Positions 1 to 64,000 of a stretch of DNA of 64,000 nucleotides are shown here, one piece after another. Made by a program: the position numbers and the translations under genes. The stretch spans positions 10,906,499 to 10,970,498 of the forward strand of contig NC_092565.1 of the NCBI RefSeq assembly GCF_037975245.1, given 5' to 3'. Under the pieces are notes generated by a model. The model ran no database searches. It was not told the DNA's origin and was given only the letters and a program-made list of their open reading frames with translations. Numbering within the stretch: position 1 is the stretch's first letter; every line of letters begins with the position of its first letter. This stretch comes from Apostichopus japonicus (taxonomy: Eukaryota > Echinodermata > Holothuroidea > Aspidochirotida > Stichopodidae).

Positions 1-89
1 GGCATATGACATGGACTTTAACAAAGATAACCTTTACCATTCCTTATAAATTTAGTCAGTAACATCCTTCTCTCTGTTATTCTGTACAG

Positions 90-253
90 GTCTATTAAGT
101 ACCAGCAACTTGCTATCAATGTACCCTCGTGATTCAGCAACGCTTCCTTATCGTGGTGTTTTTGAATTTGATTCTTTCATCAAGAAGTTATATCAACTTT
201 ACACCCAAGTCAAGAAAAAAACCAGCTCTGAAAACCCAGTTTCTGAGAAGTGA
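90..253 (+). CDS. Terminal coding exon of an unrecognised plus-strand gene (5' part outside the window)
   Basis: A pyrimidine-rich tract ends in a good acceptor (AG at 88-89). It is followed by two bases completing a split codon and 53 open codons to a TGA at 251-253. The peptide has an aromatic-rich core (YRGVFEFDSFIKKLYQLY) and a lysine/serine-rich polar end. Open frame, acceptor and protein-like composition support a genuine last exon. I do not recognise the family. The rest of the gene must lie to the left of base 1. The 3' UTR end was not located. Confidence 0.6.
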
Positions 254-3200
254 ATGACTATTTGCATTAACTACCTCAGTCTGTGCAATCTAATTCTAAT
301 ATACCATGCTAATACTCATCTCCACAGAGTCTGAAACTACCTGACAAGCTGCAAAATATATGATGGCAATGGATCTTTTTGCTTTTGTTTCAATTTAGAA
401 AAAAACAATGTAAAACTGCAAATCAGAGCATTTAAATTGTTCACAATTTGTAAACTCAGTAGTCAATCTCATCATACAGTACAGTCCAAAAATTGTCTAC
501 GTCGGTTTCTAATTATATTGTTCGATTCCGTCGTGTAACGCAAAACGCAGATTCGCATGTATGCACTGACAAAATTTCTCGATTGCAGGAGAGAAATAGC
601 CATAATTCATATCACAGAAGATATAAAAGAAAGGAAAGTTTTATCAGTCTCGCATAATTATACAGTACGAAGGATTTCCATCAGATCATCTGTTAAGACA
701 CAGACTCCATGGAGCGACTCAATTAATAGATTGTGGACTGTTACCCAGAAGGATGCACAGACAACTCTCTCTGCACTACAGTCATGACACAAACCATGAT
801 TCATTCTTTGTTCTCAAACCTGGCACAAGGAAATTTGGACCAATTTCCCTTTTGAAATCAGGTTCAGAAATACAGTACAATCAGGAAATCTCCTTCTCTG
901 AAATGTCCTGTTGGGTTGGTTCACATTTTCACAGGTCTCCTTTTCTGCCGAGAACAAGCTGCACTTGATATCGAAAGGAAATCGTCTGTTATGATATTAC
1001 TACCAGGCATTTCACCACGGTAACCACACGTGTCAACATTATATCAAACTGTGCTTTTACAACCAGAATTCCGCAGCAGAATTAATGAAGAGCTCTCAGT
1101 AAAATATATATATGCAAGCACGAATTTTGCAGATTTTACAGAGGAACGAAAACGGAATGATTTTTCACACGATTGGGTGTTGAATGGAATATCTAACAAT
1201 GTTTAGAAAAGGTTAGACAAATTACCACCAATTCCGCAGCGAACAGCATATTTGCTAAGTAATGAGAGCTGTTTAAAAAGTAGAGGAAACTGATTTCTTA
1301 ACAATTCCAAATTTTATCAGGTTAATTATTCTACAATTCCACTACACTGATTTTTTACAAACAAATAACTTGACTAAAAGGAATCATCAGACCACCAATT
1401 TATCATCTCTTTTCAAGGATCAGTACAGCTACAAGAGGACCTGTGCATAGTGCAACACTTGTCCCTACATTTCTTGCAATCTTTAAAATCAAATTTAACT
1501 AACAATGAAGTGTTGTTAAATCATTTGGTTAAAAGTAGAATGGGAAGGTAGCTGATCTGAAGGAGGATAGCGAGGAAGCGTGAGCCCACCATTTATCATT
1601 TATCAGTGCTCTCGGTCAAAAATGGAAACAACAAGGCTACACTGTCAAATGAATTCACCTTCTACAGTAGATCTTAGCATATAAGTGGATCCTGCAGATT
1701 TGTCCGGCTGTCAGTGAATGATTCCATGGTAACCAACTGCATTGAAATTTAATATTGCAAGTATTTGCTCAGTTTTCAAAATTGTTCACAGAGTAAAGCT
1801 GTTGGTTACTACAGTTCCATACAGTACTTTAGTAGTTTACTAAGTGGTCCAAGTTCAACATACAATCTGAAAAGCTCCAGAACCCATCAGAAAAAGTCCA
1901 GACCAAGGAATTTGCCCCAAAATCCTATAAATATGTAAAAAAATTCAGAATGCACTATATAGTACCATCTCCAAAAAAATAGTAAAGGATTACATCCGAG
2001 CAGTGACTGAGCAAACAACACAATTGTGGGGGGGGGGGGGGAAGGGGATAAAAATCAATTGCTATTAAACCTAGGCTCAAGAATAAATAGATCATGGTCA
2101 GTCAGTATCCTCGAGGATCACAGAAGATAACCTCAGACAGTTACCCTAAAATGCAGCTTGTTTTAAGCGACAGTACAATATATATATACATACTAAGAAC
2201 TATGTGAGATGTAGTAAAATGGACAGGAAATAATTTTTAATTTCAGGGACCATCAATTTTTTTGTCATTCAAGTTAATTGTCATCGATTCAGAAATTCAG
2301 ATTAGTCTACAGGTATCATGTGGTACACATCCCAATATTCTAGTCAAAAGAATAACTACGACTAAATTTCTTCAAAACATTTAATTATTTTAATAGCTAC
2401 CTGTACGTGACAAAATGTCACTCAGTCCTGCTTTCATAAAGCTTGTTCAGCTGCCTCTAAAAATAATCATGCAGTTAAAGGCAAATCCATCATATCATCA
2501 AAATATTACACTATAACGATCAAAACAGTGATGTACCAATCAGTAATATAGTCCATATCAGCCTGGGCAAATTCAAGTCTAATGACACAACATACAGTAC
2601 TACATACACATACTGATGCCTGACAGACAGGCAGGTTTAAACAGGTTTGGAATTGTAGATAATAGACCTACTCGTACCAGAGGCTGAGCACAAAATAATT
2701 GGTGAGAAGTGGTGGAGCATATTAGATTACAAGTGAGTCAAAGGGGGGACAGTCCTAAATATATAGTCGTAGACCTGAAAGATGAGAATGAGCAATTGTT
2801 CTTGGAGAAATACGTTCCTGAATGTTTATCCCCATTTGCACATATTTCTTCTGTAAGATCTTGTCAATCCTTAAGTTTGATTTGTTGAGATTTCGTCCTT
2901 ACTTCTGATTCCAATATCATTCCGTTCATTCTGTCCATTTCGTCATGTTCAATCCGTTTCATCCCATTTTGTAACTCGGCAAGTCAAAGTAAGCGACGAT
3001 GCGTCGATCAACATGAAATATTTGAACAGTCAACACTTAATAAACCACATGATAGACAGATGGTAACATGGTCATGTTTACATTTCGTTACATGTTAAAC
3101 TTCACACAAATAATCTGTCACATATTGTCCAAGAATTTGAAAAACCAAGGGCACTTCTTAGTCCTGCAGACTATGGAAAAGTATCAGCTTAATTTATACA

Positions 3201-6200
3201 ACTTTGAGGATCAAGTAGTCAAGTCAGATCATTATGGTGGCATCAAGATGCAGTCTGATTCTAAACTGTGGTAAACTGAAAAGTGAAACTAACTATTACA
3301 AAGCAGGAACATAGATAACCAGACAGATCTGTTATATATGGGAGTCTACATGATCTTAATTTGCTATTCGAACATCCAAAGTGGATAACGGACACAGGCA
3401 ACCTTGTTTCCAAGGTAACTAATTAAGTGCTATTGCTGTTCACATTTGGCTGCTAGATAACCCACAGCAATCTAGCGTGGATATCACAGGAGTACAGTAG
3501 CTACAGTAATCAAAACCATTGTTGAAAGGTTTCCTGGGCATCTAGAGGCAATAATTAATTCACAGCCAGACCCAGAATATTTTCCCCCGCCCCTTCAGAA
3601 ATAGACAATGTAGCAATTTCAGTTCATCTCCCCCCCCCACACCCGCCGCCCCATATTTCTCCCGCCCTGTACTTCTCCCGCCCCATATTTCCCCGCCCCA
3701 TATTTCACCACTGAAGAATCATTTTCATTGCAAAACGGTCCGTGCATTAAACATAATTGCCCCTCGTTTCAGCAATGACATCAAAGATAACTTAACGATA
3801 TCACAATTACTGAATTATTAAATCGTCGGTGTCTGAAATTATGCATCAAAGCTGTGGAGCACTAACATTGCGTTTATAGAAACTCCTCTATTATAGAAAG
3901 TTAGAACTCCCCTGTCCCTGTCCAATTTGTTGGTTTCTTTTCTGTACAGTGTTCTTCCATTAGCTTGTGCATGTGGTGCTCTACTGTAAACTAGTGTCAA
4001 ATACCAGTAAAGGGCTTCAGGAAGGAAAGGTAAAGGACAGTATGCTACTCTAGAGGGGGGGGGGGGGAGGGGGGAGGTACTGAACCTAAATTGTCTACAT
4101 CTCTGACTTCTGTCTGAGATATTGTGATATAAGGTTTTCTCATTTAAATCAAGAGTTTGGCACTCCACTAAGATAAAGGTGAGGATGGTTTTGTTCCAAC
4201 AGCTTCCAACCGCTCTAATGTTACTTTTACTTACAGTGATAGTGTTGTCCATACTATTTAAACACAAAGTAAAAATGTTTAGCCTATTGTAAAAATCTAT
4301 TAAACCCATTAATGGCATTCATAATAGCCAGCCATTTTGTTTTTATTTTAATATAATTACTCTCTCTTCACTGATCCTGTTGACTATTTCAAATTGCTTC
4401 AGTTAATCATGGCATCACTTCGGGGCTTTATTCTAAAGGGTATACCTATCCCATACAACAACTGCTTTTCAGGCAATACAATAGGGACCCGATTTGTCAA
4501 TCAATGAACCAGGTGAAACCTAAATAGTCTGGGACAAACAATCGCTGAATGGAAACTCCTCAATCAGAGAATCAATACTGTTGAATTGCATTTAGGGCTT
4601 AACAAAGCAAGTCAGAAGAATGGCTTGTATGTGCAGCCTTTACCCACCTTGAACCTAACATAATTTAGGCCTTGAACAGTATCAAGTCAAAAGCACACAG
4701 TATTGGAATCCTCCACCAGATAACCAGGCACAACAGCAGATAAGAGACGATTTGCACACGCAGAAAAATGTTAAGTCACATGACATTGTGCAAGCTTCAT
4801 TTTTTTTCTTTGTCCTTCTACCAAATTCACCATCCAGGAAACACATGAATATATGTCATCAAATAACTTCCTATATATTCCTCATTAAATCACTTCTGAG
4901 TTTAACTGGCTCTGAACTAATCATTTAAACTTTTCGTCAATGTCATTGTCAACTTGGCGAACATGTACATTAAACAAAATAGATCAACTGACATATAAAT
5001 TCACAGTCATCCTTCATTTAGAAGGGTAATACTTCAATATGATGAAATGCTTGAATAAATAAAATTTAAAACAAATTCAAAAAAATTAATAACAAATCAA
5101 ATCAAATGTTGATTCAGAATCGGCTCGAATAGAAGACAACTTTACAGAAACGTGCCATCATTTATCGACAAGGAAATTAACAATCTTCAATCCATCTTGC
5201 TTCTCTTAGGAGGAGTATGATTGTGACGGTTTAGGTGATAGGTGGTAATTAAGGCAGCCTACACATTTAATATATTAAGTTTTGGGATGCACTTATCACT
5301 TTGTTGAGCTGCATCTTACATTTTACTATTTGTTTTGCAACAGTTTTAACTCGAGATTTTAAATACTGCACAATATGGTATGACCTAGAAGATAAAGTTT
5401 TGAATGTACAATATATATGAATCCATTCTTTTATATATATATATTATTTTTGTATTTTGATGTTTAATATGGAAGCATGCTTTGTTTTGCTATTCTCTAC
5501 AAGACCACCACAACATTAAAGATGTAAAATTCATTTCATCAGTGTTGAAATTTGGCAATTGAAGTCCAGGGCTAAGAAATTTGATACATAAACCCCAGGT
5601 GTACTGTACTGCTTACTGAATTTCAGGGCCAAAGACGTTATTAACCCTGAAATGGCCAAACAAATAATTCTCCTCTGTCCTCCAAATTGTAAAACAAGGA
5701 CTAATTATGCAAATTAAGCTACCTTGACAGAAAAGTTAGGTCACCAGGGTTCTATTCTGAAACATTGTCAAACATAACATTCTCAAATCTGTTGCATATT
5801 ACAAAGCTTCAATGATATACTTAAACAATGGTAAATTAATGCACGATTTCTTTATTCTGAACAATAGAATTGACTTTGGGCTAGTCTTAGCATTACACTA
5901 TGTAGAATTTGATATCCATGCATGATCTAGAACGACAAAAGATGTTATATTGTGCGTGTGTGTGACTGTGTGTACAGTGTACCTCTGTCTGTGCTTACAG
6001 TTCAGGTAAGGAGACTAAAACATGTATCTAAACTATTCGCTTTTTTTATCATTACAGATTGGTTACACTTCTCATAAATGAGGAGATGAGAGGGTGATGG
6101 GAGGGGTTGGGGTGGTATTTACTGTATGTGATATGCATTCTAGTAGCTCTGCTCATTACCAGCACATTATCAACTAACATACAGTACTTATTACACACTG

Positions 6201-7090
6201 TAAATACAATACCTCACCCCATCATAGCACAAGTAAACTAATTCAACCCTGTGATAGTTAATTCAGTAGAGAGAATGTTTATATTTGTGAATACCAAGCC
6301 TCAAGGAATCCCATATTCTGAACAAATCTGAATTGAAACTATGAAAGGAGCGCAACATCATTTGTTAAGAGCGGGATGGGGGCAAGGGGGGGGGTAGGGG
6401 GTTGCTGTTAGAAGGCGTGGCAGAAATTAACCGTAAATCAAGGACAGTTTGATTATATTTGTCATCAGATCTGTCCCAAGTTTGAAACCTTTAGTCTTAC
6501 TGTTTTTGTCAATGCTGAATGCAGCTTGTTTTTAACAAGGATTGACACTGTTCCTGACCCTAACTCAGTATGGGTCCTTTGAAGGGAAAGAAAATTGTGT
6601 GTGTAAACCGTGAAAGGAACTTGGAACAGAAACATGATGAACACGTTTGTTTCACAGGTGACTACAACTTCCTAAGTTAAGTTTTTTTTTGATTTTTGCT
6701 ATCAGTTTCAACAAGGTATTATTAGTTGGCTGCCATCCTGTGTGATTGGTCATTGATCCATGCCATCAATCTTCCAACTGGAAACATTTTTCCAAGAAAA
6801 AAATGCCATTGAAACTGTTCCAAATAACAGGATAATAACACTACCATAAATTGGCCAATTAGGCAAAAAAATGGAAATTCTTTAAGCCAACTGAAAAGTT
6901 ATTTTGTGATTTTTGTCTGTGCAGAGAAACAAAAACTGGTCTTGCCATTTAGTTTATAAACTTGTATACAATTTCATAATCAATCCAGTTCTGGATTAAA
7001 TTCTAGGCAACAATTACGTACAGGTTAACATGCATTGCAACTTAAAGCTGCCTTTTGGGATGATGTGTCACTTTCTGACAATGTTTCCGT
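254..7090. other. Gene-poor stretch
   Basis: No coding exon is supported here. The longest open frame (159 codons, minus strand, 3839-4318) runs through a poly-G tract and has no family resemblance. The stretch holds a 14-base G run near 2028-2041, a GC-rich 16-bp tandem at 3645-3716, another G run at 4055-4067, a short TA repeat near 5430 and a short GT repeat near 5954. The first part probably holds the 3' UTR of the gene ending at 253. Confidence 0.5.
3645..3716. repeat. Short GC-rich tandem repeat, about 16-bp unit
   Basis: About four imperfect copies of a unit close to CCCGCCCCATATTTCT follow each other, preceded by a run of C near 3630. It is a local simple duplication in AT-rich surroundings. 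Confidence 0.75.
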
Positions 7091-8270
7091 ACTTACCAGG
7101 TATTGCTGGGACATCCTCTGGGCTCATGTGATGTTTTAAAGTAAGAGGTACTTACTGTATTAAACAAATTTTGGGCTAGAAACGGGGCAAATCTCGATAT
7201 AGCCATTTCGTACAGCAGATCGACACTAGTCAGAGGCTTTGCATACACAGTGTAACCTGGGATCACAGCCCAGTTGTTGCATTCAATAAAGCCCAGAAAG
7301 CAGTGGTAAAGGGATTTGGAGAGAAAATTCAACTGTTTCATATTTAAATAAATGATCAGCAAAAAAAGCTGACTGGGGGAAATGATATACAAATAATTAT
7401 AAACAAAGGAGAAGTGCACAGCAACTGTCTGGCTATAAAAGGATTTGCTCTGGCAGGGAAAGTTAGAGGTCGGAAGTTTCAAGGTACAATACTATTTCCA
7501 TCAAAGCAGAGACTCCCCATGGAATCTGAACACCTTTTCACAGATTTAAAAGGGGTATATATCAAAGAACAAACCAGAAATGTGACAAAAGGTGTATCTT
7601 TTTCAGGGTTCTTTGAAATCAATATACTTGACTGAAGAAAGGCTCATGGATTGCATTCATGGGATGGCATACAATTTGCTAAAAATTCAAAATATTATAT
7701 CTTACTAATATAGAGAAAATGAGTTAGATATGTCCAAGAATTAAGTGAGAACTAGCAAAGATTAAAGTAGAAATCCCTTGTGGGCATCAACTAAGTCATA
7801 TAAGGATTTTACAGTATAGAATTTTAAACCAAAATGTTTCAATATCCAGAAAGAACAGTCTTCCTATGTGAAATATAGACGAATATTACCAACTTTGAGC
7901 TCTAGCAAATCCCTTTAAATAGTTGTTCAGAGTAACTGCACAGACATTATTTATATACTGTAACATATTTTGGAGAAAATGGCCAAGTTTTTCACCATTT
8001 GAGATAACTTATTGACCCCTTGAGCCAGTTTGCATCCAATTGAGATAACCTGCAGAAGCTCAGAGGGAGAAACCCTTTCTCCAAGGTTTAAGTCCACGTT
8101 TAAAGCAAGAGTATGATCTCTGAAGCAGATTTCATTACCTGGATGCCAGGCATGATTTGTTGAAGACCTATAGATCCCCTTCACAGAACTAAACTGAACT
8201 GAATTTGAGTGAACTATGTTCACTAAAGGAAAATATAGCATTGGAGAATTAACAAATTTATTGTTAGCTT

Positions 8271-8510
8271 TAATTTTGGTGATATCATGTTTGAAAGGTT
8301 TCAGATTTTGATGCCTGTTGACCTCATGTGACCTTTGACCTCAACCAATTTAAAAAGGGTTCTTGCACTCACAAAGCTGGATCTACATTCAACGTATTAA
8401 GTTCAAGAAAGATGTACTTCTTGTGTTATCATGTTTCCAAGATTTTCAGACTTTCATATAAAACAGAAGTTGTGAATACACTTTTGTGAATGACAGCGAC
8501 TGTGTCACAT
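8271..8510. repeat. Dispersed repeat with TGACCTTTGACCT core (copy 1)
   Basis: The segment shares an ordered series of phrases with 12210-12560 and 48290-48745: 'gttgacct', then 'agggttcttgcactcac', then 'aagctggatctaca', then 'aagt-atgaagtt'-like text, then a 'gttt(a/c)caag' phrase. This copy contains a perfect DR1 nuclear-receptor half-site pair (TGACCTTTGACCT, 8329-8341). It has no open frame and no clear ends, so its class is unknown. Confidence 0.5.
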
Positions 8511-9638
8511 GAGGGAAAGCCACTCAGGTTTCAAATCAGCAAAGTATTCTAAAGTTGTATCGAAAACACTTTCCGTCTTTTGCTAATGGATCTATCACTA
8601 GTAAGTAGTATGAGAGTGTTTTGAGTATGAATCAATTGAAATATTCCCACGGTTAAAATTGTTTATTTGTAAAGGAACAGAGTGTTAGTTCAGGTACAGT
8701 TAAAAACTTGGTGATGAACTGCTAGGGAGAGACCTGACCCACATCCATATGGGTCTTTTTGAGAACATAGTGACAATGCTACATCTAAATTTAGTATGGT
8801 CGCAAATCATGATTTAACATTGATCAACCCTGTTGCAAATGTTGGGTCGCTGTTGCAAGAGCAACCCATGCTTTTCACATTTGACAAGGCTTTCCATTTG
8901 ACAAAATCAGCTGAAAATGTGAATTGGGATGCCACAACTAAATTGTTAGCCCGAGTTTTCTATCTTGCGTAGCTTCTGGGCATATATGTGGGTACATAAT
9001 GATGGGGGTAAAATATAACCGACATGTTGAATGTTTATCTAAAATATAGCTGATTTCATAACTTATGGTACGTGTCTAGAATTGAATGGCTGACCCTTCA
9101 AACTGACCTGGGAGTAGCAGAATAAATTGATTACATACAAATACTTTCAAACCCTGATAATGAATGAAATCATACTTCAATATTAATGGTCCTCGTTGCT
9201 AATCCTAACCATGTTCTTGTGTTTCCTAGCGAGCAAGATGAGCTGAAAACCGTAATAATAGGATTGACAGTTTGCTAATTAAAATCCGATTGCAATAAAC
9301 CACACAAGTAGTCATTTGGACACAAACTATTTTGCAACTTGTCTTTTACACTATAGTATGGAGAACAATGATTTAAAAAAAAAAGTGGTCAGAAAGTGAG
9401 AGTTTCGTGATTCAGTTGCATTCCTAATGACTGCAAAATGAGGTTGACTACAGCAACCGTCATATTACTTAGGCCTGTAAGCTAATCCATTACTTTTAGA
9501 CGTTGTCAAGGTCGACCACCGACGACAGTGTTCTGGTTGAGAAGATCGGTTGTGGACGTCATCACCGGTATTCACATTAAATTTTGAATTCTGGTGAAGA
9601 CAGCCTACTCAAATTTAGTCAGAAATATTAAACTGTAC

Positions 9639-9797
9639 CTTGGCTGCGTCCTCGTCTTCTATCCACGCCAGGATGAAGTATTTCCAAGGTATATTATCCC
9701 AGAGAAAATACCGATATTTGTGTGTTCGACCCCACTCTACCCGAGGCTTAGTGTGTGGTACAGAAAACAATGCCACAACGTACACATTTTTAGCCAC
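9639..9797 (-). CDS. Candidate first coding exon of an unrecognised minus-strand gene
   Basis: A minus-strand ATG at 9797 opens 53 codons ending at a plausible donor (AAG followed by GTACAG). The peptide is rich in aromatic residues (for example RYFLWDNIPWKYFILAW) and ends with EDEDAAK. The region upstream of the ATG (about 9860-9960) is locally CpG-rich, with GC-box-like words such as GGGCGGGG and CCACGCC, as expected of a promoter. Possible downstream exons near 8150 and 7140-7330 look protein-like, but I could not join them with consistent phase. No family is recognised, and overlapping plus-strand frames are also open. Confidence 0.3.
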
Positions 9798-9859
9798 AGT
9801 ACAGAAAGCCAGTTCAAGTCGCTCAATGCATACACATATACGTACACAGTGTGAAAGGA

Positions 9860-9960
9860 ACGATTAGGTTGTGGCGGGAACGCCACGCCTACAACCTCGT
9901 CCATTTAAACCTATCAATCATTCAGGAAGGCGTGGCGTACTGACAAGGGCGGGGGAATAT
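9860..9960. promoter_or_regulatory. GC-box cluster, possible promoter
   Basis: Within about 100 bp there are several CCACGCC/GGCGTGGC words and a GGGCGGGGG, which match KLF/Sp-type boxes, in otherwise AT-rich DNA. It lies just upstream of the candidate minus-strand exon at 9639-9797. The assignment is an inference from composition and position only. Confidence 0.3.
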
Positions 9961-11534
9961 GGCTGTGCCGTAAAATATCCGTAGGGCGTTTTAGAGTTTT
10001 CTCTGGATAGTCATTCCAAACCGGGATAAAAACGTCAGGGACTCAGTAGGATATCATTTCGCATTTATTCTTCCCTCTACGAAAATATATTGCTTTAATC
10101 GCCTTTGCTTTATAAAAAATATGATAATACAATAAAATAAATTAACACTTTATCTATACTAAAACGGGCACGATGAAATGACAATATGTGTCAATAATTG
10201 GCTAAGAGTTGACTTCACTGACACCGTACTGGAGGAATAACTATCATTACACTATGGTAAACTTAAAAGACATTAGCTACCGTAAAGTGGACATACATCG
10301 GATGAGATTCAAAAACATGAAAACAGCGCTAAGAGCAAGAATAGTTTGAATGCAAATTTATAAACTATTTATTCGAACAACCCAGCGTTTCTCTTACAAC
10401 ACCGATCAAACTCTACGTTCGAATGCATAGTAATTTACTTGCACTGCCCTGGATTACTTTCAAAACAGATTGATTATAGTCTCCTCCCCCAAATAATATA
10501 TAGTTTTGCCTTCTCAACGGTAAATCCTTGAGTCTGTACGTACTCTTCTATAGACACGAAGAAACGACTTGCGTTGAATTAAAACACCACGCCTACTTTA
10601 TGACACCCGCCCCATTTTTAACAATGAACAAGTCTTGAGGTATCTCACTTGTCAATGTGTACACAATGTGGCATACCACAAATACTTTGTGGTTACCTGT
10701 TGACTGTACGTGTTGGATGAAATTTTCCTTTGTTATCCTATGGTCCGGAAAAGCGCAAAAACTTAGTTTACGATGACGATTTTAAGCTCTAAGGATCAAT
10801 AGATGGTACGCTTTTGCTTCTTATTGTCATATTCTCTGCTGCTTTTTGCTAGCGGAGATCACTCGATACGTACACATTCCGATATATAGAGACGATGGAA
10901 AGTTCATTGGCCATAGATTTGTTAGGGACCGCTACTTCTTCCTCTTGTCTGAATCTAATAACAATTTACACTTTCATGCACCAAAAGACAAATGGGCGTG
11001 AGGTGAAACTGCATCTCCACGATAATGAACACACAAGGTATAATTATGTGAATGCAGCCTGACGGGGCCCATCTTAAAAACGGGGGTATTGCTTGTGTGT
11101 TGGGTTGGGGAGGCGGGGGGGGGGGTAATACCAATGTTGTTCAGACTTTCACCAGTGTGAATTAAAAAGCCAAAAATCATCAAATCGCGTTTACATCGAA
11201 AATGGCACTGAAACAAATTTTGAATGATAAAGCCGTCTAAAATTAATTTAGGAAGGTTATTTTTTTGGCTATCGTTTTTGGGTTTACATAGATAAATTTC
11301 AATGTTTTGGACTAAAATAATTTGTTGCGATTTGAAAATGGCAGCAAAATGCCTTCTTGAAGTTTGAATATGACTGTCCATTATTTAACTTTCTATGCTA
11401 TTTCGAGGCTTTACTGACGGCCTGTAACTTTTTTAAGTTTTATTCTCACCCCCCCCCCTCTCTCTCTTCTTCACCTTCTTCTTCAGATTATTTAACCTCT
11501 GTGAATACAATTAACTTCACTAGTTGAACCGTCG

Positions 11535-11660
11535 TTAGGGACGGATCCAGGATTTTAAAAAGGAGGGGGTGATCCTGAGCTGTAGCTAATGTAACAGTGT
11601 CCCCGGGGGTCTTTCCCCCAGAAAAATATATTCCCCCAGAAAAATATATATAAACTGTGG
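11535..11660. mobile_element. Transposon-end fragment (GGATCCAGGATTTT type)
   Basis: The sequence GACGGATCCAGGATTTTAAA followed by a G-rich run resembles the terminal sequence of the TIR element at 59441 (CAGGGGCGTATCCAGGATTT). It ends in a G/C-rich stretch and a duplicated CCCCCAGAAAAATATAT phrase. No matching second end was found, so it looks like a solo or decayed end. Confidence 0.35.
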
Positions 11661-12209
11661 TCTTACAAGTAAGCAGCATTAATCACACGGCTCTCGGAAA
11701 GTAAGTGAGGTATCAGAGTCAAATTACCTTGTAGAGGGGTTTGAATTCTTGCTTAGGAAGAATTGTGGTCACAATGCTTCAAAAAAATACATGACATGGG
11801 TCGAGCAAGGTCATTTCTCATCCAATTTCGCCACTATCAAGCGACGCTTGTTTTGTCCTTTACTCAGTGATAGTCCACTGAAGTTTCATTATGTGAAGCC
11901 ATCCTATTATCACATTAAGGCTTATAGTAAAAGGCATATCCGAAACAAAATGTAATTCCATATACAAAGAACATATATTCTTTGCATGTTTAGTTCACGG
12001 ATGACTTTCTAATGAATATTGCACATGTAAGAGCGTGTAAAGCAGTGGTTCCAAATAATATTGCAGATGTTTGGTATGGAAATGAAAAGGTGGCGCTATA
12101 TCTCATTCAAGAAAAAAAAAAACATCGGAGAGTCTGCTATTTCTCATCTTGCCATTTCCCACTAGACGTGAACTCTAGCCGTTGCTACACAGGGAGGTGG
12201 CCGTGCATG

Positions 12210-12560
12210 TTTACACGGATTACATACTTTGACACGTTGACCTCGTGTGTCCTTTTGACATCTACCAATTTCGATAGGGTTCTTGCATTTTTAAGCTGGT
12301 TCTACAAACTAAGTATGGATTTCCACAAATATAATACTTTTTCAATTATCATATTCAGTTTTAAAGACCTTGACTGACCTCTGTTGACCCCAAATGACCA
12401 TTGTACTTCACAGAAAAGAATAGGACTCTTGTACTCAATAAGACGGATGCACTTACCAAGTATGAAGTTAAACCATCATTAAATTTTTGAGTTACTGTGT
12501 TTACAATCACGTGTCAAATACTCAATTCCTTTTGCTTTCAGCAAGGACTAAATGAAAAGT
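12210..12560. repeat. Dispersed repeat with TGACC phrases (copy 2)
   Basis: Copy of the family at 8271-8510. It has two successive rounds of the phrase set: a 'gttgacctcgtgtgtcc' phrase, then 'agggttcttgcat' and 'aagctggttctaca', then again 'ctgttgaccccaaatgacc', 'aggactcttgtactca' and 'accaagtatgaagtt'. The element therefore seems to be built from a degenerate internal tandem unit. Confidence 0.5.
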
Positions 12561-14713
12561 CATGAAAAAAGTTCTTTGTTTCGTTGAGTTTATTTCATTT
12601 TGTTGAACAAATATTATGATCTTATTATGTATATAGATCTGCGTGCACATTAATATGATGACATTTCAAAAAATGAAACTATCTGTAGCATATTTTGTTA
12701 TTATGTTGTAGCCATATGATACAATCCACTACAATATGGAATCTTAACTGTGCATGGATTAATTTTTGACTGGGCCATCATAACTTGAATTTACAATTCT
12801 GAGCCGTCTGGTGTAATCATATTACAAGTCATGTGGAACTTTCTAGGCCCATACTCATGGACGACTCACTACTCTTCCCGGATTACAAAAACACAAGAAG
12901 AAATGTTTGGGAAAATCTGAATGGATGCTCAAACTTCTATGTTGTTCAGGGAGGGTAATGGAATCAGGGAAATGACAGGTGGGGTGAGGAAGGAACCCCC
13001 CCTCCCCCTCCTAAGAAAATAGTAGATATTTGGAAATTGTAATTCAATACCATTGCATGTAGTATAAGACAGTCCCTAATTATCCCCCCAAAAAAGGGTG
13101 GATTTCGAGTTATTCCAAGTTTCCAAAATGAGTCTCCTAACATAGCAGGGCTCTGGAGAGTAAACATAACATAACGTCATAAAACACATAATAACATAAC
13201 ATTTAATGCTTTCCTAGACATAAATATATCACCTTCAGAGAAACTAACACCTTGAGAGAATCTTCTGTGGTGACTGATATATTTGGAGATGAGGGGAATG
13301 ATTTAAAAATATCTGCGAAACACTTTTTGAAGGCTTTGTAGGACATTGTCTTATATACTACTATGGTTCCTATGAACAAAAATTGCTATGCATTATTTCC
13401 ATTTGAATAGAAATGTGCCCAGTTTGCAAGGCAATTTGTGATGCGATACTGACTCAATTATTCCTTGCATATATAATGAGTTAATTATTTAACCAAACTG
13501 GTATATTAAGCAGCATAGATTAATCAGTCTTGGACAAATTTTACATCAACCAGGCTGTTGCTTAAAATAAGATGTTCGTTTGATCTAAACAAACTCCTTA
13601 ATTAAGAATCCTCTAATATCTTTCTACTCAAAGACATTAATTAGATATTAATTAAAAGATTCTATCCACAGCTGAAACTTCTGTGGCTGGGAAAACATTT
13701 TGTATCTAGCATTTCCAACATATTTGCCATTTTTGGCCAGTTTCATCAATTTTTAGCATTGTCAATCATTATTTGATCAAAGTAAACACTTGTACTAGTG
13801 CAGCTAATAATCTGTCTTGTGATGGGATTTTTGTATTGAAACAGTGTCGATTGTGTATGGCAATACATGCCAGAAGCCGTCTGGTAAAAGGAGAGACCTA
13901 CTGTAAGTAGTGTCTCTAATCTGCACAATATCCTGAGTTCATGGTACATTGAAAACAAACAAAAAAATCTAAAATATGTTGACTTTTACTGATTAGTCAA
14001 TAAAAGATTAACAAAGATAGAAACAAAGCATTTCCAGAAAACATTTGTTACATTGTCAAAACACTACTGACAAAGATCTTTCAGTAAATGTTAAAATACA
14101 AGCATAGTTAACTTTATCAGAACAAACACATCTCCACTAAGTAGAAAGGTAAATTTTTTCCCCTCACTTTAAGGATGGAAAAATTCATTTTGTCATATTT
14201 TTTTCTGCAATTACGTTTGTCTGTAAGTTGTCCTCAATTTGTAACATTTGCATGTCATATGACAATCTCCTTAAATAATCTTTCACTTAAACTGGCTGTT
14301 ACAGGACACTATACCAACCACCACAGATGAAAAAAAATTAAATATTTAAATTTAGTTTGTTCTATAAAGAGGCAAAACTAAGGTTGTTTGTATCATATAC
14401 AATTCTATAACTTATATATAACATAGACAATACCAGAGAAAAAAATTTCATAAACCTTTCAGTCAGGCAGATGTCAGGGAAGAGGGAGGGGGGAACCTAT
14501 AAGCTCAATCCTCTGAATACATCCCCAAATATTATCCGACATCCTTACAGCAACAAGTCATAATATTAAAGGGATGCCTTAGTAGTCTGTGACAGACACA
14601 AACTAATGCCCAGTCTAGACAGAAATTGTTCAACTCTGTTCACCTGTACACAGACCTCTGTATAGTACAACAGTGTTTTGGCTACATGCCAATGGTTTTA
14701 ATCAAAGGTTATA

Positions 14714-14800
14714 TTATTTCTTCCTCTTCTTGGTCTTTGGTTGCTGATTTTCCTGGTCTTCGTTGTCCTGGTCTTCATTATCTTCACCATCTGAATTCTG
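14714..14800 (-). CDS. FANCI: FANCI last coding exon 33 (residues 1329-1356 and TAA)
   Basis: Acceptor TCTCACATCAG, then an acidic run starting [12 protein letters not shown], and a basic end PKTKKRKK before TAA at 14716-14714. Human FANCI ends with an acidic EDGE-type stretch and AKKKRKK. The basic end is a likely nuclear localisation signal. EDGE is SDGE here. Confidence 0.95.
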   Translation of the reverse strand, partial: QNSDGEDNEDQDNEDQENQQPKTKKRKK

Positions 14801-17800
14801 CTGATGTGAGACAAAGTAACAGTGTTATTAGCATCATTGGACTTCACTACAAGATAGCCCATACCGTATAGCAGGGAGTGGTTATCGTTTACTCAGGGAT
14901 CACTCAAAGCAAAGTTTTCGACACTAGAATCCTGATAGAGACACCTGTATTAATGCACAACTTGGCCAAACAGCTGAGAAAAATCAGATTTAATGTTTCT
15001 TCTGAAGACTTAAAGAAGTTTATATAAGACAAGATCGCACCACCTTAATGCTTCAATTTCAAAGGTTTCTTCTACTTATTATAATGTTGATTATTATCAT
15101 GTTGATTTTGCAGTAAAAGAGATGGATTTTTGCAAAAGGCTGTAAACAAAATATTGAAGTTCTTTTATAAGACCAAATACTGCCACCAACTTCAGTACCA
15201 ACACTGTTGACACTGACCTTTAAGAATATCGAAAGTAAAACAGAATTGTCAAACAGATGGAATGTTACATGTTTCACCTCCTGGTAGCAGTACCACATAA
15301 CACTTTTAAGAAATGGCAGCTCTGTGACACCCCTTTGAGGCCCGAATATCTTTCACATGGAACAAGATTTTACCTGGATATATGCAGGGGAGGGGGGGGG
15401 GTTGACCTCTCCCTTGACGATGCAATTCATTAACTTGGTTTACTCAAGTCTAATTCAAGTGATGAATAGAAAGCACGTCATCTGATCTGCTATTTGATAT
15501 GTGCTAACCCGAGAAAGGTTTTGGAATGATGACATGTTTACATTCAATTGGTATAATTTAAAGTGTCAACAAGGGGAAAAGGGGGTTCTTTTATTTAAAT
15601 GCAATATTCGTTTGTGTCACTACTCAGAGCTCCTAAAATCATCATACACTTGCCGCCAAACACACAAGAAAGAAAAAAATGTTTCAAAAGCAGTCGCACA
15701 TTGCACAACTCTAAAAAGATACATGCATGTACCAGGAGTTAACATTGGCTAATGCGTTTCATAGCTCTATTTGGGGGGGGGGGGTGGTAGGATGGAAGGA
15801 AGCCTTTACCTCTGATTCACTGCCGCTCTCATTGAAAGCTGCCTCCACGGCAGCCGAGTTGATCCTGAAATCTCTGCAGGTACTCAACTTGAAATCCTGC
15901 AGTAGGTTGGTCTATCGAAGCAAGAAAACATAAATTGGAGTACCGAGACTGCGCATCTTAAAGACTGATTTTAGTCTATATTCGTATTTAAACATTTACT
16001 TCATTCTCCTAAGAATTGAATCTTTAATTAAGGTTTTGCATCATTGATAGATATCTATGATTTCTGGTCCATGAGATGACACAAGACACATATCAGTATT
16101 AAGGAACTTCAAGATTTTTCTGGATAAAATTTTGCTATACATCTTCTTCTCTCAAGCCCTGCTCTGACCAGACAACTCTTCCCCAGACGTGAAGGAATAT
16201 GGACCCTTTCGAGCATCACAGAGAGTAGCTCTTTCAGGACGGTTTAAAATATTAGGAAACAGAATATGCCAATTAGACTTAAAGTAGTAAACAGTGAGTA
16301 AGGGACATAATGACAGATTATGTTCAACAGATGGGAGGAAAGGGTGAAGAACTTAAACAGAGGAGGAGGGGACATGGACTTCAGCCAGGGAGGGGGCTAC
16401 CCCATACCTGGCAACACCCTCCCTTGGAATATCTCATTCCCTCTCTACCGGTTCTCTTTCCAGGAAGTCTAAAGAGGATTCTAATCGAAGCTTGGAGAGC
16501 AGACTCCTCCCAAAAACTTTCTTAATCGTGATAAATCACTGAAAGCAATCCATGAGTGACGTGGCTGTGGGAGGTCTCCATCTTACTTACATAAATCTGA
16601 AACATTTCAAAATACTAATTTTCGACATCATTACTTTCCCTTCCTCTCTTCAGTTCCCCACGAACATCCAAAATGTCCTGCCCCCACCCCCCCTAAAACA
16701 AAAAAAAACTTACCTTTGATTTCTTAGCAAGTCTGATGACAAACTTCTCGTAGTTTTCGATGGCATAGATCAGGTTTGGGATAAGTTTCCCTTCTCTCAT
16801 GACTACACCAGCTTTACCCTTCATCAGGAAGGCTGAATCGCCCCCTCCCGTCTTACCGGAGGGTTTTGCACCCTTCTTCTTACTCTTTTGCTTTGGAATG
16901 GAACTAAGTTTCTCAGCTTGGGTTGTCTGAAGAAAGATAGTCAATTACAATAAATATTAATAAGGGATGTAAAGGTAAAAAATATCTATATACACAGCCA
17001 AAAAAAAAAGCATGTTTATCAATACTTATAAACAGCATAATTAGGAAGCTTTTAGTTTCTGAGCTAATTCACATTTCACACGTTTCACACACGTACCACA
17101 TGTAACACGTTTCAAGGAGATATGAAGGAATACCCCTTTAAGCTATCCCTTTGTTATATGCCACATGTACATACTGTACCTGTACATATGTAATGAACGG
17201 ATAAATGGACTGTGTGAGCTGGGTTCCCGATAACTTCACCAGTTTCTCATATCTCTCTGAGAAATGGCCAGTATGCCCCACATACAGAGACAGGAACTGC
17301 AATTAAAGAGTCATAATAAAGAATAGAGATATGATAAATGTTTAGATATTAAAAGTAACAAACATAACCGACAGAGTGAAACTGATACAGTTAATTATCT
17401 GTTGCATTAAAGGGGTGGTGACTTTAGCCAGAATGTCAGTCTTGCTTGATGTGTTATAGTTCAAGCAAAAAGAAAAAGATTTTGAGTGTTGGTATTAAAT
17501 GCCCCTGAAAGGCTTCAAACATCATAAAAAGGCCTAAATGTAAATACTAATCCATTGTTTTATAAGTTCATATAACTCCACAAAAACATATTCCTTGACT
17601 TCATATACATAAGAGACCGGCCTTGTATGACATTCGACATCATTTGTCCTTGACAAATTTGTACTGTTTTGTAAAACTGTCATTTTGAAGACATAAAAGT
17701 CTTAATGTTTTCCAACTGAGTTTTGTGTTACATCTGAGGAACTGACCTGACTGGCTGTGTATTAGACTTACTAGTCCAGTCACTTTAGTTGATGACCTTA

Positions 17801-19332
17801 CCTTATTTGAAAGGGTCATTTCTCAAAAATGCAAACTGTTATAATAGAAAATCCAACCTGAACTGATAGTAGTCTCTATTTAATGATCTACAAATTTTAA
17901 TTTGTGTCTAAAGGTCATCCTTGCAGACTTAACTGGTAAATGGTGCTTCATAGTTCTATAAAGTGGTGTAAAACAGGTGAGGGGATGCCCAGCAGGGTTA
18001 CTAACACAATCAGACTGGTAGCAAGTACACTACCCGATACTCAGTTATATGCACATGTATAACACAGAATGAACAGAGTGTAAACTGCTAACTGGTTCTG
18101 AACAGAGATACCTGGCAGAGGTGGAGGATGGAAGGACTATGACTGTAGGCGAATTGTCTAGCCTACATGCCATGGGGGGAGGAGGAGGGGAGGGGGGTAC
18201 TCCACGGATATTGTAGGAAACATCTCCACATTGGATTACTGAGTACATTCCTTCCCGATGTAGGTCTGCAACATTTTCTTTATTCCATGACAAATCTTTT
18301 CAAATTCATCTCCATGTGGAGTGAGTTAATACAACATCAGACAAATGGTATATTTATATCACAGGAAAAGATCATCTCCATGTGGAATGAGTTAATACAA
18401 CATCAGACCCATGGTATATTTATATCACAGGAAAAGATCTTACGTATTTGCAGAAGATGGTCAGCACATCATAGAGCTTAACCAGACTCTTGACGGTGTT
18501 GCTCAATGGCAGACCGACTGGGACGGCAGTCTGTGTGAGTTCGTGGAAACTGTTGAGTAGGAAGCCCAGTTGGTGACAGATTACTTTCTCAAACTTTTCA
18601 AGATCTTCATTTTCTTCGTCCTCGGTAGCTTTCTCTGGAAACGGAAGAATAACACTAATTCTGAGGGAATGGATGTAACAAACTAAGATGGATATAATTT
18701 GTCAAAGTGTATCTAACCTGAGGAAAGCATGCATTGATCATTCAACAAGAAACAGCTACATGTAACGTAACTGGATGTGCAAACGGAACAATTTCGAACA
18801 TAAGACAGTCCCCAAAGCTCTAGTATTGCTCTTGTTCTAGTGAAATCAAAATAAAACAACTTTATTCCCCACAGCATTAATATATATATCTATCTATATA
18901 TATATCTATATAAATATATATATATATATATATGTATAGACTCATTACGTTTTCAATTATATATATTCATTTGCCTTTGTCGTTTACCTCCATTTCATTA
19001 ACAAAAGTCTGTGTAAAGTATCTCTTTTGAGATCCGGCTTTAGGAATCACAAATGACTTCCAGTTGGTTAGAATCATGTTTGATCTCTAGAGTAGGGCAA
19101 ATATGTCACCAAAAACAGAACTAGTATTGTTCGATACAGGTGAGAAACGCCTTCAGTGGAATTACGCCCTTCCTTACAGGTTTCGAACCTCTGGACATAC
19201 AATCAGCGTCCATAGCCAAGTTGGTTAGGGTGTCCGCATATAAAGCGGGTTCGAATCCCGGTGGAGACTGGAAGTTTTTTCACTGTTCTAAATATACACA
19301 TATACATATATATATATATTTATATATATGTA

Positions 19333-19373
<41 letters not shown>

Positions 19374-22300
19374 GTATGTTTATGTGGAGAAGTAAAATAA
19401 TTGTTTCCTTTACATTAGACCACAGAGATAGTTGTATGGAACAACTGCAAAAGAAAGTCTCTGCTGAAATAAAATAATGGTATTAAAAAACTTAGATCAT
19501 GAAGAAAACTTTTAAGATGTAATATAATTTACATTGATTACCATTCCTTGGAAGTCCTGAATTGCTTGCCGTTTTCTTGTTAAGCAGCCACACTATCTTA
19601 TCCACGAGATAATCGGACCAGGATAACACTAACAACTGAAAAGTATTTCAAAACAAGAAATAAAATCAAAACAAGAAAAGTTCTGTCACCAGTATCATTG
19701 TAGTGACATTCAACAACAAGCTCCCTCTGTGTTCAGGTAAAGTGGTCAGATGCTGGGAAAAGAGCCCCCCCCCCATCTATAAAGGGGGACGATAAGCAGC
19801 TTTTTTATTTTGGACGACAAATTCTCCAAACCGATTGAAGATTACTAAATGATAAGATTGTGATTGATCACACAAAGATATAATCTTCATTTTTTCTTTC
19901 ACCAAATTTTTTTTCTTTTTTTCACAAATAAAAAGATTTTTCTTAATTAAATGGAGGGAGTTTATTCAACAAATAAAGCTTACTAAGTGAATAAGAAATG
20001 AATTTGATATGATCCTCAACATTTCTTCACTTGGGTACTTGTTTCATATAAGTGTTGAAAATGTTAAAAATGCAAATTGGTCAAAAATGTCAAAACTGAA
20101 ACTTGACCAAGTTAAACAAGCCATTGAGCTACAGTACTTAAAAATGGCAGTTTAGGATTTACAAGTCAGAAAGAGTGACAAGTTTTCTCATAGATCCGAT
20201 TCAATAAATCTCATCATGTTCTCTTGAAAATAGGAGAGATCATAATACTAATACAGAGATGCAACTTGCAGTTAACGTAGATTAGGATAATATCAGTATC
20301 CTAACCTGTTCAAAGTAACCATTCCCCTGAACCCCAGCTTGCATATCCTCCCACTATAAATATCAAACATGCTACACTTACGATGCATTGGTGAGATGTC
20401 TTATTGTTGACAATCGCAAAGTGAGTTTTGTCTTCAACCTCAACCTCCTGAAAGACAATCAAAGGAAGATAAAAGTGAAGGAGAATAAAACAACAGAATT
20501 GTGGGGTGTGAGAGGAGGGGAAGGGTGAATGACGGAGGGGTAATTCATGCCTTAATGCATTGAATGGTACTTCAAGGCATTCTCATGTCTAGATCCACTT
20601 AATAGCAGCGAATCAAAAACAGTTTTCATTAACTTTCATGTTTAAGTCTTACTTTCTTTTTAAAAATCTACAAGAGATATTGAAATATAACCTGGACTGA
20701 CAGTAGTCTTTACTTTGTTGGTGGTTTTATGTTTGTTTTTTCCCTAAGTTCTTGTCTCTAGAGGCTAGAGTCATCATCCTTGAAGGATTCTCACCTGGTC
20801 AATATCACCAACTTGACTATGAAGATCCTGAGACATGGATCGGATGAGAGAGCCGCCGCTTTTAACACAGATCGTCAGGTCCCACTGCAAGGATAACAAT
20901 CTCTTGGCCAAGACAGGATCATCTGGCACAAAGGTTAAAAGAATAGAAAAAAATATATTCTCATCAATATATTGGTTATTTATAAGTTGATTATTATTTT
21001 ATGGTTTTAAGAAGTTCATTGCTTAAATCATGGTACTATTTATGACACTTATTTTAAACTATAAAACATCACTTCAAAAAAATGACTTTAAGAAAATAAC
21101 TTCATAATTAAACGGTACATAGAAATATCCGAGAGAGTTATCAGTTTTGCAGAGATCAAATATTTGAATGTCAAAAAAAAATGTCAATATTTGAAAGCAA
21201 GCATTATATTATCTGTTCATAACTTGATTATGTGTTAAAAGAATACTGTTATCAGTAAACCATTGGTTCCACTACTGATAATAGGGTTATCAACATTGAT
21301 GTTGTTCTGTTATTTATGTATTCTATTATTTTTAGACCTGTGCTATGGTTGAGGGGATAAAGGGTTGTGGCATTAGAAGTAATATGCAACCTTACATCTG
21401 GGAGATCGTGGGTTCCACTACTGGCCGGCCAGAGTAAGGTGGGTTTTGTCTTCCTGGGGAAATCTATGGTTTCCCCATTTGAAATGCTCTTATAATTTTG
21501 TAAAGAAAATGAGCTAAGACTGTAGGTTGGATGGCCAACCGACATGAAGTGTTAGTTATATTCCATTGTAATTGTTTTTGTATTAAAGCGCTTTGGATCA
21601 TCGCTCTTCCAGAGTTGTACTCAGAGCTATATAAATGTATTATTGCTATTATTACCACATGCACATGTGGTTGCTTAGCAACGTAAAATAACAGCCTTCC
21701 CGCCTTCCCGCCTTCGTCAATTTGTTGTAGTTTCTAATATGAATAATGCATAGCAGGCCACACAATGTATGCTGGGCACAGATATGCACACACACGCACA
21801 CACAGAACTTTGTAGAGTTATGAACATATATATGGAAAGATAACTAGTTGATGCAAGTGACCAAAACACTCCTTTATCCTACAATGGGACTTCTCTTCAT
21901 TTGCAACAAAAACCGATGTTGTAGGAAAACAGAGTACCAAACAAAAACCAGTTGTTAATCAGTTTGATGGAATAAGTGGCCGCAAAACCTCTTCTTAGAT
22001 GTTTTGAATGACATACTATTAGGCACCTACAGGTTTGATCACAGAGGTTATCTTTGCAGTATTCTAGTAGTAAGTGTGTGATCCAACCAAGTCATGCATA
22101 TGTAAACAAGGTGATTCCATTCCTTGGAAGGGGAGGAGGTTCCAAGGTAGAGGAAACTTGAGAAATGTTACTTTTTTAAAGGCACAAAAATATTGCTCAA
22201 TACTGTACAACATATTTAAATCATTGATAAAAGAAACCCCTTACCTATGGTGTGATCAGAGCAGACTTTCGTGGTCCAGGAATGCATTTGAGTGAACTGT

Positions 22301-25300
22301 GAATGAAAAAGGTACTAAAGCTATGCTTTACACAGAACCCAAACTAGAGACGAAAACCATCAGACTGCTGTAAAAGCTACGAACAAGATATTTACAAACT
22401 ATGCGCACGTTTTTCATATGGCGAGGTAAGTGAACTCTCGTCTGTTGATATGGGACCTTAATTGGCGGACCCTGGGAGCAGGAATGCGAAATTTACACGC
22501 CTGCCTAACAACTCTCTAAACACTCATCGAAAGGAAAAGGCTTGGTATAAGCCTGCGTTCATCCATGATAATCACAAGGATTGGGTTTCATGGCTTCCCA
22601 ACCAACGGAGAAATACTAAACAAAACTAGACAAGACCACCCTCCGCTGCCAAATATTTCTCCAAAAAGAAATTCATAAAAACTTCATAAAAGATAAATAT
22701 AAAGAGAGCTATTCATACAGTATGACCGAGGGCAAACTCTTCCATTTTCTCCATCTTCAAACGACTTGAAATTTAATCAACTCTTCAATGGTTACATTCT
22801 TGTAATTTTTGGATTGACATAGAAATGCTTACAGCAGCATAACAGTTACTTTATAGATAGAGGTGTTTCCAACAATGTTGCTAACATGACTACAATTGTT
22901 GAAGAGCTACTCATACAGCATGACCGAAGGCAAACTCTTCCATTTTTCAAACGACTTGAAATTTAATCAACTTTTCAATGGTCTCATTCTTGTAAGTTTT
23001 GGATTGGACACAGATGCAATTCTGAAAACACAACAGTACCACTGTTAATAACCTTTCCTTTTCTCACCTGTTCACTGTCAACATCGAGTTCTTTGGCAAG
23101 GGCACCAAAGATACCGCAGAAGCTGACAGAATCCTTCAAAGAGATCACTCGATCATCGGACTCAGTCGTCAGAATATCGATGAACATTCTCTGGAGAAGA
23201 ACATTGGATGGAGAGTATTGGAGCAGAAAGCTATGTTTAACTTGTTAATTGCATATATGTACATATCAGTGTTAGGGCTAGGATGTGAAAACAGGAGGGA
23301 AATTCCCCCAGTCAATTTACTTTTGAGGGGACTTTCAAATTTGGAGGGATTGTAAAAAAAATATTTGGGGTAGGGGAAATTTCATGATGTACATACATAT
23401 GCCCGTAACCAGAGTTAGCGGACATATAGTACATACAGTGCACGTGGTCGACCATTGTGACCAATACACACTTTGCAGTGCCACACTAACAAAGCCAGGG
23501 TTTTCTTTTTGAAAAACTTTATAATATCCGGCTTGTTATTGGCAAGTTCTGTAATGACAGTAATGGTGTCAGTTGCGGGAAGAACCAGGAATTCTTGCAG
23601 GGAATTCCCACCAAGAGAAAGTATTTTAGCAGGACCCTCAAAATAAATTGTGCAATCCTGCCTCCTAATGTGAACGTTGGTACAGATACAGATACTTACA
23701 GCTGATACACAGGGGGAAAAAAAGAAAAAAGAAAAAAAAAGAATGGAATGATATGAGAGAGGTATAAACTTAAGATTTTCTGCTGGAAAAAAAACTGACC
23801 AAAGCTCTTATGGCTTCCTAACTTTGTTCAACGTATTCAAATGAATTTCTGTGTCTTTCTGGACATCCTTTTCACTTCTTTCATTGGTGGTAAAAGTATG
23901 ATGGCCTGGTGATAGAACCATGCTAACCACTCACCTGTAACTTCTTCATAAAGATATGGATACTATTGTGTGGACTGATTTGGTGCTGGTCAGCGATAGA
24001 TGGCTCTAATTCTTGTAAGTAGTCGCTGATTTTCATTTTAAACTGATCACAGATTATAACAGTCGCTAGTTCTAAGCCCTCTATGGCCAGAGTGCTTGTG
24101 GCCTGAAAAGAAAAGAGGAGCAAAATGATAGAAAGAAGAACGAGGGCAACATTCGGAAAAAGGGATAAAGAAGGCTTCTGACTTCACCGTACTTGATAAA
24201 CCGTAGTGTAAAGGTAGTAAAAGAGTGTATTGTTTTTTAGAGATGACATTGAAAGGGCCAACTCTTTTGGGGAGGGGGACAACAGAGGCTAACCATTAGC
24301 ACTTTCAGAATGATGGGATACTACTTTATGCTTGTCAATTGAGACTTAGTTCAAAGTTCACAAATAACGTCTCCAACTACTACTGCTTTAAAGTTGTTCA
24401 AAGTATACTTTAACAGACATTATCACCCTCTAAATAACTCTCAGAAATTGGAAAGCATTAAACTAGACAATTAATCTGACCAGTATGTGATTTTCTGGCA
24501 TGTTTCTGGATAATACAACTCATGTAACTTTAAGTTTGTAGAATTGATAAAATTATACTGCTGCTAATATTACTGGTACGACTTTCAAAACAAATCACCA
24601 AGGCTTGTTCAAATTCCCTACCAGCCAAATGTTTCTTTGCTCTTTATTCGAAATCTGATTTTAATTTCTAAATCAGTGTTCCATTGTTCGCTTTATACTG
24701 GTACTAAATGTAATCAGACAGTAGTTTACAATGAAAGTTGTGGTTTAAAAATGATAACCAACTAATTTGCTCTCTGGTACAAACCTTTTGTTTGCCAACA
24801 ACTTGAGTCTTTCCATAAAGACTTGTGTTGATTTGATCCAAGAATACCCTGAAAAAAACATGCAAAAAACAAAAGAAAGTGAAAAACACATGAACGAGGT
24901 GATTACAAATGGATTTAATTGGAACAAAAACAAATCATCCGTTTAAAAAGTTTATCTCGAGTTCAAATTGCAGAATTAAAAAGGGAAAGAGTTTATTTTG
25001 CAAAGTATTAGAGTTGAAAATTGTGTCTATAAGGCAAAAATCTGGATGAATTTAATTAATTCAATTTAATTTTGTTAATTTATGTAGCTTTCTTGCATTT
25101 CATAATCGGATTTCAGTTCCAGAGAGATTGGCTAAAGTTACAAATGTATCTGACTGTGTAAAATCCATAGTTTTCCATCTTCAGTGTTTCAAAAGTTTTT
25201 CTTCTTGTACAAATAGGTGCAATCAGCTGGTAATTTAATGACAATAACAAATGCAGACTTGGTTCTTCCATGCAAAGTAGGCTAGATACTTTCACTGTAA

Positions 25301-28300
25301 GAGTGTAGGCCTAGGCTGACAAGTAACCTTATTTCTGAAGAGAAACAACACTTTTTAGAGGCTTGAAGGACCCTCTGAAAGCAAACAACAATGCCGTTTC
25401 TGATGTGGCTGATTTCAGATGTGAATGGAAGAAGTAACGGAATCTTAATATAAATTTTCCTTATTCTATGTTTTTTTTCGTTAAAAAATGCTAACAGAAC
25501 AAGAATACAACTTGAAATGTAGCTTTCAGTGTGATTCTCCCTAGCGATTGTCATGGTTGTCATAGCAACGAGTCTATGGCGAAACAGCGAAAATGAAGGG
25601 AGGGCGTTCTTGATTACTCCAGCACTTCCATTGATAGTGTAATGGTTAGAGGCCTTTAGTGGAACTTTCCCAGAGAGACACACTTACCGGGCTAGCACAC
25701 ACACAGCTTGGAACAATCTCTCTTTAGTTCCAATTAACGCATCCTCAGTTCCGTCTCTGATGGCCCTAAGTTTGTCCAAGGATGAGGAAACTAGGAAGTG
25801 ACACAGACTGGTGTCATCTTTAAGCTTGAGGGCTGCTTCTTGGTTAGAAAAAGGATCGCTGCAAGAGATTTAAAAAAGAACTACAAAATTAACAAATAAT
25901 TAATAACATCTTCTTCATGAAAGTATATCTCTGATGGAGAATAAAGTCAAGAGGGTATCTCACTGTCAAAGACTGAAATTTTTAGCCACATCAGGGTTTC
26001 CAAGAGATATAATAATGCTGGTTTTTTTTTTATAATATCTTCTATAAGTCTGAACTTTGGGGTTTATCTTAAATTTTTTAGCACCAGTGTGATCATCACT
26101 CTTCACAACATATCAACAGCAAAGTTGTCACTGCGGAGTTTAAACATCATTACTCACACATTGTCATGTTTTCTATGAAAATAGTTGCCAGTCGACTTTT
26201 ATAGAGTTTTCAATTTATACTGAGGAGAAAGTTCCATTAAATTGAAATTAAGCATATAGCAAAATACTATGGAAACATCCATCAGTTTTGAAGAAAATTC
26301 TTACCCGAACAAACAATTTGAAAAATGTGAAAGGCAATGCAATGATATTTGACTTGGTACTGATTTCTTGCTGGATTTGGTGTTTTTGGAGTTGCCTTGG
26401 TTACCCTTGTCCATCATTATGCTCTGTAGTTGACTCCGTTGAGTAAACAGCTTCAGGATTTGATCAGCTGCTTCCATGCTGAAGAAAACATCAATAGACC
26501 AATGAAAATATGTTTTGGTAGTTGGTGATACATTTAAATCTTTGCTTGCCTGCAATTGCAAAAATAGTTGTGTAGCACCCCAAATTTTTGGTTTGATAAA
26601 TTAGGACTTACTAGGATTTAGATTCCCTGGGGTTACACTTATCAAAATGTTGCCATAGATTCGTAATATTTTGAAGATAGTCAAGAATTTGTGCCACTGC
26701 ATGGTTTTCTTTTACCCCTGTCTTTGTTAGAATACATGCCGAGAGAGTGCCTAACTAGTATTAAGCTGCAGTCCTTGCCCTAGAGATGCCAACCTCTTGA
26801 CACAAAACAACAGACTGAATATCCTAAAAAATCAGATTTTGGAGAGAAAAATCAGATTTTCACGAAAACTCGACACTACCACTGGCCCGGAGCCAGTAAA
26901 ATGTCAGAAAAATGTTTTATTGGTAAGAACGGGCAAGTAAAATGTTTGCTTTTTCATTAACATTTAATGAGAAAATTGTAAAGCTGCCGATTCCGCGTAT
27001 TTCCCAGGCAGCCAGGCTGCCTAGGACATAATCTTTCATTCTCAACAGTTTTGACACAATAGGCACCGCAGGTCTGCAAAGATTACTATTGTTTAATATA
27101 GACTCATCCTTGCTGTAGCAGCTGTTGGCAGCTACTGCTACAGCTTGTCTCTTGGACACAGTGCCTGACTGATAAGTCACATTCATGTTCTTGCACTTAT
27201 TCATTTTGTGTTGAGCTTATTATCTTACATAATACTATTACTAAGTGCACAGCGGAGAGAAGTGTATGGTAAGTAGCCTACTTAAACATGTGTTTTACCT
27301 TAATGCATCCTCTGTCAGGGTGAACTCCAGTATCGCATCAAACACATGCTGAAGTTGCATGGCTAGGTATGTGTTATTTTTTCCCACAGGTGAAGTGGTA
27401 GAAAAATCAGCTGATTTATCCTATGAAAAACAAAAACAAAAACTAAAAAGCACCATGCAATAGATCAAATCACAACTTATAGAATTAACAACTGTTTGAT
27501 AATTTCAGGGTTGATTATCTCATGAGTTACCCATTACAGATATTGGTCCATTAGCCAGAGGTTGCAAATGATCATTATTTATTAATACTTTATATTATAT
27601 CCGTTTAGTGGGGACATGTGGTCAAGTGGTCAAGGCAGTGGACTTGTGATCTAAGGCTTGCAGGTTTGAGTCCTGGCCAAATCATTACGTTGTGTCCTTG
27701 GGCAAGGCACTTTTTCTCCATTGCCTCTCTTCACCCCTGAGGTGTATAAATGGGGACCTGTGAGATAAACTGTCAGCTGGGTGCGGTTTAGCTGCTACCA
27801 TGTGATTGTCTCTATGTTTGACAGGTTATCGTTGACCGGGTATATTGCACTTTGAGCCTTTGGGAAAGGCGCTATATATAAAAATATGAAATTATTTGTT
27901 ATTATTATTATATCATGGCGGAAGAATACTTGCATTGCAAGCTATCTGATCACTGAAAACTGAGACAAACAGTGTGAGCTGCGTGATTAGTTACGTAATA
28001 GACGGACATGCAGCTCAACTGGAGTGACAGGAGGCGAGTCATAACTCTGTTAAGAAACAGGGAAAAACCCCGTTCTTTGGCGCAAACGGCAGGTTAAGGA
28101 AAGCAACCCATAGCTAATGGCCAATTTTGCGGCATGCCCATATTTCACACTTCCATTTGAGACTTTTGGCAGTTAACTACAACCAAACAAACTGTACTGT
28201 GTCTCAATCATATCCAACCACTTCACATATTCAGTACGTCATCCCGGGAAGACTATATTATCCTGTGTGGCATTGGGAAATGCTATACAAAATGGGCAAG

Positions 28301-31300
28301 TTGCTATATGTAAGTGCAGAGATTCATTGAAGTTTATGTACACAGGAACAATAGTATTTTATAAGAGACAACATTCACAGCTATCAAAACTGCTCTGGAA
28401 AATATTGGATGCTAAATTATTCCATGTCAATCCATTCAACTTTGCAGATTATTTTCTGCAGTGATTTTAAAGAATGGACCTTGTAACACTGTCAGGTGAA
28501 GGTGACTTTCTTGAAGTTATTCTCTGAGTCAGGGACAGCAGACCGGACAGAGGTGATGGCCGTGGAGGAGTACCCCTTCACTTTTGTGAAAACTTGGAAA
28601 AAGGGGTAAAATATTCTTGTCAACTCTGTATTTAGTTTTGACAAACACAAGTACATTTACAACAATTTGCATATTTTTGTCATTGAAGAAAAGCCATTTT
28701 CTGAACTGTTTTTCAGAAGACAATGTACCAACTTACCAATCTGAAATCTTCCATTTCACTCTTCACAAGACGATTCCTCAATGAAGTTAATTTAGCCGTG
28801 GCTTCCTCTACAGCTTCTTCAAGAGTATCGCCGTCTTCTTCCTCCTCGTCTACGTCGTCGATCATGTCTGCTGCCCTCGCTGTCTGCACCTTCTTGGCTC
28901 TCATCGTGCAGTGGACCAACGATTGTATCAAGTCGCCCTGGGCGGTGAGAAATGTCATTAAGTCTGCTATAAGTGTCTAACTAAAAGAATAATACGAAAT
29001 ATCTCTTCTCTTATTTTGGGCTGCTGATTCCCATTCTCTTGTTTATTAAATTTCAGATATATTACAGTTAGCTCTTATCATCAAATGACTGTTTGAAACT
29101 TTGCCATAACAAAAGGTGTATGCCCTATGTATAGTATCAAGCACCAAAATGCTAAGTTACAAATCTGCCCAAGTCTCCGTTCTTGAGACATTGTGTGGAC
29201 AAGTTTTCACAGTTTGACCAATGCTATTGGTCAATGTTGACCAATGCTATCTTCCACAAAGCACACAGGTTTCCAAGCTGACTACTGACCATTAATACAC
29301 CAAGTGTAGAATTTCTACAAAGATGCTCCTGCTTATTAAAGGTGTTGAATTTGTAGGTCATGTCCCTTCATGACTAGAAGGCATTACGACTGTCCTCAAA
29401 TTAATCCAAACTTATCTAAATAGCAATGAATGGGTCAACTTGTTTAGCCATTGCAACATCACACAGACTGGTAGGGATGCATTGCATACTTACAAGAGGT
29501 TCAACAATGGCTACATTCTCCCCCCTGGGTGACAATGGTTGGTTCCAGTCTAATGGGTGGTTCTGCATCTTCATGACTAGAAGGCATTACGACTGTCCTC
29601 AAATTAATCCAAACTTATCTAAATATCAATGAATGGGTCAACTTGGTAGCCATTGCAACATCACACAGACTGGTAGGGATGCATTGTATACTTACAAGAG
29701 GTTCAACAATGTCAACTTTCTCCCCTTGGGTGACAATGGTTGGTTCCAGTCTCATGGGTGGTTCAGCGTCTTCGTCTGGATCCACATAAATATCGAGCTG
29801 TTTCACAAGGAGCATCAAGACAGGCACCAGGAGTTTGGAGTTGTGATGTACTACTCCATACAGACCCTGCATCCAATGTTAAAACATATGAATTAGTAAA
29901 GAATGAAGAAGAATGAGAAGAAAATACCAGCCATATATCAGTATACACACAATAGAAACACTAAATAAAGTGTGACAAGAACAAAAGAAGAAAAAGAATG
30001 GTAGTGTTGTAATATACTGATCTATACAGAGCCTGCATCCAATGTTAAAACATATGCATTAGTAAAGAATGAAGAAGAATGAGAAGAAAATACCAGCCAT
30101 ATATCAGTATACACACAATAGAAACACTAAATAAAGTGTGACAAGAACAAAAGAAGAAAAAGAATGGTAGTGTTGTAATATACTGATCTATACAGAGCCT
30201 GCATCCAATGTTAAAACATATGCATTAGTAAAGAATGAAGAAGAATGAGAAGAAAATACCAGCCATATATCAGTATACACAAAATAGAAACACTACATAA
30301 AGTGTGACAAGAACAAAAGAAGAAACACAAAGAATGGTAGTGTTGTAATATACTAATCCATACAGAGCCTGCATCCAATGTTAAAACATATGCATTAGTA
30401 AAGAATGAAGAAGAATGAGAAGAAAATACCAGCCATATATCAGTATACACACAATAGAAACACTAAATAAAGTGTGACAAGAACAAAAGAAGAAAAAGAA
30501 TGGTAGTGTTGTAATATACTGATCTATACAGAGCCTGCATCCAATGTTAAAACATATGCATTAGTAAAGAATGAAGAAGAATGAGAAGAAAATACCAGCC
30601 ATATATCAGTATACACACAATAGAAACACTAAATAAAGTGTGACAAGAACAAAAGAAGAAAAAGAATGGTAGTGTTGTAATATACTGATCTATACAGAGC
30701 CTGCATCCAATGTTAAAACATATGCATTAGTAAAGAATGAAGAAGAATGAGAAGAAAATACCAGCCATATATCAGTATACACAAAATAGAAACACTACAT
30801 AAAGTGTGACAAGAACAAAAGAAGAAACACAAAGAATGGTAGTGTTGTAATATACTAATCCATACAGAGCCTGCATCCAATGTTAAAACATATGCATTAG
30901 TAAAGAATGAAGAAGAATGAGAAGAAAATACCAGCCATATATCAGTATACACACAATAGAAACACTAAATAAAGTGTGACAAGAACAAAAGAAGAAAAAC
31001 AAAGAATGGTAGTGTTGTAATATACTGATCTATACAGAGCCTGTATACAACGTTCAAAATAAGTATTAGTTTAGGAAGAAGAAGAAGAATGAGAAATTTA
31101 CACCAATTAAACATGTTTGCACACAGAATTAGAAAACCCCCAAACTAATATGAATTATAATGCGTGGTAAGAGTTGTAGGTATGTACTACTCCATACAGA
31201 CCATGCACCATCATCATCCAAGTATAAAGTACCGAGAAACCAACAAAGCAGAACAACAACAGAAAGAAGAGGGGCAAAGAAAGGGATATTGACACAGATC

Positions 31301-34300
31301 AGTCACATCATAACTTATAATCACACAAAACAAACTAAATGATAGTGACACTCCACTCTGTACAAACCATACAAACATTCATCCCCTACAACACTAGCAC
31401 AATATAGAAACTTAACCAATGTTATGGTATATTTGATACAGCTAACTTTTGTTTGTTGCAAAAGGAATATGGAAGAGGGGAGGGGTCCTCTGTGGCTACA
31501 CCATTGTTTCAGAGAGGTACCTGATAGAGTGTCCTTCGGACCTCTGCCTGTTGGGTCAGAGACCTGCTGAGGTTCCATAGGATTTCGGTACACACGAGCG
31601 CAGTGTAGTTGGCGGGTTGTCGGTTTCCTCCGTTGTGGACCTCGACCGCTGTGGTCTGTTGCTGCAAATATGAGGATAAAATGAGACTGATTCCAGTGTA
31701 TGTATGACATGCTTTACTAGATGTTTAACTGTCCATCAGGCCCCACTGATGCCTGAAAGATCAGGAACTGAAGATATTGGCAATCTTACATTTGACAATT
31801 CATGCCCAAGCCTAGCATGAGGGGAGGGAGGGGAGGGGAGGGGGGTGAGGTGGTGTCAGGGGACTACAGTCCAAACGTTTTGGGTTAATTAGGTGACCTT
31901 CGGAAATATGGAATAAAGAAAAGAGTATTTTTCTTCGCATCAAATACTTAAGGAGATTAATGTGTTCATAAGCATTGACATAATTGTCCCCTGGGCCCTA
32001 CTTGCTTCGTTGATGACTAACATTTGAGAAATATTTGAATAGTCTTTCAATATGAAACACAAACTGTTGTACAAAGAGACAGAACGTATATTATCAGTGG
32101 GGAGGAGATATTTAGTGATCAGAAAAACTTATCAAATAAGACTAGCCCTGGGTACCGGGCCCACTGCTATGCTAGTTGTAACAAACTATCAATACCTATC
32201 CTGGTCATGTATTTGTACAGAAGTACAGGTAAAAAATCTTAGACACAAAAGCTGTTTGTCTTTGACATGACTGGACTGATGTGCTAAAAGTGTTATTGCA
32301 AAGCTTGGCTAATCTAGGAGGTCCGTTTGTGCCAAAAATTCCTCTCAAGAAATGAAGCGTGCACCTATGAGGTCAGTTTAAACCATACTTTGTTTACCTG
32401 GAAGTCAGGGTGCACCTTAATTCATATATCTGAGAGCTCAAGTTGCACCAACCCTTGTTTGACCCAAAGGTCAATTTACACCAAGATTTTTGTTTACATA
32501 GTTAAGGTTTGTTTTTAAACTTATTTGTGTAAGAGGTCAGCAAATATTCACTGACAGAGGGGTGGAGAGAGAGAGGGGGAGGGAGGGAGGGGAGGGGAGG
32601 GAGGGAGGGGGAGGGAGAGGGATAAGGAATAATTTACACCAACATGAGAGATCAGTTTGACCAAACTTTTATATTTACCTGAGAAGAGGAAGGGGAGGAG
32701 ACAATTTGTACCAAATATTGTCAGCTTGCAAAACAAAATTTTGATTTGCCTGAAAGTTCAGTTTGCACAAATTGTTTTCCTTTACTTTTGAGATCAACTT
32801 GCACCAATTTTGGTCTACCTGGGAACTAGTTTGCTCCAAAATTTCCATTTTACCTGTGGGTTCAGGTTGCACTCATTTGTTTTGCTTTACCTCGGAGATC
32901 AACCTGTACCAAATTTGAGTCTACCTGGGCACTAGTTTGAGCGAATGTTTTTATTTAACCTGGGGGATTTTGCATTAAAACATTGCATAACCTTCAAAGT
33001 CAGTTTGAATGAAGCTTTCTTTACCTGACTGGATAAGGAAACATTACCCTGGCTCCAAGGTTGACTCATAGGTAAACTACCCAGGACTTGAAAATGTCTT
33101 AGAATCTTCATATATCCCAGCACGGCTATCTTCCGAGATTCCAACTGTCTGTTGAAATTAACCCGTAACAAAAATACGAAACAAAAATACAGTCAATTGG
33201 TTGTCAGCACTCCTGTTAAAATGAACTAATACAGCTTGCCTTTCTGAAACTGTAATTTAAACGGCTAAAGTAAACATAAAAACAAAGACGTCAGGCACAA
33301 TATCTAGATACTTCTGGCAAGATAGAAGGAGGGGTGTATTCTATTTCACAATATTAAAAAGGAAACTCTCTGAGATGAATATCTGCGTGTACAATGCATG
33401 ATATATCTGAGATTGTCAAAAATGAATATGCATTAGTCTTGTTTTTAGCTATACGATTACCTGCCAAACATAGCCTTCCTCAGAATGAGCATGAGCGAAT
33501 CCTTTAGATTGACGTTTATCTTCATCAATGGTGTCAAGGCGTTGAGAATCCCTTCAGAAGTCTGGATCTGAAACATGCTGAGGTAATCCAAGGTGTTACT
33601 CAGCTTACCGAGGTTTGAAAGAATCGTGAGGGGTGCTGTCTTGACGAGGGCATGGAACAGATCTAAATGAGGAACAAATCCGTAAGAGAATAAAGCAGCT
33701 GGGTGTGTGCTGGATGTGATGCAGACCTGTCTACTTCAACCCCCCCCCTCTGGAATCAGCTGTAGGAGCTAGAATTGAACTTTCCACTCTAGTCCTGTTT
33801 GTTTTGTTTTTTGTCTACAAGGTAGGCAGTTGTGTGAGTTGTTAAACAATGCTATGTCTCAAAATTTGGGGTGTTTTCTGGCTAAATGTCAATGGATTTT
33901 GCTGTTTACCAGTAGACTAGAGAAAGGCACCAAGCATTTTTCTGCCAGTAGATATTAAGAACCTAAACACAAGGTAAGTCGGTTAACAATAGTCAGTCAA
34001 TTAATCGGCATGATTTTCAACCTAACGTAATCCCTGTGTTTACTGATTCTTATTAACATAATATTATTGGGCTTCTCTCAAAAGCCTGTACAGTAACTGA
34101 GATGTGTGTAATTTAGGACATTACTGGTGAGAACTTGATGCTAGCTAGTAAATGTTTTTATTAAGCTCTGGCATTTATTAGCAAGTGGCTAAAATAGTTA
34201 ATTCTGGGTCTGGGTGTGATACAGCAAACACAGTTCAATATACTAGGGCTGTGCAGCTACTACAATGTAAGAAACGGCTGTTTTAAACATCTCACTAATT

Positions 34301-37300
34301 CTTTCGGCGACTTTAATCCCTATTCATTGAGCACAATAGCATTTCCTGCGTATAAACTCGTAGAGGGATTATACGAGGTGTCTACGCGGCAATTTGTTTG
34401 TCAACGAGTTTATACGCAGTTGTACGTGTTTATACGTCTTTATACGATTCTGTGCGCGGTACTGAACAGTGATATGCCACACAATTGTCTGCTAGCCAAT
34501 GTCAGATTTCCAACAACAGCAAAGGCTCATGAAATAACCTCATTGTTCGCATATATTTTTTGTTGTTGCATATACCCAAAAATGAAAAAGTTTTGGATAT
34601 AAAATACATTGCAAAACACACCTTGAATTTGGAATAGGCAATGTGAAGTTGATAGACAGATTCAGTCAGAATGTTATGTTATGTATGTACGAAAAATAAG
34701 CATCGACTGATTACTTTACAGTGTTCGCTCTGTGAGCTTGTTTGCGTTAGACTAAAGACCACCTTTAAAATCTTTACATAAATAAATGACTAAATTAACT
34801 TTATGAAGTCTCTTTGAGATCAAAGCCAAAGATATGCATTTATGCAGAAAGTTTGCAAAAATTTTTATACTTCAAAAGTTTCACATTTGCCACAAGATAA
34901 TCCCTTCAACAGATGATCTCATTTTCACTGCCATGTTACTTTAAGAAACTATACTTAGAGTTGCCTCAACTTTTGCTGGGAATTAAGAGAACAGTTTTCT
35001 TTGGCAAAACCAATAATCGAGACATTCTTACCCACATAATGAGTGCTGATTCCACTCATGTTGATTAAAAAATTGGACAGGGTCCTCTCCAGTATTCCCA
35101 ATTGGAAAGATTCTGAGCCTTCAAAGAGATGTTTCAGAATCCTGATGGCTAAGTTACATGTCTGTTGATTGGCTCCATCCGATGAGACTGGTCGACCTAT
35201 GAAAACGAATATACAACACAAATAAAAACTTCATGAAAAGGATTTGTCATGTAATGGTGATACATAACAAAGATGGACAAAACCAATCTGGACCCTGTCT
35301 CCCTAATTTGTCTGTGTCTTAAGCGGCGGGCAGCCCAGTTAATATCATCAAACTCCCTTTATTTAATACTTGAATTTTGAACAAGCAAATAGTATTAACG
35401 ACAGTCAAACTATTTATTGGTTCGGAATTTAAACAATGTAGTAATCCATTTTCTCTTGGAAATTGATGTGATGATTTTTCATGATGTTTCAACTTTTAAT
35501 TTTTCAAAACAGGTCGGTACAATGTTTACTCACAGCTGAGACATGTTTCACAACAGCTCAGTACATGGATTTACAGTTAAGTCATACCAAAATATCACTT
35601 TCTACATAAACAAACAAATATTGTGCTGCCTGAAGCCAGACTGCACTGGTATCAAACTTTTTCCCTTGGTGACCCCAGTTTGTACCTTCATCACCTTGGC
35701 GGGTTATTGTGGCTTGAGCTGGAAAGTGGTCTACAGGAATGAGGTATACTCTCCATTTTGAGAAATGTTCACATCATTAAGGATTCTCTGCCACAAAATG
35801 GTGTTATAATTTGCAATATTTTTCAGGTGACTTATGTTCAAGATATTTCCACATTTTTTTCCCCACATTTATTGGCAATTTCTTTTTTGTCCAAATTTCC
35901 GTAATGTTTGACAACCCTTAAACAAGTATGCGACCCTGACACTGACCTTGAATACCAGGGGTTTAAACTATACCCTGATAAGTGGCCAGGATCTGTGCTA
36001 AGAAAGTCTACATGTTTAAGGTACGCGTTCTTGAACTCTGGTGATATATCTTCTGGACTTTTAATATTAGGTCATAAATTGCAGAGTTTTTTTTTTTTTG
36101 GATTAAGTTTTCTGCGATGCCTGCTTTACCATTCCTATCATTTTATATTTCCTGTGCATCGCTACTATGGAAATCAGGAAATCCGATGATATTTATACCG
36201 ACTCTATTGACCTTGCAAAATTCTAAACTTTCTCTGAAAATCTTCTTGATCATTTAGGGTTTAGTGTTTCCTGTACACTTCTACTTGCACTCTTCATAAT
36301 GTCATCTGTTACCACATGTTATTGACCCTAGCTGCTGTATTCAGTCTCAAAATCGGCTGCAAGCAATAACTAGATACAACATAATTAACGGAGGTATTGT
36401 AACTCACCGGGAATTTTCCCAAACGGTCCAGTTTTAGGTCCGTAAGACTCCATCAGAAGAAAAGCTAGCTGTACCATACGATAACCGACCTGCTCTAAAC
36501 CAGTCTTGCTGAAACTAGAGACAAGAAATATAAAGTGACTTTATACAAAATCAATTATTTGATGGGTTTAAAAAGTCCTTTTGAAAAGAAAATCTGCGCT
36601 AGACACTTAATGAAGACCTTTCTTAATGATGCGTCTACCGTACCCTTAGCGAATTAACTTTTTAAGAAACAGGAACGACAGAAATGTCGTTAGTTCAACT
36701 TTAAGATGAATGAACTTTACATGGTTGCCCGAAACAAAGACTTTTTTGGACATTTCCTGAGTTTTGGCTTTGCAACAAGCTGTGTGAGTGACATGGTCCT
36801 CATTGCAGAGGCAGAATAGATCCTTCTTCAGTTTTTAAGATCTTTCTAGACCTTTTTAAGTTTCAAATGATTTATCTGACTCAAACAACAATTACATTCT
36901 TACAAAATGTTACCATCATGAAGCGTATCAGCTTAATTTTAAGTTAAATTAAATTGGTAAATAGTAGGAAGATATTTAAAGCTCTTTTACTGCCTGGTTC
37001 ATGCATTAGCCACCCTTTGATCATATGAATGTACATTATACAGATTCTCCAGTATACAATTTAAATATAAATTGTAGGTGAAATTAAGATTGGGTTTTCA
37101 TCTATGTGAGTATAACATTGTCACCATAAAATATTGCTTTGAATACAACAAACATTGGGGATAAAATTTCATTTATTATGTTTCATTGCCAAAACTTTTA
37201 CTTCCTGAAGATGGCTCCATTTTTAATAAACAATAAAATCTAAGCTATTTAAATTAAAGAGCTATTATAAGACCAAGTTCAGTTTCATTTGTTTTGTCAC

Positions 37301-40300
37301 TGAGATATCATCTTGCCTAAACAGGTTTGCAAAACATGGTTGCCATAGGAACATAATTAATCATTTATAATTCAATACTTAATGTCATGAAGTACACTTC
37401 AGTGGCAGAAATAAACTGAAAGTTGTTAAAATTGTTCAACTTACTCTCGCTGAGCTAATTCACACAGAAAGGTGGTAACATCACATGGCTCTGGTACTAA
37501 TCCTGAAGAGGGGAAAAAAGGATAAATATTAAATAACAGTTAATTTGAGACTTTTCTGTCTGGGTTTCTGTTTCTGTTGCGAAGGGGGGGGGGCAAGTTC
37601 TTTGTTCATATAAATGTCTTAGTTTGATGAATTTGATGTATTTTATGGTTTAGTCAGAGCGATACAAAGGTTACAACCATACACAAAATGTAGTCTTGTT
37701 AAAAAAAAAAAAATTGTATACCTGACATCCACTGGCACTTTTTAATTTTTTCTGCATCTCTAAAACTTCTGAATATTGTAGTTTTCAGTACATCCAGAAT
37801 CTGTTGGAATAAGAAAGTATCTTGCTGTCAGTCTGAAATACTGTGGTTAAGATATTAAATATGGTTTTGGCTGAAACATCATGTATTTTCAAATGAAAAA
37901 GAAAAAGATAATAAGGCAGTTCTGTCACAACATATGTTGTAATGCAAGGCTTGTGAATTTTACAGATAAGTTAATTATTATTATTATTAAATTACATTTA
38001 TTTAGCAATCATTCTAAAAGTAAGCCCTCAGTGCTTACAAATGAAAGAAACTTCATAACTCAAAAGAAAATAACAATGAAATGAAATAAATAAGACAAAT
38101 AATCATGCAAAAAAATAATATATTATTGACAATTTTCAACATGTTCCCTTCATTGCAAGCTTAACATGATGTCTTTCCAAGGGAATTGTAATGCTACCTT
38201 TTTCTATATTATGTGTGTTTTATTGTGTTGAGATTTTAATTTTCATCTGATGGAAAATACTAGGCTTAATTTTACAAAAAGAGACAGAGAAGTTTCTTAA
38301 GATAATTATGACAAATTTTAGAAGCACTGTGCAAAAAATGTGACAAGGATAAAAGAGAAAAAAAAAATGCTGAATGGTAAATAGCTTTTTTTAGTAGAAA
38401 TATGGTTGAAGAAAGCTAAAAATGAGGAGAGAGAAATTGATTTTGTACTTACCGGCTCTTCCAGTCTGTTAAATGAGTGAGCCAGAGCAAGTGCCAGCGA
38501 GAAGACAAACGGGGACAGGATCAACTTATGATTACTCTGCTGTCCTGCCTGTGTAAAACAATTACTTGATGGATTAATTGGAATTCATTTGAAACATATT
38601 TTAATGGAAATATTTCTCTTCTCATCCAAATCTTGTTTACAAAATGAATGTCGGTTTAAAAGTAATTAGCAAAAATCTTTGAATATTCTTTCACCCCTCT
38701 TGTATGTCTTTTTGTACTCCCAAAAAAGTGTTCTAATGATCTGTATGACATTATGAAGCACTGCAGGACATTAAAAGCCCCCCCCCCCCTCACGGTTCCA
38801 CCCCAACCTTCTTCCAGTCTTATACTAAATTTGATGGAAGTCTTACTCACAAAGCACATCCCAAAAACTCTGTCATTTCCTCTGATCTCCAAAGTTGGAT
38901 TTTAAAAAACATGCTGAGATCTAAAAAATTTGGAATGAATTCATTTTATTCAGAAAATTTCACAGTGAAATAATTTGTGATGTCATAAAATGGACAACAC
39001 CCGTTGTCCAATGGACCAATGTGACTTTTTCTACTTGCTCTGTGATATAAATGTTTTGAAATTTCAGACTTTGTTTTTCCTTTAAGAAAAACTAAAATTC
39101 GACATTGCATCAGGGACCATGAAGTTAAAAAATGCACTTACATCTTTTGTAAAACGTTCATCAACATATTTATTTTGTGGGACACAAACCATATTTTGGA
39201 TTGGATTAAATTAGTTTGACACAATTCTCTGAGACGGGAGTATCTATCCAAGATTCCAAGATATAGCTTTGAGAACATTAGTAGGAAGGTAATTGTACTT
39301 ACTTTCAAAATTTTCAGAAATTCTTGGGTCTGTTCGTATTCCACAACAAAGGTGATATGAGTAACGATGGTGGCTACTGTCTGTCTGAAAGTCTCAGAAG
39401 TATCAGATGCAATAACTCTGCAAGGAAGAGAAGACAGAAACGGCTAATAGAAACAGGCTGTCTTTTCTAAACTTAAAAAGGTTTACTACAATGGAACAAT
39501 CGGACAGAAAACTTGCTGCATTTAATGGTTGGATATCTCACTAATTATTAGGATACTCAAATGCTTACAACAGCATAACAATTACTTTATAGATTGAGGT
39601 GTTTCCAACAATGTTGTTAACAATACAAAGATTGTTGAGAATATAAAGAGCTACTCATACAGCATGACCAAAGGCAAACTCTTCCATTTTTCAAACGACT
39701 CCAAATTTAATCAACTTTTCAATGGTTACATTCTTGTAATTTTTGGATTGACATAGAAATGCTTACAGCAGCATAACAATTACTTTATAGATTGAAGTGT
39801 TTCCAACAATGTTGTTAACAATACAAAGATTGTTGAGAATACCATAAAGTTAACAACCCAATGCAACATACAGTGTACCAATGTTGTTGTTGAGGGGATA
39901 AAGGTGATGGCATGACATTCCTGGGTTTGATCCCTTGCCAGCCAAGGTATGGTGGATTTTTCATGCGTTACAAATCTGTGATTTCCCGTCCAAAATGGTC
40001 CTCCAAAAAGAGCTAAAACTGTATACTGGATTGCCATCTGACGTCAAGTATAAGTTCCAAGCTACTCTGCTATTATTAGGATGCTTGGCATCGTAAAATA
40101 ATAACTGCAATCTAGGACGATTATATATACAGCTTTATAAGAAAGCAACTAATGTTTTGTAATGTTTCTTTCTTTGGCACTTTTTTGAAGTTACAAAAAT
40201 GAAAAGTTGAAAGTTGAAAGTGAAAGTTTTAACAAACCCATCCGTCTCAACATCTTCTTGGTCTTTATACTTCTCATCCAGTGATGCCAGGCATGAACAA

Positions 40301-43300
40301 ATCTCATACAGAGTATTCTTCTTGGGACACTGTATGGAAAAAGGGTAACAGGGTGGGACCAATGATAGTAAGGGGGGGGGGCTAATAATGGTAACATACT
40401 GTACATGTCTCAATCTACAATGGTCTGTCCTTACAACTGATATCCTGCTGAACAAGTTTACAAACTACTTAACAGTGAACTCGGCGTATTCTTTAAATAC
40501 ACTAAATTATAACTTATATAAGTTTAAGCTTAAAACTAATTAACAACGAACTGGGCGTATTCTTTAAACATACTAAATTATAACTTATATTAGTTTAAGC
40601 TTAAAACTACTTAACAACCAACTCGGCATACTCTTTAAACACACTAAATTATAACTTATATTAGTTTAAGCTTAAAACTACTGAACAAACAAACTAATTT
40701 ATAACTTATATTAGTTTAAGCTAACAACCAACTCGGCATATTCTTTAAACACACTAAATTATAACTAATATTAGTTAAGCTTAAAACTACTTAACAACCA
40801 ACTCGGCATATTCTTTAAACACACTAAATTATAACTTATATTAGTTTAAGCTTAAAACTACTTAACAATGAATTGGGCGTGCTCTTTAAACATACTACAT
40901 ATTAACTTATATTAGTTTAAGCATAAAACTACTTAACAAAGAATTCGGCGTATTCATTAAATATAATAAATTATAACTTATATTAGTTTAAACTTTACCA
41001 AGAAGAATTTAATCATGAAAAACCTACAAATACAATCTTCATATCTCCAGCAAATTCATAAATTTTAACAACCCTTGAAGATAAACGCTATTTAACATGT
41101 TCTTCATCAATGCTACTAGCAGTGTTGTAGTAATTGATAAACTGTTCGACACTCAAGTACTTTATTGCAAGTACTCCTTTGCAATCTACTCCTTTGCAAT
41201 CGATAGAAAGTGCTTGGAAGATAGAGTACTCGTACTCGTCATTCTCATTCAGTACTCAGATCCTGATGCTGAAGTAATCATACTTGTACTCGATTTAAAG
41301 TACTTGGTACTCGTTCAGCGCACAGAACTTATATGGAAAGCTAGTTTAGTAAAACTGATGTTTTAACAGGTAGTCACATAATTTTTCGATCCTTTCAGCA
41401 TTCTATCGTATCGCTTTATAATGCTCCCAGTAAACCACTAAACATGAGGGAAGAATGGTATTTGCCATTAATGAGGTGTAAATAAAGTTTATTTTCCTAT
41501 GCTAGAGACTAAACAGTGCATCCATAGAGAGGAGACAGGTAAGTTTAGTGTACTATAGTAGTTCTCACCTTACAGGCAAGAATAAGAAGCTGGCATATAA
41601 CTCCAGGTAAAACTTGAAGATCAACTTTTTCAAGCATCCTGAGAATTTTGTCGATCACAAAAGACACCTCCTCCTCGGACATCTCTATATCCCTTTATAG
41701 ATGAGTACAAAAACAAAGACATAATTAGCACAGATGTAATCAACAAATGTGAACAACTAGTCATGTGACCAAGGAGAACGGGGCAAGGGAGACACCTATT
41801 GGAGTCCCTCCCTCTCCTCTTAGAAAATCTGCTTTTGTGGGTAAATATCTATTTAAATTCCAAATCTAGGTCACACTTTGGACTACCAACTGACCTCTTC
41901 TAGTTATATAGAAAGCCTTGCATTAGACTCCTCCCCCAAGAATGCAAATTCAACACCCAAGGCAACGAATTGGACTCCTTGTTTCCTATTTCTGGCTCTT
42001 TCATCATCCAACCCAAGAAATATATTTGAAATTGTTGCAAGTATTATAGATATTTTTGATATTTTTAATAATTCATGCAAAACTAACTGTTCTTAACAGT
42101 TTTCTAAACTTTGAGTAAAAATATTTCTCTGCCTGTAAACCTTCAAATGGAACATACAAAGAAAAACTGCTCTACTTGGCAAAACACTGCAGAAATGCAG
42201 ACAAGCAAATTTACTTAAAGAATTACAAAGCATAGTACGTTTCTCTGACATCTTAATATGTACCTTAAAAGTATTTTGATAAATACGACATAAACAAGAA
42301 TTCTGCCATTTTAATTATAATTTCTCAATTTCCTCTTCAGGCATTTCCATTCCTCCTTTTCTTAAGTTATATTAAAAAGAATTGGAGATGAAGAACTCAC
42401 TTAAACATGGTGACCAAAGGAACAGCATGGTGAGACTCCCATCTGTTATAAAAACAAGAAATAGTAACATAAGTTTCCTACTTTTTCATTCATAGTACAG
42501 CAAGGAAATTTTAGGAAAAGAGTTTAAATCAATTTACCATTTTTTGGGTGGCTTTACCTATCTAAATCATGCAGTTGCCCTGCTGTTGTCAACACTTTTC
42601 GACATGGTTTAATGCATGTTAAACAACATTGCCAAGCTTTTTGGGATATTTATCATAAAGATTGGGTTAATTTCGTATTGCTAAGGAAGGAAAATATGAT
42701 TTCGACATCCCTCAAATGTAAATGACCTTTCACCAATTTTTAATGTTTCAAAAGGGATGAAGACCCTGACATGAGCAACAACATGAATAGCTTTGAATAG
42801 TATTGATGGAATATTTATTGGTAAGCAGAAGTCTATTCACTGAATCGAGCATATAGACAGACAAACACACTGATGAACAGGCAGACAGATCCACTGGAAA
42901 TGAATGAGCAAACTAAATAAACTTTGAATAAACTTTGCATCAAGAAATAATGAGATTTCACCTCCATATTTATGAAAGTTAGCATTAAACAAAAAGTGAA
43001 GAATTAGCTCACCTTCCAGAACAGAGTTTGTTTAGAATGTATCTTTTGAACTCTACACCAGTCATATGATTGTTTTCATGTGAAATTGATTTCTTCGATG
43101 CCAGGTTTTCCAAAATCTTTGGAAGAACATCAAAAGTCCTTGAGAAATGAAAGAGAAATAAATTTTGTGGATTACTGGTAGTATACATTTCATGGCCTGT
43201 GATTGTGTCACTTCGACCAAGCCATGTAATATTTTCACATAATTGGGATACAGGCTCATAATTCTGACTATTAGATCTTTCTGGTTACTGTCATTTGGTT

Positions 43301-45735
43301 GCATGGGCTCTCCACGCCATCTCACATCGGTACCAACATGCTTGATCTGAATACAGTAGCTCAACGATCTCCGAATCAAGGAGCGTGGAAAATCTTGAAG
43401 CTGTGAAAATAAGTTTCAAAAACATCTTCAAATATTACAAACAAAATACTAACTAGTGATCAACTCACAGTACCGTTCCGTATTAATCTGCAGTCATACA
43501 CTGAAGCTTGTCAAGTTTCCTGGAAAAAGATTGGACCAATGTGACAGTTCTTGTCATTTTGGGTAAACCTGGAGCGCCTCCATTGGTGAACAGTTTTCTT
43601 TTGTGACGCATAGTTTACAAAGAAGTACTTTTTTCTTCTTTGCATGCCTTATGTATAATTTCACCATCATTTGTAGGATTTTGATGAACTAAAGCAGCAG
43701 TTTAAAGTTTTCAGGGACCCGTTCTTTCCATAGAGTCATATACACTACCCACCAGAATAAAGTAAATTAAACAACAAATGAAGCTTTAAAGGAAATGTGA
43801 AACAGGAATATCAATAAGTGCCATGTTCCCAATTCTTCCCAAGAAAGTCCCACTCTACCCCCCCCCCCCTTTCCCTTCCCTTCCCTTCCAAGGGATTCAA
43901 ATTGGTCATATACCATTATAAGCCCAGACATAGGTACTTACCTCTGTCCAACATCATCTTTGCTGGTTAGGGCTTCGGTGAAGCAATCCACAGATTCAAT
44001 CAGGGTTGATGAACTGACAAAGTCAGTCTAGGTTAGAAAAGAGCAAAGATGAACACTTACAGGAAAGCAAAAAGAAAATTCAGCCAAACTTTTAACAACA
44101 ATTTCTACATCATGGACACTGCAGAAGCAATCTTTATAATATATCTTAGCTTATTATACTAACGAAAAGACTTTTTCGATGAGTTGAAAGTTTCTTTCAC
44201 AATGCACCTTTTTTCCCTTTCTCCTTTGGGAAATGTTAAAACTGATGCCTTATTTATCTAACACCCATTTCAATGTCCTCCAAAGAAGCTGTAATTTACA
44301 AAGCTTTGAGGCTAGGTAGAAGAGATGTTCGATAGCAAAGCCCAGGAGTAACAAAAAGTGGATATTATTTAGCAAACTTGCTAACTTTTCTGGACCAATT
44401 CTGTTACAATACTTAAAAAACTCAAATGGTGCAAAAGTTTGTGCTGACTTACTTGGACCATCAGTGTACCTGACAGTTCTCCGGCCAACATTCCTGTTGG
44501 AATTCCATCTCTTATAATCTTGAAGGTGACTTTGTAAATTAGATCTTTCTTCTCGGAGGTAGTTGCTCCAGCAAAGAGACCATTTAGGAGAGAGGCGCCA
44601 TCGCTGCTGTCCGTGCCTGCATAGCCGTTAAGCATCTCACTAATCTGTGTAGGAGAAATGATAATTTGGTTAGGACTGTACACTTCATCATCACATAAAA
44701 AGAGCTTAAAAGCTTGTTTTTTTTTTAAAGAATAACAGGCCTCCAAATCAGGCTATTCACCTGGATTAATGCCAGTGGATTTTGCTATTTGCCAGTAAGA
44801 AAAAAGGCAATGCTCTTAGACATCAGAAACACGATCACATAAAAAGTTGGTGAACCAAATTTGTTAGTCATAGAATCAGTATGATTTCACTATCCAACAA
44901 AAGCTCTGTATTACTATTACAATTGTTATTGGGTTGCTCTTATAAACCTGTAAAACTATGTTGAAATTCAAATTTCTTAAGAACTTGCAGTTTCTACCAC
45001 ATATTGAAATTCCAAGTCTGACGATACTAACGTCAAGTAAAGAGTGAAGTCACTTTAAGCATGGAGGTAAAAACAGGCTTTAAGTCACAGTTGGGCTGAA
45101 ATTCCACTTATTTATATAACTTAAGTCTGTTGTTTACTTGTGTTAATAGTTGCTTAATTTTGTAAGGCTTTGCTGCTGATATGATAGGATTACGTTGGAT
45201 ATACATATATATATAATACCTGACTGTTTGCTGAATATTTCAGACAATGATTGGAAGCTTTAATATATGTCTTTACCAGGGACGTTAATTACCTAGGAAG
45301 TAGGAATTCCGCTACAGTATTATTATGGAACATTTCATTTGCTACTTGAATGGAATTGAGAAATTACTAAAAGTGTAAATTTATATACTTAGTTCTGAAT
45401 TGTTATTCATGTGAACTTGAGGGAGTTGAGGGTTATAGTCAAGTTTCTTGAAACTGCTCAGATGTTCTTAATAAAGCAAGAAAGAAACCACTTACTTATA
45501 AAATTGATCTCGATACAGGCCCCAAGACCAATAGCTTACAAAGTATGACTATACAATGTAAATGACTTTATCTCAGTGTTAACAGTCAATAAAGTGAAAC
45601 ACTTAAAACACATTATAGTTTGGAAGGTGTGATATGATTGATTTAACGAACCTGGTCTTCCGTGAGCTCCTTAATGATGTCCTGTAGTTTGTCTTTCTGG
45701 TCTGCATCATAGAGTTGAATAATCTTCTTCTCCAT
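14714..45735 (-). CDS. FANCI: FANCI, Fanconi anemia group I protein (33 coding exons, gene span)
   Basis: FANCI pairs with FANCD2 in the ID2 clamp, which is loaded on DNA and monoubiquitinated by the Fanconi core complex with UBE2T during interstrand crosslink repair in the nucleus. Thirty-three minus-strand exons with GT-AG borders join in phase to 1356 codons plus TAA; human FANCI has 1328 residues. The start (ATG, 45735-45733) gives [18 protein letters not shown], which aligns with the human N-terminus. The order follows the alpha-solenoid family: S1 cap and S1 (exons 1-7), HD1 (8-11), S2 with the ubiquitination site (12-16), acidic linker and HD2 (17-20), S3-S4 (21-31), then an acidic/basic tail ending KKRKK, a likely nuclear signal. 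K516 matches human K523 and three SQ sites follow at S549, S553 and S561. Introns hold SINEs, minisatellites and satellite copies. Domain borders are inferred from alignment by eye. Confidence 0.96.
15810..15911 (-). CDS. FANCI: FANCI coding exon 32 (residues 1295-1328)
   Basis: Acceptor GCTTCGATAG and donor GAG followed by GTAAAG. It encodes [17 protein letters not shown], matching human VNLMQHMKLSTSRDFKI, then a Ser/Glu-rich end. Confidence 0.94.
16714..16926 (-). CDS. FANCI: FANCI coding exon 31 (residues 1224-1294)
   Basis: Acceptor ATCTTTCTTCAG and donor AAG followed by GTAAGT. It has a Lys-rich low-complexity stretch ([11 protein letters not shown]), then [19 protein letters not shown] and LAKKSK, very close to human RETKPIPNLIFAIEQYEKF and LSKKSK. 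Confidence 0.97.
17180..17296 (-). CDS. FANCI: FANCI coding exon 30 (residues 1185-1223)
   Basis: Acceptor TTAATTGCAG and donor CAG followed by GTACAG, phase 0. The residues [20 protein letters not shown] match human [20 protein letters not shown]. Confidence 0.95.
18308..18439. repeat. Two-copy 66-bp tandem duplication beside the exon 29 donor
   Basis: Units at 18308-18373 and 18374-18439 differ at only a few positions (for example gagt/gaat and caaa/ccca). The array ends within the intronic side of the FANCI exon 29 donor. Confidence 0.95.
18444..18634 (-). CDS. FANCI: FANCI coding exon 29 (residues 1121-1184)
   Basis: Acceptor CCGTTTCCAG and donor TAC followed by GTAAGA, phase 0. It encodes [20 protein letters not shown] and [14 protein letters not shown], matching human IIMQLGTLLTFFHELVQTA and LCKMYTTLTALVRY. 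A 66-bp tandem duplication begins just inside the donor. Confidence 0.95.
18879..18936. repeat. TA/TATC microsatellite
   Basis: An intronic run of TA dinucleotides interrupted by a few TC pairs. Confidence 0.9.
19200..19380 (+). mobile_element. tRNA-like SINE head followed by AT microsatellite
   Basis: Bases about 19206-19270 contain an A-box-like tRNA sequence (TAGCCAAGTTGGTTAGG), a perfect B box (GGTTCGAATCCC) and a closing GGTGGAGAC, but the anticodon-to-variable region is shortened, so a normal cloverleaf cannot form. A (TA)n run follows. This looks like a tRNA-derived SINE head or tRNA pseudogene rather than a working tRNA. Confidence 0.6.
19542..19635 (-). CDS. FANCI: FANCI coding exon 28 (residues 1090-1121)
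   Basis: Acceptor ACTTTTCAG and donor AATG followed by GTAATC. It encodes [20 protein letters not shown], aligning with human [20 protein letters not shown]. Confidence 0.93.
20382..20447 (-). CDS. FANCI: FANCI coding exon 27, 66 nt (residues 1068-1089)
   Basis: Acceptor TTGTCTTTCAG and donor ATC followed by GTAAGT, phase 0. The residues [17 protein letters not shown] match human DVEVEKTNHFAIVNLRT. Confidence 0.96.
20795..20922 (-). CDS. FANCI: FANCI coding exon 26 (residues 1025-1067)
   Basis: Acceptor CTTTGTGCCAG and donor CAG followed by GTGAGA. It encodes [19 protein letters not shown] and [15 protein letters not shown], matching human FCKSLMNLLFSLHVSYKS and DLSQDIHGHLGDIDQ. Confidence 0.95.
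21345..21694 (+). mobile_element. tRNA-derived SINE, family A (longer copy)
   Basis: The head has tRNA-like boxes (TGGTTGAGGGGATAAAGG and GATCGTGGGTTCCACTACTGG). A body follows, then a tail with AAGCGCTTTGGATCATCG, AGCTATATAAATG and TATTATTGCTATTATTA. A related, internally deleted copy lies at 39877-40107, and the similarity extends past the ATT-rich tail to CGTAAAATAA. Element borders are approximate. Confidence 0.75.
22245..22296 (-). CDS. FANCI: FANCI coding exon 25, 52 nt (residues 1008-1025)
   Basis: Acceptor TTCATTCACAG and donor ATAG followed by GTAAGG. It encodes [17 protein letters not shown], matching human FVQMLSWTSKICKENSR. It is below usual ORF size cut-offs. Confidence 0.94.
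22712..22990. repeat. 198-bp satellite, about 1.4 copies (locus 1)
   Basis: The phrase CATACAGTATGACCGAGGG at 22714 recurs as CATACAGCATGACCGAAGG at 22912, 198 bp on, with the intervening sequence repeated (for example 'cgacttgaaatttaatcaac'). The same unit with the same period occurs at 39553-39842 in another FANCI intron. Confidence 0.85.
23068..23190 (-). CDS. FANCI: FANCI coding exon 24 (residues 967-1007)
   Basis: Acceptor TCTTCTCCAG and donor CAG followed by GTGAGA, phase 0. It encodes [20 protein letters not shown] and [16 protein letters not shown], aligning with human RSLLNLLSSQEEDFNSKE and TVLTSLSKLLEPSSPQ. Confidence 0.93.
23710..23746. repeat. Polypurine (A/G) tract
   Basis: About 35 bases of A with scattered G, in a FANCI intron. 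Confidence 0.8.
23935..24102 (-). CDS. FANCI: FANCI coding exon 23 (residues 911-966)
   Basis: Acceptor TTTTCTTTTCAG and donor CAG followed by GTGAGT, phase 0. The residues [20 protein letters not shown] align with human [20 protein letters not shown]. Confidence 0.92.
24785..24848 (-). CDS. FANCI: FANCI coding exon 22 (residues 889-910)
   Basis: A 64-nt exon between TTTTTTTCAG and AAG followed by GTTTGT. It encodes [21 protein letters not shown], the counterpart of human VLLWRYTSIPTSVEESGKK. Phases match both neighbours. Confidence 0.88.
25688..25858 (-). CDS. FANCI: FANCI coding exon 21 (residues 832-889)
   Basis: Acceptor ATCTCTTGCAG and donor CCCG followed by GTAAGT. It encodes [17 protein letters not shown] and [14 protein letters not shown], aligning with human LRSSNEFMRYAVNVALQKV and PEKIFQNLCDITR. 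Confidence 0.93.
26305..26478 (-). CDS. FANCI: FANCI coding exon 20 (residues 774-832)
   Basis: Acceptor TGTTTTCTTCAG and donor CGG followed by GTAAGA. The residues [19 protein letters not shown] match human RFEDILSLFMCYKKLSDIL. A Lys/Ser-rich loop follows, then [14 protein letters not shown]. Confidence 0.93.
27299..27420 (-). CDS. FANCI: FANCI coding exon 19 (residues 734-774)
   Basis: Acceptor TTTTTCATAG and donor AAG followed by GTAAAA. The exon starts DKSADFST, nearly identical to human DKSADFSQ, and continues with [10 protein letters not shown]. Confidence 0.95.
27605..27915 (+). mobile_element. tRNA-derived SINE, family B
   Basis: A-box-like GTGGTCAAGTGGTCAAGGC and a near-perfect B box (GGTTTGAGTCC) are followed by the body words 'ttgggcaaggcactttttct' and 'tgtataaatggggacctg'. 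The 3' end is GGAAAGGCGCTATATATAAA and an ATT microsatellite. This head/body/LINE-like tail layout is typical of marine-invertebrate SINEs. Confidence 0.85.
28737..28937 (-). CDS. FANCI: FANCI coding exon 18 with acidic linker (residues 667-733)
   Basis: Acceptor TCTCACCGCCCAG and donor TTG followed by GTAAGT, phase 0. It contains [16 protein letters not shown], the counterpart of the human Glu-rich stretch, then [14 protein letters not shown], matching human TNRMIKSELEDFEL. Further upstream AGs are followed by an in-frame stop, which fixes the acceptor. Confidence 0.93.
29369..29571 (-). pseudogene. Tandem 203-bp duplication holding a broken half-copy of FANCI exon 17
   Basis: This block repeats 29572-29774 at about 95% identity by eye. 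It contains the last 78 bases or so of exon 17 (29494-29571) with an intact donor (GTAAGT), plus about 125 bases of the following intron. The copy lacks an acceptor and carries one extra G in a G run, which shifts the frame. It should not be included in the mRNA, but its donor competes in principle with the true one. Confidence 0.85.
29696..29866 (-). CDS. FANCI: FANCI coding exon 17 (residues 610-666), flanked by duplications on both sides
   Basis: Acceptor TTGGATGCAG, with a strong TACTAAT branch-point match at 29898-29892, and donor CTT followed by GTAAGT, phase 0. The residues [16 protein letters not shown] and [20 protein letters not shown] match human NSQLANSVMQTLLSQL and [20 protein letters not shown]. 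Its 5' edge is the seed of the 166/170-bp array upstream, and its 3' half is duplicated in the next intron. Confidence 0.96.
29859..31200. repeat. 166/170-bp tandem array carrying copies of the exon 17 acceptor
   Basis: Successive copies of the word ATCCAATG start at 29871, 30037, 30203, 30373, 30539, 30705 and 30875, with a diverged one near 31045. The spacings are 166, 166, 170, 166, 166, 170, 170, so three units (502 bp) form a higher-order period. On the minus strand each unit contains TACTAAT, the acceptor TTGGATGCAG and a version of the first 28 or so bases of exon 17. A further exon-edge-like copy lies at about 31170-31200. Confidence 0.92.
31521..31661 (-). CDS. FANCI: FANCI coding exon 16 (residues 563-609)
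   Basis: Acceptor CATATTTGCAG and donor CAG followed by GTACCT, phase 0 at both ends. The residues [20 protein letters not shown] match human [20 protein letters not shown]. Confidence 0.95.
31820..31850 (+). other. G-rich tract with G-quadruplex potential
   Basis: At least five runs of three or more G separated by single A or AG lie on the plus strand in a FANCI intron, which places the C-rich strand in the pre-mRNA. Confidence 0.6.
32330..33030. repeat. Degenerate tandem array of about 35-70-bp units ending at the exon 15 donor
   Basis: The phrase series 'tttacctg - gaggtcagtttgcacc - aaatttt' recurs about ten times, for example at 32393, 32675, 32815, 32849, 32887, 32920 and 33020. On the minus strand each unit reads CAGGTAAA, a splice-donor look-alike, and the last unit contains the real exon 15 donor. 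A purine/G-rich insert (32560-32631) interrupts the array. Confidence 0.65.
32575..32621 (+). other. GGGA-repeat tract with G-quadruplex potential
   Basis: A dense series of GGGA/GGGGA units with more than eight G runs of three or more, inside the degenerate array. Confidence 0.7.
33025..33148 (-). CDS. FANCI: FANCI coding exon 15 with the SQ phosphorylation cluster (residues 521-562)
   Basis: Acceptor AATTTCAACAG and donor CAG followed by GTAAAG. It encodes [18 protein letters not shown], then [13 protein letters not shown] and GNVSLSSQ. The three SQ pairs (S549, S553, S561) line up with human S556, S559 and S565, which are targets of ATR/ATM-type kinases. An earlier GT at GGTAATG was rejected as donor because it breaks the phase with the next exon. 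Confidence 0.94.
33461..33662 (-). CDS. FANCI: FANCI coding exon 14 with the conserved ubiquitin-acceptor lysine (residues 454-521)
   Basis: Acceptor TTCCTCATTTAG and donor GGCAG followed by GTAATC. The residues [19 protein letters not shown] and [15 protein letters not shown] match human FDYLSFLPLQTVQRLLKAV and MRDCLILVLRKAMFA. The lysine in LILRKAMF, codon at 33477-33475, is residue 516 here and lines up with human K523, the monoubiquitination site. Confidence 0.96.
33883..34215. repeat. Dispersed MITE-like repeat (copy 1)
   Basis: Shares 'attgggct-ctctcaaaagcctgtacagta', 'ctggcatt-ttagcaagtggctaaaat' and the opening 'atggattttgct-tttaccagtag' with the copies at 44745-45000 and 51600-51915. 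The two ends resemble each other in inverted orientation (ACTGGCA...TAGCAA), which suggests a small TIR element. There is no coding capacity. Confidence 0.55.
34347..34418. repeat. Perfect 15-bp inverted repeat with 42-bp spacer
   Basis: TGCGTATAAACTCGT at 34347-34361 is the exact reverse complement of 34404-34418. Further TATACG words lie between and after the arms. It sits in a FANCI intron. Confidence 0.85.
35032..35196 (-). CDS. FANCI: FANCI coding exon 13 (residues 399-454)
   Basis: Acceptor TTTTCATAG and donor GTGG followed by GTAAGA. The residues [19 protein letters not shown] and SEKF-like [13 protein letters not shown] align with human [21 protein letters not shown] and IRQEILEQVL. 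Confidence 0.93.
36408..36508 (-). CDS. FANCI: FANCI coding exon 12 (residues 365-399)
   Basis: Acceptor CTAGTTTCAG and donor CCCG followed by GTGAGT. The residues [18 protein letters not shown] match human [21 protein letters not shown]. Confidence 0.95.
37445..37502 (-). CDS. FANCI: FANCI coding exon 11 (residues 346-365)
   Basis: A 58-nt exon between CTCTTCAG and GA followed by GTAAGT. It encodes [17 protein letters not shown], aligning with human LVPHRSYVSTMILEVVK. Confidence 0.92.
37722..37800 (-). CDS. FANCI: FANCI coding exon 10 (residues 320-346)
   Basis: Acceptor TATTCCAACAG and donor TCAG followed by GTATAC. It encodes [19 protein letters not shown], matching human VLDLLKTSVVKSFKDLQLL. 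Confidence 0.94.
38453..38548 (-). CDS. FANCI: FANCI coding exon 9 (residues 288-319)
   Basis: Acceptor TTTTACACAG and donor CCG followed by GTAAGT, phase 0 at both ends. The residues [20 protein letters not shown] match human [20 protein letters not shown]. Confidence 0.94.
39303..39417 (-). CDS. FANCI: FANCI coding exon 8 (residues 249-287)
   Basis: Acceptor CTTCCTTGCAG and donor AAA followed by GTAAGT. It encodes [20 protein letters not shown], matching human [20 protein letters not shown]. Confidence 0.92.
39553..39842. repeat. 198-bp satellite, about 1.4 copies (locus 2)
   Basis: The word ATGCTTACA recurs at 39561 and 39759, giving the same 198-bp period as locus 1 (22712-22990). The text is closely similar throughout, including 'gtgtttccaacaatgttg'. 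Confidence 0.85.
39877..40107 (+). mobile_element. tRNA-derived SINE, family A (internally deleted copy)
   Basis: Matches the copy at 21345-21694 in the head (TTGAGGGGATAAAGG, CTGGGTTTGATCCC), the middle ('gagctaaaactgtat', 'tggattgccatctgacgtcaa') and the end ('gcttggcatcgtaaaataa'), but lacks most of the GCGCT tail segment. Confidence 0.7.
40238..40329 (-). CDS. FANCI: FANCI coding exon 7 (residues 219-249)
   Basis: Acceptor TTTCCATACAG and a weaker donor, GG followed by GTTTGT. It encodes [20 protein letters not shown], aligning with human [20 protein letters not shown]. A 71-bp minisatellite lies 140 bp upstream in the intron. Confidence 0.88.
40470..40996. repeat. 71-bp minisatellite, about eight units
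   Basis: The motif TAACAACNAACTCGGCGTAT starts units at 40470, 40541, 40612, about 40683 (shortened), 40732, 40792, 40863 and 40934. Full units are 71 bp. It lies in the intron upstream of FANCI exon 7. Confidence 0.92.
41140..41320. repeat. Cluster of AGTACT/GTACTCG words
   Basis: AGTACT, GTACTC and CTCGTACTC recur at least ten times in 180 bases. Such clusters occur at the ends of some DNA transposons, but no element ends were found. Confidence 0.4.
41569..41692 (-). CDS. FANCI: FANCI coding exon 6 (residues 177-218)
   Basis: Acceptor CTATAAAG and donor AAG followed by GTGAGA, phase 0 at the end. The residues [20 protein letters not shown] and [17 protein letters not shown] match human [20 protein letters not shown] and LQEIPPLVYQLLVLSSK. 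Confidence 0.95.
42401..42442 (-). CDS. FANCI: FANCI coding exon 5, 42-nt small exon (residues 163-177)
   Basis: A short exon between TTTTTATAACAG and AA followed by GTGAGT. It encodes [13 protein letters not shown], matching human WDQQYVIQLTSMF. It joins both neighbours in phase and is too short for simple ORF detection. Confidence 0.92.
   Translation of the reverse strand: MGVSPCCSFGHHV
43013..43138 (-). CDS. FANCI: FANCI coding exon 4 (residues 121-163)
   Basis: Acceptor TTTCTCAAG and donor AAG followed by GTGAGC. The residues [14 protein letters not shown] and [10 protein letters not shown] match human LELLPIILTALATKK and LINTLCSGR closely. Confidence 0.93.
43942..44027 (-). CDS. FANCI: FANCI coding exon 3 (residues 93-121)
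   Basis: Acceptor CTAACCTAG and donor AG followed by GTAAGT. It encodes [20 protein letters not shown] and ends in a split codon (phase 2). It aligns with the human segment ending ELANEFISAVREG. Confidence 0.85.
44453..44644 (-). CDS. FANCI: FANCI coding exon 2 (residues 29-92)
   Basis: A good acceptor (CTCCTACACAG) and a strong donor (CAA, GTAAGT) flank 64 codons in phase 0. The stretch corresponds to the S1-cap region of FANCI. Similarity is modest (for example [12 protein letters not shown] against human KVAGALLRAIFKG), but position and phase leave little doubt. Confidence 0.88.
44745..45000. repeat. Dispersed MITE-like repeat (copy 2, 3' end missing)
   Basis: It opens with 'aatgccagtggattttgctatttgccagtaag' and continues to 'ttattgggttgctcttataaacctgta', matching copy 1. 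The terminal ACTGGCA-type end was not found. Confidence 0.5.
45652..45735 (-). CDS. FANCI: FANCI coding exon 1 (residues 1-28)
   Basis: The exon begins in the 5' UTR, with an acceptor AG at 45777-45776 and the first exon base at 45775. The ATG is at 45735 and the donor is CAG followed by GTTCGT, phase 0. The residues MEKKIIQ and [10 protein letters not shown] match the start of vertebrate FANCI. A 5-codon upstream ORF opens at the first exon base. The splice acceptor shows that at least one upstream noncoding exon exists. Confidence 0.92.
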
Positions 45736-46013
45736 TGTGAACGTAGGATTTGATGTAATATTATGAAGGAAACATCTGTGAAAACAAATAAATGTCACAA
45801 GCTTCTTAAAGTATAATGGGATAAACCATGGGAATGTAGATGAGGCAAATTGTGCTGATACTAAAACTTTTCTAGAGTCTAGCCAAGGTCTTCAAGTTAC
45901 AGGTCCTACAGTTCTAAAGAAAATACTTCTCAAGCAACACTAACACCAACCACAAAATCCTAATTCCTAACCAAGACGTGTCAAGTTCTTGTCAATCGTC
46001 TTGGGAAGGGTAA

Positions 46014-46183
46014 TTATAGTGTAGAGATAACTCTGTGAAGCATCTGCAGGGCTGTAATCCTTTCATCCTTCGTCTCCAACAGTGTGAGGTCCAAACAATG
46101 TTTCTCACACAAGTCCTTGATATACCGGGCCATCATAAACTTGAGACAAGGGCACCTCTCTACAACTCCTACCTTTGTATGAT
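46014..46183 (-). CDS. Candidate terminal exon of an unrecognised small minus-strand gene, or FANCI leader exon
   Basis: A good acceptor (GTAAATTTCAG) precedes 55 open codons ending in TAA at 46016-46014. The peptide is protein-like and helix-prone (ARYIKDLCEKHCLDL, then DERITALQMLHRVISTL). It lies only 240 bp upstream of the FANCI exon 1 acceptor on the same strand. With the 28-nt exon at 47753-47780 it joins in phase through a split Asp codon. I do not recognise the family. The alternative is a 5' UTR exon of FANCI with a chance ORF, using the GTTATC donor. Confidence 0.38.
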
Positions 46184-46559
46184 CTGAAATTTACCAAACA
46201 CTAAATACAGTATTTAATTGTAGAGTTCTGGACAGCCACTAAATTTTGAAACCTGGAGATCTTAACTAAACACAGCACTAGTAGCTCTGGACAGCCACTT
46301 AACTTTTAAACTTTGGAAATTTCAGTATCCTGCAAATTACGCCATTGTAGAAACAACTCAAGGGTGTGCACAGGTTCCCTCTCTCTCACTCCCTACAATG
46401 GCATTGTCTAGGCTAGGAGTTGGACTATCCAACTTATGACACATGTAGCGAATACATTGCAGTAGTTATGCCATAATTTATGCTTTCTATTCTAGGCCCT
46501 ATGCGATGATAATTAATTCTAGCCTTTGCTCATACGGTACTAGTAATGATACTACTTAC

Positions 46560-46754
46560 TTTTTTTTAAGGAAAAGTCGCCCAGGAAAGAACCTGGGCAC
46601 GAAAACCAAACTACCAAACGACTGATCCGCTCTCAGCCCCAGTCTCCTTGCATCAGGACTGTGACTGTGTGATCATCGTCAGGTGTGCATCACCATTCCC
46701 CTCGAAAGGGAACAGATACTACACATGATCTCAGCCAAAAGGCCTAGAAGCGAT
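46560..46754 (-). mobile_element. U2 snRNA-headed repeat unit 1
   Basis: Read on the minus strand, the first 45 bases or so nearly match the U2 snRNA 5' end (ATCGCTTCT, GGCCTTTTGGCT, GTGTAGTATCTGTTC). A non-U2 body of about 140 bases follows, ending in a perfect hairpin (GCCCAGG, loop, CCTGGGC), then CGACTTTTCCTT and eight A. A short AGTAGTATCA-like word flanks both ends, as a target duplication would. Best explained as a retroposed snRNA-headed SINE or a retroposed U2-like RNA. Confidence 0.7.
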
Positions 46755-46766
46755 GTGTGATACTAC

Positions 46767-46946
46767 TTTTTTTAAGGAAAAGTCGCCCAGGAAAGAACCT
46801 GGGCACGAAAACCAAACTACCAAACGACTGATCCGCTCTCAACCCCAGTCCCCTTGCATCGTGACTGTGACTGTGTGATCGTCAGGTGTGCATCACCATT
46901 CCCCTCGAAAGGGAACAGATACTACACATGATCTTAGCCAAAAGGC
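46767..46946 (-). mobile_element. U2 snRNA-headed repeat unit 2 (5' truncated)
   Basis: Same body, terminal hairpin and A-tail as unit 1, with about 95% identity by eye. The U2 head begins at GCCTTTTGGC, so roughly the first 11 bases are missing. Such 5' truncation is common in reverse-transcribed insertions. AGTAGTA words flank it. Confidence 0.7.
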
Positions 46947-46956
46947 TACTACTTAC

Positions 46957-47149
46957 TTTTCTTAAGGAAAAGTCGCCCAGGAAAGAACCTGGGCACGAAA
47001 ACCAAACTACCAGACAACTGATCCGCTCTCAGCCCCAGTCCCCTTGCACCAGAACTGTGACTGTGTGATCATCGTCGGGTGTGCATCACCATTCCCCTCG
47101 CAAGGGAACAGATACTACACATGATCTTAGCCAAAAGGCTGAGAAGCTA
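46957..47149 (-). mobile_element. U2 snRNA-headed repeat unit 3
   Basis: The head reads AGCTTCTCAGCCTTTTGGCT then AAGATCATGTGTAGTATCTG, the closest of the three to canonical U2. The body and GCCCAGG/CCTGGGC hairpin are as in the other units. The tail is CCTTAAGAAAA, and a TACTACT-type word (plus strand) lies at the junction with unit 2. Confidence 0.7.
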
Positions 47150-48289
47150 CAGCTTACTAGTTACAAGTTGACAGCTTGGAGGCTGGAGGTCTTCTGCTCT
47201 ATATTATCCTCTTGTACATTATCTCCAACATACATAACAAATTAACACTAACAGATACCAACACCCTATAACACAATCCTATTGGTAGGTGGAAGACCAC
47301 TGACCACTCCCACTAGGTCATTCCACATCTCACAAACATCTACACCTGAATAACATGGGATCACACCAGAGTATGTGCACCTGGGTACTCTCCAATGTAG
47401 ACCTGGCCACAAAAGCTCCAAACATAACTCAACCTACAGTGAAAACAATAGATAGCATACCAACAATGCCATAAATGGCTATCCTCAGTAGTGACCAGAA
47501 TAGTCTTATAAATGCCAGCAAGTAAAATAGTCTTGCCTAGGATAGGATAAACAAGCTAGGACCCTACAAAGGCTACAGTAAAGTATTAGTAAGTTCTAGT
47601 ACTCACGTAACACTAACAGCTAATTTGCCTAGGCGTTAGGTGGTGCAACAATAAACAGTATCATGACCTTAGGTTTGACAAGCTTGGCCAAAATTCTTAC
47701 TTCGTAAATGCATGGGGTACTGTCTCAACAATCTGACTTGTTATAGCCTCACCTGGGTACGGTTTATTTGATTCACTATTCTAAAAACAAGAACGATTCA
47801 GAATGTTTGCTACTAGTACTAAGTATAGTATTAGTAGTAGGCTAGTACTGGTAATAGTACTAGGCCTAGTACTAGTTCACTAGTATTAGAAATAAAGCTA
47901 AGGTAATACAGAGGTAGCTACCCTATCGCGCTGTCAAACGTTACTGCATATTTCATTACGACTTAAGACGAGTCTGAAAAAACACTGAGATTGGAAAAAT
48001 ATTGATGTGGCTCTTTCGTATAGCCTAAGATAAAACAAAAATATTACGTGGGAAAGCTCAACAAATTTGGTCCCGTCAGCTGATTATATTTAATTTTCCA
48101 AGATCTCCCGCGTAGACCGTGCGCTAGGTAGAGCAATGGAAGCCAAACATGCAAAAATTGTAGAATACGTGACTAATAATAATAGTAATAACAATAAAAT
48201 AATAATAAAAATAAATAAATGTATAACTTTTAATAAAACATAGTATGAAGTTCATATCGCGACAAGAATTAGTTGTCATATTGGATTAT
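47150..48289. other. Upstream region of FANCI; candidate promoter area, no confident gene
   Basis: It holds the candidate 28-nt exon. A slightly CpG-richer patch near 48040-48140 is the likeliest place for the FANCI promoter, which must lie upstream of the spliced leader acceptor at 45776. A short plus-strand ATG frame at 48136 runs into AAT repeats and is not supported as a gene. Confidence 0.35.
47753..47780 (-). CDS. Candidate 28-nt exon upstream of 46014-46183
   Basis: The acceptor is CTTGTTTTTAG and the donor CCCAG followed by GTGAGG, a strong match. It reads NSESNKPYP and leaves one base, which completes a codon with the next candidate exon. A second donor (GTAAGA) lies 46 bp further on. 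It could equally be an untranslated FANCI exon. Confidence 0.3.
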
Positions 48290-48745
48290 TCTGTTTGTGG
48301 TGACATCTGTTGACCTACCTAGCAAACAAGGTGGATCCACATAACAACTATGAACTTTTCCAATCTTCAATATTGCAGTCTTCTTGTTTACATGGTTTTC
48401 AGACTTTCATCTCTGTTGACCTGATACAACATTTAACCTCCATAGGGTTCTAGTACTAACAAGGCTAAGGTAGATACACATATCTAGTATGAAGTCCTTT
48501 CAATCTTGCTTTTGGAGTTATCAAAGGGAGAGCTATGTATACCAAATATGAAGTTGGCCTCTCAGTGTTGGCCTCAATTGATGTTTGATCTCCACAGAGT
48601 ATAATAGGGTTCTTAAACTCACGCAGACAATCACACACTAAGTATCAATTTCAGCCATCGTGTACTTTTTGAGTGATCATGTTTACAAGCAGTGTTCATA
48701 AACACAGACGAACACACACACATACCCCATAAAGAAACGTCATAA
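48290..48745. repeat. Dispersed repeat with TGACC phrases (copy 3)
   Basis: Phrases 'ctgttgacct', 'atagggttctagtactaac', 'aaggtagatacacatatctagtatgaagt', and again 'agggttcttaaactcacgcag', 'actaagtatcaa' and 'gatcatgtttacaagcagt' match the copies at 8271 and 12210. It ends in an ACACAC-rich segment and CATAAAGAAACGTCATAAAA. Confidence 0.5.
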
Positions 48746-50329
48746 AATCCTTATGCCTCGAGGAAGGAATAATAAATGGTGGTTGAGCCACTAGCAGGCA
48801 GTTGTCCTAGTTGAACAATTCAAAACATATGGCAACCCACCTGAACTGAAAGCTGGATTGGAAAAGCCAACCATTTTGATAGAAACTATAAAATTCACCA
48901 ATCATCAAATTTCAAAATTCAGCCGAATGTATTACATAACCTGTGGGGTTTTGTGGCACAGCCTCCAAAAGCTGTATCATTTTGCTAGCTAGATATAATC
49001 CATATCTGGTAGATGCAAGAAAGAAACATTTTCTTTTACCTCTTACGTCTTACATTCATTGTGAAACACCAGGCTGACATTGGCTCATATTTTGAGACCC
49101 CCACCTCTCTCATTCCATAGCAAAGAAATTGCTATATTAGGTTTGCCACCTGAGACTGACAATCATGTGGTTGTTAGTTTAGTTTAACTACTGTTTGGTT
49201 TTGTCTGTTTGACTGGCCTTACTAAATGAAATGCGCTGGATGTCATGCATGAGAGGGCTAGGTGGTGCTGGGTTAAGATAGTGTTTTAAGAGGGGATACT
49301 GGTGTTTCTTCTTTCTTCTAGGTAAACATTGATTTTATGTCACACAAAAAAGATGCAAAAGATATTTTAACATTCCAGATCGTCTTTCCATAATTTTATT
49401 GCACATCTGATGATGAGGTATTTCGTCTCATTGGCTCTGGCAGATACAAAGCTAAGAATGATTTCAAACTGAATTGTGATACATGTAATGACCTGAAGCC
49501 ACAGCACTTGCCTATTAAAGTCACAAAGGTGTTTACATTTGTATAACACTGCTTTCCTTGCTATCATGAGACAGACCTTCAAGAAAAAAAAAATTGATGT
49601 ACTGAAAATAAATATGATGCTGTGCTAAAAATTACTAGCATACTGTAATATAACATTTGCATAAGCTTCTTATAAATATGAGCACAGAAATATTAAAATA
49701 ATGCTCAAATTTAAAAGATGGACTGATCACAAATATCTAACAAGTACAATTTTAAAGACAATTACAAAATCATAGACTTGTAAACCAAAATTTGAGATCA
49801 TAATTAAAAGACGGTTTGTCCATGGATCCTCATGATCAAACCTTATTGCATTTACATAAAAGATGAACCTTGGGGAATGTGACATTGGTTATTTGTCCTC
49901 TGGTCTTAAATTTTTGTTTTTCATTTTCTTAATTTTCACTTTAATCATCTTGGCAACCCTCCAGCAGCAGATGACGTGGCCTGTAGACAAGGTCTACCAG
50001 GAGGAGATATCCACCTTTCCTCTGAGGGATTTTTATATGTTGATTAAGGGTGTTAAGTTGTAACATGGTATTTGATTTTTGCAACTTCTGGAATCATTTC
50101 TTGTTCAAAATTTTTCCAATTGCTTTTCAACAAATATCGGCAATCCTATCTTCCTGATAAACTTTTAGATATCACATTAAATTTAATCTTACATGTATTT
50201 GAATTATATGTCAAACACTTAATATCAGAAAATCCTACTTAACATGTTTACTAAATGGAAAATAAAAAATAAATGCATAATTTTCTTTCACCTTCGAAAC
50301 CAGGTTATACCTTTATGCAGTTTTCAAAG
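48746..50329. other. No gene seen; possible BORCS7 3' UTR end
   Basis: I see no coding exon. On the minus strand an AATAAA at 49400-49395 could be the poly(A) signal of BORCS7 if its 3' UTR is about 2 kb. That is only a possibility. Confidence 0.3.
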
Positions 50330-50670
50330 TTATGGTTCTAGGTTATAAGTGTGTAAGCAGTACCGTCCCCGCATACTTATGTGCTTGTCTCTCTCGTTAC
50401 TGCTCAGGTAGATCAAACTTATGCTCTGCTTCTGACACCACACTCCTCACTGACCCAAGTACCATCAGGTTTGAGGGCAAATCTTTCTTTGTTGTTGCCC
50501 CATGTATGTGGAATAGCCTACCAGTTAGCTTTAGGAGTTCTTGTTCTTTGTCTATTTTCAAGAAAGCTTTGAAAACTTATCTATATTCTAAGATTTAGCT
50601 TTCTTTTTGTAAAGCGCTACGATCTCAATGTAGCAGCGCTATATAAGTGTCTAATATGAATGTATGTATG
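50330..50670 (+). mobile_element. 3' end of a LINE (CR1/L2/Rex-like reverse transcriptase C-terminus)
   Basis: An open frame at 50332-50598 encodes the typical C-terminal signature of these reverse transcriptases: PAYLCACLSRYCSGRSN, then FFVVAPCMWNSLPVSFRSS and IFKKALKTYLY before the stop. The short 3' UTR has paired GCGCT words (AAAGCGCTACGATCTC, GCAGCGCTATATAAG) and ends in an ATGT repeat. Everything upstream in the element is missing, as in most 5'-truncated LINE copies. Confidence 0.85.
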
Positions 50671-51437
50671 TAGTAATAAATTCTAGTCTCGTTCAAGCTT
50701 CATGCATGAATGAAAGAGCAACAGTAAACTCATAACCAGCAATAGGGGAAGAGAAAGATCTCCATAATGAGGATAACCACAGAGATCAGGTCACTTTCCC
50801 TCACATATTTCTCCGCATAAGGTTTAGTAGACTATCAGCATTCTACCCACACCTTTGTTCCCCCCACAAGAAAGAAACTTCTCTGAGACACAAAGAGAAA
50901 CCACTTTTGAAAGAATTACTTAACACTTCACAAGACGTAGATGATAGTTTAAAAGTGACCAATAACATCCTGCAGAAATTGTAATGTATACCTCAACTGA
51001 CAAGACTGTATCACAGAATCATTTAGGGTGTTGCAGACAGTTACAAACATCTTTCATCAGAAATAGCGTAGTCTTGGAACCTTATGCGGCGTGTTCCACA
51101 TCTTGGCCAGCCTTGGTAAAGTTACATGATTTCCAGATAGTAACACAATATTAGCCACTAGGGTTGTCGTACTGGATGACTTGGAGATTCAAAAGTCCAG
51201 GGCTAACTCATAGAAGATGTCGTTCATCGCCTCCCAATTTTATCACAATGAACCCGAGGTTATAAACATCAAAGACTGCATTCTGTTATTACTCACAGTA
51301 ATATCATAGGGTATTACTACCAATTCTTGGCAATGTTGGCAGTGCCTTCATTACTGTGGTGTAGTATCAACTTCAGTTCTCGTTAATGGTGCAGTACAAA
51401 CTACCTCCACATGAGATCCGGCTGTAAGAAGTTTCTT

Positions 51438-51489
51438 TCATCTTTGTAGAGTTGTAAGTTGGTCTTGTAAGGAATCCATTTCTTCCACC
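51438..51489 (-). CDS. BORCS7: BORCS7 last coding exon 5 (residues 88-103 and TGA)
   Basis: Acceptor GTCTTTTAG; it encodes VEEMDSLQDQLTTLQR and stops at TGA (51440-51438). Human ends VEQSSDLQDQLNHLLK. Confidence 0.94.
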
Positions 51490-54400
51490 CTAAAAGACAT
51501 AACATAATTTCAAATGACAACATTATTGTGCTACCTTTATCCACCAAGGAAGATGAAATTAGGTTAATACTTGAACTGGTTTGCTAATAATACAATAAAG
51601 TATGACATCAGGACGGAAAATTCCTGCAATTTCAATGGCAAAAGACCAGTAAACATTAAGATCATTTGGTTAACAATCATTAATTAAAGAATTAACTATT
51701 GTTCTCTACACAACAAGGCCTTGCATAGGCAGTATTACTACTTACGATCATCAGCAAATACTAATTGGGCTGCTCTCAAAAGCCTGTACAGTACCTAATG
51801 TATGTTGTAATTCGGGCAAATTCCAGTGAGAAGTTTAAATTCACCCCCTTGTTTGTTTAACCACTGGCATTCTTTAGCAAGTGGCTAAAATTGTGTATTC
51901 TAGGACTGGACATTTTATTTGTACAACTCTCAAATTTTCTATATTGAACCAAATTGGTTTGTAACTCAAGACAAATGAGCAGTTAAAAGGTTGTAACCAC
52001 ATAGATCTGTGTAACTTAAATACAACGGTATTAAACAACATGTCAATGTTTCATGATTTGGTCATAATTTTGAAAGATTCGGATTGCAGCTTTAAGGTTT
52101 GTTTTTCATGTTCAATATTGAAATGTGACCTACAGTGTGATACTCATTTTGGTAATGTTTACATACATTAAAACAATGTTTGCTTTTAAAAGTTTTAGCT
52201 AATTTAATGTTGTAACCTTGATTGTTTTTTATTCCTTTCTGTCTACAGAAAGCATATGGCTACATCAATATTGAAAATGCTCATTTTTTCTATCAATATT
52301 TAAATGATGTTTTGATATTGCACCTACCGTCTCTCTATTGCTTCTTCTCTATAAAATAAGAAAAAGGAAAGAGGAAACTGCATGAAGATTTGTGACGAAC
52401 ATTGGTCAAAGTTTCTGTACCATCAAATGTTTCAACCCTGACACTGTCATTCATCAATTTCACAGAGAAACTCAAGCACATCTTAAACTTACAAATTAAG
52501 TTACAGCAGGAACAAATAAACAAGTGTAATACAGGGCAAAGTTTTAATGGTTTTCCGGTCATCTGAGATGTCCAAATTTCTGTTCCAACAATGAAAATCA
52601 GCTGTGTAGGTTGTCCAGTGGACGAATAGTTGAATTTTCACTAAAAACCTCCAAATAGGTAAAATGTCCAATCAGTATCACTCCCAAAGTTGGTGTTCTA
52701 TTCACCAACTTACACAACTCTCCTGCAGTATATATATTGGTGCTCTATTCATCAACTTACACATCTCTCCTACAAGAACTACTGTATATAAGATCAATAC
52801 CAAAACTGACTAACTAGTGTGTAATTGTTTAATGCATGTTTATTAAACCACAATAAAATTAACTCAAATTAACAAATTTGTCAAAGTAAAACAACTTGTC
52901 AGATAAAGGCTTCCAAAGCAAAACATTCGACTTCAACTTACTGGAACTGTAGATGAGACTTGAGCTCCCTCAATCTCTTCATGTTCTATAAAAAAAAAAG
53001 GAAAAAGAGAGCGTATACAATAAGCTTTACTGAAAAAGATAAAAATAAGGAAACACATTCTGGTTTCACAAATTAAAAGTTTTCTTTTCCTTTTTACTTA
53101 ATTTTTAGTCAGTAGTTGAAATAACATCCTAATAGTAACAAAGACCAAAAAATGTTTTGAGAATAGATTATGCGACAGTAGAGAGAGTGGCATGATCATT
53201 TTTCTTCATTAATGTAAAAATCCTTTTTTTCCAGAAGCAAAACATATTCTTGAAAGTTGCATTTTGATGAAGCCTTCAATTCAGCATCTGGATAGCAAAG
53301 GGAACATTGTTGTATTGAACATATGTTGAACATAAGGTAACAAGTTGTATTATACGATTTCCAGGCCAAGTCAACAAGGAGGATATCACAGATCAACTAC
53401 TGTGCTACATTTCCTGGTGTAATGAAGGATTTATCTAGAGAATGGAGAGTCAACTTAAACCAAACATATCTACAATTAGGAACAAGAAACTGAGATTTGG
53501 TTATCCCATGGCCCTGGGTTCTTTTGGTTTTAAATATTTAGTTTCCTCTGTAAGTTACAAATTGCCTGTTATGGAATATTCAATTATTTGAAGAAAAAAA
53601 AGAGCACCAAAAAACATTGCTACATGTTTCAAAAATTGAAAGAAACTAGACACAACACCTCTACTGTATCAACAGAATACATCCTATCCAAGTTTGGCAT
53701 TATTTCAATAGTTAAAAAAAAACAAGGATGTTGGAAGGCCTTGATGACAGTAAGATCAATGTTGCATCCTTGTCATATTCAGTGTCATGATTCCAAGCAT
53801 AGGCACACCACACTTTTGAAATGCACTGACCTGATAGGAGTTTTCCAGGTGCTGTTCCTGTGATGCAAAGTTTCGAATAGCTTGCGATAACATCTGTGCC
53901 AAAGAAATAGAAAAAATAGGAGAGCAAAGTTTAAATAAAATATGATGAGGTACTTTGAGCCAATATTTTTTGGAGCTTGAAACTTTCCTACTATGCCTGT
54001 ACAAAAAATACTCCACCTCCACTGTTCATTACAGGGCACATCACTGTTAATTGTGACGTTTTTTTCTTTTTTAATGTTATTAATGAAGAGAATGGATATG
54101 TGCCAATTATTGACAGGGTTGATTAATGAATGCACTCACTTAATTTTTTACAGAACTAGGCATTTATCGATCTTTTATGGGAACATTTTAGGGGTCATGC
54201 AATCCTAAACTGTACACCTTGGTAAGTAACCCTATTTCACTGATGGATGCTTCAAGTCTGAAATACAGCATGTAATGAGTGTAGCCATTTATTGAGTGAT
54301 TAGTAAAGTTGCTTTGACATTTTTTGACAAAATTTGATCTTGATGACTTTAGAATAATAATGCTTGGACCACCTTTAAGACATCCATAAAGAAAACAAAG

Positions 54401-55393
54401 AAACTCAATAGCTTTTGTAAATCTATCATACCCACAGACATATATCCGATAACTCTAAAGTCTAATGGACCACCATGCTCAAACCTCTCATTTTTGAAGA
54501 ATGAAAGGCAATGTTGGTGCTATGCCTTTTCATTCATAATATATTATCAGTCTGGTAGCGCATGTGATATCTAGCTCGCAACAAGGGCAGGCTACTCATC
54601 TCTACAATATTAGATTGTTTGACAATAATAACACAATCGATAATCACCATAAGCTGTTTATGTTAGTCTAGTTCGAAACACTAGACTAGTGAAAGTTCGC
54701 AAAATGTGATCAATAGGCCTAGGCTATGTAAATCCAAGTATCATACTGTCATTCTACGCGGACAAGGTCCTGGCTTAGGCGTAGGCTAATGTATTATGTA
54801 GTACTATTACTAGTATTGTAGGGTATATGGATGTGAATCATATTTGTATTACCTACTGTATGCATTCTTGGTAGATGCCAAGGCCTTATCCAGGGTAGCC
54901 TATTGTTAATAGTTGCTATATCTATGATACTGGGTAAATAGAAAGTCACTATGTAAGTAATCCTAAGACTAGCTTAGCCTATGTAATCCTAAGTATATTT
55001 TGTATTCTATATATGTAATCTGTACACTAAGGAATGTCTAAGATGAGAGTAATAGATCAGTAGAGTATACACTACCACCGTGTGCAGTTGTGTTTTTCTT
55101 GAGTTGTCTCTACAGTATTAGGTCTAGTAGTACGATAACACAGTTACACTTCCTAGGCAAAAGCCTAAGGTAGTCCTAACTTAGGTCTGCATCACGTCAT
55201 ACTTCATCGAGTTTCTTTTGAGATGGATGAATTATATTTTAGCGTGTACTATTAAAACTACCTCGCCTGACTTTGATCCTCTCAAGATTTGCTTAGAGAG
55301 ATTTCCCAAATCATTTATATTTTCTTGGATCTTTAGAGGAAGCCTTGGATCCATAGCTCGTCTGCGTAGTGTGAAGTCGCTATAGATGGCCAT
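51438..55393 (-). CDS. BORCS7: BORCS7, BLOC-1-related (BORC) complex subunit 7 (5 coding exons, gene span)
   Basis: BORC sits on the cytosolic face of lysosomes and recruits ARL8 and kinesins to move them outward. Five minus-strand exons with GT-AG borders join in phase to 103 residues; human BORCS7 has 105. The product has a basic N-terminus, then LSKQILRGSKSGEMLSQAIR, SHLQFQEEAIERRV and SLQDQLTTLQR. These match human LTKQVLKGSRSSELLGQAAR, THLQYQQEAIQKNV and DLQDQLNHLLK. It is almost entirely helical with heptad spacing, as expected for a BORC coiled coil. The start at 55393 gives a length close to the human protein; a second ATG 13 codons on is possible. A divergent plus-strand gene begins 62 bp away, so the promoter is probably shared. 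Confidence 0.95.
51600..51915. repeat. Dispersed MITE-like repeat (copy 3)
   Basis: Matches copy 1 (33883-34215) especially in 'attgggctgctctcaaaagcctgtacagtac' and the end 'ccactggcattctttagcaagtggctaaaatt'. It lies in the last intron of BORCS7. Confidence 0.55.
52328..52348 (-). CDS. BORCS7: BORCS7 coding exon 4, 21-nt microexon (residues 80-88)
   Basis: Acceptor TTATTTTATAG and donor ACG followed by GTAGGT enclose 21 bases. They read QEEAIER across the junction and match human QQEAIQK. It is found only because both neighbours need exactly these bases to stay in phase and in register with the family. Confidence 0.92.
52942..52985 (-). CDS. BORCS7: BORCS7 coding exon 3, 44 nt (residues 66-80)
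   Basis: Acceptor TTTTTTTATAG and donor CCA followed by GTAAGT. It encodes NMKRLRELKSHLQF, aligning with human SLRKMAIITTHLQY. Confidence 0.93.
53831..53893 (-). CDS. BORCS7: BORCS7 coding exon 2 (residues 45-65)
   Basis: Acceptor TTTGGCACAG and donor CAG followed by GTCAGT, phase 0. It encodes MLSQAIRNFASQEQHLENS, matching human LLGQAARNMVLQEDAILHS. Confidence 0.94.
55262..55393 (-). CDS. BORCS7: BORCS7 coding exon 1 (residues 1-44)
   Basis: ATG at 55393; donor GAG followed by GTAGTT, phase 0. It encodes MAIYSDFTLRRRAMDPRLP and ends NLSKQILRGSKSGE, where similarity to the family becomes strong. Confidence 0.9.
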
Positions 55394-55455
55394 CGAGGCC
55401 AAAAATGGGTAGCGTCAGGTATAAAATCTAAAACTGCTGCAAATAAAATGTAACA
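55394..55455. promoter_or_regulatory. Likely bidirectional promoter core/leader between BORCS7 and a divergent gene
   Basis: Only 62 bp separate the BORCS7 ATG (minus) from a plus-strand ATG with a good Kozak context (ACAATGG). Such head-to-head spacing means that the 5' UTRs overlap or transcription starts lie within each other's first exons. No TATA box of clear placement is seen. Confidence 0.45.
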
Positions 55456-55560
55456 ATGGACCGTGAAAACAAGAAAGAGGCTTTCGAGATAACATTTGAA
55501 TTTAAAAGTAAAGATTTTAAACAAAAATATAAAGATTATTGCAAAACAACGTTTCCACAA
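55456..55560 (+). CDS. First coding exon of an unrecognised plus-strand gene divergent from BORCS7
   Basis: ATG at 55456 in good Kozak context opens 35 codons ending at a strong donor (CAA followed by GTGAGT), phase 0. The peptide is charged and Lys/Phe-rich (MDRENKKEAFEITFEFKSKD, then KQKYKDYCKTTFPQ). I do not recognise it. A good acceptor at 57075-57076 gives a stop after 19 codons in the required phase, so the next exon is not settled. Confidence 0.5.
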
Positions 55561-58025
55561 GTGAGTAAACCAAATAAAAGTAATAATCAACGTGAAAGTG
55601 CGTACACTGGTGCAGAATTGACGTCACATATGGGACCATATCACATCCTGTAAAATTATTGTACATGGAGTGAAAACACTGTGTGGAGTGAAAATGAAAA
55701 TGTGCACATGTATACGAAATGATTCAATAAGTTTCGCGAAGATCGTGAAATTCCTTCAAGTTCAATGGTTTTTAGTATAAAACTCAGATAATGCCTCACA
55801 AAATCGTTGATTCATTGGTATACAAGCAAAATATATATATATAATTTGACAAATCTTAACGTTAATGCTACAACACCTACCCTCTAGTTCGTGAAAGTGT
55901 CTCGCTTTTTTGCTGGCATTCTTTGCACGTTTCTTTATATGTTCTGAAAGCGTAGGCTATAATTAGAAAATCTAGTTGATACGCAATATTTAGGCAAAAT
56001 TATGAAGTTTAACGGGAATCATTCATGCACAAGTACTAGCATACATGTTTTCACTACCTTCGCTGCAAATTTGACCTAAGGTCACGGACTGGATGTTCGA
56101 CTGATAAATTAAAATATGATGTATTCTAGCTTGTTACAGTTTCGATTCGTTTTCTCGAACAGACAGCAGCGTAACCAGGATAACAGGATAGGGGTGGGGG
56201 TAAGGGTGATGAAAGGCAAGGAATTGGAACAGGGGGTTCGATCTATAGTCTATTCCAAGTTCACAAAGGCACGACATCTTGCAGAAACCTTAACAAAGCA
56301 GATGTGACTTTTTTGTTTGACTATTTTACATTATTTAGCTGTACTATAAGAGGAACAATTTTCAAGGAAATCCCAGATATGTTGAAGTTATAGTTGGAAG
56401 TCTTACTAAGTCCGCCCCGAATTAATAAACTGTCACTACTAATTATTCATTTTCATTTTTTTTTATTACATATTATTAATTTTATTTGAAAAATTAATCA
56501 TAGCAAAGTAAAGTATCATGACCCGTGATTTAAATAGAGCCTTATTGTTGTTAGCCTATAGTTCGATGAAAATTGGAAGTCAAGTCGTATATATTGTCAG
56601 TTTGGTCTACTTGCTATAAATTGGTTTATACAAACAATTATTCAAGCGCTCGTATATTTTTGGATTTTATTTATAACTTGTAATTACAAATCAATTACTT
56701 ATTGCCATGATAATAAAATGCTTAATTGGAAATGTGTCAGCGGATTTATATAAATTTGACCATTCATTTCACAGTGTGATATGTATACTATAGTCCTACC
56801 ATATATAAGAAGAAGAAATGATAAAGAAATAAGCTATGTGAATAGTAATATAAAGTGAATACTGAAGTTAGGAACGGAGAGTACAAGTTCTGTATTTGCA
56901 CTCACACTACAATCAGTAGACCAAGGACCTTGAGTAAATTACTAAACCACATGTGTTGGTCAACCACCATGTTTGTCAGGGGAAGCTTTAGGCTACTTCA
57001 GCACATGCAAAACCAGTCTATTCCAACATGTACCATTTCCGGCGTAACAACGAATCTTGTCCTCCCTTACTACAGGGACACGCGAGAGTATTTCGATCCC
57101 GTGTCTCCACGCAGACAGAGATTCATGACGTTTAATGTTCCGCGCTCTCATCGGAACTGTCAGGGAACAAAATAAGTTTCGTAGAAAATAAAGGGATCGT
57201 GTATGAATAATGAATTCGAAGTTTACACAATGCACAGAGCAGATAAAAAAAACTAACTAACGATTTCTTAGGCTATAAAAAATGCATATATGTTCTATAT
57301 TTGACAGCACCTTCTAGTCATAATTGCGCAAATATAGGGTCAAACCTACAAATCAAAAACATCAATTTACCGTCATTAAGGGAGGGTCAAACTGAAAATG
57401 GAAAGTGTACCATATTGAGTATTCAGTGATGCTGATGATTGACAGTGTTGTCGTACCATAAGCGTCATTATTTGAAGTATTTTCTGCTTCTCCGGTAAGG
57501 TCGACTTAATTCAATTTAATATCAGCAAAATCTATAGGCTCATCCCTGGTGATCTCCCAACTGATCCTTAAAATTATCAGTGGACGGTTGTCGATCGTGA
57601 ACCGGAAGAAATGAAATATTTACGAAAGCTCCCGTATATTGCCATACCATTGTCAACCAGACAGCAAGTAATAAGGGAGGAAATCAACGAATGTGTTTGG
57701 GAACGGCATCCCGTACAATAATTATTAGAAAATTGACGCTTTGCACTGGTTTCTTCAATCAATGTACAGCCCGACCGGACAGGGAACGGTATCAAACTGG
57801 GGAATTTTCGACGGAATACGCTTTCACACCGGTATCCCTACAACTTTAATGAAGCAGCCCAAAATTAAGGACCGATGATTGGTTTGGAAGATCCATGTGA
57901 TATTTTCATCAATCAAGGCAAAATGGCCGCCCATGTCGGCCGCTAGAGACCTGTCAAGTACCGCAAAAACTTGCAAATCGTGACTATTTTGTAAATATTT
58001 TGTTGAATCTGAACCATTTGTAGAA
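55561..58025. other. Intron or intergenic stretch without a confirmed exon
   Basis: The longest open frame (plus strand, 56855-57175, 106 codons) has no family resemblance. Its C-terminal part follows a good acceptor, but in a phase that does not fit the exon at 55456-55560. The last 500 bases become more CpG-rich toward the gene start at 58026. Confidence 0.4.
57900..58025 (+). promoter_or_regulatory. Putative promoter/5' UTR with a YY1-like site
   Basis: The word AAAATGGCCGCC near 57920 resembles the YY1 promoter site (AANATGGCGGC, one mismatch), often found just downstream of transcription starts. It lies about 100 bp before the ATG at 58026 in locally CpG-rich sequence. Confidence 0.4.
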
Positions 58026-58068
58026 ATGACTGCGTGGGTTCCTGTCAGTGTGAATAAGTATGCAGTCG
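58026..58068 (+). CDS. First coding exon of an unrecognised plus-strand gene
   Basis: ATG at 58026, then MTAWVPVSVNKYAV and one base of the next codon before a perfect donor (G followed by GTAAGT). The CpG-rich upstream region and YY1-like word support a gene start. I cannot name the family from 14 residues and found no second exon that I trust before 64000. Confidence 0.5.
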
Positions 58069-59440
58069 GTAAGTTCGTTCGTCTTTTTAAGTTTCTACCA
58101 CGGCAAACGCCTTACGAATCCAACTGACTGTGAGTATGGGGTTGGTCTCCTCGTCTGCTTGGCGATCCGTCTGAACCAGTCCAGTGTGAAACTGGGTGGT
58201 ATGTAGAGTAGGCTTACCATACTACCGGAACTACCACACACTGAATAAGGCCTAAGTTACAATAACTTGCCTAACTCAAGACAACAGGGTGTCGGGTAAT
58301 AATGCCTGATCTAATGCTGTTTAAAGTACAAATTGATAGTTCTAGTCAATGGAGTAAATAATTGCATTATTTAAGTAGTTCAATATTTTTCATTCCTAAA
58401 GTAAGTCTCATTGTGAAGGCAGATCCTGTCTTTAATACTGTACCTTATTGAGACCCTACTTAGGTTGCCTGGCTGTCGGTTGCCTAGGATGTTTGACCAC
58501 ATTGTTCAAAGGCTGTTATAAGTTATGTCAATATTAAAGTTGAATTTTCATATTCAATCTGTACTTGCAATTTACAGATTTGTTTGGTTGAATAGTTAGT
58601 ACAGATTTGGCCCACAGAGCCTTCACTATTCTCTCAACCCTGGGTGGTCTATGGGCTATAGTATATTAGCAAAGAATCTAGGCTACTTTTTCCATACATG
58701 TTATCCTAACCTAGAGTGATATTTTAGTTTTTTTTAAAATTTGGTTTATTGTAACATTCCTTCTTTACAAAAGAAAGTATGGCAAACACAAGCACATGAT
58801 ATTTTTAGAGTATGGCAGTGTTGTATGGTTGGACTCAGAGAGGAGAGTATACATACTTTAATGGTGTGGTTTTAATTCTCAAGCTGTACCACTTCTGTCA
58901 AAGTAATATCCCAAACTGTGTTTGTGATATTTTATCCAATATCATAAACTGTTATTTATTTTATCACATGTTGTACATGTTCAAACCCTAATAACCTTTA
59001 ACATTATGATAAATTAGCTCAGTTAGCTGAGAAGGATAATTTATTTAAAAACTTACTACTTAGTTAAATAATGAGTCTCATCTTCAAGAGACCTATTGCT
59101 TGTCTTATGAGATCCTTATCTTACTACAACACCAATACTTGAATTTACTGAATATGTTTACTATTTCAGTATTTGAAGTTCAGTAACAGTCATTTGCAAT
59201 CAGCAACTATCAACAGGTCAGACTTTAAAAAATAAACATATTGCATGAAAGGAATCTTGGATGGATCTCATAAGTACTTAACATATACACAGAATTCAAA
59301 TTATGTGAAGAAAGCAAGTTCATCTGAGCACACTACAGAATGAATGTGTAACTTTAATGTTGATACGTAGTATTGCAGAACATTCATTGTGTCTATGTAG
59401 ATAGAATTCTTACCAACCTTTGAGAGACTACTATATTTAT
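58069..59440. other. Probable first intron; nothing else seen
   Basis: AT-rich sequence with no supported exon, repeat array or RNA gene. Confidence 0.4.
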
Positions 59441-60772
59441 CAGGGGCGTATCCAGGATTTTCCAATAGGGGGGCGTCAGGCATGAATGATCGCCGTCCTG
59501 GGGGATGGGTCTAAGGGGAGGGGTGGACAATTTTTGCTTTCGAAGAAGGGCTGAAATGCAAAATGGTGCCATATGCATGGGCGGCGATCCGTACTTCCGA
59601 GTGGGGGGGGGGATATGACCTTGTTGAATATCTAAGCGTAGCGCCACCATGAGTTGGCGCGAAGCGTACAAGAAAATTTTGGGATTAACAAACCCTCTAG
59701 ATGGCCGGATACGGCACTTCCCGAGGTTTCCAAGCGGTATATACCCAACTTTAAAATAGGGATGTCATGTCCGAAATATCTCATAATCAGGATCCAAAAT
59801 ACTTTTTTTTTAATTTCGGGTGTTATTTTGGGAAAATTGCCCCTGTCAATCTTGTTTCAGGCGCAACGGTAGAATGTTCGAGAGCTCTTTTATATTATTC
59901 GATGAAGAAAATGGCCTCATGCAGGCTATTATAGGCCTATACACATGCAATACACAATTACACATAGTTACATTCCTAGGTACCGATTTCTAGGGCATCC
60001 AGGTGAAACGTGTATTAAGCATTACCCTGGTAACATGAGATTCTCAGCTGTTCGAGGGAACATGTACGTGTGTAGGCCTACTATTGGGCCTATATGAATA
60101 CTATGAGGGTGCATATATGTACTATATCAATACCGTGGGTGCAATAATACATTTTGTTGTTATAGGGCCAATGAAGCCTACAGTCAACTATTCTTGCTTT
60201 ATAAAGACGCTTTATTTGAAAAGATCGCACTGCGTTTATGGTAGGCGAGAAAGGAAGCTAAAAAAGAGCCGTACATTAACGATGATGCATAAATGTAGGC
60301 ATGAAAATATTCTTATCCCTGGCATTTGGTGGGGGGATATGGTGTATTACATCCCCTCCACATTTTCATGGGGGATATATCCCCCCTTCCCCCCCCCCCC
60401 CAGGATCGCCGCCCATGGCCATATGTGATCCATTTTTCGACCTTAATAATAAGCAACATTTCCAGTAAATATGGACACAAAATGCACAATTTAGTATGGC
60501 TGGCATGTCACTTAGTGTTTATAGTGATAATACAAACACAATTACCATCTATGTTTCTAAAACTATTATGCCGCCAAACTTCGCCAGAACCTTTTTTTTG
60601 GCAAACAAAAAATAAAGCATACGGGAGGGGCGGGGGGGGGGGTTGAGCGATCACCGACATCTCACATAAAGGTCGTCATCAATTTTTTTTTTTTTTGGCT
60701 AATCTTTTTTTTTTTGGTGACGGCCAATAGGGGGGGCGCGCGCCTGTTGCGCCCCCCCTGGATACGCCCCTG
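59441..60772. mobile_element. Outer TIR DNA transposon (non-autonomous), split by a nested element
   Basis: The ends are perfect 15-bp inverted repeats: CAGGGGCGTATCCAG at 59441-59455 and its reverse complement ending at 60772. TTTAT directly abuts both ends (59436-59440 and 60773-60777), a probable 5-bp target duplication. Without the inner element and one copy of its duplication it is about 482 bp and encodes nothing. Confidence 0.85.
59576..60417. mobile_element. Inner TIR DNA transposon with intact 8-bp target duplication
   Basis: Perfect 15-bp inverted ends CATGGGCGGCGATCC (59576-59590) and its reverse complement (60403-60417) are flanked by the exact 8-bp duplication GCCATATG (59568-59575 and 60418-60425). 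Subterminal G- and C-runs with a GGATAT word also mirror each other. It is 842 bp with no transposase. An 8-bp duplication and CA...TG ends would fit P or hAT-like superfamilies; I cannot decide. Confidence 0.92.
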
Positions 60773-63700
60773 TTTATCATCAGTTTTTAGGGAACATCTT
60801 CCAATTGTGTTAAAGTAAATTTAATACAAATGTGATCATTTTGTACAAGTTTACTGGCTGTTTTACTTGAGATCCTCCCGGTTCCATTGAACTCCCATTC
60901 TGTTCAATATTAGTTTTTTTGTCTGTAGATACAGTATGGTTGTTTGTACAGTACAGGTACATCTTGCCCAACTGAATGCAAGACTAAATGGCAAGACCCA
61001 ACAGTAGGTCACAAACAGTTTTGGGTGGGTTGTTGAATCTTTACAGATGCCAGAAAGTGTATCTACAGTTTTCAGACTATGCAGTCCATAGTCCAAGCTA
61101 GCTTTCATGGATACTGAGCATTGACCCATGAATGTGTGTGTGGGGGAGGGGGGGTGGGGAGGGGAGATGGTCGGTGGGTTTATGGAATAATGACTGTAGA
61201 CGTTGGATGTTTCCAGGGACTTTTACAAAAAGAACTTGTTATGCTTTGTCTACTTAGTGCTCCTTTAAATTTTGATGTCTTGCAGTGTCTTCATGCCATT
61301 TGATTCAACATCAACGTAACTCATGCTCATAAAGCAGAAGGCAGACATGATCTACGTTTTAATGAAATTGGGTTTTGAACTAAGAAGTGTAGAATATTTG
61401 TCTCTGCCATTTACTGTAAGTGTCACATTTGTCTAACACTGGAAGTACCCTTTAATTTCATCCTTGTTCAAATCTAAAGAAAGTTACAGTATTTTTTTTC
61501 TCCAAAATATTTCACCCGCATGAACAATTACTAACAAAGAACAATGCCGTGCTCAATATTTCCAGATCTACTGTATACAGGTGGTTAAGTTTGCCCACCT
61601 TCTGTGTAGGTGTTGGAGAGATTTCAAGGGCATTCTGTTGAAGTCAAGTCTCTTTATTGTTAACTTCTAAATAGTCTTTCTTTTGTGTGTCCCATATCCA
61701 GCCGGTCAACCCACACATCTACTGTATGGTACAGTATGCATAAATCTGACACTCAAATTGTGCAGTGTGTCTCTTCAGAATGATTTCTGTGGATGATAAA
61801 TATGTATCGTCAATACTGGTTTGCATAACAAGGACTTTAGTCTGGATTGTTCATACATGCTATTAGATTCTAAAGTTTTATCTGATAGGATGCATTGAAG
61901 TTTTATTATGATTTTTCATTAATTACTAGGATATTGAGACCCATTGATACTGTACAGTAACTATTATCAATACACCAGGTGATTTTTACAGTTAAATAGT
62001 ATACACACATGAATTTGATTCATTTAGGAAAATTCCGTTTGAAGCTCTATATTTGCTGTACATACTTACAGTAATTTGAATTATTTAGAAAGGAGGCTTT
62101 GGTTTTGTGCTACCTGTGCTTATTGTAGTTGTATTTTGTCAAATTGTTCAGCAATTTAGCATTTATATACTTAGCATTGTTGGTATGTTTTGTTAAATCT
62201 TTTATAGCATTTGATATCAATAACTTTTAGCATATAACAGTACAGTTCAACTGGCTGAAGTTTTAATTCAAGGAGCAAGATAAATACACAGATATTTTGC
62301 AACTGTCAGATTTGAATTTTGCATTAGTCCTAATCTATACAAAGTTGCTCAGCAACAAAATGTTTACAATTGAATGAATTTATTTAACAATTCACTAGTA
62401 ACTAAACTTGATTTGTACAAATTGTAGATTTGTTAAGTTTGTTACTTATTTTGAATCTTTTTAATCAATCGTGCAATAACATTTTAAGCAATGCTTGGTG
62501 AAATGTCCAGAAATTCTCCAAATGTATTCAAAGTTATACAAATTATGATTTTAGTGTACAATACTTTGAATAGCGGAGGGTTCTGTACAGTAGTGTCAAT
62601 CATTATTCATGCTATAATCTATTGGAACTTGGTCTCGGACTCATCAAAACAGTCTTGATGATAGTCTGCATCAACTGAATGTATGCATGAACATGTTGTA
62701 CCTCATGTCTTGAAAAATGTTGGTATTCTAGGCATGCATTTGCTGTGTGTAGAAGACATTACTCCCAGCATTTTACTACTCAGCTTGTGGATCGTTACTC
62801 ATTCCAAACTTGACAGTCAAAAGATTTAAATTCTGAAGAGTGAAGAACTTAACATGACATGGTGATGGCTTGTCATGTGTGTACTCTTTGACTGATAAAA
62901 AAAAACATGTTTCTCCTTCCCACTATAAAGAACTTTAAAAAAATTTACCATTGAAAAAGTAGTGATCTGCCTACAACTTAGCATAAATTATTACAGTGCT
63001 TATGTAGACCGGAGACACCAAGTATCTTCGCTTGTAAAATACCCAAACCGTTTGAGTTCTGGAGATTCAATGCAATTGAATGTGATGTAGTTTTCAAGCA
63101 TTTTGACCTAACCGATAACTCTAAATACACCCCCCCCCCCCAATAAAAAAATCCTACCACAGGGCAAATTATCAAGGATTTATTGGCTTGGACAACAAGA
63201 TCTCACTTTTTGGTTGTCAGCAAATTTGGTTACAAGTCCAATAACTCGTAGCAGAATGACAAAGAATGCCCAAAATTGTAGTACACTGTAGGAGAGATTG
63301 GTGAAGATAACGCAAGCTTTGGGCCGGTGAAACTCCATCAGTTGGATCATACTGTGGCCTACAACTATTACTGTGTTTAATTTCAGTATCTCCACGAGGG
63401 TCCAGAGTGGTGGAGGGTGATACCAATTTATCGTTTTGGGGATAGTTAGTTACAATGCGATCTAGTGGTCAGATGACCTTCAAAGCTGAGTTTGGTTGTT
63501 GGAACAGAAAAAGACTGGATATACCATTAAAACAATTTGCCCTTGTATCATAAAACTAAGTGTCTGTGTTCTGTAGTTCTTTAAGTACCAGTCATCCTAT
63601 TAATATAGACAAATACTGTACAGTAGGTGTATTACAGACTGCAAGCTGCATATTGAGTTGGATTTGCTGTTATTAGTTGGTATCATGCTCAATTCCTTGA

Positions 63701-64000
63701 CTTAAATGTCCACCAAACTTGCTCCAGAAGTCCAGATGGATGTAACGAAACTAGTGGTTTACTTCAAAGGTCTCATTGAAGAGATACTATAGAATGTTAA
63801 CATCAATATACATTATGAGAGGCACAATTTTCTGCATCTAGGATTGGTTAAACCTGTTACAGGTCTGTTAATAACTTGCATGTTATGGGTGGGTACGTAT
63901 GTATAGCTCTGGTTGTAATTGCATGATCTTATAGTCAAAGATAAGCTAGATACCAAATGTGTTACTGACAGTATAGACTGTACATGATTATGTTTAAATA
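60773..64000. other. Probable intron/intergenic stretch to window end
   Basis: No convincing exon on either strand. It holds a G-rich run near 61140-61165 and a C run at 63129-63141. A 71-codon hydrophobic minus-strand frame at 63180-63395 has no start context, splice support or family match, so it is left out. Confidence 0.4.

Follow-up and report, generated by a model that had tools for sequence, protein, structure and literature searches.

Three tandem A-tailed repeats in the genome of the sea cucumber Apostichopus japonicus begin like the U2 spliceosomal RNA and then continue into unrelated sequence, which raises the question of what these units are and how they came by a U2 head. They lie in a stretch of 64,000 nucleotides (C5:10906499-10970498, contig NC_092565.1; here called the window) of a genome of 671,581,487 bases in 35 contigs. 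Contigs are labelled C and loci that were read individually are labelled L. A first-pass annotation, made from the sequence alone, had preferred a snRNA-headed SINE family and had named a divergent, retroposed U2-like RNA as the alternative. Here, we characterized the units in the window, their relatives across the genome and their relation to the U2 genes.

Three U2-headed units in the window

The observation held when the sequence was read directly and checked by script. Based on this analysis, the minus strand is organized as follows:

46954..47147 (-): SINE unit 1, with a head of U2 nt 4-45, body and tail CCTTAAGAAAAGTA
46947..46953 (-): junction word AGTAGTA between units 1 and 2, inferred to be a regenerated target or duplication by analogy with array L098, where the same 8-bp word flanks and separates the units
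46764..46946 (-): SINE unit 2, 5' truncated at U2 nt 12, with body and tail CCTTAAAAAAAGTA
46755..46763 (-): junction GTATCACAC between units 2 and 3
46557..46754 (-): SINE unit 3, with a complete U2 nt 1-45 head, body and tail CCTTAAAAAAAAGTA
46710..46754 (-): U2-derived head (nt 1-45) of unit 3, equal to U2 1-38 plus the 7-bp target duplication 39-45 seen in U2-embedded copies
46579..46598 (-): 3' hairpin GCCCAGG-TTCTTT-CCTGGGC of unit 3
46543..46556 (-): 3' flank AGTAGTATCATTAC, containing GTAGTATC, which equals U2 nt 33-40 of the U2 genes and is perhaps a chance U2-like target (inferred)

Compared with the genome's own U2 gene, nt 1-45 fall at 47150 (3 of 45 mismatches), 46957 (9 of 45, the 5' truncated unit) and 46754 (2 of 45). 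These are the only three places in the window, on both strands, with 14 or fewer mismatches. The Rfam U2 model calls units 1 and 3 above the gathering score of 46, at 48.3 and 48.7 bits, the latter over 46678-46754. The body of about 146 bp showed no similarity to U2 46-192, since its local score of 8.0 was reached or passed by 189 of 200 shuffles of the body. The GCCCAGG and CCTGGGC hairpin, the A tails and the truncation of unit 2 are as the first-pass annotation had described them, and AGTAGTA (TACTACT on the plus strand) stands at all three unit ends (46953-46947, 46767-46761 and 46556-46550). One boundary had to be corrected: each unit ends in (A)nGTA, so the last unit runs to 46557 and not 46560.

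We also looked for the origin of the body. Comparison with the LINEs of the U2 array and with the window, an Rfam search of one young copy (L052) and comparison with U2 46-192 returned nothing beyond the body's own copies. At E up to 5, Rfam gave U2 for the head of L052 (E = 8.7e-10) and one sub-threshold CRISPR-repeat hit, but nothing for the body. No tRNA was found in the window using bacterial settings and A and B boxes were not scanned, so whether an internal Pol III promoter derived from tRNA, 7SL or 5S is present was not settled by these searches. The proposed Sm-site resemblance, GGTTTTCG, is a poor Sm site, and no support for a snRNP role was found beyond a stable fold, a composite of head and body folding better than all 200 shuffles (z = -3.9).

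A genome-wide SINE family

The interpretation preferred in the first-pass annotation, a snRNA-headed SINE family, is supported. A genome search with the body had been proposed there as the way to tell a SINE from a snRNA gene, high copy number, variable flanks and target duplications being the marks of a SINE, and these were found. A whole-genome search with the trimer gave 51 scored matches from the 40 of 2,583 candidates that were scored. A 25-place tail pattern occurs exactly 473 times with 0 in the reversed control. Allowing up to 3 mismatches, a 29-mer tail occurs 2,121 times and a 29-mer head-body junction 1,639 times, again with 0 in the controls, although true U2 genes differ from the junction word at only 3 places and are likely counted in. 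The element is thus a family of roughly 2,000 copies of about 191 bp, and each of C1-C23 has at least one match in three of the searches taken together.

We read 79 loci, covering the first 84 of 100 listed places out of the 473 exact tail matches; this sample therefore comes from C1-C5 and favours well-kept tails. Of these, 71 were solitary, while the eight loci with more than one unit were left out of the duplication test. A common word of 7 or more between 5' and 3' flank was found in 45 of 71 solitary copies, against 59 of 1,420 shuffled pairs. 5' truncation was also observed. Among 92 five-prime flanks only five pairs were alike, namely four segmentally duplicated pairs and one short repeat shared by L129 and the window. 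The tail is mostly fixed and looks templated rather than poly(A), as 30 of 40 TTTTTCTT-type solitary copies have exactly five A, 27 of them followed by GTA. A second tail type, TTTTCCTT, with 7-9 A in 9 of 12, resembles the units of the window.

These features do not support the alternative of a divergent functional U2-like snRNA gene family that was retroposed. The preserved U2 5' domain and the stable fold would be in agreement with it, but copy number, target-site duplications and the absence of U2 upstream sequence in the flanks examined all speak against it, and true U2 genes (181.8-186.8 bits, 46 scored, compared with 48 bits for the units) form a separate set. We consider this reading very unlikely. 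Equally unlikely is repeated acquisition of the head by reverse-transcriptase template switching onto U2 snRNA, as in L1 chimeras with small RNAs (PMC13174262). Switching would scatter the junctions, whereas 61 of 71 solitary copies align through one shared junction, U2 nt 45 followed by CCC, and the same junction exists in genomic U2 genes at the known insertion bond.

Tandem arrays were examined at multimer loci picked mainly from the best hits of the trimer search and not at random. L098 reads (CCTTTCCT-SINE) three times and then CCTTTCCT, and several other arrays repeat a duplication of their own. Units in L101, L103, L109 and L110 differ in truncation point or tail type, and the window units, which also differ in truncation, are no more alike (94.6-97.2%) than random solitary copies (mean 95.3%). 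This fits repeated insertion at a regenerated GTA/YC target (slashes in sequences mark the insertion bond). Arrays could instead arise by local DNA duplication, through unequal crossing-over between duplications. L051 and L045 are clearly such duplications, with units up to 100% alike, and L098, L105, L107 and L108 contain pairs of units 97-100% alike, above the between-array 95th percentile of 96.5%, so that duplication cannot be excluded there; a (duplication-SINE)n structure like L098 can come about either way. For the window trimer and arrays generally we regard local duplication as possible but unlikely. In L051 (C3:3634831-3636089) a SINE fragment starting from U2 nt 23 has become a 171-bp head-to-tail array of at least five nearly identical units, a satellite in the making. 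At C5:11042399-11066001, eight head-body junction hits lie about 3-4 kb apart, and the two stretches read (L115, L116) carry the same decayed SINE cluster, so a larger block seems tandemly repeated.

Copies inside U2 genes and their dispersed counterparts

The first-pass annotation had stated that its reading would fall if the body matched bona fide U2 genes of the same species. Such matches exist, but in an unexpected sense which it did not foresee: the body is not U2 sequence but is inserted inside U2 genes, which strengthens the SINE reading and suggests where the head comes from. True U2 genes form a 645-bp tandem array on C16, with four more marked on C15, where a SINE copy close to the young type lies on the opposite strand about 1.2 kb from a solitary U2 gene (L003, C15:6478680 region). 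A word from the 3' part of U2 marks 87 places, 83 of them in the C16 array. Of the 82 intervals, 53 are 645 bp, 5 are SINE-sized, 22 are LINE-sized or truncated-LINE-sized and 2 are 5,313 bp. We read 15 of the 29 departing intervals, the rest being inferred from spacing, 11 of them helped by LINE 3'-end matches. One of the two 5,313-bp intervals was read (L007, C16:31040250-31046420) and contains a different APE-type LINE in the U2 spacer, not in the gene. About a third of the marked U2 genes of the array (C16:30998978-31170205, L005-L018; 27 of 83 by spacing, 14 of these read) are interrupted by retroelements at the nt 38/39 site, with at least four LINE groups plus the SINE.

In L008, L013, L014 and L015 the SINE body interrupts 6 of the 83 marked U2 genes, as 7 copies. 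The full-body junctions read U2 1-45, body, A5GTA and then U2 from nt 39, and one of the four full-body copies has a single base change at the junction (TGATCCC). The 45-nt head thus equals U2 1-38 plus a 7-bp duplication, TCTGTTC (39-45). Truncated copies show other duplications, about 14 bp in one L008 copy and 2 bp in L015. L015 holds two SINEs in tandem, a truncated second SINE sitting in front, and L013 holds a LINE next to a truncated SINE, both inside single U2 genes. Downstream of insertions of the U2-targeting LINEs Keno and Utopia, U2 resumes at the same place, nt 39 (PMC4640811).

A search with one embedded copy (C16:31132319-31132509; U2 1-45, body and A5GTA) found, besides itself, at least 13 dispersed copies identical over all 191 positions, on C4, C7, C9, C15, C16, C17 and C20; 40 of 2,738 candidates were scored, which makes this a lower bound. 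We read 20 dispersed copies from the matches of this search, and in embedded and young copies the head is identical to the genome's own U2. In the 13 identical copies the duplication (6-15 bp by exact-prefix match, some running into the head) abuts U2 nt 1 on one side and A5GTA on the other, and their 5' flanks are unrelated to one another. Overall, 18 of 20 have an exact-prefix duplication, none being found for L135 and L136. An exact 27-mer of 14 nt upstream plus U2 1-13 occurs at 81 places, all in C16 30.97-31.17 Mb, and is kept at all 6 SINE-bearing genes. As this word is of the C16 type only, diverged or C15-type upstream sequence would be missed. In addition, 400 bp upstream of one C16 and one C15 U2 gene match none of 92 dispersed 5' flanks. 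The dispersed copies therefore look like retrotransposed RNAs that began at the U2 start site, and the only copies found with U2 upstream sequence are those inside U2 genes.

Dispersed insertion sites share the core of the U2 site, GTGTAGTA/TCTG. In the broad sample the letters after GTA are biased to T, C and T (28, 18 and 22 of 46; p = 6e-5, 0.0015 and 0.02, not corrected for the positions looked at) and the base before the duplication is A in 18 of 20 mappable cases, that is A/TCT. For this analysis the segmental-duplicate partners L030, L037, L059 and L071 were left out of the solitary loci (L068 was already out), and 46 of the remaining 67 with a clean GTA end were used, 20 of them with a mappable duplication. 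The similarity is limited to about A/TCT, since positions -2 to -10 and +4 to +10 show no significant U2 preference (for example -3 G in 1 of 20), and the -1 A is confounded with the A of the tail. In the 20 young copies, the base after GTA is T or C in 20, the third base is T in 15 and the base before is A in 15 of 18 usable.

LINEs in the array occupy the same bond at 9 loci read, U2 resuming at nt 39 as described for Keno. The three families scanned have a zf-CCHC (zinc-knuckle) ORF1 and an ORF2 with APE endonuclease and reverse transcriptase (Pfam Exo_endo_phos and RVT_1), and for the one ORF2 compared with solved proteins (L010) the best solved relative is LINE-1 ORF2 protein (8uw3_A, E = 9.1e-74). 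Keno is a LINE of the Tx1 clade with an APE endonuclease, inserting before U2 nt 39; membership of our LINEs in its lineage was not examined by phylogeny. Utopia shares the 3' junction in U2, and occasional tandem insertion in U2 genes is reported for it (PMC4640811), but it has a restriction-like endonuclease. Three of four LINE groups end AAAGTA/TCTGTTC like the SINE, while one ends AAAGAAA/TCTGTTC. Beyond this short A-rich GTA end, no SINE/LINE similarity over background and no long shared tail was found.

A possible source of the U2 head

We consider it the best explanation, and hold it with reasonable confidence, that the units are copies of a non-autonomous retrotransposon without a promoter that we could recognize, which depends on host U2 snRNA genes. 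In this view, the U2 promoter makes a chimeric RNA (U2 1-45, body, A5GUA, then U2 39 onward), and a U2-specific APE-type LINE resident in the same array (Keno-like) reverse-transcribes it from the GUA/UCU boundary. At U2 genes the head would let the new copy join seamlessly and regain the promoter, while at other A/TCT-like sites the copy would land as a promoterless, U2-headed SINE. Because each copy ends in GTA next to a duplicated target, it would re-create a GTA/YC target at which later insertions can stack in tandem, as we think happened in the window. The SINE features, insertion at U2 38/39 with the U2 upstream sequence kept, the identity of an embedded copy with dispersed copies, the target bias and the tandem structure are demonstrated by our analysis, whereas transcription from the U2 promoter, priming on a read-through RNA, mobilization by the resident LINEs and seamless re-entry into U2 are inferred, no RNA data having been examined. 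The main weakness of the proposed partnership is that the three U2 LINE 3' ends tested match only C16 (13 of 13, 7 of 7 and 7 of 7) while the SINE is dispersed, so either trans-mobilization is sloppier or another LINE is the partner. Further, the window's own units are of the CCTT, longer-A tail type and not of the type found embedded.

Identity between embedded and dispersed copies is symmetric, and the embedded copies could be sinks. The element would then be an ordinary snRNA-headed SINE like crocodilian SINEU, with dispersed source copies, transcription arising by chance near some dispersed copies, and only on-target insertions in U2. The 2,121 tail matches against 7 embedded copies would be in line with this. 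Of the first 100 listed places of the youngest hairpin variants (125 in all, and seemingly concentrated on C17 at about 18-24 Mb, although density was not tested), 44 are CCCTTCGGG, which no embedded copy in this assembly has. On the other hand, 49 dispersed places are CCCTTAGGG and 3 are CCCCTCGGG, which do have embedded counterparts, while two embedded variants, CCCCTAGGG and TGATCCCTTAGGG, have no dispersed match among those 100. We regard this scenario as unlikely, since snRNA promoters are external and the dispersed flanks examined lack U2 upstream sequence. Moreover, a headed RNA landing in U2 as an ordinary SINE should leave a second head, which none of the 4 full-body embedded copies has (the other 3 are 5' truncated and say nothing), and the fixed A5GTA end fits the U2 site.

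SINEs with U1- or U2-derived heads are reported from crocodilians (SINEU; Kojima 2015, doi 10.1093/gbe/evv100). As in our case, a 5' head from a snRNA gene is joined to an unrelated body in a non-autonomous element, and the partner is reportedly a target-selective Tx1 LINE. Homology of the body to the crocodilian families was not examined. Here, the host is an echinoderm, the target is the U2 site and A/TCT sites rather than, as reported for SINEU, a Mariner family, and copies embedded in U2 genes are identical to dispersed copies; we do not know whether embedded copies were looked for in crocodilians. Non-autonomous R2-derived elements in rDNA (SIDEs of Drosophila) are, as proposed for the present element, promoterless and co-transcribed with their host RNA gene, but they derive from R2 and stay in rDNA, whereas the present element has an unrelated body and spreads genome-wide carrying a piece of the host gene. 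No sea cucumber or U2-embedded SINE was seen in the literature searched, which was limited to open papers and did not include Repbase (among those consulted: PMC4640811, PMC10344927, PMC7245038, PMC5753468, PMC7397244 and PMC13174262). The finding goes further than the first-pass annotation, in that it shows a plausible seat of the sources and an explanation of the head.

In conclusion, SINE heads are said to serve mainly as internal Pol III promoters (PMC7245038), but as snRNA promoters are external, a U2 head does not by itself explain how a SINE is transcribed. An embedded copy in a U2 gene that is identical to dispersed copies gives a concrete, testable answer, namely that the host gene is the promoter, a route by which a promoterless parasite can spread. 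It also suggests a target memory, the GTA tail, that favours tandem arrays. In practical terms, Rfam U2 fires on these heads, and as the A. japonicus assembly paper lists 996 splicing RNAs found with Rfam and INFERNAL and only 0.02% SINE (PMC10344927), we infer that part of that count may be this SINE. The furthest-reaching interpretation, which we judge somewhat more likely than not, is a retrotransposon without any promoter that lives inside host U2 snRNA genes, is transcribed as a U2-parasite chimera by the snRNA promoter, re-inserts seamlessly into U2 genes by homology of its borrowed head and seeds thousands of U2-headed dead copies elsewhere. If so, snRNA heads of SINEs in general, crocodilian SINEU included, may be footprints of sources inside snRNA genes rather than captured promoters.
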